From contig JANWVT010000003.1 in NCBI GenBank assembly GCA_025056255.1, positions 62,001-126,000 on the forward strand: a stretch of 64,000 bases of DNA. The letters run 5' to 3'. Shown in pieces: positions 1 through 64,000 of this stretch. A program made the translations under genes and the position numbers. Origin of the DNA: Bernardetiaceae bacterium (lineage in GTDB: Bacteria; Bacteroidota; Bacteroidia; Cytophagales; Thermoflexibacteraceae). A model generated the notes under the pieces. That model worked only from the letters and a program-made list of their open reading frames with translations, made no database searches and was not told the origin of the DNA. Positions within the stretch are counted from its first letter, which is position 1. Every line of letters begins with the position of its first letter.

Positions 1-2
1 TA

Positions 3-3000
3 CAAGCGAAAAATCCCAACTTTCTTACTCATATAGAAAATCTGCTGATTTGCGTAATACATGCTGTAAAAGACCGCCGCCTTCCTGCTGAGCAGATAGC
101 TGCCATGCTGGCTATTATAGAAACTACTGCTGAGGAGCGAAAATACTCTTCGGAGGCTCTGATGCGCCTGTTGGTTACCATTAGGCAGTTCTTATCAGAA
201 GCCGTGCTGTACAAATCGGCTGCTTCTGTAGTAAGCGTACCTACCAGTGCCAAATTTAGTTTTGAATACGCTACAACTGGCGACAAAACCGACGCTGCAC
301 CCCAATCCGAAGAGTGGAAACCCGAAGAGCTGCCCGCTGCAGAGCCTCCTCAGACACAACCGCCCACCGACCCATGGGACGAAAGCAACTGGGAGGAAAG
401 TGGTTGGAGTAATACCGAATTTGAAACTGCTCCCAAAGAAGTACCCCAAAAAACGCGTCCGGGCAGACCAGAGCCCATTTTTGAGAAACCTCAAATGCCC
501 GTTTTAGGAGGTGCTTTTATTCGCATAGAACCTACCGACCTCACCATTCGCACCTCTGCCGACACACTGGTAGTAAAAGGCACATCGGGCAATTTTTTCA
601 TTATGCAAACCCGATTCATCGGCAAAAATGGTTCTACCGACTGGACACGCACCGGAATGCCCGCTGATGCAATCACTTGCACATTCGACGAGTACCACTT
701 CGATGTTCGCCGACCTACGCTCACTGCCGAACATGCGCGCTTGCGCTACCCTGCCAAAACCGACTCAGTAGTACTGGGCGTTTTTGAATACAACAGCCAA
801 CGCGTAGCAAATCGCGAAAAAGCTACCTACCCCCGATTTAAATCCTACTATGCTAACATTCCTGTCAAAGGAATTGCCAAAGATGTAGAATACATCGGCG
901 GATTTAGCCTGATTGGTCGCAATTTTTCGAGTGCCAATTACAGCAATCGCCCCTCTCAGGTGTTTATCAAAAAAAATGGCACGGTGAAGTTTAGGGCAGC
1001 CTCGCGACGCAACTTTAGCTTTACCGACAGCACTATTTCAAACCCGGCTGCTGAAATTGTTATCTACATCAACCAGGGTAAAGACTCTATTACTCACATC
1101 GGCTCGCGACTCTACTACAACCATGGTGCCGGCAAACTTACAGCTGTAAAAGAACGCAAAGAATACGACCTAGCCCCCTTTATAGATACTTACCACCAAC
1201 TAGAAATGTATGCCGACCGGCTGCGATGGGATGTTACACAAGACAGCATGATATTAGACCTGACTGTTTCCAATAAAAATATCTTGAACAGAAACACTGG
1301 GGGAGACAGTATCAATACCTTCGAAAACCGCGTACCCCTTTTCATACGCTCCGTAGATTACTTCTCTGAGGAGTCTTACTCCCGAGAAGTCAAAATGCTC
1401 AGTAGCTTCAACCCAATTGCCATAGCAGTGGCTCACGCTAAGCGCGTGAGAACAAATGGCTTTACTGCACAAGAACTTGCTGAGGCTACCAAACTGAACA
1501 CACGAAACGTGCGCCTTGCTATGCGCAACATGGATAAGATGGGATTCCTTTCCTACGATGACAGCACCGACTGGATAGAACTAAAACGAAAAGCTATTCT
1601 CTACGGCAATGCCGCCCTTGGACTGGTTGACCACGACAACATAGAGCTTAGGTCTATTACCGACTTTGGCAAAAACATCATCATCAACCTAACCAACAAT
1701 GAGTTAACTATTGCCGGCGTGTCGGAATTTGCTCTTTGGCGCCCCGAAGAACCCGACCAGTACGACCCTAACCTTCCCCGACAACTAAACACGTCTGCCA
1801 AAGAGGGGGTGTGGGTAAAACCCGCTGGCGGAACAGTCAAAGTAGGTAAAAACCGCGAAATTATCATTAGCGGCATGATAGAGGTCTTGAAAAAGCAACG
1901 CATCAAAGACCAATACTACGGCTCAGACTTTCGCTTCAACTACGAGGGCTGTTTGGTTAACATGCCCAAAGTTGATTCTATTGTGATTGCCCAGCGCGAC
2001 TCGTTAGGCAGAATTATCATGGATCCCAAATCGGGCAAACCCCTGATGATGCAAAATAAGATTCAAGCAGCAAGCGGCATTTTGTACGTTGCCAATCCTA
2101 AAAATCGCTCTGGGCGATTGCGTAGATATGCTAACGATACTACCGCCAACCGCTACCCCGATTTTAGAGCAGGAGCAGGAGCTTTCATTGCCTTTGAGGG
2201 CGCACAAATAGAAGGTAGCCAGTCCTACAAAGACCGCGTAAGGTTTGACATGGATGCATTTAACCTGCTTGGTAGCAACCGTGCACCAGGAGCCGAACGA
2301 TTTGGGGGCACCTTTCGAACCAACGGCATCTTCCCCGATTTTGAGGAGGTCATCACACAACAGAAAGACGGTTCTTTCGGGTTTGTACACAAAACTTCCA
2401 AAAACTTAGATAAATTTCCCAAAGGCTACCCGCTCTACACCGACTCGGTAGGTACTGCCAAACCCACTACCGGCTATTTTGAGGGAGAAATTATACTCAA
2501 CAATGGCGGTATACGTGGCAACGGTAACATCCGCTACCTCTCTGCACAGCTCAACTCGGGAGATTTTATGTATTATCCTGACTCGGTCACTACCATGAGC
2601 GTAGCAGCCAGAGGAAGACCCAAACAACACAACCAAGGGCTCATCATAGCGGGTGAACACTTAGGCACAAGCTATCCTGCTGTTGAAATGACTGATTTCC
2701 AGCTAAAATGGCTCGCCCGACAAGACAGCATGATGCTCACCACTTCCGATACTGTTAACCAACCATTTAAAATGTATGGCGAATCTACTGCCGACCAGCA
2801 GTCTACCTTCAAAGGTACGCTTACCCTTACGCCTAAGGTACTGGCAGGCGACGGAATCATAGACAACAAAGGCGCCATTGCCAAATCGGCAACTTTTGCC
2901 TTCCACATGACAGGCTACACTGCTCGCCAAGCTGAGTATTTCAAAATTAAAGTAAACGGAAATGCTGAAAATCCTGCTATGCTAGCCACTAATGTACGCA

Positions 3001-4715
3001 TAGACTATGATTTAGGAGAAGAACGCAAGGCAATCATAGAAACCGAAGTGGCTGGCGAGCAAAGCTTCCGCTTCCCCTACACCAAGTACAAAACCTCGTT
3101 GGGTAGAGCTTTGTGGAATTTCGACTCTAAACAAATTATTTTTAGCATTCCAGAGGAAAGCTCCATCGAAAACTCTGTATTTAGTTCCACAGACCCTAAA
3201 CGAAAAGGACTTTCCTTCAAAGGTCAGTCTGCACGCTACGACCTGAACACCTATTTTCTCAATGTGGAAGGCGTGCCGTACATATTTTCTGTGGATGCAC
3301 ACATTATTCCCGACGGCGGCAAAGTGGTAGTATTGCCCGAAGGAAATATACAAGACTTGACCAACTGCCAAATAGTGGTGCAAGCAGAAAACCGCTATCA
3401 CAATCTCGACAAAGGCAATATATCTGTCTTTTCCAAACATGAGTATAGCGGTTCAGCTACTTATCACTATAAAAACGATGAAGGCAAAGAGTTTGAAATA
3501 CCCATGCAATTTGTTCCCTCTTTGTACCAACGCAACAGCAATCGCGAGGCAATCCTTACTGTTACCAAAACTAAAATTAGCGAGGAACAAAATCTGATAT
3601 GGAAGGCGGGAACTATCTTCCGCGGAGAGGTCATCATGCGTGGCGATAGTGTTAGCTTGCTATTCAACGGCGAATATCGCTACATAGACTTAGACAACGA
3701 CATCTGGTTCCCCGCCAAAGGTGTTACCGAAATTACAGTGGCAACCATTGAAGAGGTACAAAACCAACAAGTTGGTTCAGGTATCTTTTTAAATGAAAAA
3801 AGCAAAAATATTTACACTATTTACCGCTCTGTATTGCAAAACAGAAACGACCGACCCATTTTCGGTACACAAAACGGTATTGAACGGCAAGAGGGCGATA
3901 TGCGCATTACCGAAACCAAGGGAAGGAAAGACCATTACGTAGGCAATCGCTTTGCATTTAGTAAGTCCAGAGGCGTTGCCGAATTTGAGGGCAAGATAGA
4001 CCTTGTTAAAGGAGATGCAAGATTCAATATACTCGCCGCCGCCAAAGGAGTTGCCAAATATGATCAAGATATCTACTCCATGCAAACCCTCATGGCAATT
4101 AAATTGGAAGAAGGCAAAGGAGAAATTTTTAAAGATATTGCCAAACACATTAAAAAACAGGTTGACTTAGACGAAACAGCTATTAAAAACGACGACGAAC
4201 TGCTCTACAAATTAGCCAACCTGATTTCCCGCTCCGACTTGGAAGACTTCCAACGGCGCATAACACGTGGCAGAGCTGAAATTTCTGATGTATTACCCTT
4301 ACCATTGGTATTGCACAATATCAATTTAAACTGGTCGGAAGAGCAACGTGCTTTCTACAGTAAAGGCAAAATTCACCTGTCTAACATCTATAAAGACAAC
4401 ATCAATCTGCTGATTGACGGCTACATCGAAATCCCGCTGGCCGGCAAGCAAATTTGCAATATATACTTGCAAGTTAGCAAAGGCAGGTGGTATTATTTCA
4501 GCTACCAAGGAAACGACATCAAAATGCTCACCTCCGACGAGGAGCTCAATAAGAAAATAGCAGACCCCAAATCTAAAGACAAGTTCAAACTGGCAGAGAA
4601 AGCTGAACGGCTCAACTTCGTAAACACTTTCCGCCAAGTGTATCTGCAACAAGGTCCACTGGAAGAAGGCACTCCCGACGAAGAGGATACCATTGAAAAA
4701 GATGGCGACCATTGA
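3..4715 (+). CDS. Very large envelope-associated hypothetical protein, 5' end outside the window
   Basis: The reading frame is open from base 3 to the stop at 4713-4715. The ATG at 105 is internal: the codons before it read as normal protein, so the true start lies upstream of the window. At least 1,571 residues are present. I do not recognise a named domain. The N-terminal part has a Pro/Glu/Thr-rich low-complexity linker (about bases 290-480). The rest is rich in beta-strand-like alternation with many Tyr, Asn and Asp, as in large Bacteroidota cell-surface proteins. A segment at about 1430-1590, containing AQELAEATKLNTRNVRLAM, looks like a winged-helix fold buried in the middle. The C-terminus is acidic. 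The next gene follows 56 bp downstream on the same strand. Function unknown; a large periplasmic or surface protein is my inference. Being a real gene is near certain. Confidence 0.85.
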   Translation, partial: QAKNPNFLTHIENLLICVIHAVKDRRLPAEQIAAMLAIIETTAEERKYSSEALMRLLVTIRQFLSEAVLYKSAASVVSVPTSAKFSFEYATTGDKTDAAPQSEEWKPEELPAAEPPQTQPPTDPWDESNWEESGWSNTEFETAPKEVPQKTRPGRPEPIFEKPQMPVLGGAFIRIEPTDLTIRTSADTLVVKGTSGNFFIMQTRFIGKNGSTDWTRTGMPADAITCTFDEYHFDVRRPTLTAEHARLRYPAKTDSVVLGVFEYNSQRVANREKATYPRFKSYYANIPVKGIAKDVEYIGGFSLIGRNFSSANYSNRPSQVFIKKNGTVKFRAASRRNFSFTDSTISNPAAEIVIYINQGKDSITHIGSRLYYNHGAGKLTAVKERKEYDLAPFIDTYHQLEMYADRLRWDVTQDSMILDLTVSNKNILNRNTGGDSINTFENRVPLFIRSVDYFSEESYSREVKMLSSFNPIAIAVAHAKRVRTNGFTAQELAEATKLNTRNVRLAMRNMDKMGFLSYDDSTDWIELKRKAILYGNAALGLVDHDNIELRSITDFGKNIIINLTNNELTIAGVSEFALWRPEEPDQYDPNLPRQLNTSAKEGVWVKPAGGTVKVGKNREIIISGMIEVLKKQRIKDQYYGSDFRFNYEGCLVNMPKVDSIVIAQRDSLGRIIMDPKSGKPLMMQNKIQAASGILYVANPKNRSGRLRRYANDTTANRYPDFRAGAGAFIAFEGAQIEGSQSYKDRVRFDMDAFNLLGSNRAPGAERFGGTFRTNGIFPDFEEVITQQKDGSFGFVHKTSKNLDKFPKGYPLYTDSVGTAKPTTGYFEGEIILNNGGIRGNGNIRYLSAQLNSGDFMYYPDSVTTMSVAARGRPKQHNQGLIIAGEHLGTSYPAVEMTDFQLKWLARQDSMMLTTSDTVNQPFKMYGESTADQQSTFKGTLTLTPKVLAGDGIIDNKGAIAKSATFAFHMTGYTARQAEYFKIKVNGNAENPAMLATNVRIDYDLGEERKAIIETEVAGEQSFRFPYTKYKTSLGRALWNFDSKQIIFSIPEESSIENSVFSSTDPKRKGLSFKGQSARYDLNTYFLNVEGVPYIFSVDAHIIPDGGKVVVLPEGNIQDLTNCQIVVQAENRYHNLDKGNISVFSKHEYSGSATYHYKNDEGKEFEIPMQFVPSLYQRNSNREAILTVTKTKISEEQNLIWKAGTIFRGEVIMRGDSVSLLFNGEYRYIDLDNDIWFPAKGVTEITVATIEEVQNQQVGSGIFLNEKSKNIYTIYRSVLQNRNDRPIFGTQNGIERQEGDMRITETKGRKDHYVGNRFAFSKSRGVAEFEGKIDLVKGDARFNILAAAKGVAKYDQDIYSMQTLMAIKLEEGKGEIFKDIAKHIKKQVDLDETAIKNDDELLYKLANLISRSDLEDFQRRITRGRAEISDVLPLPLVLHNINLNWSEEQRAFYSKGKIHLSNIYKDNINLLIDGYIEIPLAGKQICNIYLQVSKGRWYYFSYQGNDIKMLTSDEELNKKIADPKSKDKFKLAEKAERLNFVNTFRQVYLQQGPLEEGTPDEEDTIEKDGDH

Positions 4716-4771
4716 TGTAAGTTTTTGGAATAATTTTTGAACATTTGTGCCTCAACACAAGTAGTTGCCAC

Positions 4772-6019
4772 ATGAGTTTTTCCCAAATATTGAAAATTAG
4801 CGGGGCGGTGCTGCTTATTTGCACTGCTCCGCTTGTTGCCTCTGCCCAGCGCGACAAAAGCAGTGCCAAGCGCGCTGCACAATACCGAGCCGAGCAGCTC
4901 AAACGCAAAGAGGAAGCTAAACAAAAAGCTGCTCAGCAAGCAGCTCGCGAGGCTGCCAAAAAAGCTAAGCAAGAACAGCAATCCTTAGCCAGAAAGCACA
5001 AAGCAGAAGCAGCCCGTGCACGCAAAGCAGCTAAGGAGATTGTAGAGCAAGAACAACAACTTGCCAGTAAACCAGAAAAACCTCAGAAAGTAACACTTGT
5101 AGACAGCCAAACGGACAACTCTCCTCCTCCCTCTCCTAAGCCTACCAAAGAGCTACTGGCAACAGACAAACCCCAACAGCCAGAAAAACGCACGCTGGAC
5201 AAAATAGTAGAAACCGACATGGTGCCTACCATAGACCTAAAAACCAAAAGCAACGGAAGCACTCTGGGTAATTTGATAGCACTTTTCAACGAGATAAGCA
5301 GTAGTAAAAAGAGTAGCAGCCAAAGCCTACTTGAAACACCTAAGATAAAAGTAGAAAAAGGCACATTTGAAGGAATCAAGGTGTGGCGCATGTTTATTCG
5401 ACATGCCAGTGGATTTGTAGAAAAATTTCACTATGTTAAAGATTTTCAAAACCCACCTGCCAACATAGACGAGCTATATTATTACAACAAACTCACTGGC
5501 AAAATCACCATGCGCAACCCCATGGAGGTAGGCATGAGCACTTTCGACAAAGAAAACTTTTTGCTGCTCCACGGACCTTATATCAAAACCAAAGGCGACC
5601 AAGTGTATGAGCAAGGCAGTTTCTACTTGGGCGCTAAACACGGTCGTTGGGAAAAATTTGATAAAAATTTTGTTCTACAAGAAAAATTTTACTACCATAA
5701 GGGCATAGCGCGGGATGCCGAATTTATTTACGATAAAGATGAGCGAGGCAGAGAAAAATTGAAAGAAATTGTACCCTTGCAACATGGCTTGCGACACGGT
5801 ACTTACATTGCCTACTTCCCCAGCGGCAGAGTAGCTATGCGCGGACAGTATGCAGAAGGCTGCAAAATAGGTAAGTGGACAGAATACTACGACCGCGATA
5901 AAAATCCACGCAAGCGTGAAACTATCTATCCGCGTCGCCCTCATGACGATAGCTCTCAGCCTTACGTAAGCCGAGAATGGGATGAAAGCGGTAAACTGAT
6001 TACCGATGTACGACGTTAA
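4772..6019 (+). CDS. Exported MORN/YwqK-like repeat protein with Ala/Lys-rich coiled coil
   Basis: The ATG at 4772 is chosen over an upstream in-frame TTG because it is followed directly by a clean signal peptide (MSFSQILKIS, hydrophobic core, cleavage near ASAQ). Residues about 27-95 are strongly Ala/Lys/Glu/Gln-rich and probably form a coiled coil. A Pro/Thr-rich linker follows. The C-terminal half holds short repeats of the form G-x-Y/W with HGPY, HGRWEKF, HGTYIAYFPSG and GKWTEYY, typical of the MORN-variant/YwqK 'antitoxin' family common in Bacteroidota. These repeats are structural and give no enzyme activity by themselves. No toxin partner is visible beside it. It lies 56 bp after the large envelope gene and may be co-transcribed with it. 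The specific role is unknown. Confidence 0.75.
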   Translation: MSFSQILKISGAVLLICTAPLVASAQRDKSSAKRAAQYRAEQLKRKEEAKQKAAQQAAREAAKKAKQEQQSLARKHKAEAARARKAAKEIVEQEQQLASKPEKPQKVTLVDSQTDNSPPPSPKPTKELLATDKPQQPEKRTLDKIVETDMVPTIDLKTKSNGSTLGNLIALFNEISSSKKSSSQSLLETPKIKVEKGTFEGIKVWRMFIRHASGFVEKFHYVKDFQNPPANIDELYYYNKLTGKITMRNPMEVGMSTFDKENFLLLHGPYIKTKGDQVYEQGSFYLGAKHGRWEKFDKNFVLQEKFYYHKGIARDAEFIYDKDERGREKLKEIVPLQHGLRHGTYIAYFPSGRVAMRGQYAEGCKIGKWTEYYDRDKNPRKRETIYPRRPHDDSSQPYVSREWDESGKLITDVRR

Positions 6020-6080
6020 CAACAACCTTTGTTCAACAAAACAGTATAGCCAATAAGTTGCTCTTGCTTCAATACAAAAA

Positions 6081-6109
6081 ACCCGACAGATGCTACATAT
6101 CTGTCGGGC
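6081..6109 (-). terminator. Rho-independent terminator of mdh
   Basis: Arms CCCGACAGAT (6082-6091) and ATCTGTCGGG (6099-6108) pair perfectly around a short loop. Read on the minus strand the stem is followed by TTTTTT, so it ends the malate dehydrogenase transcript. The plus-strand gene ending at 6019 may also use the stem. The CCCGAC/GTCGGG core recurs in two other terminators of this window. Confidence 0.85.
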
Positions 6110-6144
6110 TCATTACGAGCAAAGAAAGAATACTTTCAAATGGC

Positions 6145-7092
6145 TTAATTATTTTTTTTCTCGGCGCGAAGTTTATCAAAAGCGTTCATCACTTCTTTTA
6201 CGTGTCCGCGCGAGATTTCCAACAGTTGCTTTTCTTGGTCGTTGAGCTGTAATTCAATGATTCGCTCAATGCCATTTCTCCCCAGTAAACAAGGCACACC
6301 TAAGTAGCAGTCGTGGATGCCATACTCGCCCTCTAACTTCACACAAACAGGCAAGATGCGTTTCTGGTCGCGCACAATTGCTTCTACCATTTGTGCAGCA
6401 GCCGAGCCGGGTGCATACCAAGCAGAGGTACCCATTAGTTTCACCAATTCACCACCGCCTACTTTGGTTCGTTCTACAATAGCATGTAAGCGTTCATTGT
6501 CAATTAGCTCCGTTACAGGAATACCACTAACAGTAGTGTAGCGCGGCAATGGCACCATCGTATCGCCGTGTCCGCCCAAAATCATGGCTTGAATATCTTT
6601 GGGAGATACATTCAGCGCTTCTGCCAGAAACGCCCGATAGCGAGCCGTGTCTAAAATGCCAGCCATCCCCATTACGCGTGTGCGTGGCAGTTGCGAAGTG
6701 ATGTGTGCCGCATAAGTCATCACATCTAAGGGATTGGAAACAACAATGATAGTAGCTTGTGGGGAATATTTGATTACATTTTCGGTAACCGAAGTAACAA
6801 TATCGGCATTTACAGAAATAAGGTCGTCGCGGCTCATACCGGGTTTGCGCGGCAAGCCAGAGGTAATTACCACTACGTCAGAATTGGCTGTGCGGCTGTA
6901 GTCATTAGTAACGCCCACCGTACGGCTATCGTACAAGTCAATGGGGGCTTTTTGCCAAATGTCTAGTGCTTTGCCTTGTGCAATACCGTCTTTAATATCT
7001 ACTAGTACAATCTCATTGGCAATTTCTTTATATGCCAAAACGTCGGCGCAAGTAGCTCCTACATTGCCCGCTCCTACAACGGTTACTTTCAT
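6145..7092 (-). CDS. mdh: Malate dehydrogenase (LDH-like type)
   Basis: NAD-dependent oxidation of malate to oxaloacetate in the TCA cycle, cytoplasmic. The 315 residues match the LDH-like bacterial MDH length. The dinucleotide-binding loop GAGNVGATCAD is at residues 7-17, followed by the acidic VDI at about 31-33. The substrate-binding arginines lie in GLPRKPGMSRDD (R82 and R88), N120 is in VVSNPLD, and the catalytic histidine is H175 in LGGHGDTMVP. An Arg at 82 is what separates MDH from LDH in this family, so the malate assignment is firm. It is transcribed alone, divergent from the AAA ATPase gene, with a strong hairpin terminator downstream at 6081-6109. Confidence 0.97.
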   Translation of the reverse strand: MKVTVVGAGNVGATCADVLAYKEIANEIVLVDIKDGIAQGKALDIWQKAPIDLYDSRTVGVTNDYSRTANSDVVVITSGLPRKPGMSRDDLISVNADIVTSVTENVIKYSPQATIIVVSNPLDVMTYAAHITSQLPRTRVMGMAGILDTARYRAFLAEALNVSPKDIQAMILGGHGDTMVPLPRYTTVSGIPVTELIDNERLHAIVERTKVGGGELVKLMGTSAWYAPGSAAAQMVEAIVRDQKRILPVCVKLEGEYGIHDCYLGVPCLLGRNGIERIIELQLNDQEKQLLEISRGHVKEVMNAFDKLRAEKKNN

Positions 7093-7186
7093 AAACTCAA
7101 TAGATGAAGGGTTTGGAAAAAACGCTGCAAGTTACACACTGCTCACAAAAATGGAAAGGCAAAGCCTACCGTAGTGCTTCATTTAT

Positions 7187-7194
7187 TAACTTTG
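7187..7194 (+). promoter_or_regulatory. Candidate -7 box (TAACTTTG)
   Basis: Perfect match to the Bacteroidota -7 consensus TAnnTTTG, 20 bp before the ATG at 7214. No matching TTTG is seen at the expected -33 distance, so this is tentative. Confidence 0.4.
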
Positions 7195-7213
7195 TGTATT
7201 GAAACTAAACATT

Positions 7214-8344
7214 ATGCATCACTCATCAGACAGCGACTCGTTTCTACAATCTTTTTACTGGGGGTTACCTTACGAAAATCGTGAGGAAAAGGAGCGCATC
7301 GCACTTCATGCTGCTAACGGCATGGCGGTTATGAACGAGATATATTTGCACGACTACCGCCTTTATTTCAAATTATTCGGCAAGTTTCCCAATCTGTACG
7401 CCATCAATGGCTTAGATATCGCCAAAGCCATTGAGTTTTTCAAAAAACAGTTTGCAACACGCATTGTGAATTGTTATTTCAAAAAAGAGTATCGCTGGCG
7501 CAAAAAAAAATTTGAGTATGCAGAAATCTTTTTCGTATTGAACGACGACACCATAGTTTCTTTCAACGAAGGGGCTAACTGCCGTATCATGCACCACCAC
7601 CCAGAGGCAAGTTGCTACACAGAAATAAGCGAGCAACTATTGCCTTTCCGCATGAAAGAACGCCAACGGCATGCACATGAAATCAACCTCATTACGGTTA
7701 CTAACATGGGGCTCGAACTACACAGTGTAGACATTAAGCGCACTCGTTTAGACTTGAGCAAAAACTACAACGACGATTTTTTACCAGTTCATCGGCAGAT
7801 TCTCAAAAGACTCAACCGCCGCAACGACAAAGGTATTGTACTGTTGCATGGCGTTCCCGGCACTGGTAAAACTACTTACTTGCGCTATTTGGTCGGATTG
7901 CTGAAAAAAAACATGATGTTTGTGCCGCCTAACATTGCGGCAAACTTAGCCAATCCAGATTTCATCAATATTTTGATTAGCCATCCTAACTCGATACTCA
8001 TTATTGAAGATGCTGAAAACATCATTACAGACAGGGGACAAACCGCAAGTTCAGCTGTTTCTACCCTGCTCAATCTTTCCGATGGCTTGCTCTCCGATTG
8101 TCTCAACATCCAAATTATCTGCACCTTCAACATGCCCATTCAGCGCATAGACGACGCCCTACTGCGAAAGGGCAGGCTAATTGCTAAGTATGAGTTCAAA
8201 GAGCTTACTGTTGAAAAAGCTCAACGCCTTTCTGACGAACTTGGCTACCAACGAATCATTACCACACCCATGACTCTTAGTGATTTATACAATCAGCATG
8301 AGCCAGACTTTTATAAGCAGCTTAACGTTAAAATCGGCTTCTAA
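7214..8344 (+). CDS. BCS1-like AAA+ ATPase
   Basis: The ATG at 7214 is preferred to the in-frame TTG at 7199, because 7199 would sit almost at the expected transcription start. The N-terminal 200 residues have no recognised domain. The C-terminal part is an AAA+ module: Walker A GVPGTGKTT (about 213-221), Walker B ILIIEDAEN (about 261-269), and an arginine-finger-like DDALLRKGRL near residue 315. The order and the FNMPIQRIDDALLRKGR signature resemble the BCS1/Vps4-like group. There is no membrane segment or protease domain, so it is a stand-alone ATPase, perhaps a remodelling factor. The substrate is unknown. A run of nine A at 7502-7510 lies inside the gene without breaking the frame. No obvious partner gene adjoins it. 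Confidence 0.85.
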   Translation: MHHSSDSDSFLQSFYWGLPYENREEKERIALHAANGMAVMNEIYLHDYRLYFKLFGKFPNLYAINGLDIAKAIEFFKKQFATRIVNCYFKKEYRWRKKKFEYAEIFFVLNDDTIVSFNEGANCRIMHHHPEASCYTEISEQLLPFRMKERQRHAHEINLITVTNMGLELHSVDIKRTRLDLSKNYNDDFLPVHRQILKRLNRRNDKGIVLLHGVPGTGKTTYLRYLVGLLKKNMMFVPPNIAANLANPDFINILISHPNSILIIEDAENIITDRGQTASSAVSTLLNLSDGLLSDCLNIQIICTFNMPIQRIDDALLRKGRLIAKYEFKELTVEKAQRLSDELGYQRIITTPMTLSDLYNQHEPDFYKQLNVKIGF

Positions 8345-8401
8345 ATTCATTTACCCCAATTTTATTTTCTTTCAGTTGTGCATGATGAGATGTGAACAAA
8401 G

Positions 8402-8932
8402 ATGAATTTTATAAAACGCTTTTTTGTGCGTAAGCAATTGCAAAAACTGCTTCACAATAACAACAACCAGCGCTATGCGCCTCGCTTCGCGGAAGCTAAA
8501 CAAATAGGCATTTTGTTCGATGCCAACAACCAAGATATGGAAAAGCCATTAGCCAATCTGATCCGGCAATTGGAAAAAGAAGGAAAAAGTGTGGTTCCCT
8601 TCACCTATTTTGAAGGAGAGCGACAAGCTGCTTTTCAGTTCCCTTACGAGGCTTTTACTAGTAGCGACATCGATTGGCTGGGTAATGTTCGTTCAGAAAA
8701 AGTTCATAAATTCATGGGCAAAAAGTTTGATTTTTTGTTCTGTTTTCAAGAAACTGCCAATGAAGTTATTGACCTAATACTCGCTGGCAGCCAAGCCAAA
8801 TGCCGCGTTGGCATTTATCAACAAGGAAGAGAAAATTTTTATGAGCTGATGCTAATTCCCGAACCTAATGCTAAGCAAGAACAAATGGTAGCATTAGCTC
8901 TTCAATATACCAAAACGATTTGTCAAAACTGA
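8402..8932 (+). CDS. Conserved Bacteroidota protein (DUF6913-like)
   Basis: The 176-residue product starts with a basic helix (MNFIKRFFVRKQLQKLL), then an alternating alpha/beta core. There is no signal peptide and no catalytic motif I can name. From memory it resembles the small family called DUF6913, found in Bacteroidota and often just upstream of dapA, as here: the dapA start codon lies 4 bp after this stop. That spacing argues for one transcript and probably translational coupling. A link to lysine/diaminopimelate synthesis is only suggested by position. The assignment to the DUF is moderate; that it is a gene is secure. Confidence 0.75.
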   Translation: MNFIKRFFVRKQLQKLLHNNNNQRYAPRFAEAKQIGILFDANNQDMEKPLANLIRQLEKEGKSVVPFTYFEGERQAAFQFPYEAFTSSDIDWLGNVRSEKVHKFMGKKFDFLFCFQETANEVIDLILAGSQAKCRVGIYQQGRENFYELMLIPEPNAKQEQMVALALQYTKTICQN

Positions 8933-8936
8933 TACT

Positions 8937-9839
8937 ATGGCTAACAGTACAACAGTTTCTTTGTTGCAAGGTACAGGCGTAGCTCTTGTAACACCTTTTC
9001 TTGAAAATGGGCAGATTGACTGGGACGCGCTCTTGCAGCTGCTTGCCTTCACTGCCGAAGGTGTAGACTACTGGGTAGTCAATGGCACTACAGGCGAATC
9101 GCCTGTGTTGTCTAAACAAGAACGAAAAGAACTGTTAGCATTTGTCAAAAAAAACAATCCTAAAAACTTGCCCATTGTTTGGGGGTTAGGTGGTAATCAC
9201 ACTGAGGAAATACTCGCTCAAATTCAAGATACCGACCTTAGCGGGGTGGCAGCTATTCTCTCTGTGTCGCCTTATTACAACAAGCCCTCTCAACGAGGTA
9301 TCTACCAACACTATGTAGCTATTGCCGATGCCTGCCCTGTGCCGGTATTGCTCTATAATGTTCCCGGACGAACAGGATCGAACATTTCGGCAACCACTAC
9401 GGTACAGTTGGCTGCACACCCCAACATCATTGGCACTAAAGATGCCTCCGCCAATTTTGAACAATATACTTACATTGCAAAAAATGCACCTGCCGACTTT
9501 CTGCTCATCTCTGGGGATGATATGCTCACTGTTCCGCTTATTGCCATTGGTGGAAAAGGGGTAATTTCAGTACTCGCTAACGTTTTCCCAGTTTTATTTG
9601 CCCAAATGACTCGCTTTGCCCTACAAGGTGACTTTGCTCGTGCTGCGCAGGTAATGTACCAATTTGCCGATTTGAATGGCTTGCTCTATAAAGAAGGCAA
9701 TCCGGCAGGTGTGAAATATGTACTGAGTTGTTTAGGTATTTGTAAGCCCTATTTGCGCTTGCCCAACGTTATTCCTTCTGAGGAGCTAAAACGCCACTTA
9801 GAACAAACCTTGGCTGTGATGCAACATATTACAGTGTAA
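8937..9839 (+). CDS. dapA: 4-hydroxy-tetrahydrodipicolinate synthase
   Basis: Condenses pyruvate with aspartate semialdehyde, the first committed step to diaminopimelate and lysine. The 300 residues are close to the family length. It carries GTGVALVTPF at the N-terminus, the TTGE pyruvate-binding motif at 51-54, YYNKPSQRG at about 113-121, the catalytic tyrosine Y140 in YNVPGRTG, and the Schiff-base lysine K168 in IIGTKDAS. All key residues are intact. It starts 4 bp after the preceding small gene and is followed after 10 bp by a STAS-like gene, so the three probably form one operon. Confidence 0.97.
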   Translation: MANSTTVSLLQGTGVALVTPFLENGQIDWDALLQLLAFTAEGVDYWVVNGTTGESPVLSKQERKELLAFVKKNNPKNLPIVWGLGGNHTEEILAQIQDTDLSGVAAILSVSPYYNKPSQRGIYQHYVAIADACPVPVLLYNVPGRTGSNISATTTVQLAAHPNIIGTKDASANFEQYTYIAKNAPADFLLISGDDMLTVPLIAIGGKGVISVLANVFPVLFAQMTRFALQGDFARAAQVMYQFADLNGLLYKEGNPAGVKYVLSCLGICKPYLRLPNVIPSEELKRHLEQTLAVMQHITV

Positions 9840-9849
9840 AATTATACTC

Positions 9850-10305
9850 ATGCTAACCGTCATCGAAAAACCCGACTACAAAATTGCTTTTGATGAGGCA
9901 CATCGAATGCTCGTTGTCACGGACATGATAACGCGCCACGTGAGCAACGAGGAAGTAAAAGAAATAATTGGTTGGGTTGCTAATGCTATCCGACGATATC
10001 GCCCACTGTATTACTTAGGAGACGATACCCAAAGAAACTACGTGTTCAGCGCTGAAATCCAAAAATGGGTGGCTGAAACCATGCTCTCGGCTTGCATTGC
10101 CGCTGGAATGAAAAAGTTTGCTCTGGTTCAGCCCCAAGACCTCATTGCCGGACTTTCCAATGAACAAACAGCCGATGAAATACCGCCAGATATTCCAATA
10201 GCCATTGGTTTTTTCTCCTCCGTAGAAGAAGCTAAACAATGGCTGCTCTCAGATGCCAGTGATGTACAAACCTTTCTCAACAGCTCACAAGAGTTTTCCA
10301 GTTAG
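9850..10305 (+). CDS. STAS/SpoIIAA-like small cytoplasmic protein
   Basis: 151 residues, no signal peptide. The pattern of strands and helices, with LVVTDMITRHVSNEEV near the N-terminus and the C-terminal FFSSVEEAKQWL, resembles the SpoIIAA/STAS-like proteins common in Bacteroidota. These have no catalytic motif and are thought to bind partners or small lipids. The start ATG lies 10 bp after dapA. It is the last gene of the plus-strand run before a convergent region with a repeat array. The family assignment comes from overall pattern only and is moderate. Confidence 0.65.
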   Translation: MLTVIEKPDYKIAFDEAHRMLVVTDMITRHVSNEEVKEIIGWVANAIRRYRPLYYLGDDTQRNYVFSAEIQKWVAETMLSACIAAGMKKFALVQPQDLIAGLSNEQTADEIPPDIPIAIGFFSSVEEAKQWLLSDASDVQTFLNSSQEFSS

Positions 10306-10416
10306 ACAAACGCACACCTGTTATACGATTAGATTTTTGAAAAATTCGCCGCTGTTGTTCATGTCTCGGCAGGTAACCACTTCTTTTGGGTGAAGACACA
10401 CACGGCATAGTTGTAC

Positions 10417-10468
10417 GCTGCCGTTGCGCGTCGCCGTTGCACGTCGCCGTTGCACGTCGCCGTTGCGC
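10417..10468. repeat. 13-bp tandem repeat array A (four units)
   Basis: Four contiguous 13-bp units read here as CGTCGCCGTTGCA with small changes (10417-10429, 10430-10442, 10443-10455, 10456-10468). On the opposite strand the unit is TGCAACGGCGACG. The array sits between the convergent ends of the STAS-like gene (10305) and xylulokinase (10634). The 328-bp intergenic stretch holds no other feature I can support: short open frames through the array are products of the repeat. The same unit, in the other orientation, forms arrays at 26028 and 27618. Confidence 0.9.
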
Positions 10469-10633
10469 ATATCTGCGGTAAACACACCTTAAAGGTACAG
10501 AAAGTTGCTGCACTGTTGCGTGTATCTGCATACACAACTAATTTGTGCAAGCTACTTGGCTGTTGGCAAAACTTAGGTTTGCTTATGCTACATTTGGTAA
10601 GTTAGCGACCAGTTCAAGAAAACGGAAGCCAAG

Positions 10634-12112
10634 CTAATTTTCCCAAATGACTTCTTCCCATTCGGCATAAATCTGTTGTAGTTGGGATTGCCGCTCTGTA
10701 TTAGGGACAATACGACAAATACACTGCAACTGGCTAAATGCCTCCTCTAAACTGACCAGCCCGGCACCAATGGCAGCTCCGCGTGCTGCTCCTTGTGCGC
10801 CATCGGTGTTGTAGAGCTCAATAGTAGCACCGCTTAGGTCAGCAAGGGTTTGCCCAAACAGCGGACTAAGGAACATGTTGGCATGACCAGCGCGAATAGT
10901 TGCCAACTGAATACCGGCTTGCTGCATTGCCTTCATGCCATACCACAGCGCAAATACAATACCCTCTTGTGCTGCGCGCAATACATGAGCGCGGGTGTGA
11001 GTGCTAAATTGCAAGCCCTTTATGCGAGCACCCACATTGCAATTGCCCAGCATGCGCTCTGCTCCATTGCCAAAAGGATAAATGCGCACCCCTTGTGCGC
11101 CTACTGGAACGGAAGCAGCAAGCTCATTCATGGCTGTATAGCTCAACTCGGGACATAAGTTGCGGCGCAACCATGCATTTAGGCTACCTGTTCCATTCAC
11201 ACATAGCAATGCCCCCAAGCGGGGTTGCGCAGGCTGATGATTAACATGTAGAAATGTATTGAAGCGCATTTGAGGGTCGGGAGTGGCTGTTTCGCTTACG
11301 CCATACACTACCCCCGACGTACCGGCGGTGGCAGCTATTTCTCCCGGATTAAGCACGCGCAGCGCAAAAGCATTGTTGGGTTGGTCGCCAGCGCGATAAG
11401 TAACAGGCGTATTGGGAGCAAGTCCCAACAGGTTAGCTGCCTCAGCAGTAAGTGCACCTTGCCAACCGAGGGTAGGAACAAGTTCTGGGATAAGTTCGCG
11501 GCGAATGTGGTAGTATGTTATCAGTTGTTCGGAGGGCTCATTGTTTTGGAAATCCCACAATGCCCCCTCGGAGAGTCCAGAGGCGGTAGTAGTGGCTTTA
11601 CCCGTCATGCGGAAAGCAATGAAGTCGCCGGGGAGCATCATTCGGTAAGCACGTTCGTAAATAGAAGGCTCGTGTTCAATCACCCAGCGCAATTTAGAGG
11701 CAGTAAAGTTACCGGGCGAATTGAGCAAGCGCTGCAGGCAAGCTTGCGTTCCAAGTGCTGCAAATGCGCGCTCACCAATGGCAACGGCGCGGCTGTCGCA
11801 CCAAATAATAGCAGAACGCAAGGGATAAGCATTTTCATCAGTCAGTACCAAGCCATGCATCTGATAGGCAATTCCGATGCCGCGAATAGCTTGCGGTGGT
11901 ACTTGTGGAGCTTGTGCGAGCAACTTTCGGGTAGCTTGCTGTACGTATTCCCACCACATTAACGGCGACTGCTCCGCCCACCCGGGCTGAGGAGCATCTA
12001 TCGGCATTTCGGTATCGGGAACAGTAACCGATGCCACTGGAATGCCTGCTAACACATCGAAAAGAACAGCTTTAATGGAAGAGCTTCCCACGTCATAACC
12101 AATAGTAAACAT
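10634..12112 (-). CDS. xylB: Xylulokinase, FGGY family
   Basis: Phosphorylates D-xylulose to xylulose 5-phosphate with ATP, feeding the pentose phosphate pathway. The 492 residues are typical of FGGY sugar kinases. The N-terminal phosphate-binding segment GYDVGSSSIKAVLFD is at 4-18, with QPGWAEQ near 42, IIWCDSRA near 103 and a second ATPase-fold signature ATAGTSGVVYGVSE in the second half. These favour xylulokinase over glycerol or gluconate kinase, though substrate cannot be fixed from sequence alone. No xylose isomerase or transporter is adjacent, which is unusual since xylA and xylB are often neighbours. The gene ends toward the 13-bp repeat array A. Confidence 0.88.
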   Translation of the reverse strand: MFTIGYDVGSSSIKAVLFDVLAGIPVASVTVPDTEMPIDAPQPGWAEQSPLMWWEYVQQATRKLLAQAPQVPPQAIRGIGIAYQMHGLVLTDENAYPLRSAIIWCDSRAVAIGERAFAALGTQACLQRLLNSPGNFTASKLRWVIEHEPSIYERAYRMMLPGDFIAFRMTGKATTTASGLSEGALWDFQNNEPSEQLITYYHIRRELIPELVPTLGWQGALTAEAANLLGLAPNTPVTYRAGDQPNNAFALRVLNPGEIAATAGTSGVVYGVSETATPDPQMRFNTFLHVNHQPAQPRLGALLCVNGTGSLNAWLRRNLCPELSYTAMNELAASVPVGAQGVRIYPFGNGAERMLGNCNVGARIKGLQFSTHTRAHVLRAAQEGIVFALWYGMKAMQQAGIQLATIRAGHANMFLSPLFGQTLADLSGATIELYNTDGAQGAARGAAIGAGLVSLEEAFSQLQCICRIVPNTERQSQLQQIYAEWEEVIWEN

Positions 12113-12189
12113 AGGCTTGCTATTTTCTTGCCTACCAATATAGGCAATTAATCTAGCCAGAGGTGATGAAGCTAAAACAAAATAAATTC

Positions 12190-12222
12190 GGCAGCCTAAA
12201 ATTTGCTGTATTTCAGGCTGCC
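12190..12222 (-). terminator. Probable terminator after the M56 gene
   Basis: Arms GGCAGCCT (12190-12197) and AGGCTGCC (12215-12222) form a perfect 8-bp stem. On the minus strand it is followed by a T-rich stretch (GAATTTATTTTG), 17 bp beyond the stop of the gene ending at 12239. Confidence 0.6.
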
Positions 12223-12238
12223 AAAGAACTAAGATGTG

Positions 12239-14227
12239 TTACCGGGTTGTAATACGGATAATGCTGCGCTTACCCTGCTGCGTCTCGATACTTATCGACT
12301 GAATTTTTGAAGGCATCAGGTTATTAATTTCTTCTTTACTGGCGGGTTTGCCGTTGATAAAATAATCAGCATTTGCATCTTCTAAGTGCCATACAGTACC
12401 GCCCGGTATGGTGATAGAGAGATTTTTAAACGCTCCCAGTTGGCGATGTACATACTTAGTAATGCTATCTACTTGTATTTGAACGTCTATTGCTTTTTTC
12501 TGGCGGACTTTGAGTAAGCTGTCTATCTTGATAAACTCGTCTACCATGCGGACGTGTGGTACGCTAATATCAACCCTACTTGTTCGTTTGTGTTGCATCT
12601 GAATCTCTTCCAATGCTTTCTTCATGGCTTCCTCAGCCTCTTTGCGTTGTTTTTTGCTCAACTTTTCATTTTTGCGAAGCTCCTCCAACGCTTTTTCCAA
12701 TAGCTCCTGCTTAGCCTTGCTTTCTTTTTCTGCCTCTAATTGGAAAAGCATCAATGTATCTTTGTTCTTATACATCAAACTGTCAACACCGATGTATATC
12801 CATTTATTGTCCCGTTGGAGTTGTCTTGTCCCTTTTTTGTTGCGGAAACTATCTGAAAGAGCATAAAGGCGGCGCATCAGGCTGTCCACATTGTCCTTAG
12901 AAGGCAAGCGATAAAAAAGAGAATCTCGAATGATAAAACTTTTAATAGCAATAGGGCTATTCAAATTTATTGAGATCTCGTCGCCTTCTAGCACAATAGT
13001 ATCGCGTCGGTTGCCATCTTTTTTCACTACGGTAACTTTCTGTCGTTCTTTTCGGGTAGTGTCGGGAAGAGGTAGATTTAAAATTTGGCTCAATTTATTT
13101 TCTGCCTGATGTATTAACTGGTGGGTTTTGGTTTGCACTTCTTGGGCAACAGATTGCAAGGCTTCGGTGCGTACGCTCACTAATGTAAGCAGGCAGAAAA
13201 GTGTTAGCGCTACTCCAAAACGAACGGGAAAAGTCTGCAAAGCCCATTGATTAACCCGATGAGGCTGCAAAAGGCGCACAATGCGCGGCAACAACTTGCC
13301 TTTGGTTTTTCCTGTAGCTGCCAATGCATGTACAGCTGTTACAGGTTTGGTAATTAAGTCGGCAAGGTTTGCCAATGCTTTCACATACAGCATAGTATCA
13401 CCTGTAATAGTAATCGCAATATCATCGCAACAATTCTCGCGCTCCTGATTAATTTGCGTAGACATCCACCAAATGGCTGGATGATAGAACAATACCGCCT
13501 CTACTATGGACTGGCAAATATGTACCAAGAAATCGTGGCGACGAATATGTGCCAATTCATGTGCTAAAACCGCCTCCAATTGCTGTGGTGGCAAAGCAGT
13601 AAGCAACCCAACAGGTAGCAAAATGACGGGTTGGAGCCAGCCAATTACCAGAGGTGTGGACACCATCGCCGACTCTACTAACTGAACTTGCTTAGCAAGC
13701 CCCATGCGCGCTGCCATTTGCTGCACTATGCTCAACCATTCGGTGGCAACTGGGCGAGTACCAATAGTGCGCAACTGGTGTGTTTGCCACAGCCCAAGCC
13801 CTACTCGTGCAGAGAAAATAACAGCACCTATGCACCAAAAAGCAACTATAACAGGCAATTGCTTACCTATCCATTGCATCACAAAAAAGTAGTAGTCGGC
13901 TAAGGTTTGGCAGTCTGCCCACGTTGTAGACGCTGATGGCGGAGCAACCCAAAGTTTAGCAAACAGCGGTTTGGTATTTACCCAAACTGCAACAGACGGA
14001 GCAGGTTCGTACAAGTAAATGAAAGTAGCAATAAAACTAACAAAAGCAGCCGCCATAAATGCCAGTGCTGTGTAGTACCGCACCCGTGCGGGCTGGTTGT
14101 GCAAAATGCCCAAACAGATGCCACAAAGCAAAGCAAGCAGCATAATTTGCCACAAAGAGTGGATGATTGCCCAACCAAAAGCATCGGTAAGAGTGCGCTG
14201 TTGAACCACTTGCTCAAAAAGTATCAT
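12239..14227 (-). CDS. BlaR1/MecR1-like M56 membrane metallopeptidase with plug-like C-terminus
   Basis: Membrane sensor-protease of the M56 family, expected to relieve repression by its BlaI-type partner. Hydrophobic segments occur near residues 20-40, 52-72 and 123-140. The zinc protease motif HELAH is at 223-227 (AHELAHIRRHD), with the glutamate-containing QERENCCDD further on. A membrane segment near residues 330-350 follows. The C-terminal 300 residues are not a penicillin-binding domain. They hold a charged helical region (KALEELRKNEK and similar) and end with YFINGKPASKEEINNL and ISIETQQGKRSIIRITTR, which resemble the short plug-like ends seen on TonB-receptor plugs and some Bacteroidota M56 proteins. 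The start overlaps the stop of the regulator gene by ATGA (14224-14227). The signal sensed is unknown; beta-lactam should not be assumed. Confidence 0.88.
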   Translation of the reverse strand: MILFEQVVQQRTLTDAFGWAIIHSLWQIMLLALLCGICLGILHNQPARVRYYTALAFMAAAFVSFIATFIYLYEPAPSVAVWVNTKPLFAKLWVAPPSASTTWADCQTLADYYFFVMQWIGKQLPVIVAFWCIGAVIFSARVGLGLWQTHQLRTIGTRPVATEWLSIVQQMAARMGLAKQVQLVESAMVSTPLVIGWLQPVILLPVGLLTALPPQQLEAVLAHELAHIRRHDFLVHICQSIVEAVLFYHPAIWWMSTQINQERENCCDDIAITITGDTMLYVKALANLADLITKPVTAVHALAATGKTKGKLLPRIVRLLQPHRVNQWALQTFPVRFGVALTLFCLLTLVSVRTEALQSVAQEVQTKTHQLIHQAENKLSQILNLPLPDTTRKERQKVTVVKKDGNRRDTIVLEGDEISINLNSPIAIKSFIIRDSLFYRLPSKDNVDSLMRRLYALSDSFRNKKGTRQLQRDNKWIYIGVDSLMYKNKDTLMLFQLEAEKESKAKQELLEKALEELRKNEKLSKKQRKEAEEAMKKALEEIQMQHKRTSRVDISVPHVRMVDEFIKIDSLLKVRQKKAIDVQIQVDSITKYVHRQLGAFKNLSITIPGGTVWHLEDANADYFINGKPASKEEINNLMPSKIQSISIETQQGKRSIIRITTR

Positions 14228-14613
14228 TTGGCACCTCCTTTCTCCATTTCGTCAATCAGTTTGCGAATTTCGCGCAACTCCTCAGCCGAGGTCTGGCTGT
14301 TGCCCAGTGCTTGCATCACAAGGCTAGCAGCCGAACCTTTGAACACGCTGTCTAAAAACTTGTCTAACAAGCGCTTTTGCATGTCGCGCTCTTGCACAGC
14401 AGCCCTGTAAACGTGTGTGCGCTGGCTCTCGTCGCGAGTAAGCAGCCCCTTCTCGGTCATAATCTGCATCATTTTTAGCGTGGTGGTATAGCCCGTTTCT
14501 CGCTTTAGATTGAGCTGCTCATTAACCTCTCGCACTGTACAAGCTCCTCTTGCCCATAAAATTTGCAAAATTTCTAACTCTGCCTCAGTGGGCTTTACAT
14601 GTTCTGGATTCAT
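14224..14613 (-). CDS. BlaI/MecI/CopY-family transcriptional repressor
   Basis: 129-residue winged-helix repressor. MNPEHVKPTEAELEILQILW opens the DNA-binding domain, ACTVREVNEQL and ETGYTTTLKMMQIM are the helix-turn-helix and recognition region, and the C-terminal helices serve dimerisation. The family represses its own operon until cleaved by the M56 partner, whose gene overlaps by four bases. Upstream lie three perfect TACGAA-N4-TTCGTA palindromes with a promoter-like pair of boxes around the middle one, so autorepression is very likely. The regulated genes beyond this pair cannot be told from the window. Confidence 0.93.
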   Translation of the reverse strand: MNPEHVKPTEAELEILQILWARGACTVREVNEQLNLKRETGYTTTLKMMQIMTEKGLLTRDESQRTHVYRAAVQERDMQKRLLDKFLDSVFKGSAASLVMQALGNSQTSAEELREIRKLIDEMEKGGAK

Positions 14614-14657
14614 GGCTGTTTGGTTAAATTTTTATACAAATTAACTTGACGATAAAG

Positions 14658-14673
14658 TACGAATGGTTTCGTA
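14658..14673. promoter_or_regulatory. Operator 1 of the BlaI-like operon
   Basis: Perfect palindrome TACGAA-TGGT-TTCGTA. It lies 45 bp upstream of the repressor ATG, where the transcript is expected to begin. Confidence 0.8.
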
Positions 14674-14676
14674 TTG

Positions 14677-14707
14677 CGAAGATATACGAAGTTTTTCGTA
14701 ATCCAAA
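14677..14707 (-). promoter_or_regulatory. Candidate promoter of the BlaI/M56 operon
   Basis: On the minus strand TTTG (14707-14704) is followed after 19 bp by TATCTTCG (14684-14677), one mismatch from the Bacteroidota -7 box TAnnTTTG. Operator 2 fills almost the whole spacer, a layout expected to block polymerase when bound. Confidence 0.6.
14685..14700. promoter_or_regulatory. Operator 2 of the BlaI-like operon
   Basis: Perfect palindrome TACGAA-GTTT-TTCGTA between the candidate -33 and -7 boxes, starting 27 bp from operator 1. Confidence 0.8.
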
Positions 14708-14713
14708 TTTTTC

Positions 14714-14729
14714 TACGAAAATTTTCGTA
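14714..14729. promoter_or_regulatory. Operator 3 of the BlaI-like operon
   Basis: Perfect palindrome TACGAA-AATT-TTCGTA, symmetrical across all 16 bases, starting 29 bp from operator 2 and upstream of the candidate -33 box. It lies 96 bp from the divergent small secreted-protein gene at 14825 and could also affect that gene. Confidence 0.8.
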
Positions 14730-14824
14730 CGTGTGCTGTAAATGAATTAAAATCTGTCCTTTCCATTGCAACCTTTGCTTGCCTATGTGCATCTATAAGC
14801 AGCAAAACTTAAACTTTATTGCAT

Positions 14825-15115
14825 ATGAAATGGCTGCTGATAGTACTGTTTTTATTGTTGAGCGCACATGTAGGCTTTGCCCGCAGAGCAATGCCCGCAG
14901 ATATTTCTCAAAGCGATCTGACCGTTCCTCTGCCTTGCTTGCAATTAGAAAAATGCAATACTCACCAAACCTACATAATAAACCCAGCAGAGGACAGAAA
15001 AACAATGATTGAAAAAGTACTAAGCGCACTTGGCGCACTTTTCTATTGGGTTGCACGTGCCATTGTTCGTAGGAATACAAAAAATACCAAACCGCTGGTT
15101 AGAAAACAATGTTAA
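14825..15115 (+). CDS. Small secreted hypothetical protein
   Basis: 96 residues from the ATG at 14825 (an in-frame TTG lies six bases earlier). The N-terminus MKWLLIVLFLLLSAHVGFA is a textbook signal peptide. The mature part is short, with two Cys close together (PCLQLEKC), a hydrophobic segment ALGALFYWVARAIV and a basic C-terminus with a final Cys. I do not recognise a family. It is divergent from the BlaI-like gene. The clear signal peptide supports expression, but the short length and lack of known relatives keep confidence moderate. Confidence 0.5.
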   Translation: MKWLLIVLFLLLSAHVGFARRAMPADISQSDLTVPLPCLQLEKCNTHQTYIINPAEDRKTMIEKVLSALGALFYWVARAIVRRNTKNTKPLVRKQC

Positions 15116-15202
15116 GACTTATGCCAATACACAGGTTTAGGGTAGAAATGCTGCACCCGCTGTTGTTTTGCAAATGATGACCTACTATTGGAAGAAGCAG
15201 CT

Positions 15203-15294
15203 ATGGAAAAAATAAAAATTTGCTTGCAACCTTTTACGAGTAAAAAGGGTCTTGATAATGAACACAAACCTATTAAAATCAAACTTACAGCCTA
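15203..15294 (+). CDS. Possible 29-30 residue peptide
   Basis: A short frame from the ATG at 15203 encodes MEKIKICLQPFTSKKG and a basic end, then TAA at 15292-15294. It lies in the otherwise gene-free stretch 15116-15497. There is no clear ribosome-binding site and no known family, so it is only a candidate. Confidence 0.15.
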
Positions 15295-15299
15295 ACCTC

Positions 15300-15323
15300 C
15301 ATCCCCGACTATGAACGGGGATG
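15300..15323. terminator. Hairpin in the 15.1-15.5 kb intergenic region
   Basis: CATCCCCG (15300-15307) pairs perfectly with CGGGGATG (15316-15323), followed by TTTTAT. It probably ends the transcript of the small secreted-protein gene. The rest of 15116-15497 shows no other feature apart from a T-rich run before the response regulator. Confidence 0.55.
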
Positions 15324-15497
15324 TTTTATATGCGAAAGATACCGCTTCGGCGCTTCGATATAACATTAATCCTAATTATGTAGTTTGTTAGAAGGTAGAG
15401 CTTTTGGCTGTACCTTCTTTTTTTGGCTGTTTTTTTGTAGTTATTTTTGCAGTCCTTATCAAATGAAAATGACCAAAACTATTGCTTTCATCTGCTC

Positions 15498-16190
15498 ATG
15501 CTCAAATGCGTAGTAATAGATGATGATGAACAGTCACGTAAGATTTTAGAGCATTTCATAGGCTTAACCAACTTTTTAGACTGTGTTGCCATTTTTTCCT
15601 CAGGAACAGAGGCACTTGCCTATTTACTGCAATCACCCGTAGATGTATTGTATGTAGATATCAACATGCCCGGGCTGTCTGGCATTGAATTAGTAAAAGC
15701 TCTGCCACAACCTCCTGTTACTATTTTTACTACCTCACATACCGACTTTGCCCTAACAGCTTTTGAATTAGATGCAGCAGACTATTTAGTCAAGCCAATC
15801 GACTTTGGGCGTTTTACCAAATCTGCTGCCAAAATTGCAGAGCGATTGCGCAACAAAACCTCAGAACTCCCCCCAGAAACCGATGATTTTTTTATAAAAG
15901 TCAACAATAAAATGTTGCGTCTTTCAGCATCGGACATTTGGTTTATCGAGGGACTTTCCGACTACGTATTGATTCATACCGAACAAAGGCAATATGTTGT
16001 GGACAGCACCCTTCGCGCCATAGAGGAAAAATTACCCGAAGACCGTTTTGCCCGCGTACATCGCTCCTATATAGTAAACATTAGCCGCATAGAAAGCATA
16101 CAAGACAACGAAATTACCATCAAGGGCAAAGAAATACCTATTAGCCGAACCTACCAGCAAGAGTTTTTTCGCAAAATACGCAAGTTGTAA
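15498..16190 (+). CDS. LytTR-family response regulator (LytR/AlgR type)
   Basis: The ATG at 15498 starts directly at the receiver domain (MLKCVVIDDDEQSRK); the longer TTG start at 15447 would add an unlikely leader. Receiver residues: acidic pocket D8-D10, phosphoacceptor D54 in LYVDINMPG, and K99 in DYLVKP. The LytTR DNA-binding domain covers about residues 130-230, with DIWFIEGLSDYVLIHT and RVHRSYIVNI. The usual partner, a LytS/YehU-type histidine kinase, is not adjacent, so the regulator is an orphan here. It is followed by the large VCBS lipoprotein, which starts 73 bp later with its own promoter-like boxes. Confidence 0.93.
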   Translation: MLKCVVIDDDEQSRKILEHFIGLTNFLDCVAIFSSGTEALAYLLQSPVDVLYVDINMPGLSGIELVKALPQPPVTIFTTSHTDFALTAFELDAADYLVKPIDFGRFTKSAAKIAERLRNKTSELPPETDDFFIKVNNKMLRLSASDIWFIEGLSDYVLIHTEQRQYVVDSTLRAIEEKLPEDRFARVHRSYIVNISRIESIQDNEITIKGKEIPISRTYQQEFFRKIRKL

Positions 16191-16203
16191 AGTAAGAAAG
16201 TGC

Positions 16204-16236
16204 TTTGGTAAAATACAGTTCGATTCGTTTTATTTG
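16204..16236 (+). promoter_or_regulatory. Candidate promoter of the VCBS lipoprotein gene
   Basis: TTTG (16204-16207), a 21-bp spacer, then TTTATTTG (16229-16236), one mismatch from TAnnTTTG. The ATG follows 27 bp later. Confidence 0.4.
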
Positions 16237-16263
16237 TGCCCTACAAATGAAGACACAACACAC

Positions 16264-19200
16264 ATGAAAGCAACCCTTTACAGTACGTTGTTGAGTTTAT
16301 GTATATTGGTAGCTTGTCGTCAAGAGCACCAGTCCCAATTGGGCAATCCGTTATTTACAGCATTAGACGCTTCGCACACAGGGGTTGATTTTGCTAACCA
16401 GCTCACTGATACAGAAAGAATCAACATTTTGGATTATCTTTATTACTACAATGGTGGAGGAGTTGCTGCTGCCGACTTTAACTTAGACGGAAAAATTGAC
16501 CTTTTTTTCACTGGTAACCAAGTAAAAAACCGCCTATACCTCAACAAAGGCAACTTCCAATTTGAAGACATCACCGAAAAAGCTGGCGTAGGCGGTTATG
16601 CAGACTGGAAAACCGGCGTAACCATTGCCGATGTAAATGCTGACGGCTATCCGGATATATATGTTTGTGCCGTAGGCAACTACAAAGGACTGGAAGGCGC
16701 CAATGAGCTATATATCAACAATGGCAACCTTACATTTACCGAAAAAGCTGCTGAATACGGTTTAGATTTCACGGGATTTTCTACTCAAGCCGCCTTCTTC
16801 GACTACGACAAAGATGGCGACTTAGATTGCTATTTGCTTAACCACGCTGTTCATACCTCTCGCTCCTACGACCGCGTAACGGCTCGTAATTTGCGCAACA
16901 ACGAGTCGGGCGACTATCTGTTTCGCAATGAAACCATTCCCGCCAAAGAGCTAAAAGGGAAAAAACCTGCCAAAGTTTTTACCAACGTATCTGAACAAGC
17001 AGGTATTTTTGGTGCAGCCATGGGATACGGATTGGGTATTGTAGTAGCCGACCTGAATAACGACGGCTGGGATGACCTTTACATTGGTAACGATTTCCAT
17101 GAAGATGACTACTACTACATCAACAACCGCAACGGCACTTTTACCGAAAGTTTGAAAAACACTTTTGGACATATCAGCCGTTTTACAATGGGATGCGATG
17201 CAGCCGACCTCAACAATGATGGCTACTTAGACCTGCTTACACTGGACATGTACCCCGAAGATGAAACAGTAGAAAAATCATCTGTTGGTGAAGACCCTTT
17301 CGATATTTACCAATTTAAGTTGGCGTACGGGTTTACCTACCAGTTTAGTCGTAACTGCTTACAACTTAACTTAGGAGGAAAAAAATTTGCTGATATTGCC
17401 TCTTTGGCAGGGGTGGCTGCTACTGATTGGAGCTGGAGCGCACTGATTGCCGACTACGACAACGACGGACAGAAAGATATTTTCATTACTAACGGAATTC
17501 CGCATCGTCCTAATAATTTGGATTACATCAAGTTTTTGGCAAACGACTCGCTACGGGCTGCTATTGGCAACCCCAAAGAAATTGACCGCCGCTCCATAGA
17601 ACTCATGCCCCAAGGGAAAGTACACAACTACTTGTTTAAAGGCGAGCAGGGCTATCGGTTTAGTGATTACTCACTGGTTTGGGGGTTGCACGAACCCGAT
17701 TTTAGTAACGGAGCAGTTTATGCAGATTTGGACAACGACGGCGACTTAGACTTAGTTACCAATCGGATTAATCAAAAAGCTGGCATCTATCGCAATAATG
17801 CTGAAAAAATAAACAAAAACAATCAGATAAGCATTACTTTCCGCGGCGATTCTCTGAATCGCATGGGTATTGGCGCCAAAGTATTTGTCAAAACAGGCGA
17901 TAAGGTGCAAATGCAACAACTTACGCTTACACGCGGCTTCCTTTCAGCAGTTGCACCTATATTACACTTCGGACTAGGAGAAGCCACCGTTGTTGATTCG
18001 TTAGTGGTCATTTGGCCTGACTTACGTCGTGAAGTAAAAACACAAATCCCTGTTAACCAACTGATTACCCTTAACATTGCCAATGCCTCCAAACAAGAAG
18101 CAGCAACGTTGCTACCTTTGTTTGCCCCGCCTCCCAAACCCTTATTTTCTCAGCTGGCTCCTCCTGTTAGTTGGCAGCATCGCGAAAATACCTTCTTCGA
18201 TTTCAACCGCGAACCACTCATCCCTTTCAAGGTATCCACAGAAGGACCTAAAATAGCCGTAGGCGACATCAATGGTGACGGCTTAGCAGATATGTACCTT
18301 TGTGGTGCTAAATATCAGAGTGGGGCGTTATACCTGCAGACCCGTAAAGGATTCGCCCCTTTACCAATGCCCGATGTTGAAGCTGACTCGATTTATGAAG
18401 ATGTAGATGCTGCATTTTTCGATGCTGATGGCGACGGCGATTTAGACCTTTATGTGGTCAGTGGAGGCAATGAATTCTTTGGACAAATGGAAGAACAATA
18501 TGACCGTTTGTATCGCAACGATGGCAAGGGTAACTTTCGCCGAGACCGCCAAGCGCTTCCTCCTATGCCCGACAACAAGAGCTGCGTGCGCCCTGCCGAT
18601 TTTGACCAAGACGGCGACTTAGACCTATTTGTGGGCGGGCGTGTAGTAGCCTACGCCTACGGACGCACGCCACGTTCCTACTTGTTGCAAAACGATGGCA
18701 AAGGTAATTTTAAAGACATAGCAAACACTATAAACGGTCTGGCAGATGTTGGTATGGTTACAGATGCGCGTTGGGCAGACCTTAATGGCGACCAACAACT
18801 CGACCTGATAGTTGTTGGCGACTGGATGGCGCCTACCCTATTTCTCAACCAACAAGGCAAACTTACCCTAACCTCGGGAAACGGCTTGCAAAACCTCAGC
18901 GGACTGTGGCAAACAGTAGCCGCAGCCGACTTAGACGGTGACGGCGACACAGACCTGCTTGCTGGTAACTTAGGGCTCAACACCAAACTAATTAAAGATG
19001 CCAATCCTTTACTGCAAATTTTTGTCAAAGACTTCGACAAAAACGGCAAAGAAGAGCAAATATTAGCCTATAATCGCGGTGAAAAAATGTATCCAGTTGC
19101 TTTTAAAGACGAACTGGGCAAACAAATTCCCTCTATCATCAATAAAAAATTTACCGCCTACCACCTCTATGCAGGTAAACCGCTGAGTGAAGTGATAGAA

Positions 19201-19602
19201 GACAAGCTCATGCAAGATGCCGTACGCAAATCAGTCAATACTTTTGCTTCTGTTTGGTTGCGCAACGATGGCAAGGGCAATTTTACACCGTTGCCGCTAC
19301 CCATTGAAGCACAAATGAGTAAAATTTTTGTGTTTCATGTCACCGATGTGAACCGCGACAGTCGCCCCGATGTGCTCATTGGCGGTAACTTGTACGGCGT
19401 AAGCACATATCAGGGGCGCTATGATGCTTTTTGTGGCTTGCTACTACTCAATCAAGGAAATGGAGAGTGGCAAACCTTGCTGCCCCACCAGTCAGGATGG
19501 CTTACCGAGGGCGAAGTGCGCGACATTAAACCTATTACCATAGGCAACAAACAACGCTGGTTAGTTGCTCGCAACAACGAGCATCTGCTCATGTTGGAAT
19601 AA
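16264..19602 (+). CDS. VCBS/FG-GAP repeat lipoprotein with ASPIC/UnbV domain
   Basis: The ATG at 16264 is chosen because it begins a lipoprotein signal (MKATLYSTLLSLCILVAC, lipid-accepting C18). The 1,112-residue product has many calcium-binding Asp-rich loops: DFNLDGKID, DVNADGYPD, DYDKDGDLD, DLNNDGWDD, DYDNDGQKD, DLDNDGDLD and later DFDQDGDLD. This is the VCBS/FG-GAP beta-propeller pattern, arranged as two propeller blocks. Between them, about residues 520-600, is an ASPIC/UnbV segment (GIGAKVFVKTGDKVQMQQL, FGLGEATVVDSLVVIWP). Such CRTAC1-like proteins are abundant in Bacteroidota, usually at the cell surface and often near TonB/SusD systems. No receptor pair is adjacent here. The ligand is unknown. 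Confidence 0.92.
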   Translation: MKATLYSTLLSLCILVACRQEHQSQLGNPLFTALDASHTGVDFANQLTDTERINILDYLYYYNGGGVAAADFNLDGKIDLFFTGNQVKNRLYLNKGNFQFEDITEKAGVGGYADWKTGVTIADVNADGYPDIYVCAVGNYKGLEGANELYINNGNLTFTEKAAEYGLDFTGFSTQAAFFDYDKDGDLDCYLLNHAVHTSRSYDRVTARNLRNNESGDYLFRNETIPAKELKGKKPAKVFTNVSEQAGIFGAAMGYGLGIVVADLNNDGWDDLYIGNDFHEDDYYYINNRNGTFTESLKNTFGHISRFTMGCDAADLNNDGYLDLLTLDMYPEDETVEKSSVGEDPFDIYQFKLAYGFTYQFSRNCLQLNLGGKKFADIASLAGVAATDWSWSALIADYDNDGQKDIFITNGIPHRPNNLDYIKFLANDSLRAAIGNPKEIDRRSIELMPQGKVHNYLFKGEQGYRFSDYSLVWGLHEPDFSNGAVYADLDNDGDLDLVTNRINQKAGIYRNNAEKINKNNQISITFRGDSLNRMGIGAKVFVKTGDKVQMQQLTLTRGFLSAVAPILHFGLGEATVVDSLVVIWPDLRREVKTQIPVNQLITLNIANASKQEAATLLPLFAPPPKPLFSQLAPPVSWQHRENTFFDFNREPLIPFKVSTEGPKIAVGDINGDGLADMYLCGAKYQSGALYLQTRKGFAPLPMPDVEADSIYEDVDAAFFDADGDGDLDLYVVSGGNEFFGQMEEQYDRLYRNDGKGNFRRDRQALPPMPDNKSCVRPADFDQDGDLDLFVGGRVVAYAYGRTPRSYLLQNDGKGNFKDIANTINGLADVGMVTDARWADLNGDQQLDLIVVGDWMAPTLFLNQQGKLTLTSGNGLQNLSGLWQTVAAADLDGDGDTDLLAGNLGLNTKLIKDANPLLQIFVKDFDKNGKEEQILAYNRGEKMYPVAFKDELGKQIPSIINKKFTAYHLYAGKPLSEVIEDKLMQDAVRKSVNTFASVWLRNDGKGNFTPLPLPIEAQMSKIFVFHVTDVNRDSRPDVLIGGNLYGVSTYQGRYDAFCGLLLLNQGNGEWQTLLPHQSGWLTEGEVRDIKPITIGNKQRWLVARNNEHLLMLE

Positions 19603-19634
19603 TTGCCAATAGAAAAAAATTGGTGGCTGCGTTA

Positions 19635-19642
19635 TACTTTTG
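19635..19642 (+). promoter_or_regulatory. Candidate -7 box (TACTTTTG)
   Basis: Perfect TAnnTTTG match 20 bp before the ATG at 19663. No -33 box is clear at the expected distance. Confidence 0.35.
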
Positions 19643-19662
19643 TCAAACAATTATCCAATTCC

Positions 19663-20595
19663 ATGAAAGTACTGCTTAGTTGTCCACCTATGATTGGACA
19701 AATCCATGAGTTCAGGCATTTGTTTGAAGCAGCAGGTGTTGAGCTAGTCATCCCCAACTTTGTGCAAACCCTTACCGAGCAGCAATTAATTGAAATGCTG
19801 CCTGAATTTGACGGTTGGATTATTGGCGACGACCCTGCTACTGAAAAAGTACTAACAGCTGGCAAAGCAGGTAAGTTAAAGGCTTGTGTCAAGTGGGGAA
19901 TTGGAGTAGACAACGTAGACTTTCAGGCATGCGAGCGGTTGGGTATCCCAGTTTCCAACACGCCATATATGTTTGGCAACGAAGTGGCAGACTTAGCAGT
20001 TTCCTATTTGTTAGCATTGGCGCGCCACACCTTTCTTATTCACAAAGGCGTATTGGAAGGCAAATGGCTCAAACCGCCGGGCATGAGCCTGCAAGGCAAA
20101 ACCGTAGCCATTTTGGGCTATGGCGATATAGGCATGCACGTTGCCAAAAGGCTTAGTGCTTTCGATATGCAACTGATAGCCTATGACCCCTACACTCGTT
20201 TTCGCGACAAAGTCAAAGGTGTAGAATTTCAAACCTTTCCTAATGGACTTTCATATGCCGATTTTTTGGTGATTACCTGTGCACTCACCCCAGAAACTCG
20301 CCATTTGGTCAATGCTGGCACAATGAGTATGGCAAAAAATGGCATTCGGATTATCAACGTATCGCGGGGGCAGGTAATAGATGAGAAAGCCTTAGTTGAA
20401 GCACTCAAAACAGGAAAAGTAGCTGCTGCTGCACTGGATGTGTTTGAAAAAGAGCCCTTGCCGATGGATTCACCGCTGCGTCATTTCGAGCAGTGCATTT
20501 TTGGTACGCATAATGGCTCCAATACTGTAGAAGCCGTATATCGGGCAAGCATGCGAGCCATAGAATTGCTGTTCGGCTTTTTAGGAATCAAATAA
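19663..20595 (+). CDS. D-isomer 2-hydroxyacid dehydrogenase (phosphoglycerate dehydrogenase-like)
   Basis: NAD-dependent oxidoreductase of the D-2-hydroxyacid family. The ATG at 19663 starts the catalytic domain (MKVLLSCPPM); the longer frame from 19603 would add an unlikely leader. The NAD-binding loop GYGDIG is at 152-157. The catalytic triad is intact: R235 in INVSRGQ, E264 in FEKEPLP and H283 in GTHNGSN. With 310 residues it lacks the ACT or regulatory C-terminal domain of long SerA forms. Substrate cannot be fixed: phosphoglycerate, glyoxylate/hydroxypyruvate and others are possible. No serB or serC lies beside it. An FkbM methyltransferase follows after 17 bp, so the two may share a transcript. 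Confidence 0.88.
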   Translation: MKVLLSCPPMIGQIHEFRHLFEAAGVELVIPNFVQTLTEQQLIEMLPEFDGWIIGDDPATEKVLTAGKAGKLKACVKWGIGVDNVDFQACERLGIPVSNTPYMFGNEVADLAVSYLLALARHTFLIHKGVLEGKWLKPPGMSLQGKTVAILGYGDIGMHVAKRLSAFDMQLIAYDPYTRFRDKVKGVEFQTFPNGLSYADFLVITCALTPETRHLVNAGTMSMAKNGIRIINVSRGQVIDEKALVEALKTGKVAAAALDVFEKEPLPMDSPLRHFEQCIFGTHNGSNTVEAVYRASMRAIELLFGFLGIK

Positions 20596-20612
20596 AGCAT
20601 AATAGGGGGCAA

Positions 20613-21431
20613 ATGAAACCCAAGCAACTAATTTTCAAAATACTGGGCAGGCGCAGCACTAAAAAACTCTTTTACAAGCTGCGCCGAAAGTTAAAGCCAC
20701 ACTTTTCTGAATCTGAAATAATTGCCGATTTTTTCTTCGATTTTGTAAAACCAGCTTACAAATGCGTCATGATAGATGTTGGGGTACACTTTGGAGAGTC
20801 TTGCTCTGAATATGCAGCAGCAGGTTGGCAAGTGCTTGGCTTCGAGCCAGACCCTAACAATCGCGCTAAAATTCCCTCTATCAAAGGCTTGCGGCTGTTT
20901 CCTTTTGCCGTTAGCGACAAAGACCACGAAATTGTCAATTTTTATACCAGCCGCGTGTCTTCTGGCATTTCTTCGCTTTCGGCATTTCATCCTTCTCATC
21001 TACCTGCAACTCAGGTGAAAACCATTACCTTGCGCACCATATTACAGCAAGAGAAAATAGAACGGGTAGATTTTCTCAAAATTGACATAGAAGGGCACGA
21101 TTTGTTCGCCCTCAAAGGATTCCCCTTCGAAATCTACCAGCCGTTAGTGATTTTGTGTGAATTTGAAGACTACAAAACTGTTCCCAACGGTTATACGTAC
21201 ACTACACTGGGAAACTTCCTTTTAGAAAAAGGCTACGTAGTATATCTTTCGGAATGGAAGCCTATTGTGCAGTACGGCACTCAACACGAGTGGGAGAGCA
21301 TTCGCCTGTACCCCGTGCGTTTGCACAACGCACAAGGCTGGGGTAATTTTATAGCCGTACAACCAGCTTACCAAGAAACTTTTGAGCGAGCTATGAATCG
21401 CTACTTAGCATTTATTCAACAATTTAGCTAA
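20613..21431 (+). CDS. FkbM-family SAM-dependent methyltransferase
   Basis: 272 residues. The start ATG at 20613 follows AGGGGGC, one of the clearer ribosome-binding sites in the window. The SAM-binding region has VMIDVGVHFGESCSEYAA and LGFEPDPNN, and the FkbM signature VDFLKIDIEGHDLFALKGF occupies about residues 151-170. FkbM enzymes O-methylate sugars and secondary metabolites, often in surface polysaccharide gene clusters. No glycosyltransferase is adjacent, so the target is unknown. It sits between the hydroxyacid dehydrogenase and the M42 peptidase with gaps of 17 and 11 bp, so the three genes are probably co-transcribed though they have no obvious common pathway. Confidence 0.9.
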   Translation: MKPKQLIFKILGRRSTKKLFYKLRRKLKPHFSESEIIADFFFDFVKPAYKCVMIDVGVHFGESCSEYAAAGWQVLGFEPDPNNRAKIPSIKGLRLFPFAVSDKDHEIVNFYTSRVSSGISSLSAFHPSHLPATQVKTITLRTILQQEKIERVDFLKIDIEGHDLFALKGFPFEIYQPLVILCEFEDYKTVPNGYTYTTLGNFLLEKGYVVYLSEWKPIVQYGTQHEWESIRLYPVRLHNAQGWGNFIAVQPAYQETFERAMNRYLAFIQQFS

Positions 21432-21442
21432 TCTGTAATCGT

Positions 21443-22513
21443 ATGGACGCACAAAGTAAAGCATTTCTGTACCGCTACCTGAACAATACTTCACCAGTAG
21501 GTTTTGAAGCCTCTGGGCAACAAATTTGGTTGGAATACCTCCAACCCTACATCCACAGTTATTTTACCGACACATATGGTACTGCTGTGGCGGTAGTCAA
21601 CCCCAACCAAAGCTACAAGGTGGTTATTGAAGCTCATGCCGATGAAATCTCTTGGTTTGTCAACTATATTTCTCCTGAGGGATATATCTACGTTATCAGA
21701 AATGGCGGGTCAGACTATGCTATTGCTCCCTCTATGCGGGTAAATATCCATACTGAAAAGGGAATTGTTAAAGGAGTGTTTGGCTGGCCTGCTATCCATG
21801 TACGCGATGAAAAAGATGACCCCAAACCCTCGCAAAAAAATATTGTGATAGATTGCGGTTGCGACTCGCGTGAAGAAGTGGAGTCACTCGGTATTCACGT
21901 AGGTTGTGTGGTTACCTATGAAGATGAGCTTGCTGAGCTAAACAGCAAATATTTTGTAGGGCGCGCACTCGACAACCGAATTGGTGGCTTTATGATTGCC
22001 GAAGTAACCCGCCGCTTATATGAAAATGGTATTCAGCTACCCTATACTTTGTATGCAGTAAATAGTGTGCAAGAAGAAGTAGGCTTGTATGGCGCTACAA
22101 TGATTGCCCGTCGTTTGCAGGCAGATGTAGCGATTTGTACCGATGTGTGTCATGATACCAAATCGCCTCTTTACGACAAAATCAAAAGTGGAGAGCAAAC
22201 CTGTGGGAAGGGTCCTGTACTGACCTACGGACCGGCAGTGCAAAATAATTTGCTCAAAAACCTTATTGAGGTAGCTCAGAAGGAAAACATCCCTTTCCAA
22301 AGAGCAGCTGTTTCGCGCACTACCGGCACCGATACCGATGCTTTTGCCTATGCTGGTATAGGCACTGCTTCGGCACTCATTTCGCTACCATTGAAGTATA
22401 TGCACACTACCGTAGAAATGGTTCATCGCGAAGACATAGAAAACATCATTCGCCTCATATATAGTTTTTTAGTACAACTGCCTGCTGGCGCCGATTTTCG
22501 CTACATTAAATAA
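21443..22513 (+). CDS. M42-family aminopeptidase
   Basis: Cytoplasmic two-metal aminopeptidase of the M42 family (PepA/YsdC/FrvX type). Metal and catalytic motifs visible: EAHADEISW near 64-72 (first metal His and Asp), GRALDNRIGG near 174-183 (bridging Asp), NSVQEEVGLYG near 202-212 (catalytic and metal Glu), and ICTDVCHDT (metal Asp). A late His is in YMHTTVEMVHRED. The length of 356 residues is normal. These enzymes form dodecameric tetrahedral particles that trim peptides. It is the last gene of a tight three-gene run. Confidence 0.92.
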   Translation: MDAQSKAFLYRYLNNTSPVGFEASGQQIWLEYLQPYIHSYFTDTYGTAVAVVNPNQSYKVVIEAHADEISWFVNYISPEGYIYVIRNGGSDYAIAPSMRVNIHTEKGIVKGVFGWPAIHVRDEKDDPKPSQKNIVIDCGCDSREEVESLGIHVGCVVTYEDELAELNSKYFVGRALDNRIGGFMIAEVTRRLYENGIQLPYTLYAVNSVQEEVGLYGATMIARRLQADVAICTDVCHDTKSPLYDKIKSGEQTCGKGPVLTYGPAVQNNLLKNLIEVAQKENIPFQRAAVSRTTGTDTDAFAYAGIGTASALISLPLKYMHTTVEMVHREDIENIIRLIYSFLVQLPAGADFRYIK

Positions 22514-22722
22514 AATGCCTCTACACTTGAAAAGCTAACGCAAGTTGTTTAGCAATAGCTTGGTAGTTTAGTTAGTTATTCAGCAAACACAAAAACAACA
22601 AACCATTGCTTGCTAAGCAACGAACAACAACGGGAGGTGCCAATCGGAAAAACACACTATTATTTTGCTTTTTCCGAAAAAGGAATTGCTACTATGCATA
22701 AGGGGTTGCCAGTAAAAACACG

Positions 22723-22735
22723 TGCAACGGCAACA
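22723..22735 (+). repeat. Single 13-bp repeat unit (TGCAACGGCAACA)
   Basis: One copy of the 13-bp unit that forms arrays at 10417, 26028 and 27618, preceded by CG as in the arrays. The gap 22514-22958 (445 bp) also holds an imperfect terminator-like stem, CGGAAAAA (22645-22652) with TTTTTCCG (22669-22676), and the frame described at 22742. Confidence 0.6.
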
Positions 22736-22741
22736 TAGAAA

Positions 22742-22897
22742 TTGTATTTTTTCAAGCATGCTGAATTGTACAACCGGTCTGAATTAGGCTTGATTGATAT
22801 TAGACGAGCCACACAACGAAAAGCAGAACAAGCATGGCTGTTACTACTCTTCGGTTCTGGTCTGTTTCAAGCAGCCGAGTTTAATGTTTGTTTGTAA
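22742..22897 (+). pseudogene. Possible gene remnant, 51 codons without ATG
   Basis: An open frame with no ATG reads with protein-like composition (ELGLIDIRRATQRKAEQAW, then a hydrophobic stretch) to TAA at 22895-22897. A TAG lies just upstream in frame. It could be the tail of a decayed gene or chance. I do not recognise a family. Confidence 0.2.
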
Positions 22898-22958
22898 AAA
22901 GTGCTGATAACAAGTATATTCATGAACAATTTGTGGAAATAGCCAAAAACTCTACCCA

Positions 22959-24341
22959 ATGAGATTATTTCTTCGCTTTGTCCAATACGTTGGTGTGGCA
23001 GGCTTATCATTAATCACCTGCACATGCAACAGTTCTTCAAAAGAAAACCGACAAACTGGCAAACGCTATATTCGGCCTGTAGATGCTAATGCGGCGTATT
23101 TACTGCACAAAGGGCTGCAAGAAGTAACCGACGTGGTGATTTATGATATTTTCTCGCCGCCTGTTGCAAGTCGCATTTATGCTTATACTGCTTTGGCTGC
23201 CTATGAAGCTACTCGTTGGGCAGATACAGCCAAATACCCTTCGCTGACAGCTCGCTTGCGAGGTTTTGATGCCATGCCCGTTCCGGCAACCAATATCAGC
23301 CGTGCAGCTGCACTGGCAGGTTTAAAAGCTATGCTCACCGTGGCGCGAAAGGTTACTTTTTCACACGACTCACTCAACCGTTGTGAAAAAGAAATGACAG
23401 AAGCCGTTGCCCAAAGTGGCTTGCCAGAGGAAACCCTTACGCAAGCACTTGATTTTGGCGAAGCAATAGGACAGGCTATTCTGTCGAGAGCCGCCAAAGA
23501 TAACTACAAAGAATCGCGTGGGTACCCCAAATACAATGTTACACCACGCGAAGAGGTCTGGAATCCTACCCCACCCGACTATGCAGATGCTTTAGAGCCA
23601 TACTGGTACACCATTGCTACTTTGGCGTTAGACTCAGCCTCTCAGTACAAGCCTCCCCGCCCCATTCCATACAATAAACAGAAGAACAGTGCTTACTTTA
23701 AAGAAGTGCAAGACGTGTTCGAGGTTAACAAAAACCTAACCGAAGAACAAAAAGAAATTGCATTTTTCTGGGACGACAACCCTTTTGTATCGCATCACAA
23801 AGGGCATGTTGTTTTTAATTCTAAAAAAATGACACCGGGCGGACACTGGATGATGATAGCATCACAAATCGCCCGCAATACTCATGCCGACGCACCCACA
23901 ACAGCCAAAACGTTCGCTTTGGTGAGCATTGCGTTGTTTGACGGCTTTATTTCTTGCTGGGAAGAGAAGTTCGACAGTAAAATGGTACGCCCCATTACTG
24001 TTATCAATCGCTATATTGATGAGCGATGGGAGCCTTTCCTACAAACCCCTCCGTTTCCGGAGTATACCAGTGGACACAGTGTGATTTCTGCTGCTGCCGC
24101 CGAGGTAATGACTACCCTGTATGGAGATAACTTTGCCTACCATGATAGCACTGAGGTGCCTTACGGACGTCCTGTTAGGAGTTTTCGCTCGTTTAGGCAG
24201 GCTGCCGAAGAGTGTTCCATCAGTCGGCTGTACGGAGGAATTCACTATCGGCACACGCTCAAAATAAGCAATGCACAAGGAAAAAAAGTAGGTCAATGGG
24301 TACTTTTGCGCACCCAAACTAACCCAATCGTTTTACAATGA
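22959..24341 (+). CDS. Vanadium-haloperoxidase/PAP2-type acid phosphatase lipoprotein
   Basis: 460 residues with a lipoprotein signal (C21 in LITCTC). The phosphate/vanadate-binding motifs of the PAP2-vanadium haloperoxidase superfamily are complete: KFDSKMVRP at 337-345 (K-x6-RP), YTSGHS at 369-374, and SRLYGGIHYRH at 422-432 with the catalytic histidine near H429. The long N-terminal helical part and the GIHY form are closer to the bacterial vanadium-dependent haloperoxidase group than to small PAP2 phosphatases. Halide oxidation or phosphatase activity cannot be told from motifs alone. It is membrane-anchored outside the cytoplasm. The stop overlaps the start of the GH32 gene by ATGA, implying coupled translation. 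Confidence 0.88.
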   Translation: MRLFLRFVQYVGVAGLSLITCTCNSSSKENRQTGKRYIRPVDANAAYLLHKGLQEVTDVVIYDIFSPPVASRIYAYTALAAYEATRWADTAKYPSLTARLRGFDAMPVPATNISRAAALAGLKAMLTVARKVTFSHDSLNRCEKEMTEAVAQSGLPEETLTQALDFGEAIGQAILSRAAKDNYKESRGYPKYNVTPREEVWNPTPPDYADALEPYWYTIATLALDSASQYKPPRPIPYNKQKNSAYFKEVQDVFEVNKNLTEEQKEIAFFWDDNPFVSHHKGHVVFNSKKMTPGGHWMMIASQIARNTHADAPTTAKTFALVSIALFDGFISCWEEKFDSKMVRPITVINRYIDERWEPFLQTPPFPEYTSGHSVISAAAAEVMTTLYGDNFAYHDSTEVPYGRPVRSFRSFRQAAEECSISRLYGGIHYRHTLKISNAQGKKVGQWVLLRTQTNPIVLQ

Positions 24342-25921
24342 AAACAATAACCTATTTGGGGTGGGGTATGTTAGCCTGTTTGTTTCTGTTGGCTTGCAGC
24401 CCCACTACGCAAAACAAGTTAGCCGAGCATGCTAACAGTGCAGATAGCACCACGGCACATCTACGTCCTCAGTTTCATTTTACGCCGCAAAAATTTTGGA
24501 CAAACGACCCCAATGGACTGTTGTATCACGATGGCGAGTTTCATCTTTTTTTCCAACACAATCCTTACGACAAAGTATGGGGGCATATGCACTGGGGACA
24601 TGCCGTTAGCAACGACCTGCTGCATTGGGAAGAGCTGCCCATTGCTATTGCCGAAGACACTGCCATGATATTTTCGGGTAGTGCAGTTGTAGATAAAAAC
24701 AACACAGCTGGCTTTGGTGAAAATGCTTTTGTAGCATTCTACACGGCTCACCGCATTTTGAACCCCAACAATCCAGATGTATATCTGCAAACCCAACACT
24801 TGGCATACAGTACCGACAAGGGGCGAACTTGGAAAAAATATGACCAAAATCCAATTATAGACTTGGGCAAAAAGGACTTCCGCGACCCCAAAGTTTTCTG
24901 GCATGCAGAAAGCCAAAAATGGATTATGGCTGTGAACCTTCCCAATGAACACAAAACACAATTTTACGGCTCCACTAATCTCAAAAACTGGGAGCTGCTA
25001 AGCGAATTCGGACCAGAGGGCAATACCGCTATTCCTTGGGAATGTCCTGATTTGTTCTCCTTGCCAGTAGAAAATGAACCCGGCAAGCAAAAATGGATAC
25101 TGCTCATCTCTGCCGAAGGACCCTACCCGGGTTTTCAAGGCATGCAATATTTCGTAGGCGACTTTGATGGCAAGCGCTTTAAAAATGACAACCCTGCCGA
25201 CAAGCCGCTTTATTTGGACTATGGACGCGATTATTTTGCCGCTGTTACGTTTAATCACATTCCTAACGAGCGCCGTGTGTTGCTAGGCTGGCTCAGTAAT
25301 TGGGCTTATGCCAACCAAGTACCAACTCATCCTTGGCGCAACGGCATGGCAATTCCGCGTATGCTGTACTTGCGCAAAGAACCCGATGGCTACCGTTTGC
25401 TGCAACAGCCTATCGAAACTGTCAATCACCTTGCTAAATCTGCTACGCGGCATCTAAATGTTGAGTTGCAACGCGTTGGCGAGTTTGTAGTGGGCAACCA
25501 AGAAAAAGGTGGCGACCTATACGACCTTGAAGCGACATTTGAGTTTGCTAATGATGCTGTTTTTGGGTTTAAAATTTTTAAAAGTGCTACTGAGGAAACT
25601 ACCATTCGCTACGACGCTGCCCGCAAAATGCTTTACTTAGACCGCAGCAAATCTGGCAATGTATCATTTAGCCCTCAATTCACTACCTTAGACAGCGTTG
25701 CCATTGATACACAGGGCGGCAATCTGAAACTGAGGGTTTTGTTTGACCGCAATACCGTAGAGGTATTCGCCCAAGATGGTCGCTACACCATGAGCAATGT
25801 TGTTTTTCCTTCTGAGAAAAGTCGTGGAGTAGTGGTGTTTGCTGAAAAAAGTAAAGGACTGGCAAAATTGGTCAGCTCTTCGTTTCGCGATTTAAAACCA
25901 GCACAGCAAACTCGGTTTTGA
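24338..25921 (+). CDS. GH32 fructan/sucrose hydrolase, lipoprotein
   Basis: 527 residues. A lipoprotein signal ends at C20 (LFLLACSP). The GH32 catalytic residues are all present: nucleophile D57 in WTNDPNG (54-60), the transition-state RDP at 182-184, and the acid/base E235 in WECPDLF. The five-bladed propeller is followed by a beta-sandwich (IDTQGGNLKLRVLFDRNTVEVF) typical of GH32. Activity is on fructosides such as levan, inulin or sucrose; the sequence resembles exo-acting levanase/fructanase types. Surface or periplasmic anchoring implies extracytoplasmic use of fructans. No SusC/SusD pair or fructokinase is next to it. Coupled by ATGA to the haloperoxidase-like gene. Confidence 0.95.
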   Translation: MKTITYLGWGMLACLFLLACSPTTQNKLAEHANSADSTTAHLRPQFHFTPQKFWTNDPNGLLYHDGEFHLFFQHNPYDKVWGHMHWGHAVSNDLLHWEELPIAIAEDTAMIFSGSAVVDKNNTAGFGENAFVAFYTAHRILNPNNPDVYLQTQHLAYSTDKGRTWKKYDQNPIIDLGKKDFRDPKVFWHAESQKWIMAVNLPNEHKTQFYGSTNLKNWELLSEFGPEGNTAIPWECPDLFSLPVENEPGKQKWILLISAEGPYPGFQGMQYFVGDFDGKRFKNDNPADKPLYLDYGRDYFAAVTFNHIPNERRVLLGWLSNWAYANQVPTHPWRNGMAIPRMLYLRKEPDGYRLLQQPIETVNHLAKSATRHLNVELQRVGEFVVGNQEKGGDLYDLEATFEFANDAVFGFKIFKSATEETTIRYDAARKMLYLDRSKSGNVSFSPQFTTLDSVAIDTQGGNLKLRVLFDRNTVEVFAQDGRYTMSNVVFPSEKSRGVVVFAEKSKGLAKLVSSSFRDLKPAQQTRF

Positions 25922-26027
25922 GCCATTAAAATCGGCAGTAATATTACTAAAACTCGACGAGCTTCGGGTTTTGGGTGGCTTATGCACATGACATTACGGA
26001 CTTCGTAGTGGTTGTTTGTGATACAGG

Positions 26028-26099
26028 AACGACAGCGACGTGCAACGGCAGCGTGCAACGGCGACGTGCAACGGCAGCGTGCAACGGCAGCGTGCAGCA
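26028..26099. repeat. 13-bp tandem repeat array B (four full units plus edges)
   Basis: Four perfect-length units of TGCAACGGCRRCG at 26041-26092, alternating AGCG and GACG endings. A degenerate unit AACGACAGCGACG (26028-26040) precedes them and a partial unit follows. The array lies between the convergent ends of the GH32 gene (25921) and the DUF2851 gene (26183). The rest of this 261-bp gap shows nothing else I can support. Confidence 0.9.
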
Positions 26100-26182
26100 T
26101 TTGCTGTTTATCAGGCAGGATTAACTTTTGTTGCTACCCTCTTTTAATACTGTTTTGCGTGCTTTGCAAAATCTGCGGAACG

Positions 26183-27481
26183 TTACTTAACTCCCCCACG
26201 CACCAAATAAGTACCGATGCCACATTGCAAGCATCGGCGGGGGCAGCAAAATTCATTGTATAGTTCTATGGCAGCCTGTGTGTCGGCGGCAGTTTGCAGC
26301 CGCAGCGGTAAAGGCTGCCAGCGACGGGTAACAGCATTGTCTTCGGGCGGCAGTTGTGCCATCAGTTGCACGGCTCGTTCCATACAATCTTCCCCTCCTT
26401 CGCGTTGTGCATAGGCTGCCAACAGAGGGAATACCGTGTTGATGAGCAAGGTAAGGGCACTTTCTCTTCCCAAACCGCCTAAGCGTCGCTCCGATGGCTT
26501 TTCGGGGAGGTAATGGTGTTGCCAATAGTCGCTGGGCGGCACACTAACGGCATCCACCAAAGGCTGTATGCTTGTTGTTTCAATCAGAACAGTAAACAAA
26601 TTGGGCAAGTGACAAAGAATGGCTGCTACCTGTGCTAACCTGCGCACGGGAAAATTGGCAGGGCGCATCTTAGCAGTTTTCCATACTTGTTTTGGCATCT
26701 GTTTGTTGGTTAGGTTGTACTTGTGTGCCAAATAGCGAAATTCGGCTTGTAACTGCTGCAGATAAGCATCGGAATAATCATCGGCTAACCATCCTGCCAC
26801 ACCCAGCAGCAATGCCTCTGCCAGCAAAGGCTCATGTAGGTTCTTGCGCAAAACAGCGTAAGGAAGCGAAAGCGACAATGCTAACATAGGCTCGGTATTA
26901 ATTTTGAACCCCATGTTGCGCATCAACAGCATATAAGCCACCTGTTGCCAGTCGCCGTTGTATCGCTGCAACCACTCCAACACCTCCGCCGACTTGCGAT
27001 GCAAGCGACGCACCAACATTCGGTCTGCCGTGGAAATAATAGTGAGGGGAGGCACGTTATACAGTTGAGAAGCACAGGCGATTTCCTGCGGTGGTTGTGC
27101 CAACATCAGTGCATAGCGTTCCCACATCAAAGGATGGGTGCGTTGTTTTAATGCCAGCACAGGAATAATGGAACCATCTGACCGCCGCAAGGGTTCTTCA
27201 AGCGCATCGTTTTCCCAGACAACGTGTAGAATTACTCCGTCGTAGGCTGCATTGAGCTGATGCCTGTGTCGCAGCCAATCGGTAGTGCGAACGTGTACTT
27301 CTATCTGCCCGAACCATTGCAGTGTGCCGATTTGTAAGGCTGCATCGGTAAAGTCAGCACCGGCATTGGGGTTGCGCGTACCGGGTTTGATGATGCTCAA
27401 CGGCTCACCACTTTCTGTTTGCAGATTCCTTTTGTCAAAATATTGAAACTGCCACAAGTAGCTGAGAAAATCTTCGTTCAT
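26183..27481 (-). CDS. DUF2851 family protein
   Basis: 432 residues from the ATG at 27481 (a TTG two codons upstream is also in frame). The N-terminal MNEDFLSYLWQFQYFD, then NPNAGADFTDAALQIG, WFGQIEVHVRTTDWLRH and VILHVVWEND, are the hallmarks of the DUF2851 family, found almost only in Bacteroidota. The GQIEVH-type pattern recalls nuclease-like folds, but no activity is established that I know of. There is a Cys-rich end (FCCPRRCLQCGIG) that could bind a metal. It is the last gene of a minus-strand block, separated from the GWxTD gene by 226 bp holding repeat array C, and it ends toward array B. Confidence 0.88.
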   Translation of the reverse strand: MNEDFLSYLWQFQYFDKRNLQTESGEPLSIIKPGTRNPNAGADFTDAALQIGTLQWFGQIEVHVRTTDWLRHRHQLNAAYDGVILHVVWENDALEEPLRRSDGSIIPVLALKQRTHPLMWERYALMLAQPPQEIACASQLYNVPPLTIISTADRMLVRRLHRKSAEVLEWLQRYNGDWQQVAYMLLMRNMGFKINTEPMLALSLSLPYAVLRKNLHEPLLAEALLLGVAGWLADDYSDAYLQQLQAEFRYLAHKYNLTNKQMPKQVWKTAKMRPANFPVRRLAQVAAILCHLPNLFTVLIETTSIQPLVDAVSVPPSDYWQHHYLPEKPSERRLGGLGRESALTLLINTVFPLLAAYAQREGGEDCMERAVQLMAQLPPEDNAVTRRWQPLPLRLQTAADTQAAIELYNEFCCPRRCLQCGIGTYLVRGGVK

Positions 27482-27617
27482 TGGCAAAAGGTCTCAAAAA
27501 TCTCCCTTTTTTGCAAGCAACTTGAACGAGGTCAATTCGGTAAATGGCGCAACTAATATGAGCGACTGTGCTGTTGTATGTTTTTACAAGCAAAAAAACA
27601 GTTTTTCGTAAGACACC

Positions 27618-27669
27618 AACAACAGCGACGTGCAACGGCGACGTACAACGGCAACATGCAACGGCAGCA
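27618..27669. repeat. 13-bp tandem repeat array C (three full units plus edge)
   Basis: Units TGCAACGGCGACG (27631-27643), TACAACGGCAACA (27644-27656) and TGCAACGGCAGCA (27657-27669), preceded by the degenerate unit AACAACAGCGACG (27618-27630). That edge unit differs by one base from the edge of array B. An A-run and T-run follow. It lies inside the minus-strand gene block. Confidence 0.85.
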
Positions 27670-27707
27670 TAAAAAAAATTTTTCCAATCTTCAAGCACTA
27701 TTTGGTG

Positions 27708-28559
27708 TTAGTTGGCAACCAGCCCATGCCGCCATCTGTCCACGTACTCATACCATACGTCTCGGTAGCGGGCATGGCGCACCAACTCGTAATGCGTGCC
27801 GGTAAACTGATTGGCTTTGGGCTGAAAGGTAAAACGGATAGTACTTTTACCTGCCATGCGGTACTCCCACTCCTCGCCGTTGGCGGTGCGATTCAAGCTG
27901 GTAGGTTCTCCGAATATGATGTAAATCATGCCCATATCGGTTTTCCAGCCTTCTTTGTAGGTAGTAAAATGGCGGTTGGCATGTTCTACCCGCTGGTAAA
28001 AAATGCGAATCATCCGTCGGGCATTTTCTTCATTGCCGCCTAAACGCAACCAATAGTTGTCTAAGGCGGCTTTCTTATCGCGGCTGCTTTTAATCTCCGC
28101 TATCTCCTCGTTAGTAGAAAGATAAACCAGTGCAGCCAGCACATCATCTATTTTCCGCAATTTGGGATAAGCGCGGTCGGTAACTAAAAAACCGGTTCCC
28201 TGCACGGTGGTAGTATCGCTTTGGGCAAAATACAAGCCTACAGGCAAGCGAAAATCGGTTTGGGGAAGGATGCTGAACAGCGAATCGGGAGCAAGTTCGG
28301 GCTGCCCGGGCGGTAAATTGACTTGCATAGGCGGCAGCGCTGCCTGAAAATTGGCTTTGATGCGGTACACAAATACCTCACCGCTGCCTCCCGTAAAGCG
28401 GAGCGTATCAGCTTCGGTAACATAGTTGCCTCTGACAGGCTGCAATCCTTGCGAGGCATTGTTTTTCACCAAAGAAAAAGACAAAGCCTGTGCGGCAACT
28501 AACAGCGGATTGCTCATCCAAGCGGCAAAAGCAATCACACGCCCTATCATTCTGTTCAT
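27708..28559 (-). CDS. GWxTD domain-containing exported protein
   Basis: 283 residues with an N-terminal signal-like segment (MNRMIGRVIAFAAWMSNPLL, cleavage near VAAQ). The C-terminal domain holds the family signature EGWKTDMGMIYIIFGEP and then WEYR and RFTF. GWxTD proteins occur mainly in Bacteroidota and Acidobacteria-like lineages; their function is not defined. A helical stretch LRKIDDVLAALVYLSTNEE precedes the domain. The gene starts 12 bp after the FecA-like receptor stop, so they are likely co-transcribed; a link to that receptor is inferred from position only. Confidence 0.88.
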   Translation of the reverse strand: MNRMIGRVIAFAAWMSNPLLVAAQALSFSLVKNNASQGLQPVRGNYVTEADTLRFTGGSGEVFVYRIKANFQAALPPMQVNLPPGQPELAPDSLFSILPQTDFRLPVGLYFAQSDTTTVQGTGFLVTDRAYPKLRKIDDVLAALVYLSTNEEIAEIKSSRDKKAALDNYWLRLGGNEENARRMIRIFYQRVEHANRHFTTYKEGWKTDMGMIYIIFGEPTSLNRTANGEEWEYRMAGKSTIRFTFQPKANQFTGTHYELVRHARYRDVWYEYVDRWRHGLVAN

Positions 28560-28571
28560 AGCGTCTCAAAG

Positions 28572-30761
28572 TTAGAGATTCATCGTTACGGTAGCTATCC
28601 AACTGCGCCCGTCGGAGTTCCATACGCCCGCACCGGGATAGATGACAGGGCGTTTGGTAAAATACTGTTCATTCGTCAAGTTATTGATATTCAAACGAAT
28701 GTGTATTTTTTCGGAAGCCCGAAAACTCACACCTACATCTACCAACTGATACGCCGGCACAACGCCTGCCGCGCCGGTAGCTACCGGTTCACGCGTATTA
28801 AACGGGTCGGAATAGCTTTCTGATACATAACTGTACTGTAAAAAACCGTGCCACTTACCGACTTGGAAATTAATTCCATTGCGAGAAGTAACAGCCGGAA
28901 CACCTTCCAATCGGTTGCCGCTTATTTCTTCGTTGCGGTTTTGACGCCGCAATTGCCCACTGGTATAAATGGCATCCATCAGTGCTGTGGCAGTAAAGGC
29001 TGCAAGCTGCAAGCGCCGATTTTTGACAAACAGATATTCCACATAAGCTTCCAAACCATTGTTGCGGCTGTCGCCGATATTGGTTTTCCAGATGTAGGGC
29101 AGACCGTTGGCATCAGTCATTTGCAGGCTGCCGATGCGGTTGCGATACAGCAGTTGAAACAAGGTAATATCCCAATTCAGGCGTTCCGTGGCACCTCTAA
29201 AACCTATTTCGGCGTTGTGCCCGAAAGCATTTTTCAGGCGTTCATCGTTGCGTTCCAGTGCATTAGCAGGCACAAGGTCGGCAAAAATGACAGGTCTGTA
29301 TGCCTGTGCCCAGCCGCCGTAGAGTTGAGCATTTTTGGTAAGTTGATACTGTGCGCTGCCGCCCAGCAAAACAAACCGGTGAATAAGGTCAAAAGGGATG
29401 TGCTCTTCGGGCAGGTAAGCCAACGAGCCCCTCATGCGGCTGATGCCATTTTCGGCGCGCAGCCCGCCTGAAACTTCAAGGCGACTGTTAATCTGCCATT
29501 TATTTTCGGCAAAGAATGCCCAATTATTGGTTTTCAGATGCACATTGCGGCGGAAAGGCTGCAAAACGCTCAGGTCGTAGTCTGAGCCTGTGGTGCCTTG
29601 CCCCTGTTGCCGGCGGTGCAGGTGGTTGTTGATGTAGCGAATGCCTGTTATTAGCGTAGAAGAAATGCCTGCCAAGCGGTACTCGTGCCGCAACTTCCAC
29701 TCGGAGGTATAGCTGTTGAACAGGTCAATATCTACTTGGCGGGGAGCATAGTTTAAGGTAGCAGGCAAAATGCGGTCGGGGACGTTGGCAAAAGCAATAA
29801 ACTGCACGCTATTGCGCGCGCCAATAAGCGCCGAAGCCGTCCAATTCAGGTGTGTGCGAGGGCTGATTGTCCAATCTAAGGTCAGCGAAGGCACGTGAAT
29901 ATCAGGTTCGTAGAAGTTGCGCGAACGGGTTGCCTGCCTTGGGTTCTGCCGGAACAGTGAGTCGGTCAACGGACCGGGGATGCGATAGAGGTATTGGCTG
30001 CGCCCCCATTCGGCTTTGAGGCGCAAATGGGGGGTAAATTGGTATTGCAGGCTAATAAATTGTGCCTGTGCATCGGAGGCTGCATTGTCCCGATAGCCGT
30101 CGGAGCGTCGCCGTTGGGCGTAAGCGTAGTAAGACCACTTGCCTATGCGCCCGCTAATGCTGTGGAAGGTGCTCAACAAGCCAAATGAGCCTACGGCATT
30201 AACGGTTTGATAGCTGAACGTGCGGGTGGAGTCGGGTTGCCGAGTGATGTAATTGACCATGCCGCCAAACTGCGCGCCGTATTGCAGTGCACCCAGTCCG
30301 CGCACAATTTCTATGCGCTCAATAGATTCCAACGGAGGGCTGTAATGGCTTGCCGGATAGCCGTAAATGTCGGAGTTAGTCATAATGCCATTCTGCCTTA
30401 CGTTGTACTCCCAACTGCGATGCGGGTCAAGTCCACGCGTGGCAATGTTGATTTGGTTGCCCGGACCGTCCATATCATAGACAAAAGCGCCGGGAATTTT
30501 GGCAAACACTTGTCTGCCGACTTTCTCCACTACGTTAGCGGCAGTCATATTCAGAGAAATTACTTCGGTTTTCTTTCCTGCCAAAATGAAGTTGCCATGC
30601 AGCGAGGGCAGTGGAGCAACTGTGCCCAAACGCAGGCGTTCATCGGTTACAAGTACGTCGGTCAGCACCCTTGTTTTCAGGGTATCCTGCGCATACGCTT
30701 GGTAGCCAACAGGTAGCCCCAAGCATATGCTCAAAACCAGTCGGAGAAGTTTGGGTTGCAT
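28572..30761 (-). CDS. FecA-like TonB-dependent outer-membrane receptor
   Basis: 729 residues. A signal peptide (MQPKLLRLVLSICLGL, cleavage after AYAQ) leads to a plug domain (about 60-190) with TRGLDPHRSWEYNVRQNG, IERIEIVRGLGALQYGAQF and GGMVNYITRQPD, then a 22-strand-type barrel ending in an aromatic C-terminus (ATVTMNL). The TRGLDPHR and SNSD/YGYPASHYSPP pattern is that of the FecA/iron-dicitrate-like group in Bacteroidota, so uptake of a ferric chelate or similar is likely but not proven. There is no FecR/FecI sigma pair nearby and no N-terminal signalling extension, so FecIR-type control is not expected. It lies within the minus-strand block between a secreted hydrolase and a GWxTD protein. 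Confidence 0.92.
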   Translation of the reverse strand: MQPKLLRLVLSICLGLPVGYQAYAQDTLKTRVLTDVLVTDERLRLGTVAPLPSLHGNFILAGKKTEVISLNMTAANVVEKVGRQVFAKIPGAFVYDMDGPGNQINIATRGLDPHRSWEYNVRQNGIMTNSDIYGYPASHYSPPLESIERIEIVRGLGALQYGAQFGGMVNYITRQPDSTRTFSYQTVNAVGSFGLLSTFHSISGRIGKWSYYAYAQRRRSDGYRDNAASDAQAQFISLQYQFTPHLRLKAEWGRSQYLYRIPGPLTDSLFRQNPRQATRSRNFYEPDIHVPSLTLDWTISPRTHLNWTASALIGARNSVQFIAFANVPDRILPATLNYAPRQVDIDLFNSYTSEWKLRHEYRLAGISSTLITGIRYINNHLHRRQQGQGTTGSDYDLSVLQPFRRNVHLKTNNWAFFAENKWQINSRLEVSGGLRAENGISRMRGSLAYLPEEHIPFDLIHRFVLLGGSAQYQLTKNAQLYGGWAQAYRPVIFADLVPANALERNDERLKNAFGHNAEIGFRGATERLNWDITLFQLLYRNRIGSLQMTDANGLPYIWKTNIGDSRNNGLEAYVEYLFVKNRRLQLAAFTATALMDAIYTSGQLRRQNRNEEISGNRLEGVPAVTSRNGINFQVGKWHGFLQYSYVSESYSDPFNTREPVATGAAGVVPAYQLVDVGVSFRASEKIHIRLNINNLTNEQYFTKRPVIYPGAGVWNSDGRSWIATVTMNL

Positions 30762-30832
30762 GTTTATTCAATTTTTTAAGCTAAACTATATCGGTACTTA
30801 GCCATTTGTGCAAACGCAAATGAGGGCAGCAC

Positions 30833-31753
30833 TCAGTTCATATCTTTCAGGTTGCTGCTTGTTACCATACATTTGTACAGCGCGTTACCTGTAGAAAGTA
30901 CTTCGTTGTGCCCCAGCACGCTTTGAATAAACACTACGCGGTTTTTTTCAAGTTCCGTCAGCGAGGCATCCAACTCTTTGAAGGAAGCAAACGGAATGCG
31001 CCATGCTTTCATTACTGTCATCACATCCATGCTTTGCTTTTCAGTGCCGCCTTCAGCAGGCGAGGTAATGGCTACGAAGCGTGCCGTTTTGTTGCGGTCT
31101 ATCCACAGAATAAATTTCTCAAATTGCGAATAAAGCCCATCAAATAAATACACTTCTTTAATCTCCATGCCGCCGTGCATGAGGATGTGGGCTATTACAC
31201 GGTATGCGCCGCTGTGCCCAGCAAGCACAATCGTCCCTAAGCGCGGATTGTTCCGCACCACTTTTGCTGCCGTTAGTTTCAGAAACACTTCGTTGATAAA
31301 AGCTGCAAACATACCCGGGCTTTCCAGTTTGCCGCCGAATGAATCGGGTGCGTTTTTCGGACCCTGCGGAATAATCAGAATTGCATTTTTGTTTGCCTGC
31401 ACAAACTGATTAATCAGATTAAACTGCACAATAGCACTGTCGGGATTGTTGTACCAGCCGTGAAAGTAAACCACTACATCTGCTTCACGACCTGCATTGA
31501 ACTTGTTGGGAACAAAAACCAATACAGTACTGTCGCTGTAATGCGCTTCGGCAGAATAGAAGTGTCCGTTGTAGGTATGTCCTTTGGCACGTTCCGGTGA
31601 AGGGAACGGCGCATTAGCCAATTGAAAGCGATATATTTTGCCAAACGATTGATATGAGGTATCTGCAGTGGCGGTTTCTTGTGCTTGTGCAGCAGATAGT
31701 GCCACCAACATTCCTGCCGTTAGTAGTAACAAGGCGGTGAATAGTTTTTTCAT
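30833..31753 (-). CDS. Secreted alpha/beta-hydrolase-fold protein
   Basis: 306 residues from the ATG at 31753, which starts a signal peptide (MKKLFTALLLLTAGMLVAL, cleavage near AQAQ). The longer frame to 31864 lies inside the aminopeptidase gene and is rejected. Visible features of the fold: VVVYFHGWYNNPD (oxyanion region), the nucleophile elbow IVLAGHSGAY, and a late GHNEVL histidine. The Ser-His pair and an acid are plausible, so it may be an active esterase or peptidase, but the substrate is unknown. Its start overlaps the stop of leucyl aminopeptidase by ATGA (31750-31753). Confidence 0.8.
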   Translation of the reverse strand: MKKLFTALLLLTAGMLVALSAAQAQETATADTSYQSFGKIYRFQLANAPFPSPERAKGHTYNGHFYSAEAHYSDSTVLVFVPNKFNAGREADVVVYFHGWYNNPDSAIVQFNLINQFVQANKNAILIIPQGPKNAPDSFGGKLESPGMFAAFINEVFLKLTAAKVVRNNPRLGTIVLAGHSGAYRVIAHILMHGGMEIKEVYLFDGLYSQFEKFILWIDRNKTARFVAITSPAEGGTEKQSMDVMTVMKAWRIPFASFKELDASLTELEKNRVVFIQSVLGHNEVLSTGNALYKCMVTSSNLKDMN

Positions 31754-33219
31754 AGCGCTTTCAGAAATTCGGTGATTAATCGCACGCCAAAAGCAGTTGC
31801 GCTGCGCCCCTTTGCAAAAGGCGAGTCGCCAAAGGCGGTTCCGGCAATGTCTATGTGCGCCCATGCCGGGTGCTGGTCGGTAAATTTTTCAATGAACTTG
31901 GCAGCAGTGATAGCTCCTGCTGGTCTACCTCCGTAGTTCTTCACATCTGCCATATCGGAGCGAATTTGGCTCTCGTAGTCTTCCCACAGTGGCAAGCGCC
32001 AAACGCGTTCGCCTGAGTGCTGCCCTGCCTTTATTAAAGCGGCAGCTAATTCATCGTTAGAGGTAAACAAACCTGCTGCATGATAACCCAAAGCGAAAAT
32101 ACAAGCGCCTGTTAAGGTAGCCATGTCAATCATGATATCGGGTGAGAAGTTTTTCGCTAAGTAAGCCACGCCGTCTGCCAAAATAACACGTCCTTCCGCA
32201 TCGGTATCTTCTATTTCAATACTCATGCCGTTATATGCCCGAACAATATCGCCTGGTTGCATGGCTTTGCCGTCGGGCTTATTGTCGGTAGCCGGCACAA
32301 TACCAATCAGACGAACGGGAAGTTGCAAACGCGCCGCAGCTTCCATGGCACCAATTACAGCCGCTGCGCCCGCCATGTCGCTTTTCATCCAACCCATGTT
32401 GGTGCCCTCTTTAAGCGTAATGCCGCCTGTATCGAAAGTAATGCCTTTGCCTACTAATCCGACTGTTTTAACTATTTGTTTATCGGTGGGCTGATATTCC
32501 ATGATAGTAAATGTGGGAGGCAATTCGCTGCCTTGATTCACTGCCAGCAAGCCGCCCAACCCTTCGCGCTCTATCTCGGCTTTGTGCAAAATGCGCACTC
32601 GGTAGCCATGCTTATTGCCACTTGCCAATGCTGTTTCTGCTAGTGCAAGGGCATTCATGTGGTTGCCGGGCGTATTGACCCAATCCATCACCGAAAGTTG
32701 CACTTCGGCAATGTGTTTGCCTGCTTCGAAAGCCTGCTGCACCTGTGCGAGCAGGTTTTCAGGTGCCACCACAGTTAGTTGGGGCAGTAACTTTTCTGCC
32801 AACGGTGCAACTTTGTACTTGCCTATTTGGTAAGTACCTAACAACATGGCAGGTATGGCTTCTGCCAACAAATCAATATTTGCCAAGCAAGTGGCAGACT
32901 GTGTACAATCAATGGTCAAGTGAGGGAGCAGTTTTTCGCCCTGCTGATAAACCAACAAGCGCATCGCCTTCCGGAAGCCCTCTGCATGGAACTGCTCGCC
33001 CAATCCTATCAAAAATAAGCGCCGGACTGCCTGATTATCGGCTAACAGAAAACTGGCTATTTCTTCTCGCTGAGCTTTAAATTCTTGTTGCAGCAACTGG
33101 GCTTCCCAACCAAAACGGGTGGCAATGGCGGCAGCGGCAATTTCCCACTCTGCCGTTGTAAAAGGCAGGAGCAAATGAGTAGGCTGGGCGGGCATCAAGT
33201 GCGTAAAACTTACTTGCAT
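31750..33219 (-). CDS. pepA: Leucyl aminopeptidase, M17 family
   Basis: Cytoplasmic two-zinc aminopeptidase that removes N-terminal residues from peptides. The ATG at 33219 (MQVSFTHLMP) is preferred to the TTG three codons earlier. 489 residues. Key motifs: GKGITFDTGG at 257-266 (metal Lys258 and Asp263), MKSDMAGAAAV (Asp281), and DTDAEGRVILADG, the M17 signature with metal Asp/Glu and catalytic Arg. All appear intact. It is the first gene of a five-gene minus-strand run and is coupled by overlap to the secreted hydrolase. It is divergent from the O-methyltransferase, with 105 bp between the starts. Confidence 0.95.
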   Translation of the reverse strand: MQVSFTHLMPAQPTHLLLPFTTAEWEIAAAAIATRFGWEAQLLQQEFKAQREEIASFLLADNQAVRRLFLIGLGEQFHAEGFRKAMRLLVYQQGEKLLPHLTIDCTQSATCLANIDLLAEAIPAMLLGTYQIGKYKVAPLAEKLLPQLTVVAPENLLAQVQQAFEAGKHIAEVQLSVMDWVNTPGNHMNALALAETALASGNKHGYRVRILHKAEIEREGLGGLLAVNQGSELPPTFTIMEYQPTDKQIVKTVGLVGKGITFDTGGITLKEGTNMGWMKSDMAGAAAVIGAMEAAARLQLPVRLIGIVPATDNKPDGKAMQPGDIVRAYNGMSIEIEDTDAEGRVILADGVAYLAKNFSPDIMIDMATLTGACIFALGYHAAGLFTSNDELAAALIKAGQHSGERVWRLPLWEDYESQIRSDMADVKNYGGRPAGAITAAKFIEKFTDQHPAWAHIDIAGTAFGDSPFAKGRSATAFGVRLITEFLKAL

Positions 33220-33282
33220 AGGCAGCAAAACAAATGATGAGAAAAACTTGTATAAATGGTAAACTCTTGTATATCTTTACTT

Positions 33283-33290
33283 TACATTTG
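33283..33290 (+). promoter_or_regulatory. Candidate -7 box (TACATTTG)
   Basis: Perfect TAnnTTTG match 34 bp before the O-methyltransferase ATG. No TTTG lies at the usual -33 distance. Confidence 0.35.
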
Positions 33291-33324
33291 CCAATTAAAA
33301 TCTAAACTTTAACTTCGTTCAATC

Positions 33325-33972
33325 ATGAAAAGCCGCTGGGAACAAGGAGCAGCTGAACAATATGCTGAGGCACACACTACAGCAGAACTGCCTGTATTGC
33401 AACGGCTTGTACGCGAAACCCATCTTAAAACTACCTTGCCGCGCATGTTGTCGGGGCATTTGCAAGGGGCGCTGTTGTCGCTGTTTTCTGAAATGGTTCG
33501 CCCGACAAATATATTGGAAATTGGCACATTTACGGGCTACTCAGCTATCTGCTTGGCACAAGGGCTTGCCCCCAACGGCAAGCTAATCACCATAGATAAC
33601 AACGAGGAAACATTGGAAATTGCCCGCCGCTATTTTGCGGAGGCAGGAATTGCCGATAAAATAGAGGTTTGCGTAGGCGATGCGGCACAAATATTGCCCC
33701 AATTAAATGAAGTTTTTGACATGGTGTTTATTGATGCCGACAAACGACAGAATGCCACTTACTATGAAATGGTGTTACCTAAGGTAAAAACTGGCGGCTA
33801 CATTTTGATTGACAACGTGCTATGGAGCGGTAAAGTGATTCCGCCTGCTGCTACCGACAAAGACACCGCAACGATTGCTGCGTTTAACCGTATGGTACAA
33901 CAAGACAGCCGCGTTAAAAATATCTTGCTGCCCATCCGAGACGGGCTGATGATTGCACAAAAATTGTCCTGA
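33325..33972 (+). CDS. O-methyltransferase, catechol-O-MT-like class I SAM enzyme
   Basis: 215 residues, close to the family norm. SAM-binding motif I ILEIGTFTGYSAI is at 63-75, followed by LITIDNNEE, then FDMVFIDADKRQNATYY (metal and catalytic Asp region) and GGYILIDNVLWSGKV. This is the divalent-metal-dependent Methyltransf_3 group, which methylates catechol-like or related hydroxyls. The natural substrate is unknown. It has no signal peptide. The LysM protein gene follows after 21 bp on the same strand, probably in the same transcript. Confidence 0.93.
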   Translation: MKSRWEQGAAEQYAEAHTTAELPVLQRLVRETHLKTTLPRMLSGHLQGALLSLFSEMVRPTNILEIGTFTGYSAICLAQGLAPNGKLITIDNNEETLEIARRYFAEAGIADKIEVCVGDAAQILPQLNEVFDMVFIDADKRQNATYYEMVLPKVKTGGYILIDNVLWSGKVIPPAATDKDTATIAAFNRMVQQDSRVKNILLPIRDGLMIAQKLS

Positions 33973-33993
33973 AATTTAATTTCCTGCACTGTT

Positions 33994-36900
33994 ATGAATA
34001 TGAACAAATTATTTTTTTCCCTTTGCCTTGTGCTGCTCAACACTATTCAGGCAATTGCACAAGAAGGGCAAACTGTACCTTCCCAAATGCGCTTTGCCGA
34101 TTTGGAACTGAGCATCGAACCGCGCACCCGCGACAGAATTCAGCAGCGGGTCAATCAAATTGTTGGGAATTGGACAATGTACAAAGAACTCTCTGAACGT
34201 TCTCAGATTTACGCACCATTGATTATACAAGTATTGCGCGAAGAAGGCTGCCCCGAAGACTTGCAATATGTAGCCATGCAACGCAGCGGACTCATAGTTG
34301 ACTATACTACCCCTCGATACCCGGGAGCTACAGGTATTTGGCTCATGACAGCCGATATTGCCAAAACACAGGGACTGCAAGTAGATAATGCTATTGATGA
34401 ACGCAAAAGCATTATAGCCGCTACCCGTGCATTTGCCCGCACCGTGCAACAATACAACTACTCTTTAAAAAATTGGATTTACACTTGTACCGCTTACGAT
34501 ATTGGATTTTCTGAGGCATTCAAAAACAATGAATTCGTAGACCGTTCGCGCATTGGCATGAGCCAACTCATGATTAGCGAACGAGCTCCGGAGTCTATCA
34601 TCGATTTGCTGGCATACACGTTTGTTTTTCGCAACCAACAAAATCTTCCACCTGCTACTATCCAATTATTAGTTTACCAAGAAACAAAAGGCAAGTCATT
34701 GGATGCTATTGCCCGCGCAACTGACTTGCCATTAGAACAAGTGCGCTACTACAACTCATGGCTACTGGGCAGCAGCATTCCTTCCAACCGCAATTTCCCT
34801 GTTTACCTGCCCGTACCCCATGAAAGAGTAGCAGCTGTTAGCAAGGCGCTGAAACTGGAAAATCCCAATCAAGGATTTGCAGCAACTGCCTCGCGCGGTT
34901 CTACTACCCATAACTCGTATCCGGTAGTTACCAACCGAATTGACCGCCGAATTGGCAATAAGGATTTTACTTTTGCTACTATCAACGGCATACCAGGCAT
35001 GATTGCCGCCGATGGACAAAGCATTGATGAACTGGCAGCCGCAGCAGGCATCAGCAAAAAGCGTTTTATCAAACTAAATGACTTAAACCATCCAACTGCC
35101 GTTTTAGGTGCAGGTCAGGTGCTATACCTAAAAGCTAAACCTGCTAAGGGTCCTGTTAAAGAACACGTGGCACAACCCGGGGAAACATTCTGGTCGGTTG
35201 CTCAAACTTACGGTATTGCACTGAATAGTTTGTTGAAAAACAATCGCATCGAGAAAAATGAAACTTTGCAACCGGGGCGCGTATTGCTTCTACAAGAACG
35301 TCGGGCTAAGAACGTTTCGCCCGAATACCGCGAGTTGCCACCCGCTATCCCAACAGAGATTGTACAAAACACACCCCAGCTACAAATTGACAACACCCCC
35401 GACAGCGACCCTAATGCTAATGCGCTTGTAACTGGCATTCACATTGTGCAACCTAACGAATCCCTTTACGATATTGCACAAAAATACCAAGTTACGATTA
35501 CCGATTTACGCCGTTGGAATGGCATTCCCGGCTTTACGGTTAGTGCAGGTACAGAATTGAAAATACGCGGAGAAGCAAGTTCAACAACTGTTGCGGTTGA
35601 TACAACTCGTACCACTATTGCTGGAACCGACCAGCCTACCATTAAAACAGATACCTCAGCCTCGGCTATGCCCCCTACACAGGATATTGACGTATTGCCA
35701 GCAACCAATAATCTGCCTACTCACACAGTTAAGCCGGGCGACAACATCTATTCTATTGCCCTGCAGTATAAAATCCCTTTGGCAGATTTGCGCAAGTGGA
35801 ACAACTTGCAATCTACCAATACAATTAAGGTAGGCGATGTATTGAAACTCTACGACCCCCAAGCACAGCATTCAGTGTTGGCAGGCGAAAGCAATAAACT
35901 CATTGTAGTAGGCAATACTACTAACGCTACACCAACTATTCACAAAGTACAACGAGGAGAGACACTTTTCAGTATTTCTAAGAAATACAATGTTTCCATT
36001 GATAACCTGCGCGCATGGAACAATTTGCGTAGCGATGCACTGGCAATTAACCAGCAACTTGTTGTTAGCAATCCGGAAGGCAGCAATAACCAAACAGTTA
36101 ACACTGTTGCCAACACAAACGTAACGAACGTCAATATTCTGCCACGTGAAGGAGTTCCCGCCGCTAAAAGTAGCAATTTACACCAAGTCAGATTTGGTGA
36201 ATCGGTGGAAGATGTGGTGCGCCTGTACAGCATCGACATCAACGACTTCTACCGTTGGAATAACCTCCCACCCGGCACAACAGCTTTAATGGCTGGTTCA
36301 CAGGTTTATATTGCCGACCCTGCAACGGCTGATAGCAACGCCGTCAACGTAACACCACAACCCTACACCAACCCTGCTATGAGCAACTCCAATGCTCATA
36401 CAAGTGCAAACACTGTTGCAACTGCCCCACCAACAACAGATGCCGCTAACCAAAATACTGCCGTTGCTACTACCAAATCGAGCACCTATCAGGTACAAGC
36501 CGGTGAAACCCTGTGGAGCATTTCTCGCAAACTGAATATTTCATTTACCGATTTGTTGGCATGGAACAATATGGACATGAACACTAAGCTGCAACTGGGG
36601 CAAATTATTCGGATACAGCCACCAACAGAAAGCCTTACTACTGGCATCCAAGGTGCTGGAACGATGCTTTCCAACCTTACTGAACCTGTTGCTGGTAACA
36701 TGCGCGGAGAAGCAGGCTTGTCCATTATAAGTGCTAACCCCACGCCTGCCGCAAAAGAAGAAGCAAGGATTTACATTACTGTACCCGGAGATAATATTTA
36801 CGACCTTGCCAATCGCTTTGGTGTGCGCCTCAGTGAATTTAGAAAATGGAACAACATTCCACCGGGCACATTCAGTTTGCCTGCTGGTACTCCTGTAGCT

Positions 36901-37176
36901 ATCAACGAAGCAGCCAGTGGGCAAGTAGCTGCCATGAAAGCACAATCTGCCAAACCTAATACAGCAAATAACAAAGGTTTTGTTGCCGAAACAGCACGTG
37001 CCAATCCTTCAACAAAAGTGCCTCAGGGTTCGGTGGTTTATCACGTAGTAAGCAAAGGAGAAACGCTGTTTAGTATTGCTAAGAAATACAATGTTAAAGT
37101 AGCTCAAATAAAGGCATGGAACAAGCTGAAAAATGACCGCGTGAATGCAGGTGCACGCATTATTGTGAGCCAATAG
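33994..37176 (+). CDS. Exported multi-LysM protein with degenerate lytic-transglycosylase domain
   Basis: 1,060 residues. A signal peptide (cleavage near AIAQ) leads to a domain at about 40-230 that aligns by eye with MltD-type transglycosylases: QIYAPLIIQVLREEG, LQYVAMQRSGL, PGATGIWLMT and DERKSIIAATRAFA. Where active enzymes have the catalytic Glu (ES), this protein has R97-S98, and the conserved WQFM is IWLMT. It is therefore probably not catalytic. Nine LysM-like repeats of about 45 residues follow, such as HTVKPGDNIYSIALQYKIP and YHVVSKGETLFSIAKKYNV, separated by Thr/Asn/Pro-rich linkers; the first is weak. It should bind peptidoglycan in the periplasm, perhaps as a scaffold. Confidence 0.9.
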   Translation: MNMNKLFFSLCLVLLNTIQAIAQEGQTVPSQMRFADLELSIEPRTRDRIQQRVNQIVGNWTMYKELSERSQIYAPLIIQVLREEGCPEDLQYVAMQRSGLIVDYTTPRYPGATGIWLMTADIAKTQGLQVDNAIDERKSIIAATRAFARTVQQYNYSLKNWIYTCTAYDIGFSEAFKNNEFVDRSRIGMSQLMISERAPESIIDLLAYTFVFRNQQNLPPATIQLLVYQETKGKSLDAIARATDLPLEQVRYYNSWLLGSSIPSNRNFPVYLPVPHERVAAVSKALKLENPNQGFAATASRGSTTHNSYPVVTNRIDRRIGNKDFTFATINGIPGMIAADGQSIDELAAAAGISKKRFIKLNDLNHPTAVLGAGQVLYLKAKPAKGPVKEHVAQPGETFWSVAQTYGIALNSLLKNNRIEKNETLQPGRVLLLQERRAKNVSPEYRELPPAIPTEIVQNTPQLQIDNTPDSDPNANALVTGIHIVQPNESLYDIAQKYQVTITDLRRWNGIPGFTVSAGTELKIRGEASSTTVAVDTTRTTIAGTDQPTIKTDTSASAMPPTQDIDVLPATNNLPTHTVKPGDNIYSIALQYKIPLADLRKWNNLQSTNTIKVGDVLKLYDPQAQHSVLAGESNKLIVVGNTTNATPTIHKVQRGETLFSISKKYNVSIDNLRAWNNLRSDALAINQQLVVSNPEGSNNQTVNTVANTNVTNVNILPREGVPAAKSSNLHQVRFGESVEDVVRLYSIDINDFYRWNNLPPGTTALMAGSQVYIADPATADSNAVNVTPQPYTNPAMSNSNAHTSANTVATAPPTTDAANQNTAVATTKSSTYQVQAGETLWSISRKLNISFTDLLAWNNMDMNTKLQLGQIIRIQPPTESLTTGIQGAGTMLSNLTEPVAGNMRGEAGLSIISANPTPAAKEEARIYITVPGDNIYDLANRFGVRLSEFRKWNNIPPGTFSLPAGTPVAINEAASGQVAAMKAQSAKPNTANNKGFVAETARANPSTKVPQGSVVYHVVSKGETLFSIAKKYNVKVAQIKAWNKLKNDRVNAGARIIVSQ

Positions 37177-37199
37177 TTTTCATGCCGCAAACCATAATG

Positions 37200-37231
37200 A
37201 AGGGACGCTCTACGTAAAGGGCGTCCTTTTT
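37200..37231 (+). terminator. Terminator of the LysM gene
   Basis: GGACGC (37203-37208) pairs with GCGTCC (37221-37226), with flanking A/T pairs extending the stem, followed by TTTTT. It lies about 25 bp after the stop at 37176. Confidence 0.75.
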
Positions 37232-37274
37232 GCATTATCTTTGCCCACACTCCCTTTCATTTAAGCCATTTGTT

Positions 37275-39404
37275 ATGAAAAAATATTCGCATGTAACTCG
37301 ACTATTTGCTGCCACAGCAACATTTCTGATTTTAACTGCTCAAAAACCAGTTTCCACGCCTATGACAAACGATAATCCTTTTTTTGTTGCATTCAACACC
37401 CCTCATGAAACACTGCCTTTTGATAAAATCAAATTAGAGCATTTCATGCCTGCCTTACAAGAAGCCCTTGCACGAGGCAGAAAAGAAATTGATGCTATAG
37501 CCAACAATCCTCAACCACCTACTTTTGAAAATACAATTGTCGCGCTTGACCAGTCCGGAGAAATGCTCAATCGCGTGCAAAGCGCCATGTTTAACCTCAA
37601 CAGTGCCGAAACCAGTCCTGAACTGCAAAAAATTGTTAAAGAAGCCTCTCCCTTACTGTCTGAATACAACAACGATATTTTGCTGAACGCCAAGCTGTTT
37701 GAGCGCATCAAAAAACTTTATGACCAACGCCAAAACCTCAAACTGGACGTTGAAAGCATGACTTTACTGGAAAAAACCTACAAGCAGTTTGCCCGCAACG
37801 GTGCTAACCTCAACGAAGCGGATAAAGCAAGGCTGCGAGAGATTAGCAAACGTCTTTCCGAACTTTCGCTCACTTTTAGTGAAAACGTACTGAAAGAAAC
37901 CAATGAATTCATTTTGCACTTGACCGATGAAAAAGACTTGGCAGGGCTGCCCGATTTTGTTAGGGAAGCTGCCCGCTTGGCAGCCAAGCAAAGAAATCTG
38001 GAAGGCTGGGTGTTTACTTTGCAGCAACCCAGTTATACTCCTTTTATGACCTACAGCGAAAATCGGGAACTGCGCAAAAAAATGTTCATAGCCTTTTCGT
38101 CCAAAGCGTTCAAGGGCAACGCCAATGACAATCAGGCTATTATCAAAGAAATTGTAAAATTGCGCCACGAGCGCGCGCAACTTTTGGGCTATCCTTCACA
38201 TGCCCATTTTGTGCTTGAAGAGCGCATGGCAGGCTCTCCTGAAAAAGTAAATAGCTTTTTGGAAGAAATTTTTAGCTATGCCAAGCCTGTGGCAGACCGC
38301 CAAATGGCTGAACTGCTTGCTTACGCCAAGAAAAATGGCTTTACAGAAGACCGCTTGCAGCGTTGGGATTACGCATTTTATGCTGAAAAGCTCAAAAAAG
38401 AAAAATACGGCATCGACAATGAGTTGCTTAAACCCTATTTTAAGTTAGAAAACGTAGTAGAAGGAACCTTCACCATTGCTAATAAACTGTTTGGGCTCAC
38501 TTTTAAGGAAAACAAACAAATTCCTGTTTATCACCCAGAAGTAAAAGCCTACGAAGTATTCGATAAAAACGGCAATTTCATAGCTGTTTATTATGCCGAC
38601 TTCTTCCCGCGCGAAGGCAAGCGCGGCGGTGCATGGATGACCAGCTACTTAGACCAACACGTTAAAAATGGCAAAGACATACGCCCGCATGTGTCTATTG
38701 TCTGCAACTTTACCAAACCTACCGAAACCCAGCCCTCACTGCTTACCTTCGATGAAGTTACTACGCTCTTCCACGAGTTTGGTCATGCACTACACGGCAT
38801 TCTTTCTCAATGTAAGTATCAAAGCACATCTGGCACCAGTGTTTACTGGGACTTTGTAGAACTACCCTCACAAATCATGGAAAATTGGTGCTATGAAAAA
38901 GAAGCCTTAGACCTTTTTGCTCGCCACTACCAAACCAACGAGCCTATTCCACAAGAGTACATTGAGAAGATTGTGGCAAGCGCCAACTTTATGGAAGGTT
39001 ACGCTACCCTGCGCCAGTTGAGTTTTGGCATGTTAGATATGGCTTACCATGGAAAAGCACAAGAAATTGCCGATGTAGATGCTTTTGAAAGAGCTGCTAT
39101 TGCCAAAACCAACCTCTTCCCCGAAGTAGAAGGCGTTAATACGAGCACCTCGTTCAGCCACATTTTTGCTGGAGGTTACTCAGCAGGATACTACAGCTAT
39201 AAATGGGCAGAAGTATTGGATGCCGATGCATTCGATTATTTCAAACAAAAAGGCATTTTCAACAAAAAAGTAGCAGAGTCGTTCCGAAAAAATATCCTTT
39301 CCAAAGGAGGCAGCGAACATCCCATGACACTCTACAAACGTTTTCGCGGAGCAGAACCTTCGCCCAAAGCACTACTTAAACGCTCAGGGCTGTTGCAACA
39401 GTAA
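37275..39404 (+). CDS. M3-family zinc metallopeptidase (peptidyl-dipeptidase Dcp-like), exported
   Basis: 709 residues from the ATG at 37275, which starts a signal-like segment (MKKYSHVTRLFAATATFLIL); an upstream in-frame start would place a poor leader before it. The M3 zinc site HEFGH is at 500-504 (LFHEFGHALHG), with the third ligand expected in the following ENWCYE helix. The N-terminal helical part (NPFFVAFNTPHETLPFDKI, then NRVQSAMFNLN) matches the Dcp/OpdA group. It cleaves dipeptides from, or within, short peptides. The signal peptide suggests periplasmic action. It stands alone between two terminators. Confidence 0.93.
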   Translation: MKKYSHVTRLFAATATFLILTAQKPVSTPMTNDNPFFVAFNTPHETLPFDKIKLEHFMPALQEALARGRKEIDAIANNPQPPTFENTIVALDQSGEMLNRVQSAMFNLNSAETSPELQKIVKEASPLLSEYNNDILLNAKLFERIKKLYDQRQNLKLDVESMTLLEKTYKQFARNGANLNEADKARLREISKRLSELSLTFSENVLKETNEFILHLTDEKDLAGLPDFVREAARLAAKQRNLEGWVFTLQQPSYTPFMTYSENRELRKKMFIAFSSKAFKGNANDNQAIIKEIVKLRHERAQLLGYPSHAHFVLEERMAGSPEKVNSFLEEIFSYAKPVADRQMAELLAYAKKNGFTEDRLQRWDYAFYAEKLKKEKYGIDNELLKPYFKLENVVEGTFTIANKLFGLTFKENKQIPVYHPEVKAYEVFDKNGNFIAVYYADFFPREGKRGGAWMTSYLDQHVKNGKDIRPHVSIVCNFTKPTETQPSLLTFDEVTTLFHEFGHALHGILSQCKYQSTSGTSVYWDFVELPSQIMENWCYEKEALDLFARHYQTNEPIPQEYIEKIVASANFMEGYATLRQLSFGMLDMAYHGKAQEIADVDAFERAAIAKTNLFPEVEGVNTSTSFSHIFAGGYSAGYYSYKWAEVLDADAFDYFKQKGIFNKKVAESFRKNILSKGGSEHPMTLYKRFRGAEPSPKALLKRSGLLQQ

Positions 39405-39417
39405 CATGCTTTCATTC

Positions 39418-39465
39418 AAACTGAATGCGGAGTTAACATTTGCTTTTCTCCGCATTCAGTTTTTT
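39418..39465. terminator. Strong bidirectional-type terminator
   Basis: CTGAATGCGGAG (39421-39432) pairs perfectly with CTCCGCATTCAG (39448-39459), extended by A/T pairs and followed by six T. It ends the M3 peptidase transcript; the convergent gene ending at 39554 may also use it. Confidence 0.9.
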
Positions 39466-39553
39466 ACTCTCAAACAAACATGGAAGATTAATTTTATACG
39501 ATAAGATGCCTTTGGGCTACTAAAAAATAGGCTTTTGCCATATTGAATCTCAG

Positions 39554-40285
39554 CTAATTTCGGCTTCCGTAGTAAATATTGACAAATATGGAAAAGTAAT
39601 GCTGTTTGTTTTCGGCAAGTGGCATGATAATGACTTTTTGTGCTAAGAAATCTGCCATGAATCCAGCCTCAACTCCCGTAACATTGGTTCGAAAATTGCC
39701 GAATTCAAAAGCAAGAGCAGCACGTACAGAGCCACCTACACCAAATTTGCTTTGAGAAAGGCTTTCTCCAAAACGCGAAGTGCGTATCACTTGGTCGAAA
39801 GAAGGATGACGGGCGGGGTCATACTGTTCTAAACGAATGTTGCCAGTTCCAAATCGGTACTCAATCAAATAAGGAGCAATTACAGCAATAGAAGGACCTG
39901 CCGATAAAGATGCAGCTACTTGTACACCTTGCTCTGCTGCCCTGCGAAAAAGAATGAGCTCTCTGCCATAGTGTGGCCTGACCAGTAGCAGATAGTTTTG
40001 CTTGCCGGGAACAAAAGACTCGCCACTCAGACGGCTTTGCGCTCGTTGCTCTTTGGGATGGCGTACATTCACTACGTCTAAGTAAAACAAATGGTACATT
40101 TTGCTACTAATGCTTCGGGTATGTTTAATCACACCTCCACCAATCAGTCCTGCATTGCTGTTCAAATTAATGCCGTAACTCGTTTGCCGATTGTAGGGAG
40201 GGTCTTCTTCCAAAGCAATATCTTGCGCCTGCAAAAGGAAAACGTTAATTAGTATGAACAGAACAATAGCAAAATATTTTTTCAA
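39554..40285 (-). CDS. Exported beta-barrel-like protein, hypothetical
   Basis: I choose the TTG at 40285, which gives 243 residues starting MKKYFAIVLFILINVFLLQA, a clear signal peptide cleaved near LQAQ. A longer frame with GTG at 40345 would overlap the divergent OsmC gene. The mature part alternates aromatic and polar residues (YGINLNSNAGLIGGGVIKH, MYHLFYLDVV, YFSIFVNIYYG at the end), as in small outer-membrane barrels of Bacteroidota. I do not recognise a named family. No ATG exists near the signal peptide, so the start rests on the TTG. Confidence 0.75.
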   Translation of the reverse strand: MKKYFAIVLFILINVFLLQAQDIALEEDPPYNRQTSYGINLNSNAGLIGGGVIKHTRSISSKMYHLFYLDVVNVRHPKEQRAQSRLSGESFVPGKQNYLLLVRPHYGRELILFRRAAEQGVQVAASLSAGPSIAVIAPYLIEYRFGTGNIRLEQYDPARHPSFDQVIRTSRFGESLSQSKFGVGGSVRAALAFEFGNFRTNVTGVEAGFMADFLAQKVIIMPLAENKQHYFSIFVNIYYGSRN

Positions 40286-40325
40286 GGCAATCTGATGATT
40301 AATTTTGAGCCAAATTAATACAAAG

Positions 40326-40730
40326 ATGGCACATTTTAAAAACACATACCTTGGCGATTTGCGAACAGAATCTATTCATATCAAATCAGGTACGCGCATT
40401 ATTACCGATGCTCCAACCGACAATCACGGCAAAGGTGAAGCCTTCTCTCCTACCGACTTGGTTTGTGCCGCACTGGCAAGTTGTAAAATGACTATTATGG
40501 GCATTTTGGCAAATCGCGAAGGCATTGACCTGCAAGGACTAAGCTGTGAAATAGAAAAAGTGATGGCAACCAATCCGCGCCGCATTAGTGAAATTAAAAT
40601 CACTTTCTCTCTGCCCAACAGCCAGTTAACCGAAAAGCAGCGCACCATGCTCATCAATGCAGCTAACACTTGCCCTGTTGCGCTCAGCCTTCACCCAGAC
40701 CTAAAAAGAACCGTGGTGTATAATTTTTAA
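40326..40730 (+). CDS. OsmC/Ohr-family peroxiredoxin-like protein
   Basis: 134 residues from the ATG at 40326 (AAGATGGC). OsmC-type hydroperoxide reductases use two cysteines, seen here as C53 in AALASCKMTIMG and C116 in NAANTCPVAL, the usual spacing and context. It reduces organic hydroperoxides with thiol or lipoyl donors. The C-terminal LSLHPDLKRTVVYNF ends the fold. It is divergent from the barrel-like gene with about 40 bp between the starts, so promoters must overlap. Confidence 0.93.
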   Translation: MAHFKNTYLGDLRTESIHIKSGTRIITDAPTDNHGKGEAFSPTDLVCAALASCKMTIMGILANREGIDLQGLSCEIEKVMATNPRRISEIKITFSLPNSQLTEKQRTMLINAANTCPVALSLHPDLKRTVVYNF

Positions 40731-40962
40731 ATTGTATCGCAAATAAATACTACATAAAAACATCTTTTTAAACAATCTCTCTATCTTTTGTTACTACATC
40801 GTCGTTTGTTGCAACCAGCTACACACAAATCTATTTTTATTATATCGGTATAGTTTTTAGAAATAAAATCGCACAGCTTAGTTAAATTATTTTTTTATTT
40901 TCACATCATCAATTCAATCGAACAACACACTCAAACTCTCACAATTAAAACTTTATTTTGAT

Positions 40963-41985
40963 ATGAACGCGGAAGTGCAGAAGTATGTATCCTCCATAGG
41001 AATTACCTTAGATAGGTTTATTGCGCAACGCCAATCGGACTTTCCCTATGCAAAGGGCGAGCTTTCTCAACTGTTGCGCGATATTGGCTTGGCTGCCAAA
41101 GTGGTCAACAAAGCTATCATGAGCTCTGGTTTAATTGGCATTGAAGGTCCGGCAGGTGACCGCAACTCATCGGGAGAAGACCAACAAAAACTTGATGTGG
41201 TTGCCAACGTGCGGTTTGTGCGAGCGCTTACGCGAGGTGGCGAGGTTTGTGCTGTCATCTCCGAAGAGGAAGAGCAAATGATTGATACAGGCAATCACCA
41301 CGCTAAATATGTAGTAGCCATGGACCCCTTAGACGGTTCGTCTAATATAGATGTCAACATGCCGTTGGGAAGTATTTTTTCTGTTTATCGTCGCAAAAGC
41401 CCCGTAGGCACCCCGCCTACCATAGAAGATGTGTTGCAAAAAGGTACCGAGCAAGTAGCCGCTGGGTATATTATCTACGGCTCGTCTAATATGCTGGTTT
41501 ATACCACCGGACGAGGTGTTAATGGATTTACTTATGATTTTTCTATCGGCGAGTTTATTTTGTCGCATCCTAATATGTGTACAAAGGACGACGGCAAAAT
41601 ATTTTCTTACAATGAAGGCAATCTGTACGACTTTCCACAAGGTATTCAAGATTTTATTGAACATTGCCGGCAGAGCAAATTTTCGGCGCGCTATGTGGGT
41701 GCATTGGTGGCTGATGTACATCGCAACTTGCTTAAAGGAGGTATTTTCTTGTATCCAGCTACAAAGAAAGCTCCTAATGGCAAACTCAGGCTGATGTTTG
41801 AATGTAATGCACTGGCATTTTTAGTAGAACAAGCAGGTGGTATGGCTACCGATGGCAAACGACGTATTTTAGAGATACAGCCAACAGAACTGCACCAACG
41901 CAGCCCCTTTATAGTAGGTTCTAAAGCGATGGTAGAAAAAGTTATGGAAATGTTGCAAATGCAAAAAGAAATACTTGCATCGTAA
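40963..41985 (+). CDS. fbp: Fructose-1,6-bisphosphatase, class I
   Basis: Hydrolyses fructose 1,6-bisphosphate in gluconeogenesis, cytoplasmic. 340 residues. Motifs: [21 protein letters not shown] (metal and allosteric-loop region), [22 protein letters not shown] (the class I metal-binding signature), and [19 protein letters not shown] near the C-terminus. All metal-binding residues appear intact. A 232-bp AT-rich leader precedes the ATG; no clear promoter pair is seen in it. A CCCGAC-type hairpin lies downstream at 42108. Confidence 0.97.
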
Positions 41986-42107
41986 TTAATAGCACAGTGG
42001 GAAACTCAGCATTAAGCAACGACTACTGAAAAAACAAAACAAGGATTAGCCAAAAATACAGGTTTTTATTTTACACTTTTTTAAAAATCGCATTGACAAC
42101 CAACAAT

Positions 42108-42140
42108 AACCCCGACAAGTGTTGCAAACCTGTCGGGGTT
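42108..42140. terminator. Hairpin between convergent fbp and lipoprotein genes
   Basis: AACCCCGACA (42108-42117) pairs perfectly with TGTCGGGGTT (42131-42140). There is no strong T-run on either side, but its place between convergent genes and its CCCGAC/GTCGGG core support a terminator. Confidence 0.7.
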
Positions 42141-42176
42141 GTACATGTAAGCAAGTTGGCTGCAAAATTTAGTAGC

Positions 42177-43007
42177 CTACGGCATCGTACGCTCAATAGT
42201 AAGATTACCTACAATAATGGTAATTTTCTTGTCGCAGTCGCCGTTGCCCCAGTCTGCAAAAACAGTTAGATTACCACTTTTGATTTCGTAACGCCCACTA
42301 ACAGGATAGAAAGTATTGGCTCGAATGCAAGAACCTTTCATAATAACAGGTATGACGATGTTGGCGGTGAAAGGTTTGCCGTCTTCGGTGGTTCCTGTTG
42401 TAGTACCGGTAATTTGCATTTCATCATCGGTTGGGTCGAGCGGACGACTACCGAAGTTGTAGCGTACAGCGCGGCGGAACTCACTAATTTGCATTTGTTT
42501 GCCATTGGGGCGTGTAATGGTAAGGTTGCTACCTGTCACTTGATAGCTCAATACAGTACCAGAGAAAGTGCGTTCAGAAATTACAATGGTGCCACTAATA
42601 GTATGGGTGCCATTGTGATAGTTATCCAATACGATAGTTCGCTCTGCTAAGATGTTTCGCACGCCGCGATAGGTGATAGTCATTTTGCCTTTTCTGGTAC
42701 GATTGCCACCAACGTTGCAGCCATTGCCAAAATCAACGGTAATCGTGCGCGTGTTTTCATTGATGCGAATAGTAGCACAGCGCTCTGCTTCCTCTGAGCG
42801 TCCGTTGCGCAAGCCATCATCTATGCCGTCAAAAGCATCTTCGGCTGCATCTATCGCATCTTGTACAGCATCTTCTGACTCGTTGTTCTGCATAGAAACA
42901 GCTTCGGCAGAAGCATCTAACACTTGGTCGTTGTTTTTGTTACAAGCTGCCATAAAGGCGGTCAGTATTGCACAAATAGCAACTGCATGAAAAAATCTAA
43001 CTGTCAT
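42177..43007 (-). CDS. Hypothetical lipoprotein
   Basis: 276 residues with a lipoprotein signal (MTVRFFHAVA, then ILTAFMAACNK, lipid site C22). Residues about 40-70 are highly acidic (EDAVQDAIDAAEDAFDGID). The rest is beta-rich with two similar patterns, VDFGNGCNVGGNRTRKGKM and ADWGNGDCDKKIT, that suggest an internal duplication around a 'GNGC/GNGDC' turn. This arrangement is frequent in Bacteroidota lipoproteins of unknown function. It is co-directional with the Sel1-like gene upstream (67 bp gap). Surface-exposed or periplasmic location is inferred. Confidence 0.8.
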   Translation of the reverse strand: MTVRFFHAVAICAILTAFMAACNKNNDQVLDASAEAVSMQNNESEDAVQDAIDAAEDAFDGIDDGLRNGRSEEAERCATIRINENTRTITVDFGNGCNVGGNRTRKGKMTITYRGVRNILAERTIVLDNYHNGTHTISGTIVISERTFSGTVLSYQVTGSNLTITRPNGKQMQISEFRRAVRYNFGSRPLDPTDDEMQITGTTTGTTEDGKPFTANIVIPVIMKGSCIRANTFYPVSGRYEIKSGNLTVFADWGNGDCDKKITIIVGNLTIERTMP

Positions 43008-43074
43008 ACAAAAGCAATTTTTATGTTGAAACTAATGATTAGATTAATTTTTGCAAAACAGGTTTAATTGGTGC

Positions 43075-45189
43075 TCAAAGCGGTTTTAGGGCATTGTGAT
43101 ATTCTAAGATAAAAGCACGAACCGCTGAACGCACCGCATTGCGCTCTGAAAAATCATGAGAACTCACTTTTTGACGCGGGAAGTCGTAATGATAGCCATG
43201 ATTGCGGTCTAAACAACGAGCAATGTAGCCAAATGGTTGCAGGTCTATGGTTTGCTGGTTTTGTCGAAAAATACAAGTTAGGTAATCGTTTTCGCTGATA
43301 TTCCATGCATAGCCGGTCATGCGCGAACCCAAAATATCTACCTCATATACGCCATCAGGAGAAAAATTAGTTCGCACAATGCTATTGAATACCAGGTTGG
43401 ACTTATCATTAGCAACTGCTTGAATTTCAAGACGGAACCGATTGCTCGTGCCAATGCGAGTCACTTTATAGTAGTAAAATACATTACCGCGTCTTATATC
43501 TCCAGAGAACCAATTGGGGCTATCGGAGGTGTAGTGAAAAAACATTTTTTCACCTTCAGGCTGCAACCAAGATTCGTAGAGTAGCATCGGTTTGGCACGC
43601 TCGATTTGCTCTACACTAGGAGCTTCACCTAATAAGTCTCGAATGATTTTTACTTTGGCAAAACTACTCAGGCGAGCTTGTTCGGCAATAATTTTCCGAT
43701 TTAATTCCTCTAACCGCGCCTTTTCTGTTTTGGAAGTATTGCGCAATATCACAAACGGTTGTGGCAGTGCGTTGAGCAAATTGCTGATAAACATGCGAGC
43801 TTCGTGAATATTGCTAAATTTTGTATCCTCAATGGTGCTCTGTGCGTAGAAAAATGGCATGTTAGTACTGTCGATGCCCAGCATGCTAAACTTTGCCTTT
43901 ACTGCATCTTCCAGCGATGGTCGGATGGTTTTGAGCCATGTGTTGCGTTTTAGTTCTTCATGAAAGTTGATAACAAGTCGCGGGGTTGCAGCTTCTTTTA
44001 TAACATCGGCAGCCTTTTTCTGCAGCTGTTCTTGATAGGCTTCCCAGTTGGCTTGCCCTACCAATTGCTGCACAACTGGTTTTTCCAGTTCATTTTTCAA
44101 ATGCAGTAGTGCTTTGACTTCTCCTTTAAAATGGGCTCGCCACTGGTTTGGGTCTATGGTAAAGCCACTGAGTGCATATTTTTGTTGCAATTCGGCTAAT
44201 CCTTCAATAGTGGCGGCTTGCCGTTCGAAGTTTTTCCATTCTTCAAGCAATGGCTTTGCAAATTGCAGCTCTTCGGAAGGTAAATTGGTTTTAACAGCTG
44301 CTATGCGGCGCAACGTCAAGATTTTGTTATTACCGGTTTGATATTTGGTCAACAAACACAATGCTTTCAACTGCATCTCGTCTGCATAGGCTGCTTTCCA
44401 TTGTTGCTCTATGTTGTCTAATAGCGCTGCTGCCTCCTCAGGTTTAAGGCGTTGCCCTGAAAATTGGGAAGGCGTGAGCGCCTCAAACAGCAATGCAGTT
44501 TTTGCCAACATGCTGCCTTGCCGAGCATGGCGATGCAGTATGTCAAACAATTGTGCGCGGTCTAGGGATGCATTACCCGTTTGGCGATATTTGGACAGCT
44601 CAGCTTCATAGCGGTTCACCAAATAAGCTGCATCTGGTTGGTTAGCTGCCATGTTGAGTAAGTGCATGGCAGTAGGGTAATGAATGCCATACTGATAGCT
44701 CATCATAGCTGCTTTTATTGCTGCTTGTATATCTCCGGTCTGCGCTTGTTCGTAGAGTTGGAAAAATTCTTGCAAGTGCAGATTGGGCGCATAGCTGCTT
44801 ACAATAGGCAGTGGATTGAGCGCAACAGCCTCGGCATGGTAGAGCTTCGCTAATGATAAGTCGGGTTGGATACCGTAGCCACCTGTGAAGTATAATCGGA
44901 ATAAATTAAATTTGATTTCAAACTGTTGCTCAGCAGTTGGGCTACTTGCTAAAGCTCGCTGATACCACTTTAAGGCATTTTTGTAGTCTTTGTAGGCATC
45001 CTCGGTAAGCATATTACCCTGGTAAGCAGCTGCTACGGTAATCATGGCGTCAACATTACCCTTTCGGGCGCGGGCAATTTCGTCTCTAAAAGGCTCTATG
45101 TTGGGTTTGCCTCTTTTAGGTAATTGTGCATATCCGGCACATATAATTAACATCAGTCCTGTAAAAAGGACTATTCGTTCAATCTTCAT
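43075..45189 (-). CDS. Exported Sel1/TPR-like protein, hypothetical
   Basis: 704 residues from the ATG at 45189, which begins a signal peptide (MKIERIVLFTGLMLIICAGY, cleavage near GYAQ); an upstream in-frame start exists but would only add a poor leader. The first 150 residues carry Sel1-like repeats (GNVDAMITVAAAYQ, ALKWYQRALA, GYGIQPDLSLAKLYH). A long helical middle part follows. The C-terminal 200 residues are beta-rich (RRGNVFYYYKVTRIG, VYEVDILGSRM). I do not recognise a named family beyond Sel1. It lies between the lipoprotein gene and the Ddl gene on the same strand; a role in the envelope is inferred from the signal peptide. Confidence 0.8.
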   Translation of the reverse strand: MKIERIVLFTGLMLIICAGYAQLPKRGKPNIEPFRDEIARARKGNVDAMITVAAAYQGNMLTEDAYKDYKNALKWYQRALASSPTAEQQFEIKFNLFRLYFTGGYGIQPDLSLAKLYHAEAVALNPLPIVSSYAPNLHLQEFFQLYEQAQTGDIQAAIKAAMMSYQYGIHYPTAMHLLNMAANQPDAAYLVNRYEAELSKYRQTGNASLDRAQLFDILHRHARQGSMLAKTALLFEALTPSQFSGQRLKPEEAAALLDNIEQQWKAAYADEMQLKALCLLTKYQTGNNKILTLRRIAAVKTNLPSEELQFAKPLLEEWKNFERQAATIEGLAELQQKYALSGFTIDPNQWRAHFKGEVKALLHLKNELEKPVVQQLVGQANWEAYQEQLQKKAADVIKEAATPRLVINFHEELKRNTWLKTIRPSLEDAVKAKFSMLGIDSTNMPFFYAQSTIEDTKFSNIHEARMFISNLLNALPQPFVILRNTSKTEKARLEELNRKIIAEQARLSSFAKVKIIRDLLGEAPSVEQIERAKPMLLYESWLQPEGEKMFFHYTSDSPNWFSGDIRRGNVFYYYKVTRIGTSNRFRLEIQAVANDKSNLVFNSIVRTNFSPDGVYEVDILGSRMTGYAWNISENDYLTCIFRQNQQTIDLQPFGYIARCLDRNHGYHYDFPRQKVSSHDFSERNAVRSAVRAFILEYHNALKPL

Positions 45190-45323
45190 ACAAATTTTTA
45201 GGTTATTTAACAACGCTAATTGTTCAACGCAAGAAAATAAAAAAGGTTAAACACGAAAGGCAGCATTATAAAGATGCCTTCACATTAAAGAGGTTATAAA
45301 AATAGTGCCAAATTATATTGGTT

Positions 45324-47210
45324 TTAGTCTATTTGAAACCATTCTAACTTAACAGCTTTAAGCAAATGTTGCACTGAGTATTCATCCTCTGTGGGCATAT
45401 CTAAAATGGTAATATACACGCGCTTAACAATCTGCGCTAAGTCTTCATAGGACAGATGCCGTACGGTTTGGTCAAAATAACCAGCATACTTGGCTGTAAT
45501 AGCTTCCGCTTGGCTGATACATTCTACAATAAACGGATGCTTTTCAGCATAAAGACTTTCTCTGATAGCTTGAACACTTTCTTTGTAGAGAAAATTAACG
45601 GGTAGTTGGTGCAAGACATGTTCAGCAGGACTTCCAGATAGCAAAACAGGAATAGGAAAATATTTACCTTCCGAGGCAATTTGTGAATAAGTGCGTTGTG
45701 CCAATGCTAAGGACTCGTCAAGTTTTCCCAGTACGCCTCCAAAGAGAATAGCTACACGTGGCTTTTCTGACAAACGCCCTACCTCTTTGTCTATCAGATG
45801 GTCTAAGTCGGCAAGCATTTGTTCCATACGCCAAGTATGTTTACCTGTTTTGGCGCGGTCTTGTAGCGAGGCGCGAATGATGTAGGTAAGCGTTTGGGTA
45901 GGATTAAGTCCAATTTCTACCATTTGCTTGAAGATGAGTGAAGTAGGCGACATCCCGGGAATGGTGTTGGGGTCGTGCAGCGAAACCGAGCCATCGGCTT
46001 TAACAAATCCGTCAATGCGGGCACACACACCAAACCGAAGTCCTTCGGCAACAGCTTTCACTTGGCGATGAATTTCGCGCAGTTGCTCCATAGGTACGTC
46101 CACCGGAATGGTTTTGCGGGTAGCCACGCTAAGGTACTTAGAATGAAAGTCGTAAGTTTCCATAGCCGGTGCAATGCCAGTAGGCGGCAAGGCAATCGGG
46201 CGGTCTTCCTCGTCTTGAATAACCCCACAAGAAAACTCTTTGCCTTTAATGAAGGCTTCTATCAGCACCGAAGATTCGCTGTGTACAGAGGTTAGAATAG
46301 CGTAAGTATCTGAATAAGAAAAGTAGTCATCTAATTTTTCCAGTAAATCTTGCGGATGTGCATACACAATACTGCCCTTGTCTATCATAGGGTCGGCTTC
46401 AAACACCAACGGAAAGCCAATGCTTTGCTCTACATTGGTGATGCGTTGCAAATAGGCTTCTTTGGCAACTTGGTCCATAGCTGCCCACTCAGCTTTAGTT
46501 AAGGTGAGGCGGAATAGACATTGTTCAATGGCTTTTTCAAAACTTGTCAAATCGTCTTGTTTAACAATTGCTACCCCTATGGAAGAGCCGCCGTGTGGTG
46601 CTTTCACTACAAAAGGAAGTCCTAAAATGGCTTTTACTCGTTCAAACAAATCTTCATGACTTTCAGCATCCCAAGTAGCTTTGCGGATGGTCATCTGTTG
46701 TTTTTCTACTCCGGTAATGCGTTCAATCAGTTCGTTTTGCAGCGTTTTGTCTATGCCTGCCGCCGAGCCAAAAATACCCGGAGCCGAGTAAGGAATGCCA
46801 TACCACTCTAACAAACCTTGCAAACTACCATCTTCACCCGGCGCACCATGCATGGCAAGAAAGGCAAAGTCAAAATATTTTTTGAATTCTTGTGGCAAAA
46901 TAGGTTGCCCAATGGCATTGGTTAGCTCTATGAGCATGTTGTCGGAAAGTTTGCCCAGCGACTCGACATATACTTTAAACCGCAAGCTTTTTTGGGTTTT
47001 TCTAACAATAGAAACAGGGGGGTAAAAATCTCTAATAGACTGGTAATCAAATATTTGTTTGTTGGTAAGAATAAAATTACCCAAGCTGTCCACAAAAACG
47101 GGAACCGGCTCGAAAAGCGTGCGGTCTAAGTTGTAGAAAACCGTTTTACCGCCTGCAAAAGAAATTTCACGCTCTCGCGAAGGTCCTCCAAAAAAGATTG
47201 CGACTCTCAT
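45324..47210 (-). CDS. ddl: D-alanine-D-alanine ligase, long form with duplicated N-terminal domain
   Basis: ATP-grasp ligase joining two D-Ala for peptidoglycan. The N-terminal domain (FFGGPSREREISFAGG) and ATP-grasp core (FAFLAMHGAPGEDGSLQG, VKAPHGGSSIGVA, EAFIKGKEFSCGV, CARIDGF, then HDPNTIPGMSPTSL) are recognisable. Compared with ordinary Ddl of about 310-360 residues, this one has 628. An insertion of about 80 residues sits within the ATP-grasp domain (about 220-300). From about 480 to the end a second N-terminal-like domain begins with RVAILFGGVLGKLDESLALA, but no second ATP-grasp domain follows. The metal Glu in the usual NEINT motif is Asp here (HDPNT). Activity is likely but the extra parts are unexplained. 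No murC or other mur genes adjoin. Confidence 0.85.
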   Translation of the reverse strand: MRVAIFFGGPSREREISFAGGKTVFYNLDRTLFEPVPVFVDSLGNFILTNKQIFDYQSIRDFYPPVSIVRKTQKSLRFKVYVESLGKLSDNMLIELTNAIGQPILPQEFKKYFDFAFLAMHGAPGEDGSLQGLLEWYGIPYSAPGIFGSAAGIDKTLQNELIERITGVEKQQMTIRKATWDAESHEDLFERVKAILGLPFVVKAPHGGSSIGVAIVKQDDLTSFEKAIEQCLFRLTLTKAEWAAMDQVAKEAYLQRITNVEQSIGFPLVFEADPMIDKGSIVYAHPQDLLEKLDDYFSYSDTYAILTSVHSESSVLIEAFIKGKEFSCGVIQDEEDRPIALPPTGIAPAMETYDFHSKYLSVATRKTIPVDVPMEQLREIHRQVKAVAEGLRFGVCARIDGFVKADGSVSLHDPNTIPGMSPTSLIFKQMVEIGLNPTQTLTYIIRASLQDRAKTGKHTWRMEQMLADLDHLIDKEVGRLSEKPRVAILFGGVLGKLDESLALAQRTYSQIASEGKYFPIPVLLSGSPAEHVLHQLPVNFLYKESVQAIRESLYAEKHPFIVECISQAEAITAKYAGYFDQTVRHLSYEDLAQIVKRVYITILDMPTEDEYSVQHLLKAVKLEWFQID

Positions 47211-47260
47211 CTGTCGTGGAATTGTATTAATTTGCAGCTAAGATATTCAAAAAAATACGC

Positions 47261-48001
47261 ATGGCGCAAGAAGTTATCAGAACTGACCAAATATCTAAGC
47301 GCTACGTAATGGGCAGCGAGATTATTCATGCACTCAAATCTATTTCCATTAGCATCTGTCGGGGAGAATACGTAGCTTTCATGGGTCCTTCTGGGTCAGG
47401 AAAATCTACGCTGATGAACATTATCGGCTGCTTAGATACGCCCAGTGGTGGCACTTATATTTTGGCTGGTAAGGACGTGAGCAACATGACTGAAAACGAA
47501 CTTGCAGACATCCGCAACCGCGAAATTGGCTTTGTATTTCAAACTTTTAACCTGTTGCCGCGCTCCACTGCCTTAGAAAATGTGGCTTTACCACTCGTAT
47601 ACGCGGGCTATGGCAAAGCCGAACGCGAAGAGAGAGCCATGCAAGCTCTTATTAGTGTAGGGCTAGGCGACAGAGCTAAACACAAACCCAACGAACTTTC
47701 AGGCGGGCAGCGCCAGCGCGTAGCTATTGCTCGTGCATTGGTCAACAACCCCAGCATTATTCTTGCCGATGAACCTACTGGTAATTTGGACACGCGCACC
47801 TCATATGAAATTATGGAGCTGTTCGACCAACTACACAAGAAAGGAAACACCATTATTGTGGTTACACACGAAGACGACATAGCTCGCTACGCTCATCGGA
47901 TTGTGCGCCTGCGCGACGGACTGATTGAGTCTGATATGCCTAATACGGATATTACTAATCCCACAGAAATGAAAATGGCTCTGGCAGCAAAAGGAAAATG
48001 A
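47261..48001 (+). CDS. ABC transporter ATP-binding protein, LolD/MacB type
   Basis: 246-residue nucleotide-binding subunit. Walker [10 protein letters not shown] is at 42-50, then the Q-loop FQTFNLLPR, the signature [15 protein letters not shown], Walker [13 protein letters not shown] and the H-loop VVTHEDDIA. The [12 protein letters not shown] and [16 protein letters not shown] patterns fit the LolD/MacB/FtsE-like group that works with a separate MacB-type permease. No permease gene is adjacent, so the partner must be elsewhere. The stop overlaps the start of the adenosyltransferase gene by ATGA, an unusual pairing. Confidence 0.92.
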
Positions 48002-48546
48002 AAATTTACACCAAAACAGGAGACCGTGGACAAACCTCCCTCATTGGCGGCACACGCATCTCAAAAGCCGACTTACGCATTGATGCCTACGGAACCGTAG
48101 ATGAACTGAACAGCTACATTGGGCTTGTTCGCGATTTAAATACCGATGAGAGCAGGCGAAACTTATTGAAAGAGATTCAAGACCGGCTTTTTACCATTGG
48201 CTCTAACTTAGCTGCCGAACCTGAACAGCAAAAAAAGATAATTCCCGACCTAAGAGAAGCCGATATAGAGCTACTGGAAAAAGCCATGGACGAAATGGAT
48301 GCATCGCTACCACCACTGCGACATTTTATATTGCCGGGTGGGCATACTGCTGTGTCGTTTTGCCACATTGCACGCACGGTTTGCCGTCGAGCTGAGCGCT
48401 TGGTGATTGCTCTTGCCAATCAAACACCCTTGCATCCGCTCATTATTCCTTACTTGAACCGCCTCTCCGACTACCTGTTTATACTTGCTCGCAAAATGGC
48501 GCAAGAACTGGGCGTTGAAGAGTTAAAATGGCATCCAAGGGTTTGA
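47998..48546 (+). CDS. Cob(I)alamin adenosyltransferase, PduO type
   Basis: Transfers adenosyl from ATP to cob(I)alamin, completing coenzyme B12. 182 residues, typical of the ATR/PduO family. The N-terminal ATP-binding motif [17 protein letters not shown], then [16 protein letters not shown], and the trimer/active-site segment [11 protein letters not shown] are all present. It implies use of adenosylcobalamin by some enzyme in the cell. It overlaps the ABC ATPase stop by four bases. A symmetric terminator follows at 48577. Confidence 0.95.
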
Positions 48547-48576
48547 AGAATAAGTTCAAGGCAAGTTTACGTGAAG

Positions 48577-48613
48577 CAAAAAACCCGACGGGGTATGCTC
48601 CGTCGGGTTTTGC
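48577..48613. terminator. Bidirectional terminator between adenosyltransferase and clpB
   Basis: GCAAAAAACCCGACGG pairs with CCGTCGGGTTTTGC across a short loop, with A-run on one side and T-run on the other, so it can serve both convergent genes. Same CCCGAC core as the hairpins at 6081 and 42108. Confidence 0.9.
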
Positions 48614-48625
48614 GTTGGCATTGCG

Positions 48626-51238
48626 TTATTCAAGTGCTACCTCAGTGATGTTCACAAAGCGAAGTTGGTCGCCGTCCAGTTCAATTAGCACGGGGTTTTC
48701 TTTCGAAACTCTTCCGGCTAAAATTTCCTTGCTCAGTTCATTGAGCAGATAGCGTTGCATGGCGCGTTTCAAAGGTCTGGCACCAAATTGTGGGTCGTAG
48801 CCAATATTGGCTAAGAAGTCCAAAGCCTCTCGGGTAGCTTCTATTTCGATGCCACTTTCTTTGAGGCGCTGCTGAATTTGACGGAACTGAATATCAGTAA
48901 TTTTCCGCATTTGCTGACGAGTAAGCGGACGGAACATAATTACCTCATCTACTCGGTTCAGGAACTCTGGGCGAATGCTTGTTTTGAGCAACTGGAATAC
49001 CTCTTGCTTAGTGCGCTCAGTAATTTCCTCCGCATTAAACTCATCGAGGTCTTCAAAGCGTTCGCGGATGATGTCTGAACCTAAGTTGCTGGTCATGATG
49101 ATGATAGTATTTTTGAAGTTTGCTACCCGACCTTTGTTGTCGGTTAGGCGACCGTCGTCTAACACTTGTAGCAAGATATTAAACACATCGGGATGCGCCT
49201 TTTCTATCTCGTCCAGTAAGATAACGCTGTAGGGCTTGCGGCGTACAGCTTCGGTGAGTTGTCCGCCCTCGTCGTAGCCTACATATCCGGGAGGTGCGCC
49301 AATGAGTCGACTGACGCTATGGCGTTCTTGGTACTCGCTCATGTCTATGCGCACCATGGCGTTCTCGTCGTTAAACAGATATTCTGCCAATGCTTTGGCA
49401 AGTTCAGTTTTGCCCACGCCGGTTGTACCTAAGAAAATAAACGAACCAATAGGGCGTTTAGGGTCTTGTAAGCCAGCTCGGCTGCGGCGCACTGCATCAG
49501 CTACAGCACGGATAGCTTCTTCCTGACCTGCTACGCGCTTGCCAAGTTCTTCTTCCAAATGCAACAACTTCTCCCGCTCGCTTTGTAGCATTTTGCTTAC
49601 TGGAATGCCCGTCCATTTGGCAACTACTTCGGCAATTTGTTCAGCAGTAACCACATCTTTCAGTAGCGACTTGTCTTTGGAAAGTTCTGCCATTTGTTTT
49701 TGCAGTGCAGCTAATTTTCTTTGTGCTTCTGGAATGAGTCCATAGCTCAACTCAGCTGCTCTTCCGTAGTTGCCATCGCGTTGTGCTTGTTTGAGCTCGT
49801 TTTCATAGGCTTCTATGCGCTCTTTTTCTTGCTGAATGGAAGTGATAATCTCTTTTTCCATTTGCCAGCGGCTGCGCATAGAGTTGCGCTTGGCTTCCAG
49901 TTCAGCAATTTCAGCGGTAAGAATTTTTTCCTTTTCGGTATCTTTTTCTCGGCGAATAGCTTCTCGTTCAATTTCTAGTTGCATAATCTTGCGCTGCACC
50001 TCATCCAATTCTTCTGGCAACGAATCAATTTGGATGCGCAAGCGGGCAGCCGCTTCGTCCATCAGGTCAATGGCTTTGTCGGGCAAGAAGCGGTCGGAGA
50101 TGTATCGGTCGCTCAATTGCACAGCTGCAATGATAGCGTCATCTTTAATTTGTACGCCGTGGTGCAGCTCATATTTTTCTTTGATGCCGCGCAAAATAGA
50201 GATAGCATCTTCGGGCGAGGGTTCATCTACCATAACAGCCTGAAAACGACGCTCTAAGGCTTTGTCTTTTTCGATGTATTTTTGGTACTCTTTCAGTGTT
50301 GTAGCACCAATGGCATGTAGCTCGCCGCGTGCCAAAGCAGGTTTGAGCAAGTTAGCAGCGTCCATGGCGCCCTCGCCGCCTGCCCCTGCACCCACTAACG
50401 TGTGGATTTCATCAATAAACAAAATAATACGCCCCTCGCTATCTATTACCTCCTTAATAACTGATTTGAGCCGTTCCTCAAATTCTCCTTTGTACTTGGC
50501 ACCTGCTACCAGCAAGCCCATATCCAAAGAAGCAATGGTAACCGACTTGAGGTTTTCGGGTACATCGCCATTGACAATGCGCTGCGCCAAGCCTTCTACA
50601 ATGGCAGTTTTACCCACGCCCGGCTCACCTAAAAGAATAGGATTGTTTTTAGTTCTACGGCTCAGGATTTGCAAAACACGGCGAATTTCCTCGTCGCGTC
50701 CAATAACGGGGTCAATTTTGCCCTGCCTTGCCAGTTCGGTGAGGTTTTTAGAATAGCGCGCTAATGATTGATATTTTGCTTCTGCATTTTGGTCGGAAAC
50801 AGTGCTACCGCCCCGCATTTCTTTAATAGCTGCTACTAAATCTTTTTCCACAAAACCGGCATCTTTCATCAGAGTAGCTACTTTGTCTTTGCCTCCAAGC
50901 AAACCTATTAGGATATGCTCAATGGCTACGTAGCTATCTTTAAAAGTAGCCAGTGCCCGTTCGGCACGTTGAAGAGCCGCAGCAGCATCGTTAGAAAGAT
51001 ATGGTTGCTGCCCTGTGGATTTAGGATAGCTGTTGATGTATTCCTCAAGTTTATTTTCTAAAAGCTTGCGATTGATGCCTAATTTTTTGTAGAAAAATTG
51101 CGTAATGTTTTCATCAGCTACTAAAACAGCCTTCAATAAGTGCCCTGTCTCAATGATTTGTTGCTGCTTACTGGAAGCAATTTCTGAGGCTTTCTGGATA
51201 GCCTCTTGCGCTTTGATGGTGTATTGGTTGAAGTTCAT
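48626..51238 (-). CDS. clpB: ClpB chaperone (Hsp100 disaggregase)
   Basis: Hexameric AAA+ disaggregase that works with DnaK. 870 residues, full length. The N-domain starts [22 protein letters not shown]1 has GEPGVGKTA near residue 206 and the Walker [16 protein letters not shown] long coiled coil (about 410-530, e.g. [16 protein letters not shown]) gives ClpB its middle domain, separating it from ClpA and ClpC. NBD2 has GTTGVGKTE near 608, [12 protein letters not shown] and the C-terminal [15 protein letters not shown]. The gene stands alone, with a 275-bp gap upstream (51239-51513) where I found no clear heat-shock element such as CIRCE. Confidence 0.98.
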
Positions 51239-51513
51239 GTTGCTGATCTTTGTTTGTTTTTTTGAATTTGAAAAAATCTAATCAAAAACTAACAAAAGAT
51301 GCCCCAAAATTTTCTTTACTGACTTTTTGTCTTTAAAAAGATTTCTACACAGTTTTTTGAGGTCTCTTTTATGACAATTTGTCATGTTTAACCTTGTGTT
51401 AAACTACCGCTACAATTCTTACACACAAACATAACACTGCCTACACACTGAGGTAAAAGCCTACCGATAGCTTTGCAGCGTCAAAATTTAACATTTGTTA
51501 TACTTGTCAACTA

Positions 51514-54336
51514 ATGTGTATGGTGTGTAGAAAGTTACTTTTTTTTGCTTTTTTCTTGATTTTGGCAGGGCATCTTTGGGCGCAGCAATTGGGTACCATT
51601 AAAGGAACTGTTAAAGATGCTATTACAAAAGAAGCCATTATTGGAGCTAATGTGATAGTGGAAGGCACATCTACGGGTAGCTCTACCGATTTGGACGGAA
51701 ATTTTACGATTAAAATTGCCTCCGGCACGTACAAGTTGAAAATCAGCTACGTTTCCTATAAACCTTTGCAAATAGATAATGTAGTTGTAGAAATTGGTAA
51801 GGTAGCCCTCATCAATGCTTTTATTGAAGAAGATTCCCGCGCTTTGAATGAAGTAACCGTTACGGCAGAAAGGCAAACCAACACAGTAGTGGCATTGGTG
51901 AATGAAATCAAATTCGCTGAAAATGTGATGGTGGGTATTTCTGGCGACCAGATTCAGCGCACACAAGACCGCGATGCAGGGCAAGTGGTTCGGCGCATTG
52001 CCGGTGTTTCGGTGGTAGATGACCGCTTTATTGTGGTGCGAGGCTTAGGCGCCCGCTACAATACAGTGATGCTGAACGACATTTTAACGCCTAGCTCTGA
52101 GGTAGATGTGAAGTCTTTCTCTTTCGATTTGATTCCCAGTGGTGTAATTGATCGCATTACTATTTCCAAAGCTGGTGCTGCCGACATGGCAGGCGAATTT
52201 GCAGGCGGAGTTATCAAAATTTACACCCGCAACGACCCTTCTGAAAATAAAACTTCTTTTTCCATCAGTACGGGCATTCGTGCCAATACTACTTTTCAAA
52301 GTGTGAAACGCTATCAGGGCAGCAATACCGATTGGCTGGGTTTTGATGGAGGTTTACGGCAATTGCCTGCCAATTTTCCCGACCGCAACACTTTCGTTAA
52401 TGCTTCTGTAAGTCAACGCGTAGCGTTTGCCAACGAGTTACCTAATATTTGGCTGGCACAACCTGTTAATGTTACACCCGACTTGCGCCTGAACTTTAAC
52501 TTAACGCGCACTTTTGAAACCAAAAATGGCTGGCGAATAGGTAATTTAACAGGTATTAGCTACAGCAATACACATCAGTACGCACGTATTCAACAAGACC
52601 GCTTCATTTTTAATGGAGCTACACAAACTAACGACTTGCCAGAGGCAACATATGCAGACGATTTTTACAACAACAATGTTCGTTTAGGCATTCTTCATAA
52701 CTGGACACTGCGCCTTAACGAGCACCATAAAATAGAGTTTCGCAATCTGTTTAACCAGATGGGAACTTCTGAAACTACTATCCGCGACGGTCGTGATTTT
52801 GGCATTGGTTTAGATTTCCGCAACTATGCCTATCGCTACGAACAGCGCAGCATCTACTCCGGTCAGTTGAGCGGTAAACACACGCTCAGCGAGCGTGCTA
52901 ATTTAAATTGGACAGCAGGCTTTAATTACACCAACCGCAAGGAGCCCGACCTGCGTCGTTTCCGCACGCGCCGCGCAGAAAACACTGAGAACTACGAAGT
53001 GATTGAAGCGCCCACTGGCGGTGCACTGTTTGAAAATGCGCGTTTTTATTCTAAACTTAATGAAATTGGTGTTACGGGTGCGGTCAACTACGAACGCAAG
53101 CTGAAACTGGGCAAAAATGAGAGTTTGATAACAAAGTTGAGAACAGGGCTCTATATAGAGCAGAAAGCAAGAAATTTTGAAGCACGCTGGTTCTCATACG
53201 TACGCGCGAGTGGCTTGTTCGACCGTTCATTGCTCTTACAGCCTTTCGACCGCTTGTTCTCACCTCAAAATGTAAATGGCACAACCGGCTGGATGTTAGT
53301 AGAAGGTACTAAGCCAAGCGACTCTTATGACGCTCAGAACACATTGGCTGCCTTTTATGTTTCAGCAGCAATACCTGTTACTAAGCGCTTTAGCGCCACT
53401 CTAGGCTTACGTGGAGAATACAACCGTCAGCAGTTGCAAACGCGCGGTATCGGTGGCAACCGCATCAATGTAGACAATCCCATTCTTAGTCCTTTACCTT
53501 CTGTAAATCTGACTTACGACATTACCGAGAAAATGCTGGTGCGAGCGGCTTATTCTGCTACTATCAATCGACCTGAGTTCAGAGAGTTGGCACCTTTCTT
53601 ATACTATGATTTTACTAATGATTTCAACTTCATCGGCAACCCTAATTTGAAAATATCTACTGTTCAAAACATTGACTTGCGTTGGGAACTTTATCCCTCT
53701 GAAACAGAGCAAGTTTCTGTAGGCGCATTCTACAAGAGCTTTAAAAATCCGATAGAGATAGCAGCAGAAGTAACAGGTGGAGGAAGTACGCGGACATATA
53801 GTTTTCAAAATGCTGATGCAGCTACCAACTTTGGCATAGAGGCAGAGGTGCGCAAGTCGCTTTACAACCTGAGCAACAACAAGTTCATTCAAGATTTGAC
53901 GGTGGTGATGAATGCTGCATTAGTACAAAGCGATGTGCGTTTCTCAGGTGACGTAGCGCTGACTCAGGAAGACCGCCCATTGGCATTCCAATCGCCTTAT
54001 TTGTTCAACTTAGGTGTGTTCTACAACAACGAGGATAGCCGCACGCAATTCAACGTGCTCTACAACGTGATAGGTCCACGCATCAATATTGTGGGCAATA
54101 TTCAGCAGTTCCCTAGTATCTATGAAATGCCGCGTCATGTAATAGACCTTTCCTTTACCCAAGGCATCGGTGAACATGTAGAACTAAAAGCAGGTGTACA
54201 GGATTTGCTCAATGCGCCTGTGAGCTTCCTAGAAGACACTAACCGAGACGGTAGAGCCGTGACCGGAAAAGACCTCAACTTCATGAACTTCCGTCGAGGT
54301 CAATACTTCACACTGGGGCTGACTTACAAATTCTGA
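51514..54336 (+). CDS. TonB-dependent receptor with carboxypeptidase-regulatory N-terminal domain
   Basis: 940 residues. A signal peptide cleaved near LWAQ; the second ATG at 51520 could also be the start. Residues about 27-115 form the carboxypeptidase-regulatory (CarboxypepD_reg) domain (GTIKGTVKDAITKEAIIGA). The plug follows, with QVVRRIAGVSVVDDRFIVV, VRGLGARYNTVMLND and FAGGVIKIYTR. The barrel ends with YFTLGLTYKF, a typical C-terminal aromatic. This is not the SusC subtype with a SusD partner; instead a beta-helix lipoprotein gene follows after 40 bp. Such receptor-lipoprotein pairs are known in Bacteroidota, but the substrate is not established for this one. Confidence 0.93.
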   Translation: MCMVCRKLLFFAFFLILAGHLWAQQLGTIKGTVKDAITKEAIIGANVIVEGTSTGSSTDLDGNFTIKIASGTYKLKISYVSYKPLQIDNVVVEIGKVALINAFIEEDSRALNEVTVTAERQTNTVVALVNEIKFAENVMVGISGDQIQRTQDRDAGQVVRRIAGVSVVDDRFIVVRGLGARYNTVMLNDILTPSSEVDVKSFSFDLIPSGVIDRITISKAGAADMAGEFAGGVIKIYTRNDPSENKTSFSISTGIRANTTFQSVKRYQGSNTDWLGFDGGLRQLPANFPDRNTFVNASVSQRVAFANELPNIWLAQPVNVTPDLRLNFNLTRTFETKNGWRIGNLTGISYSNTHQYARIQQDRFIFNGATQTNDLPEATYADDFYNNNVRLGILHNWTLRLNEHHKIEFRNLFNQMGTSETTIRDGRDFGIGLDFRNYAYRYEQRSIYSGQLSGKHTLSERANLNWTAGFNYTNRKEPDLRRFRTRRAENTENYEVIEAPTGGALFENARFYSKLNEIGVTGAVNYERKLKLGKNESLITKLRTGLYIEQKARNFEARWFSYVRASGLFDRSLLLQPFDRLFSPQNVNGTTGWMLVEGTKPSDSYDAQNTLAAFYVSAAIPVTKRFSATLGLRGEYNRQQLQTRGIGGNRINVDNPILSPLPSVNLTYDITEKMLVRAAYSATINRPEFRELAPFLYYDFTNDFNFIGNPNLKISTVQNIDLRWELYPSETEQVSVGAFYKSFKNPIEIAAEVTGGGSTRTYSFQNADAATNFGIEAEVRKSLYNLSNNKFIQDLTVVMNAALVQSDVRFSGDVALTQEDRPLAFQSPYLFNLGVFYNNEDSRTQFNVLYNVIGPRINIVGNIQQFPSIYEMPRHVIDLSFTQGIGEHVELKAGVQDLLNAPVSFLEDTNRDGRAVTGKDLNFMNFRRGQYFTLGLTYKF

Positions 54337-54376
54337 AAATTATTCTCATTTCTCGTTCATTTAATTAATCTAACTC

Positions 54377-55735
54377 ATGAAAGCAATTCTGAAATTCTTT
54401 TCAATTGCCGCAATTTCATTCACAATTGTTGCCTGTGGTGGCAAGAAAGATGACGGTCCTGTTGAAACAGGAGCTCGTGATGCACAGAATCGTGTAATTT
54501 TAGAGGGTAACATCACCACTAACCGCACGTTGGTAGCTTCTGAAAAGTATATCCTCAGAGGTTTTGTGCGCGTAAAAGCTGGTGCTACACTAACTATTCC
54601 TCCCGGTACCATTATTTTTGGCGACAAGGCTACTTCTGGTACTTTGATAGTAGAGCGCGGTGGAAAACTGATTGCGGACGGTACTGTTAACCAACCTATT
54701 GTATTTACCTCTTCTCAACCTCCCGGTCAGCGTTCCTATGGCGACTGGGGAGGCATCGTGATATTGGGTAACGCGCCTACTAACAAACCCACTACTACTT
54801 TGATTGAGGGAATTCCCGACGGTCCTTATGGAGGTAGCGACCCCAATGACAACTCTGGTGTGTTGCGCTATGTACGTATCGAATTCTGCGGTATTCCTAT
54901 TACGCCCGGTAATGAAATCAACGGCTTGACTATGGGAGGCGTAGGTCGCGGCACTACTATCGAGTACGTACAGGTTTCTTTCTGTGGCGACGATGCTTTT
55001 GAATGGTTTGGTGGAAATGTAAACTGCAAGTATCTGGTTTCTCACCGCACTTGGGACGACGACTTTGATACAGACTTTGGTTACAGTGGAAACGTACAGT
55101 TTGGTGTAGCACTTCGCGACCCTGCTATCGCCGACCAATCTACCTCTAATGGCTTTGAAAGCGACAATGATGCTAATGGCACCAATGATACGCCCTTTAC
55201 TTCTTGTACTTTCTCCAATATCAGTGTGTTCGGTCCTTTGGGAAGGGGAGCAGCTAACGTAAATTCTCTGTTTGGTCGTGGTGCGCACTTGCGCCGCAAC
55301 ACAGAAAATTCGATTTTTAACAGCGTTTTCACCGGCTGGATTGAGGGATTGCGCTTAGACGGTTCAGCCACTCAGGCAAAGGTGAACAGTGGCGCATTAG
55401 ACATTCGTCGCAACTTCCACGCAGCTCACGCTCGCAATATCAACGTAGCTGGTGGTGCTACCCTGCCTGAAATAGAGGCTTGGTTCAATGCTCCTGCTCG
55501 TGGCAATCGCGTATTCAACTCGTTAGCAGATTTAGGACTCAATGCACAAAATTTCAACATGACTGCTCCTAACTTTCTGCCACAGTCTGGCTCTGTGTTG
55601 CTAACAGGTGCCACTTATGGCGAACCTAAATTGCAAAATAGCTTCTTCCAGCAAGTTCCTCATATCGGTGCTTTTGGTACGACTGACTGGACTCGTGGCT
55701 GGACTAACTTCGACCCTCAGAATACCAACTATTAA
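54377..55735 (+). CDS. Right-handed beta-helix-like lipoprotein paired with a TonB receptor
   Basis: 452 residues, lipoprotein signal MKAILKFFSIAAISFTIVAC with C20. Then repeating short turns (LVASEKYILRGFVRVKAGA, LTIPPGTIIFGDKATSGTL, GTLIVERGGKLIADGTV) give a ladder-like pattern consistent with a beta-helix, and the middle has GDDAFEWFGGNVNCKYLV and DDDFDTDFGYSGNVQ, a set of acidic turns that may bind calcium. It starts 40 bp after the TonB receptor stop, so it is probably the surface lipoprotein partner, playing the part SusD plays in other systems, though it is not a SusD homologue by sequence. Ligand unknown. A strong terminator follows. Confidence 0.85.
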   Translation: MKAILKFFSIAAISFTIVACGGKKDDGPVETGARDAQNRVILEGNITTNRTLVASEKYILRGFVRVKAGATLTIPPGTIIFGDKATSGTLIVERGGKLIADGTVNQPIVFTSSQPPGQRSYGDWGGIVILGNAPTNKPTTTLIEGIPDGPYGGSDPNDNSGVLRYVRIEFCGIPITPGNEINGLTMGGVGRGTTIEYVQVSFCGDDAFEWFGGNVNCKYLVSHRTWDDDFDTDFGYSGNVQFGVALRDPAIADQSTSNGFESDNDANGTNDTPFTSCTFSNISVFGPLGRGAANVNSLFGRGAHLRRNTENSIFNSVFTGWIEGLRLDGSATQAKVNSGALDIRRNFHAAHARNINVAGGATLPEIEAWFNAPARGNRVFNSLADLGLNAQNFNMTAPNFLPQSGSVLLTGATYGEPKLQNSFFQQVPHIGAFGTTDWTRGWTNFDPQNTNY

Positions 55736-55810
55736 TTGCTCATCATAACCTTTTGGCAAAAAAGCATTCGGCATAGCCGGATATCTTACACAGACACATT
55801 AGCTTCCCTG

Positions 55811-55844
55811 AAAAACCTCTGTTACTTTGTAACAGAGGTTTTTT
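55811..55844 (+). terminator. Terminator of the receptor/lipoprotein operon
   Basis: AAAAACCTCTGTTA (55811-55824) pairs with TAACAGAGGTTTTT (55830-55843) and is followed by more T. It lies 76 bp after the stop. The rest of 55845-56210 is gene-free; I see only AT-rich sequence and one unpaired CCCGAC half-site near 56043. Confidence 0.85.
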
Positions 55845-56214
55845 ATCCATAATGGTCTCTTCAATGTGGTGCATTTCGCTGTTTTGTGTTCAATAAATGC
55901 GATTACTGTGAAACTGGATGGGTTGCCAATTTGTAATCCTGTGCTGTTGTTTGTATCTTATGTATCTCTTGCTATTAAGGTTCTTATTAAACTTAGTAGT
56001 TAAAAGAAAATACTTTTGCCAACCTTTTAGGTCAACTACAAAACCCGACAATTTTAAAAACCTTGCAAAACCTCATATCGCTCAGTAGTTACCCACAGCA
56101 GCGGCATACAGCAGTAAGTAGCAAGTAAAAATTGTATTAGGTAGTCGCATTACTCGCGTAAGTGAATAACGTACTGTACCTATTGCAATCGTATCTGTTA
56201 AAATAGCAATGAAA

Positions 56215-56247
56215 AAAGACCGGCAAAGCTGTACCTCACCGGTCTTT
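56215..56247 (-). terminator. Terminator of the second TonB receptor gene
   Basis: AAAGACCGG (56215-56223) pairs with CCGGTCTTT (56239-56247). On the minus strand the stem is followed by a T-run, 19 bp after the stop of the gene ending at 56266. Confidence 0.85.
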
Positions 56248-56265
56248 GCAGAGAAGGAACTGCTA

Positions 56266-59200
56266 TTAATTCAAGAATTCATCAAAAGTAATCTGCAGGT
56301 AGTAAAGAGCGCCAATAGAGGGGTTGCCCCATGCCTGTGTAAAGCTCTGATTCAACAGGTTGCTACCACCAAGCTTCACAATGGATTTAATAGAAGGAAT
56401 TTTAAGGCTCACCTGAGCATCTAAAACGCTATAGGCAGGCACTACGCTTTGTGCAGCTGCACGAATAGCCGGACCTACAAAAGAGCTCTGCCATACGAAT
56501 TCATCTTGCCAGCGATAGTTCACACTAAAGCTCAGGTTTTTAATCCAGTTGCGATTGGAAAGGGAGAGGTTATAGCGATAACGCGGCGTGTTGAAGGAAG
56601 TTTCAAAACCCGCTGGTAGCTTGTCGGTATTTAGCAAGTCGTTATAAGAGACGTTGCCACCTATGGCAAATCCTTTTGGCAGCGCATAATCTACGCCCAG
56701 TGCCCAGCCATGACTGGTAAGCACTTGTTCGCTGTTAATGGGGAAGCTATACACGTTTCGTGTGTTAGCACTGAGCAAAGTGAGTGGCGGAGCCCCGGCA
56801 GGCAGTTGATCGCGGGACTGCACTACTACTAACCCGCCATCGAAGTTCAGCAAAGCACTGCGATAGTAGTAGGCATCTATAGAGAGCTTGTTTTTAATCA
56901 GACTCTTGTAACCCACCTCAAACGAACGGATGCGCTCCGGTTGCCATTCGCGGAATTGGAATACTTGCAGTAATTGCCGAGCTTGCGGTTCGGGTACGCC
57001 ACGCTGCAACGCTGCACCATATGCCTGCACCGACTGCAAAGTATAAACAGGGTTGTTAATCATGTTATACCGGTCGCGGAACAGTGGCAAACCGCCCAAC
57101 AAACGCGCCTGAGGAGTCAGCAAATCTATGTATTGGTTTTGCGTAGTAGGAATGCGGAAACCGGTTTGATAAGAGGCGCGGAAGTTATGGTCTTTAGCTA
57201 CTGTCCACACAACAGAAGCACGTGGGTTGAGCTGTCCCTTAAAGTTTTGGTTTTTGTCGTAGCGTAATGAACCAGTGAGTTTGATGCGTTCTTCAAATAG
57301 TTTTTTAGAGGCTTGTACAAAGCCACCAAACTCATTGATGTTGAACTCGCTGCCGTCATCGCGGCGGGCAAACAACGTACCCTCTGAATTGAGGGCATAG
57401 ATGCGGTAATTAGCTCCTACAAGTACCTCAGCAAATTTAATTTCATTAGAGAAATTGTACATGCCTTCAAAGTGATACAGGCTTGTTTTGTCGGTGAACA
57501 GGGCACCTACTCCTTGTGCATTACCGGGAATAGGGCGGCTGCGCACAGCTTCTGAGGCTTGGTTGAACTGCGGTGTGCCGGGTAAAAAGCGACCTTGGTC
57601 GGCAATTGCACGCGCTTGTTGGTGAAAAGTATTAAAGCCAGCTTGAGCAGCGGCAGCAGCAGTGGCGGCAGCAGCAGCAGGGGTTTGACCCTGAGCCAAT
57701 GCACCAGCAAAAGCAGTAGCATAGGTTGTTAATGCGCGTTCGCCAAATGCACCAAAGTATTGTGGGAACCAAGTAGTACTGGGTTTCCATGCCTCGTTGA
57801 TACCAGAGCCCAGCGTTCCAATGGCATACGATTCGCCAGAATTCTCTCGGGTAGTGTAGGCACGTACATAGAAGTTAGAACCGCGCAGCTCTGCCTTGTA
57901 TTGCGATAAGATGAAGTTGCTTAGCGAGTAGCGGTCAGCACCCGTGTAAACCGTTGTACCTGTACCTATGTTGGCTTGCAAAATGGCTTCCACCTTGTCG
58001 TTCAGGCGATAGTGCAAAGCACCATTGAACTTCAAGCTTTTAGTAGTGTAGTCTGCTAAGTCGCGTTCGTTGTAACCTGTTCGAGAAACAAATACGTTGG
58101 GAATAATTGCTTGGAAAATCTGCTGAGGTGTTTGCCCAGTTAGTTGAGTGAGCGAAGCACCACCAATACCCGGCGTGCCAGCGGGATAGCGGAAACTTGC
58201 AATTGCACCCAAGAATGCCGAAGTACCACCTGCACCTGTGCCGGGCTGTCCGTTGGCAAACAAAGAGGTGAACAAATTCACGTTGTTCTCATCGCCATAG
58301 GTATTCACGCCGTTGTAGCCCGGGTTATTGGCGCGATTGCCAGTAGTAGCGTTGAAGCCATTCAGCAAGCTTTGGTCGCGGATATCGGAAGCCTGCCAGT
58401 CGTTGGCGCGCAAGTATCCAATATTAATTTTAAATGCTAACTTGTCGTTAAACGATTTAGCATAGCGAATAGCGGCATCAATCATGCCAGTAGCTCCTAA
58501 TGGGTCTTCTGTACCCGGTTTCAAGCGATTTTTTTCATTCATTAAACCCGTTCTTACATAAGCGCTTGCTCCCTGATACTGGAACGGATTTTTAGAGTTC
58601 ATCAACAAAATACCGTTCAAAGCATTAGGACCATACAAAGCAGAAGCAGCTCCCGGCAACAGTTCCAATGTTTCCAAATCCAATTCTGAAATACCTACAA
58701 TGTTTCCAACAGGGAAGTTCAAACCGGGCGCTTGGTTGTCCATACCATCAATCAACTGTACAACGCGCACGTTGCCATTAGCATTAAAACCCCGTGTGTT
58801 AAATGAGCGGAAAGTCAAACTTTGTGTACTCATTTCAACCCCCTTGAGGTTTTGCAATGCATCATAAAAATTAGCTGCTGGTGTTTCGCGAATTTGTTTG
58901 ATGTCCATTCGCTCAACCGTTACAGGCGACTTCAACACACTTTCTTCTACCCGAGAGGCTGAGATAACTACTTCTTGCCCCATGATGGTTTGTTCATCTA
59001 AGGCAATGTCTAAATTCATGCCGTCGGCAGTAACTTCTACTTCTTTGCTTTGATAACCTACAATAGATATTTGCAGCGTAAAAGGCGGTGCACTATTCAC
59101 CTTGAGCGTGAAATTTCCTTTCCCGTCGGTAATAGTACCCACCACGCGGTCTTTCACTTTAATGTTTACGCCTGCAAGTGTTTCTTTTGTGTTGGCATCC

Positions 59201-59307
59201 GTTACTTTTCCGCTAACAGTGGTTTGCGCAAGCGCTTGGGCAGCTATCAGCAGCATCATTGCCCAAGCAATAGCGAAAGTTTTAGTAAGTTTTGTTAACA
59301 TTTTCAT
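56266..59307 (-). CDS. TonB-dependent receptor with regulatory N-terminal domain and Ala-rich insert
   Basis: 1,013 residues from the ATG at 59307 (MKMLTKLTKTFAIAWAMMLL signal peptide, cleavage near ALAQ); a longer frame to 59433 adds an unlikely leader. Residues about 29-115 form the carboxypeptidase-regulatory domain (VSGKVTDANTKETLAGVNI). The plug includes SPVTVERMDIKQIRETPAA, NTRGFNANGNVRVVQLIDG and LLPGAASALYGPNALNG. The barrel ends LYYLQITFDEFLN. Within it, around 57630-57720, is an Ala-rich loop (AAAAATAAAAAQAG), probably extracellular. No SusD-type partner lies beside it. Substrate unknown. It is convergent with the preceding receptor/lipoprotein pair. Confidence 0.92.
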   Translation of the reverse strand: MKMLTKLTKTFAIAWAMMLLIAAQALAQTTVSGKVTDANTKETLAGVNIKVKDRVVGTITDGKGNFTLKVNSAPPFTLQISIVGYQSKEVEVTADGMNLDIALDEQTIMGQEVVISASRVEESVLKSPVTVERMDIKQIRETPAANFYDALQNLKGVEMSTQSLTFRSFNTRGFNANGNVRVVQLIDGMDNQAPGLNFPVGNIVGISELDLETLELLPGAASALYGPNALNGILLMNSKNPFQYQGASAYVRTGLMNEKNRLKPGTEDPLGATGMIDAAIRYAKSFNDKLAFKINIGYLRANDWQASDIRDQSLLNGFNATTGNRANNPGYNGVNTYGDENNVNLFTSLFANGQPGTGAGGTSAFLGAIASFRYPAGTPGIGGASLTQLTGQTPQQIFQAIIPNVFVSRTGYNERDLADYTTKSLKFNGALHYRLNDKVEAILQANIGTGTTVYTGADRYSLSNFILSQYKAELRGSNFYVRAYTTRENSGESYAIGTLGSGINEAWKPSTTWFPQYFGAFGERALTTYATAFAGALAQGQTPAAAAATAAAAAQAGFNTFHQQARAIADQGRFLPGTPQFNQASEAVRSRPIPGNAQGVGALFTDKTSLYHFEGMYNFSNEIKFAEVLVGANYRIYALNSEGTLFARRDDGSEFNINEFGGFVQASKKLFEERIKLTGSLRYDKNQNFKGQLNPRASVVWTVAKDHNFRASYQTGFRIPTTQNQYIDLLTPQARLLGGLPLFRDRYNMINNPVYTLQSVQAYGAALQRGVPEPQARQLLQVFQFREWQPERIRSFEVGYKSLIKNKLSIDAYYYRSALLNFDGGLVVVQSRDQLPAGAPPLTLLSANTRNVYSFPINSEQVLTSHGWALGVDYALPKGFAIGGNVSYNDLLNTDKLPAGFETSFNTPRYRYNLSLSNRNWIKNLSFSVNYRWQDEFVWQSSFVGPAIRAAAQSVVPAYSVLDAQVSLKIPSIKSIVKLGGSNLLNQSFTQAWGNPSIGALYYLQITFDEFLN

Positions 59308-59439
59308 TTCGGTTTTGAATGAGTAATGGTTCATTATTAGGTTGTGTCTCTCAATTTTAAATGAAAAAAGACAAACTAACAAAATCTTGCCAAATATTAC
59401 TTTGCATATCTGTACAACTTTGTTCCACCACATACACCT

Positions 59440-62400
59440 ATGCCAATATTTTTAGAGCGAGTTGCCGAAAGCCTGTTGCATGAACATCTTGCCAAGCAAA
59501 GCTGGGAAACATTTGCTTCATGGTATTTAGTGCTTCCTACGCGCCGTGCTTGCCTGTACATGAAGCAATATTTAGCGAAAATAGCCCCGCATTCTTTTAT
59601 TGCTCCCGAAATTTTAGCTGCCGATGATTTTATTGTCCGCATTGCAGGGCTGACTATTCTCGACCCCGTATCGCTACTGTTTTCACTATATGAAAGCTAC
59701 CGACTCTTCGATTCAGACCCTGCTCATAATTTAGACCGATTTGCGCCCTTAGGAACTGCACTACTTCGAGATTTTGATTTAATTGACAAAAACATGGTAG
59801 AGGCTGACAAGCTTTTTGACTATGTAGAGCAAGCCAAAGCCATTGAACGATGGGCAGAAGAGTTAGGACAAGATGTTGAATACCTACAAGCTAAAATTGG
59901 ACAGAACAGCACGGTGCCTGCTTACTATCAGTTTTGGCAATACCTTAAAAGCACCTACTTTCATTTCCGAAACCGGCTGCTCACGCAAGGCAATGCTTAC
60001 TTGGGCATGGCTTACCGAATAGTAGCAGAAAATGCAAAACAAATTGCCGAACAACAACAACTCCAACAAGTATTCTTCATTGGGTTCAACCAATTAGCAG
60101 CAGCAGAAGCAACTATTTTTCAGCGCTTCAAACAACTGGGAATTGCACAATTCTACTGGGATACAGACGAGTTTTACATCACTACCCAACCTCATCATGA
60201 AGCAGGATTATACTTGCGCCGCCACCAAAACCAAGGACTCATACCACCCGACTATGAGTGGGGAAAATCTCTTACACAAACCCCTAAACAAATAGACGTG
60301 ATTGCGGTAAGCAATAAGGTTACTCAGGCAAAACTCTGCGGCGACCTACTACAAAAAGCCATTGTTGATAAAGTAAAACAGCCCTCCTCACTTGCCGAGG
60401 GTGTAGCTGCATTCAAACAGGCTATTAACTACGTAGGTATACTTTTACCCGACGAAAGCATGTTAATGCCTCTGCTGTATGCCTTACCAGATGTTTCAGT
60501 AGACGGAGTAGAACTGTCTGCCAAAGACTACCTCAACATTACAATGGGGCTGTCTATAGACAAAACACCTTTTTTTAGCCTAGTTGATAACCTGTTTAAC
60601 ATGCAGGCAAATTTTTCAACCGATGAAAACGGTAAAAAGTTAGTGTATTATCGCGACATCTTCAAAATTTTGCGACATCCTTACTTGCAATATTCTACCC
60701 AATTTGCCCAAGACTACGACAAAATACAAGAGCATCTTATTCACATTCAGAAAGAAAACTTAGTATACGTGCCGTTAGAAGTTTTACAAGAGTGGGGCAA
60801 AGAAACAAGTTTTTATCATACTGTTTTTCGTTGGTGGGACAATCGCGCCGACATAGCCTTGCAAACTCTTTTTGACCTTTGCCAAGTACTTTCACAACTT
60901 TTTGACGGCGAAAATAACATTTTGGAAAGTGAATTTTTGTTGCAATTTTTCACTATTTTAAAGCGAATAGACAGTGTATTGGGCGAGTACAAGCAACAAA
61001 TTAATGCACGCACCCTGCAACAGTTCCTTTATGAAACCATTCGCAATGCAGTAGTTCCTTTCACTGGGGAGCCACTTAGCCCACTGCAGCTGATGGGAAT
61101 GCTGGAAAGCCGCACATTAGACTTTGAGCGGCTCATCATTCTTTCGTGCAATGAAGGTATTATGCCCAAGGGCAAACAATTTGGCTCAGTGATTCCAATG
61201 GATATTCGCAAGCGTTTCGGAATGCCTACTCATACCGAAAACGATGCCACCTATGCCTACACATTCTACCGCCTGCTACACCATGCCCAGCACATTACAC
61301 TGGTGTATGTGGACGCTGTAGGTGCTGCGGGCATTCATACAGCAGAAAAAAGTCGTTACATCACTCAAATTGAAGCTGAACTAGCAAAACACGCCAACAT
61401 TAGATTAAACCACTACCGTTTGCAGTTAGAATTGCCAGAGCAAGCCAGTCCAGTTTTGAAAGTAGAAAAAACACCCCAAGTGCTGCAAATGCTGCGCGAA
61501 TATTTACAAAACGGCATTACCCCCTCTGCCATCAACTTGTACATTGAAAATCCACTGGCATTTTTTCAACGCTACGTATTGGCATTAGGAGAGCCTCAGG
61601 AGATGGAGGAGGAAATGCTCGAGCGCACTTTTGGCTCTATGGTACATCAAACATTGGAGCAACTGCTCAAAAATTATGAACAACAAATGCTCACACCCGA
61701 CACATTGCAAACACTCGCCCAACAGCCCAACCAATTGGAGGAATTAATTCAGCAAGCTATTACAGACCTTAAAGGTGGACTTGTTACCGATAAAGGAAAA
61801 AATTATTTACTCAAATACATTGCCCAATGGCTCATTGAGCGGTTCCTCATGTTAGAAAAGCATATGGCTCCTTTGGAGTTGTTAGCTCAGGAAACCAGCC
61901 TGCACGCAATTATTACTTGCCACCCCCCCACAGAAACCGCTCCTATTAAGGTATTCTTGAAAGGAACTGTTGACCGAATTGATATTTTTAATGGGAAAAT
62001 CAGATTAGTGGACTACAAAACAGGCACTTTTCACTCCAAAGACCTCCATGCTATTAGCATGGAAGAGCTACTCGTTAATCCAGAAAAGGAAAAAGTAGTA
62101 CAATTGATAATTTACAAATATTTGCTACTTCGCCAACTGCAAAGTCATTCAGGCAAAAAACTTCCCCCACATGCAGTTGATTTGGTAAACAATTTCAACA
62201 TTGTATCAGGTTTCTACTTCTTTCGTAAACTTAGTGAAGGATTTCAACCTTATTCATTAAAAGATGAGCCATCAACAGCAGAAGAGTTTATGGAATATGT
62301 AGAAAAATTTATCCAAATCCTTGTCGGTGAAATGCTCAATCCAGACATTCCATTTGCCCAACGCAACACTGTTGTTAACCAAAGCGAAGAAGAGCTGTAA
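59440..62400 (+). CDS. PD-(D/E)XK nuclease, AddB-like inactivated helicase
   Basis: 986 residues. The N-terminal YLVLPTRRACLYMKQYLA resembles the degenerate helicase start of AddB/RexB subunits, without an intact Walker A. The C-terminal nuclease begins with NPLAFFQRYVLALGEP and FGSMVHQTLEQLL (the HxxLE-type motif), then GTVDRIDIFNGKIRLVDYKTG at about 842-862, the PD-(D/E)XK core with catalytic Asp and Lys. Bacteroidota use such AddB-like proteins for double-strand break repair together with a UvrD/AddA-type helicase, which is not in the window. It is divergent from the TonB receptor gene, and dnaE follows 36 bp downstream. Confidence 0.9.
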   Translation: MPIFLERVAESLLHEHLAKQSWETFASWYLVLPTRRACLYMKQYLAKIAPHSFIAPEILAADDFIVRIAGLTILDPVSLLFSLYESYRLFDSDPAHNLDRFAPLGTALLRDFDLIDKNMVEADKLFDYVEQAKAIERWAEELGQDVEYLQAKIGQNSTVPAYYQFWQYLKSTYFHFRNRLLTQGNAYLGMAYRIVAENAKQIAEQQQLQQVFFIGFNQLAAAEATIFQRFKQLGIAQFYWDTDEFYITTQPHHEAGLYLRRHQNQGLIPPDYEWGKSLTQTPKQIDVIAVSNKVTQAKLCGDLLQKAIVDKVKQPSSLAEGVAAFKQAINYVGILLPDESMLMPLLYALPDVSVDGVELSAKDYLNITMGLSIDKTPFFSLVDNLFNMQANFSTDENGKKLVYYRDIFKILRHPYLQYSTQFAQDYDKIQEHLIHIQKENLVYVPLEVLQEWGKETSFYHTVFRWWDNRADIALQTLFDLCQVLSQLFDGENNILESEFLLQFFTILKRIDSVLGEYKQQINARTLQQFLYETIRNAVVPFTGEPLSPLQLMGMLESRTLDFERLIILSCNEGIMPKGKQFGSVIPMDIRKRFGMPTHTENDATYAYTFYRLLHHAQHITLVYVDAVGAAGIHTAEKSRYITQIEAELAKHANIRLNHYRLQLELPEQASPVLKVEKTPQVLQMLREYLQNGITPSAINLYIENPLAFFQRYVLALGEPQEMEEEMLERTFGSMVHQTLEQLLKNYEQQMLTPDTLQTLAQQPNQLEELIQQAITDLKGGLVTDKGKNYLLKYIAQWLIERFLMLEKHMAPLELLAQETSLHAIITCHPPTETAPIKVFLKGTVDRIDIFNGKIRLVDYKTGTFHSKDLHAISMEELLVNPEKEKVVQLIIYKYLLLRQLQSHSGKKLPPHAVDLVNNFNIVSGFYFFRKLSEGFQPYSLKDEPSTAEEFMEYVEKFIQILVGEMLNPDIPFAQRNTVVNQSEEEL

Positions 62401-62406
62401 ATGTGA

Positions 62407-62414
62407 TAACTTTG
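62407..62414 (+). promoter_or_regulatory. Candidate -7 box (TAACTTTG)
   Basis: Perfect TAnnTTTG match 22 bp before the dnaE ATG. No -33 TTTG is visible at the expected distance inside the end of the nuclease gene. Confidence 0.35.
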
Positions 62415-62436
62415 TTTATTGCTTTTCAATCAACTT

Positions 62437-64000
62437 ATGCAATCCTTTTCACATTTACACTGCCACACGCAATTTTCTTTGTTAGACGGTGCAGCAAGCA
62501 TTTCTGGCATGATGAAAAAAGCCGCCGCCGACGGCATGAAAGCTGTTGCCCTAACCGACCACGGCAATATGTTTGGTGCGTTTAAATTTGTAGCCGAAGC
62601 CGACAAGTACGGCATCAAACCCATTGTAGGCTGCGAATTTTATCTGGTAGCAGACCGCCACCGCAAAGAGTTTGGAAAAGGAAGCAAAGATATCCGCTAC
62701 CATCAGCTGCTGCTCGCCAAAAATCCAGAAGGTTACAAAAACCTTTCTAAGCTATGCTCATTGGGCTTTATTGAGGGCTTGTACGGCAAATACCCACGCA
62801 TAGACAAAGAACTGATTCAAAACTACCATAGCGGACTCATAGCCACTTCTTGCTGCATTGGTGCAGAAATTCCCCAAGCCATTATTCACCAAGGGGAAGA
62901 AGCAGCTGAACAATTGCTGCGGTGGTGGATAGATATTTTTGGCGACGACTATTACATCGAGCTGCAAAGGCACCACATCAGCAACATCGACGGAACAGGC
63001 ATTAGCCAAGAACAAGTCAATCAAGTTCTCATTAAGTTCGCTAAAAAATACAGCTTGAAAATTATTGCTACCAACGACAGCCATTATATTGACCAAAAGG
63101 ACGCTGAGCCGCACGACATTTTGCTGTGCATCAATACGGGCGAGAAAAAATCAACCCCTATTGGCGAAGGAAAAGGCTTCCGCTTTGGCTTCCCTAATCA
63201 AGAGTTTTTCTTCAAGTCACAGGCAGAAATGAACCAATTGTTCAGCGACTTGCCTGAGGCATTAGACAATACCAACGAGATTGTAGAAAAGGTTGAAAAG
63301 CTCAAACTGAAACGCGACATCTTATTGCCCAACTTTCCACTACCAGAGGGTTTTCAAACACAAGATGAATACTTGCGACACCTCACTTTTCTGGGAGCCA
63401 AACAAAAATACGGTCAAATCACAGCTGAAATAGAACAACGCCTCAACTTTGAACTCGAAATCATCCAAAAAATGGGCTTCCCCGGCTATTTTCTCATTGT
63501 ACAAGATTTCATTGCGGCAGCCCGTAAATTAGGCGTAGCAGTTGGTCCTGGGCGTGGTTCGGCGGCAGGTTCAGCAGTAGCTTACTGTACAGGCATCACC
63601 AACATAGACCCCATCAAATACAATTTGCTTTTCGAGCGCTTTCTCAATCCGGAGCGCGTGTCTATGCCCGATATAGATGTAGATTTCGATGATGTAAACA
63701 GGCAACGCGTTATCGACTATGTGGTAGAAAAGTATGGTAGAAATCAGGTTGCTCAAATTATCACTTATGGCAGCATGGCAGCCAAAATGTCGGTAAAAGA
63801 TGTAGGGCGTGTGCTAGACTTCCCACTGGAAGAAACCAATCGCTTGGCAAAACTCATTCCTGAAAAGCCGGGCATGACACTGGCAAAAGCATACGAAGAA
63901 GTACCTGAATTAGCTGCCATCCGAAATGGCAACGACTTACGTGCCGAAATTCTCAAAAGTGCCGAAATTCTTGAAGGTTCGGTGCGCAATACCGGTATCC
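62437..64000 (+). CDS. dnaE: DNA polymerase III alpha subunit, 3' end outside the window
   Basis: Replicative polymerase subunit. The frame starts at the ATG at 62437 and is open to the window end, giving 521 complete codons, about the first half of the protein. The PHP domain opens with SHLHCHTQFSLLDG (HxH metal motif), then ALTDHGNMFGAFKF and IVGCEFYL. GRGSAAGSAVAYC and the catalytic PDIDVDFDD motif of the C-family polymerase are present, followed by YGSMAAKMSVKDVGRV and EGSVRNTGI near the edge. Residues match DnaE rather than PolC (no internal exonuclease). It follows the AddB-like gene by 36 bp. Confidence 0.97.
   Translation, partial: MQSFSHLHCHTQFSLLDGAASISGMMKKAAADGMKAVALTDHGNMFGAFKFVAEADKYGIKPIVGCEFYLVADRHRKEFGKGSKDIRYHQLLLAKNPEGYKNLSKLCSLGFIEGLYGKYPRIDKELIQNYHSGLIATSCCIGAEIPQAIIHQGEEAAEQLLRWWIDIFGDDYYIELQRHHISNIDGTGISQEQVNQVLIKFAKKYSLKIIATNDSHYIDQKDAEPHDILLCINTGEKKSTPIGEGKGFRFGFPNQEFFFKSQAEMNQLFSDLPEALDNTNEIVEKVEKLKLKRDILLPNFPLPEGFQTQDEYLRHLTFLGAKQKYGQITAEIEQRLNFELEIIQKMGFPGYFLIVQDFIAAARKLGVAVGPGRGSAAGSAVAYCTGITNIDPIKYNLLFERFLNPERVSMPDIDVDFDDVNRQRVIDYVVEKYGRNQVAQIITYGSMAAKMSVKDVGRVLDFPLEETNRLAKLIPEKPGMTLAKAYEEVPELAAIRNGNDLRAEILKSAEILEGSVRNTGI

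Follow-up and report, generated by a model that had tools for sequence, protein, structure and literature searches.

Which protein reads the three palindromes that stand in front of a repressor-protease gene pair in this 64,000-nucleotide stretch of DNA (the window, meaning the whole stretch that was analysed), and what would its binding accomplish? We propose that they very probably constitute the operator array of the adjacent BlaI, which would repress its own blaI-M56 operon until repression is relieved via M56, the membrane protease encoded by the second gene. A sequence-only reading had pointed to three exact copies of TACGAA-N4-TTCGTA, with starts 27 and 29 bp apart, next to genes for a 129-residue BlaI and an M56 protease. 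The features that the argument requires are the following.

12239-14227, minus strand: gene for an M56 membrane metallopeptidase of 662 amino acids with a HELAH motif (PF05569, E=2.6e-25, residues 109-294 only).
14224-14613, minus strand: blaI, encoding a 129-amino-acid winged-helix repressor of the YTTTLKxMQ clade (PF03965, E=1.8e-29).
14658-14673, unstranded: O3, putative proximal operator, TACGAATGGTTTCGTA on the plus strand; exact match, at the expected transcription start.
14677-14684, minus strand: -7 box TATCTTCG, from the sequence; directly abuts O2, and reads TATCTTTG in congener G002.
14685-14700, unstranded: O2, putative middle operator, TACGAAGTTTTTCGTA on the plus strand; exact match, filling the -33/-7 spacer.
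14704-14707, minus strand: -33 box TTTG, from the sequence; consensus TTTG / TAnnTTTG (PMC7366714).
14714-14729, unstranded: O1, putative distal operator, TACGAAAATTTTCGTA; exact match, 5' of the -33 box, with the same spacing in G002.

The number, exactness and spacing of the palindromes were as the earlier reading had given them, and every one forms a perfect inverted repeat. The 3,389,440-base genome (107 contigs) contains no further exact copy, so the genome scan which that reading had proposed returned nothing beyond the blaI promoter. A first-order Markov model derived from the window predicts 0.002 copies of TACGAA-N4-TTCGTA per 64 kb and 0.12 per genome, and the pattern read backwards, our control, has no exact match across the window's whole genome. 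It is exceedingly improbable that the palindromes are products of chance or members of a dispersed repeat family: lone exact palindromes do arise about once per genome in some relatives, as gauged by the reversed control, but here three exact copies are packed into 72 bp with none elsewhere in the genome, and a reversed control for tandem arrays matches only 1 of 291 and 0 of 296 genomes.

The two genes have the family relationships that had been assigned to them. BlaI matches PF03965 over residues 9-122 with 102.9 bits (cut-off 22.6), and a genome-wide search found no second PF03965 gene; the M56 start overlaps the blaI stop by 4 nt. We file blaI as a PF03965 member and the protease as an M56 member, and neither as a BlaI/BlaR1 beta-lactam resistance protein. 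The following minus-strand gene (10634-12112) encodes, by inspection, a sugar kinase-like protein, and no family is evidently shared 3' of M56 across the genera of relatives compared, as a third operon gene would be. On the other side of the array, about 95 bp away, starts a divergent ORF (14819-15115 or 14825-15115, plus strand; about 96-98 amino acids, with a signal-peptide-like start), which we rejected as a target since it lacks any family match and is absent beside blaI in G002. Separately, a protein of about 150 residues, its likeness judged by eye only, is encoded close to blaI-M56 in each of the three congeners where the pair is retained, although its orientation differs (window 9850-10305, plus; L215:3309-3785, minus; L068:2282-2752, minus).

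Conservation in relatives associates the array with blaI itself. Close orthologues of BlaI, with 44-84% identity, occur in about half of 59 relatives' genomes, and nearly every one is preceded by two or three near-identical palindromes, which are lacking at the most divergent (L032). Comparison of the relatives identifies TACGA-N6-TCGTA as the conserved core, with variation at the inner A/T of the half-site. The sequence-only reading had singled out loss of the palindromes from close relatives keeping the pair as evidence that would speak against it; congeners that keep blaI keep the array, with three core copies at the window's spacing in G002 and two in G001, and congener G003 has neither a BlaI homologue nor an array. 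Since the divergent-side gene differs between the window, where it is the 98-aa ORF, and G002, where it is an unrelated gene, the array follows blaI rather than the neighbourhood.

Conservation upstream of orthologous pairs, which had also been put forward as a check, extends well beyond the genus. A wider scan, with one genome per species, covered 80 named orthologues from Cytophagales, Chitinophagales/Saprospirales, Sphingobacteriales, Marinifilaceae and a few Ignavibacteria, Kapaibacterium and Aminicenantes MAGs. Within 300 bp 5' of blaI, the exact core is present in at least one copy at 79 of these 80 loci, in at least two at 72 and in at least three at 32. Owing to their common descent, these loci do not amount to independent trials, but what separates the half-sites differs from locus to locus, as does the distance to the start codon. 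Counting against the reading, L102 lacks an exact site in this interval, and the single site of L098 is 277 bp away. A dyad search that presupposed no motif ranked TACGA-N6-TCGTA first, at 77 of the 80 orthologues. Moreover, an M56 gene with an HExxH motif comes next after blaI, often overlapping it, in all 77 loci whose contig is long enough.

The association is restricted to one type of BlaI. At 24 paralogous BlaI genes of the same order, several of them from the same genomes, TACGA-N6-TCGTA was found 0 times; the dyads at these paralogues are AACTA-N6-TAGTT in ten, the classical CTACA-N2-TGTAG in a few and TACGA-N5-TCGTA in two. A maximum-likelihood tree of 65 repressors places every TACGA-N6 row in a single clade (support 100/99), with the operator in 39 of its 41 rows, while the CTACA-N2 rows belong to another clade (99/96) and the AACTA-N6 rows to a third, larger group. 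Within the window's clade, the recognition-helix region GYTTTLKxMQ is mostly invariant. The presence of the motif at 79 of 80 orthologues and 0 of 24 paralogues, together with a single clade of 100/99 support, links it to BlaI rather than to another factor and provides strong circumstantial evidence that this BlaI reads the array, in agreement with the earlier suggestion that the palindromes are operators of the adjacent repressor.

Two side observations concern the paralogues. The common Cytophagales type (AYNTVSTIVRILE; L228-L230, L232, L033-L035 and others) has overlapping AACTA-N6-TAGTT dyads at its promoters, apparently another undescribed operator. A long-branched type (PPYTTLASTIRN; L218, L231) carries TACGAA-N3-TTCGTA, which has the same half-site at a spacing one base shorter.

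The identity of a binding protein is not provable from sequence alone, and the palindromes could in principle be operators through which another factor, for example of the ECF or LytTR type, activates or represses blaI-M56. A LytTR response regulator gene does lie about 1 kb from the array, and another is found near one extra array in L057. We nevertheless consider this explanation improbable, given that the motif tracks the BlaI clade through changes of neighbours and is gone along with the orthologue in G003, that it is absent from the 24 paralogue promoters while each BlaI clade has its own dyad, and that the LytTR gene is no neighbour of the array in G002.

How would BlaI act from these sites? 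On the minus strand, O1 (14729-14714) is followed by TTTG (14707-14704), O2 (14700-14685), TATCTTCG (14684-14677), O3 (14673-14658) and finally blaI, which begins at 14613; the placement of O3 relative to the -7 box was read off the sequence. TTTG / TAnnTTTG is the consensus for the Bacteroidetes primary sigma factor (PMC7366714), and the spacer between TTTG and TATCTTCG measures 19 nt (14703-14685), confirming on the minus strand that the middle palindrome sits in the 19-bp spacer of a near-consensus promoter, as first proposed. With O2 in the spacer and O3 at the transcription start, occupation of either would be expected to block initiation. A comparable arrangement is seen at other loci: a promoter (TTTG-18/20-TAnnTTTG, 9 or more of its 10 positions matching) overlaps a TACGA-N6-TCGTA site in 42 of 79 orthologue loci, versus 6% in a control in which site positions were randomised within the same upstream regions, and in 23 of the 24 three-copy loci with a strong promoter it is the middle copy that occupies the spacer.

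The same data bear on whether the repeats could work as RNA, forming hairpins in the 5' untranslated region through which the blaI-M56 messenger would be regulated at translation or termination. Every copy being a perfect inverted repeat, hairpins could be envisaged; but only the most promoter-proximal copy could be transcribed from the predicted promoter, and among the 80 loci the loops and the gap to the start codon differ widely whereas the position at the promoter is kept, which makes an RNA function very improbable.

We therefore return to BlaI as the reader of the array. In the mechanism that we favour, BlaI dimers would occupy the TACGA-N6-TCGTA sites at O1, ahead of the -33 box, at O2, between the -33 and -7 boxes, and at O3, where transcription should start, and would thereby shut off BlaI's own two-gene operon. 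A signal, probably envelope-derived, would reach the periplasmic C-terminal part of M56 and activate its cytoplasmic zinc-protease domain, and active M56 would remove BlaI, directly or indirectly, so that the operon is derepressed. Where extra arrays exist, genes for outer-membrane and secreted proteins would be derepressed as well. By analogy with BlaR1, it is likely that M56 relieves repression by BlaI, although the chemistry may differ. In Staphylococcus aureus, the M56 domain directly cleaves BlaI at N101-F102 (PMC9834060), and this dipeptide aligns with Q101-A102 in the nearly invariant VMQALG of the window's clade. With the dipeptide replaced, the sequence lends no support to cleavage at this position, and relief might work differently; it is conceivable that BlaI is cleaved elsewhere than at 101-102.

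The sensor part of M56 differs among species. Beyond residue 294, the window's M56 matches no Pfam family above cut-off, and lacking a recognised domain there it is not a beta-lactam receptor of the BlaR1 type. A plug-like domain suspected by eye at its end found no Pfam support. A scan of eleven M56 partners, ten of them besides the window's, found no penicillin-binding domain. In three of the eleven, L073 (Thermoflexibacter ruber), L074 and L097 (Marinifilum), the protease domain is followed by TonB-receptor plug domains; with Pfam silent in the window, plug domains are claimed only for these three. The C-terminal part of M56 is thus variable, as expected of a sensor. As a further observation, the Marinifilum protein (L097:5362-8712) has five plug domain matches after the protease domain, and the proteins at L073:847-3651 and L074:5436-8177, the latter from a Cytophagales MAG, bear a type IX secretion sorting domain (Por_Secre_tail) at the C-terminus. 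Such a sorting domain is unexpected for an inner-membrane protease.

We also asked which other genes the operator could control. In the window's genome, no exact site lies outside blaI, and single-mismatch sites number three versus 25 for the reversed control, leaving blaI-M56 as the only predicted array target. In relatives, single exact palindromes were rejected as regulon evidence on the ground that the reversed control is about equally frequent. This noise led us to use only tandem arrays, defined as two core motifs 4-30 nt apart. The set from the order has them in 135 of 291 genomes and the phylum sample in 29 of 296; in these two sets the reversed control gave one genome and none, respectively.

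We read 17 arrays away from blaI, in relatives chosen for having extra arrays and apparently mostly Hymenobacter-like. Behind 11 of the 17 lies a gene for a PF14905 outer-membrane beta-barrel protein, whose N-terminus is usually carboxypeptidase-regulatory-like; given the non-random choice of genomes, this figure is descriptive and not an enrichment test. One of these arrays (L211) comes from a genome of the window's own family, and TAnnTTTG-like boxes adjoin most of the arrays 5' of beta-barrel genes. Two arrays, one per lineage (L208, L210), precede secreted retropepsin-like aspartyl proteases, L205 precedes an S41 peptidase, L209 precedes a small protein that carries a type IX secretion tail, and the remaining two (L057, L212) have no clear target. 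Among single sites, the one that two sister genomes have before a gene for a PF00144 serine hydrolase (L064, L065) is suggestive only; those at a DUF2807 protein (L058) and an amidohydrolase (L062) are weak, and the L063 site lies inside a coding frame. The L209 array (C530:25540-25579) belongs to genome G004, a family member whose assembly is 89% complete and yields a distant paralogue as its best and only BlaI hit, and either the orthologue is missing from this incomplete assembly or another protein reads the array. Charged secreted proteins of the KKKIVIIKxxxDxDGKK type follow M56 in several Saprospiria (L087, L095, L098, L102), and a similar-looking protein stands behind the G004 tandem array (L209:3118-3993); these are possibly a further shared target.

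Since the plugs of M56 in some species resemble the plug of the kind of protein regulated in others, it is tempting to speculate that the signal comes from the outer membrane. The periplasmic part of M56 would then watch that membrane, sensing the state or supply of beta-barrel/TonB-dependent proteins, as part of a phylum-wide, non-antibiotic BlaI/M56 system that acts via BlaI at TACGA-N6-TCGTA arrays to adjust outer-membrane proteins and envelope proteases. We regard this extension as doubtful.

BlaI/M56 pairs lacking a penicillin sensor occur widely among Bacteroidota, and the literature that we searched describes neither their targets nor their signal. That search, made mainly in openly available papers, also returned no publication on a TACGA-N6-TCGTA operator. 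With a reversed tandem control matching one of nearly 600 genomes, the operator is nearly free of noise, which makes the regulon computable. In several lineages the regulon indicated so far takes in envelope proteases along with outer-membrane beta-barrel proteins; in the window's genome the indication is of autoregulation alone.

The comparison with known systems begins with BlaI/BlaR1 of Bacillus licheniformis and S. aureus, which has the same order of a PF03965 repressor gene followed by an M56 gene and several operators at the promoter, three (OP1-OP3) in the autoregulatory bla system of B. licheniformis (PMC3305447). Its operator is TTACATATGTAA, whereas that of the window's system is TACGA-N6-TCGTA; it has a penicillin-binding sensor and N101-F102, whereas the window's pair lacks the sensor and has Q-A instead. 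The window's M56 reaches 70.5 bits against blaR1_generic, far from the cut-off of 400. In the bla/mec divergon, a beta-lactamase or PBP2a gene is divergently encoded; the window has neither and carries the family-less 98-aa ORF in that place. MecI provides the nearest solved structures by sequence profile (1SD6, 1OKR), with a full-length alignment to the window's BlaI, but MecI/MecR1 differs in the recognition helix (SPKTIRTLIT versus GYTTTLKMMQ) and in the operator. CopY/TcrY is the best NCBIfam match of the window's BlaI (TIGR02698, 54.6 bits), far below its cut-off of 121.95; it has C-terminal CxC metal motifs that this BlaI lacks, its operator is RNYKACANNTGTMRNY (PMC7253601), and its partner is a copper ATPase rather than a protease.

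The characterised operators of BlaI, MecI and CopY are of the TACA/TGTA type (PMC7253601, PMC3305447). The sequence-only reading had noted that the window's half-site departs from this type, a difference that now extends to the core TACGA-N6-TCGTA, and a TACA/TGTA-type operator occurs only at another paralogue clade and not at the window's. On the comparisons made here, an entire BlaI clade is predicted to use TACGA-N6-TCGTA as its operator, which differs from those published. Also close are the Cytophagales paralogues of the same family, often encoded in the same genomes yet in clades separate from the window's: the AYNTVSTIVRILE group, with operator AACTA-N6-TAGTT, and the LAITTIGTVLSRLE group, with CTACA-N2-TGTAG. 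Taken with these, the window's clade contributes to an operator code for BlaI clades (TACGA-N6, AACTA-N6, CTACA-N2 and TACGA-N5) that can be compared with the recognition helix.

Follow-up and report, generated by a model that had tools for sequence, protein, structure and literature searches.

A probable D-Ala-D-Ala ligase carrying the remnant of a second ligase module in a Bernardetiaceae bacterium

The ddl locus and its protein

The window, by which we mean the whole 64,000-nucleotide stretch analysed, comes from contig JANWVT010000003.1 of a Bernardetiaceae bacterium (assembly GCA_025056255.1). Its ddl open reading frame begins with ATG, runs on the minus strand from 47210 down to 45324 and encodes a protein of 628 residues (Table 1), whereas a plus-strand reading of the same interval meets many stops. 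Divergent from ddl, on the plus strand at 47261-48001, lies an ABC transporter ATPase gene, which from its sequence we take to be LolD-like. An Rfam scan across the window gave no match at gathering thresholds.

The 628-residue protein exceeds the gathering thresholds of both Pfam families of D-Ala-D-Ala ligases (Ddls), with 82.5 bits against 34.6 for PF01820 (Dala_Dala_lig_N, residues 2-142) and 106.7 bits against 24 for PF07478 (Dala_Dala_lig_C, best stretch residues 257-445). The three best NCBIfam Ddl models scored below their curated cut-offs (210.3 against 262, 193.3 against 245.65 and 188.9 against 243), which we count against the main explanation given below. The model for the MurC-Ddl fusion (NF011171), a fusion known from Chlamydia, matched weakly at 76 bits against a cut-off of 1015; that protein is also a Ddl joined to another domain, but its partner is MurC rather than a second Ddl.

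A first-pass annotation of the sequence had described two similar domains, one opening with RVAIFFGG near residue 2 and the other with RVAILFGG near residue 482. The first motif does begin at residue 2; the second is present but starts at residue 485. The second copy, given there as about 150 residues, occupies residues ~480-628 (149 residues), and the remark that no ATP-grasp core follows it holds, in that the frame stops after the copy and ten tandem-B core queries (see below) gave no convincing match over the next 2.4 kb downstream, the best reaching E 0.22. The Pfam scan left the tail without any N-domain stretch. The proposed self-alignment, done by BLASTP of the tail against residues 1-480, gave a marginal likeness (30% over 40 residues, E 0.024), and hence the likeness of the two copies would not stand on the 628-residue protein alone.

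Table 1 Features of the ddl locus (positions in the window).
Feature	Position	Strand	Basis
Whole frame, single-site Ddl plus remnant of a second Ddl	45324..47210	-	ORF reading, Pfam; sole PF01820 match in genome
A-half N-terminal domain, residues 2-142, with Glu13 and HGAPGEDG motif	46785..47207	-	Pfam PF01820; column counts
A-half ATP-grasp core, residues 143-460	45831..46784	-	Pfam PF07478; structural match to solved Ddls, Z ~35 over 1-459
Insertion of ~72-76 residues in A-half ATP-grasp, about residues 233-308, limits estimated	46287..46514	-	Alignment; predicted secondary structure
DPNT, residues 413-416; Asp413 at the Mg-ligand position, Glu in ordinary Ddls	45963..45974	-	Column counts
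Helix linking A half to remnant, residues 459-478	45777..45836	-	Predicted structure
Remnant of B-half N-terminal domain, residues 481-600, constrained, predicted with confidence to fold	45411..45770	-	Profiles, model, dN/dS-type comparison
Tail, residues 601-628 plus stop, site of the lost HGRPGEDG motif and next helix, weakly constrained	45324..45410	-	

Tandem ligases among relatives and loss of the second core

Relatives were sought in 59 genomes, the present one included, with the 628-residue protein and the Ddl N-domain family as queries, after which the open reading frames were read. The relatives with a complete second ligase module that the first-pass annotation had proposed to look for turned up in 29 of these genomes, as tandem Ddls with two modules (halves A and B) in one frame of 839-930 residues once N-terminal extensions were trimmed (raw frames reach 1381). 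Short forms of 550-637 residues, each a single open frame, occur in 19 genomes, our own among them. The others had only an ordinary Ddl (seven genomes), A and B as separate genes (two genomes, G033 and G048; 1.1-1.2 Mb) or no Ddl that we found (two genomes). The genomes with split genes belong to one family of the same order; their A and B genes (L055-L058) lie far apart or on different contigs, and both are kept. A sequencing error or frameshift as the source of the short form is ruled out by its presence as single open frames in these 19 genomes, which include 13 of 13 of its family.

By name, the tandem carriers include Pontibacter, Rufibacter, Hymenobacter, Sporocytophaga and Aureispira, and the short-form carriers Pseudarcicella, Arcicella, Flectobacillus, Dyadobacter, Spirosoma and Flexibacter; Bernardetia was added to the latter by tblastn only, with 94% of the query covered. 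An additional PF01820 gene is absent from all tandem and short-form genomes (the 29 tandem genomes have none beyond the tandem), and in all 13 genomes of its family the short form is the sole PF01820 gene. One short-form genome, G007, also encodes on contig C28 a 314-residue Ddl-like ATP-grasp protein lacking PF01820 (L067), which is possibly another peptide ligase.

In an even sample across the class, 96 of 198 genomes (own included) matched at E <= 1e-40, most through frames of ~860-960 codons. Five candidates for independent short forms outside the order were checked and rejected: the frames of G074, G229, G100 and G117 run into contig ends and that of G234 is an 868-codon tandem. Two further shorter frames, outside these five, are those of G203, with 741 codons, and G185, which is split between two contigs. 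A contig scan with the single 628-residue protein as query yielded no confirmed match; an alignment-based scan matched at least 594 stretches, at least 578 of them relatives, and 80 loci were kept. A search for viral relatives found none. At L113 a tandem-type gene has a frame that ends inside B after 713 codons, which may be an error or a second partial loss. The short-form Ddl of L084, from a record titled Cellulophaga (Flavobacteriaceae), is nearly identical in the tree to that of Flectobacillus (L073), and the record may be misnamed.

Profile comparisons bear on where the tail came from. That of the 628-residue protein scored E 1.4e-28 (89.5 bits) against a tandem-B N-domain profile and 5.7e-6 against an A N-domain profile. 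The first profile test was limited to tails of more than 115 residues, 14 of 19, and in it hhalign matched the 14 remnants to the B N-domain at 99.96% (E 7e-39) and to the A N-domain at 95.7% (E 1e-8). All 33 short-form tails (a 34th row, from the truncated tandem L146, was uncounted) score better against the tandem-B than against the A profile; 31 reach E 7e-5 or better against B, two Spirosoma-like tails (L091 and L093) only 0.005 and 0.03, and the 13 tails of our own family 2.3e-8 or better. The remnants of Spirosoma- and Dyadobacter-like lineages are only 89-111 residues long, with E-values from 1e-11 down to 0.026. An origin of the tail as an internal duplicate of the protein's own N-domain is ruled out, as every one of the 33 tails lies nearer to tandem B. 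A B-half query at E <= 0.001 in the 13 family genomes matched the ddl frame in each and no B core elsewhere.

A quick A-half tree of 84 rows was built from 33 of 35 short forms, 44 of 91 tandems (every second of the 88 left after duplicate removal), two split A halves and five ordinary Ddls. Dropped were L070, L088, L082, L085 and L110, judged duplicates of L014, L060, L027, L028 and L029, and L113 and L146 as incomplete. The 33 short forms make up one side of a branch and the tandems do likewise, with SH-aLRT 95 each (split-gene rows uncounted). When the tree was rooted on the long-branched ordinary Ddls, the short clade was sister to all tandems and not nested among them, a result that we count against our main explanation. 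A tree joining the order's short and tandem rows was 19 log units better (p-AU 0.83), which fits a tandem ancestor whose B core was lost within the order; this grouping was set against 24 tandem rows from other Bacteroidota, none from same-order handles, plus the outgroup, and the joined clade was chosen after the quick tree had been seen, in a tree with long branches. The clade holding the 628-residue protein also holds the short-form Ddls of Spirosoma, Dyadobacter, Arcicella, Flectobacillus and Flexibacter, which, together with that of Bernardetia, have the same architecture and DPNT or a similar motif with PGM. In several of these lineages the remnant is shorter and less conserved than in our protein.

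From these sequence comparisons we conclude that the 628-residue protein is of tandem ancestry and has lost the B core. The first-pass suggestion of a tandem-Ddl fusion that lost half is borne out by the complete tandems, by the closeness of the tail to the B N-domain and by the single clade of short forms. The ancestral Ddl of such a Cytophagales-type bacterium would have been a tandem A-B in one chain, and the clade that includes Spirosoma, Dyadobacter, Arcicella and Flexibacter would have lost the ATP-grasp core of B in its common ancestor, most simply in a single event.

Constraint, fold and role of the remnant

Residues 481-600 were compared with the A half in pairs of genomes (G000 being our own), giving identities of 87 and 87% (G000/G002), 85 and 85% (G000/G003) and 70 and 76% (G000/G001). 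Omega for the remnant against A was 0.074 against 0.088 (G002/G003) and 0.122 against 0.095 (G000/G001), and the remnant stayed at 0.07-0.13 in four pairs with finite dS, most dS values being saturated. At longer distances the remnant changed faster than A, with identities of 66 against 77% (G002/G001), 44 against 57% (G000/G009) and 64 against 82% (G008/G011). We count this faster change and the saturated dS against the main explanation. Residues 601-628 change fastest, with omega 0.53-0.66 in three pairs having dS below 1.

Most substrate motifs of the B-half N-domain have gone. Of ERHIS, the residues E496, R497, H498 and I499 recur in 0-15% of the 13 remnants of the family as against 98-100% of 88 tandem B halves, and the HGRPGEDG columns in 0-23% (Pro606 in 38%) as against, again, 98-100%. 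Ser500 is kept in 85% of the 13 remnants and belongs to a set retained in 77-100% of them (Gly491, Ser500, Pro519, Gly526, Pro537, Asn539, Lys543 and Tyr575). Motif erosion goes further in other short-form lineages, the Spirosoma- and Dyadobacter-like ones included, and this also weighs against the main explanation. Were the tail a decaying leftover without function, the motif losses, the weak constraint on its last 28 residues, the short remnants of the Spirosoma- and Dyadobacter-like lineages and the faster change over distance would all be expected; however, the low omega of the remnant and a domain recognisable in 13 of 13 family genomes make this unlikely.

The model of the 628-residue protein has a pLDDT of 90.9 and a pTM of 0.92. 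The first-pass reading hung on the C-terminal part not being an unrelated fold, and in the model the tail has the strand and helix order of residues 1-136, repeating that of the first domain (strand-helix-strand-strand-helices-strand-helix-strand-helix). The fold search yielded rows over residues 1-460; element order and sequence profiles together suggest that the tail has the Ddl N-domain fold. The model of the tandem protein L079 is confident too (88.8 and 0.89), except that residues 783-798, by our own mapping the omega loop of B, are poorly defined.

A folded remnant of this kind might mimic the partner subunit of a Ddl homodimer, making one chain a half-dimer. PMC6899670 describes Ddls as recurrent dimers whose interface is formed by helices alpha3-alpha5 together with the end of alpha8, and a B half joined to A would make a natural pseudo-partner. 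By our mapping, however, the remnant stops short of alpha5, and its helix alpha4 falls in the weakly constrained tail; as it lacks alpha5, the remnant is unlikely to copy the usual Ddl dimer interface, and we consider such mimicry improbable.

The first-pass annotation had also offered a regulatory domain. Such a tail would adjust the ligase on binding D-Ala or some other small ligand. The constraint on the remnant and the confidently predicted fold of a domain that contributes to substrate binding in Ddls speak for it, but most substrate-binding residues of B's N-domain (ERHIS, HGRPGEDG) are missing, Ser500 being retained, and we think regulation quite improbable. Because most substrate motifs are lost, yet the remnant is constrained and predicted to fold well, a structural role appears likelier than a regulatory one.

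The A-half active site and the probable function

Residues E13, H121, K155, K203, S209/S210, E318, E325, K358 and Y359 are invariant in an 18-row alignment, as are R398, D400, N415, G419 and S424. We take the residue numbers E15, S150, Y216, Asp257, Glu270 and Asn272 used here to be those of E. coli DdlB, with Glu13 equivalent to E15. The E15-S150-Y216 triad is then present as E13, S209 and Y359. Of the Mg ligands, Asp400 and Asn415 are present and Glu270 is replaced by Asp413; the full ligand set is thus incomplete and the protein is a derived variant rather than a canonical Ddl. PMC6899670, on a Burkholderia enzyme, reports for the E. coli structure that Asp262 and Glu275 are in contact with two Mg ions, and by our mapping these residues would be Asp257 and Glu270.

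The Asp-for-Glu change in the NEINT-type motif, seen by the first-pass annotation, is real (the motif reads DPNT), yet it is common to A halves, tandem or short. Column counts over 88 tandem, 33 short and 37 ordinary Ddls, with the same row drops as the tree, gave Asp at the Glu270 position in every A half having a letter there (one short row and two tandem rows have gaps), as against Glu in all B halves and in 37 of 37 ordinary Ddls, which we count against the main explanation. A halves keep Ser150, Tyr216 and Ser281 wherever letters exist; all 88 B halves have Cys, Phe and Thr, respectively, at these positions. The insertion in the first ATP-grasp domain, put earlier at about 80 residues, is also confirmed at a slightly smaller size: the median number of residues between alignment positions 213 and 313 is 93 in tandem A halves, 97 in short A halves and 21 in 37 of 37 ordinary Ddls, hence ~72-76 extra residues. 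Single short-form rows span 35 to 142 residues in this interval.

Thus compared, the protein has in common with DdlA and DdlB (PF01820 plus PF07478) the domain order, the E/S/Y triad, the ATP and substrate residues and, via the match of solved Ddls to residues 1-459 (Z ~35), the fold, and differs from them in the Asp Mg ligand, the lid insertion, the extra C-terminal N-domain and the sub-cut-off NCBIfam scores. The tandem Ddls of Bacteroidia (Cytophagales, Saprospiraceae and others, e.g. L079 of Pontibacter litorisediminis) have in common with it an A half with the long lid insertion, which ordinary Ddls lack, and the Asp, and their B N-domain is the closest relative of its remnant. Only the tandems have a complete second ATP-grasp, with Glu at 270 besides the B-half residues given above. 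The A loop reads TTSGM in the tandems as against TIPGM in our protein.

Eighteen columns of the A half distinguish the tandem from the short forms, seven of them in 412-428, the loop of the Mg site and second D-Ala. At 417-418 short forms have Ile-Pro and tandem A halves Thr-Ser, ordinary Ddls having Ile in 81% and Pro in 100%. Across the 18 columns ordinary Ddls are nearer to tandem A in eight, to short A in five and to neither in five, which counts against the main explanation; as the columns do not favour short A overall, any canonical return is confined to residues 417-418 of this loop. The Ile-Pro pair is a weak hint that the A half was retuned when the B core was lost.

Phe216 of the tandem B halves is, we presume, the counterpart of active-site Phe261 of LmDdl2, the D-Ala-D-Lac ligase of Leuconostoc (1EHI), whose fold matches our A half with Z 34.2. 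According to PMC5996685, Phe or Tyr at one active-site position of Ddls from lactic acid bacteria sets depsipeptide or dipeptide activity, respectively; LmDdl2 has Phe261, like tandem B, whereas the A half of our protein has Tyr and its B core is absent. The Asp-for-Glu enzyme might instead join D-Ala to some other D-amino acid or a hydroxy acid, the cell-wall ligase then being another protein. This would suit the Asp that A halves carry as Mg ligand, and the altered loop residues, but it is very unlikely given the dipeptide-type Tyr (PMC5996685) and the lack of any other PF01820 gene in a genome that also encodes MurF and Alr.

Our own genome (G000) encodes MurF (392.9 bits) and Alr (305.8 bits), and therefore the steps before and after Ddl exist. 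The 628-residue protein is its sole PF01820 gene and the sole match to itself at E <= 1; five other frames pass the PF07478 cut-off lacking a PF01820 match, which we count against the main explanation. At 199863-202259 of contig C63 (L151, L152) the same genome has an 824-codon frame with an Alr domain and a MurF-like stretch, the latter scoring 274.7 bits against a cut-off of 288.6; the separate MurF is on C52. As it is the sole PF01820 gene and sole self-match in a genome with MurF and Alr, the 628-residue protein most likely makes the cell's D-Ala-D-Ala.

Our main explanation, which we consider probable, is that this is a housekeeping D-Ala-D-Ala ligase derived from a tandem ancestor, in which the B core is lost, the A half catalyses and the remnant is structural. 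Judged by sequence comparison, the sole PF01820 gene has an A active site kept apart from the Glu-to-Asp change, and its remnant is constrained. We infer that the A half is active as a D-Ala-D-Ala ligase with Asp413, that the remnant is structural and that the substrate loop of A was retuned when the core of B went. Catalysis would follow ordinary Ddl chemistry, in which ATP converts D-Ala1 to the acyl phosphate and D-Ala2 attacks, with Asp instead of Glu serving as one Mg ligand. The B remnant, most of its substrate-binding residues gone, would persist as a folded domain that packs against the A half and serves a structural purpose.

Ddl is essential for the cell wall and a drug target (D-cycloserine), and its usual description is that of a homodimer with one site per subunit. 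Much of the Bacteroidia has instead a one-chain, two-site ligase with different substitutions in each half, and one clade has dropped a site. We offer tentatively, as less likely than not, the possibility that tandem Ddls are two-site enzymes with specialised halves that are either interdependent or yield different products, the short clade then being a natural deletion experiment in which A was retuned to stand alone. If so, A would be specialised by Asp for Glu270 and the altered D-Ala2 loop, and B by Cys150, Phe216 and Thr281, its Phe resembling that of depsipeptide ligases. Comparison and simple assays could address the reason for the doubling of an essential ligase, the activity of each of the two sites and the ability of Asp to stand in for Glu as Mg ligand.

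A literature search found no account of tandem, fused or half-lost Ddls; it covered open-licence papers, and absence is not thereby proven. The available part of PMC4814524, on vancomycin and thermophile Ddls, has nothing on tandem Ddls, and for the tandem protein no tandem-specific NCBIfam model was among the best 25 of 39 matches. The tandem genes often have a particular neighbour, in that a PASTA-domain-like protein (the domain named by reading the sequence) adjoins ddl on the same strand at 39 of the 80 loci, all 39 being tandem loci (L110 among them) and none short-form; 34 of these neighbours lie downstream and five overlap the ddl frame.
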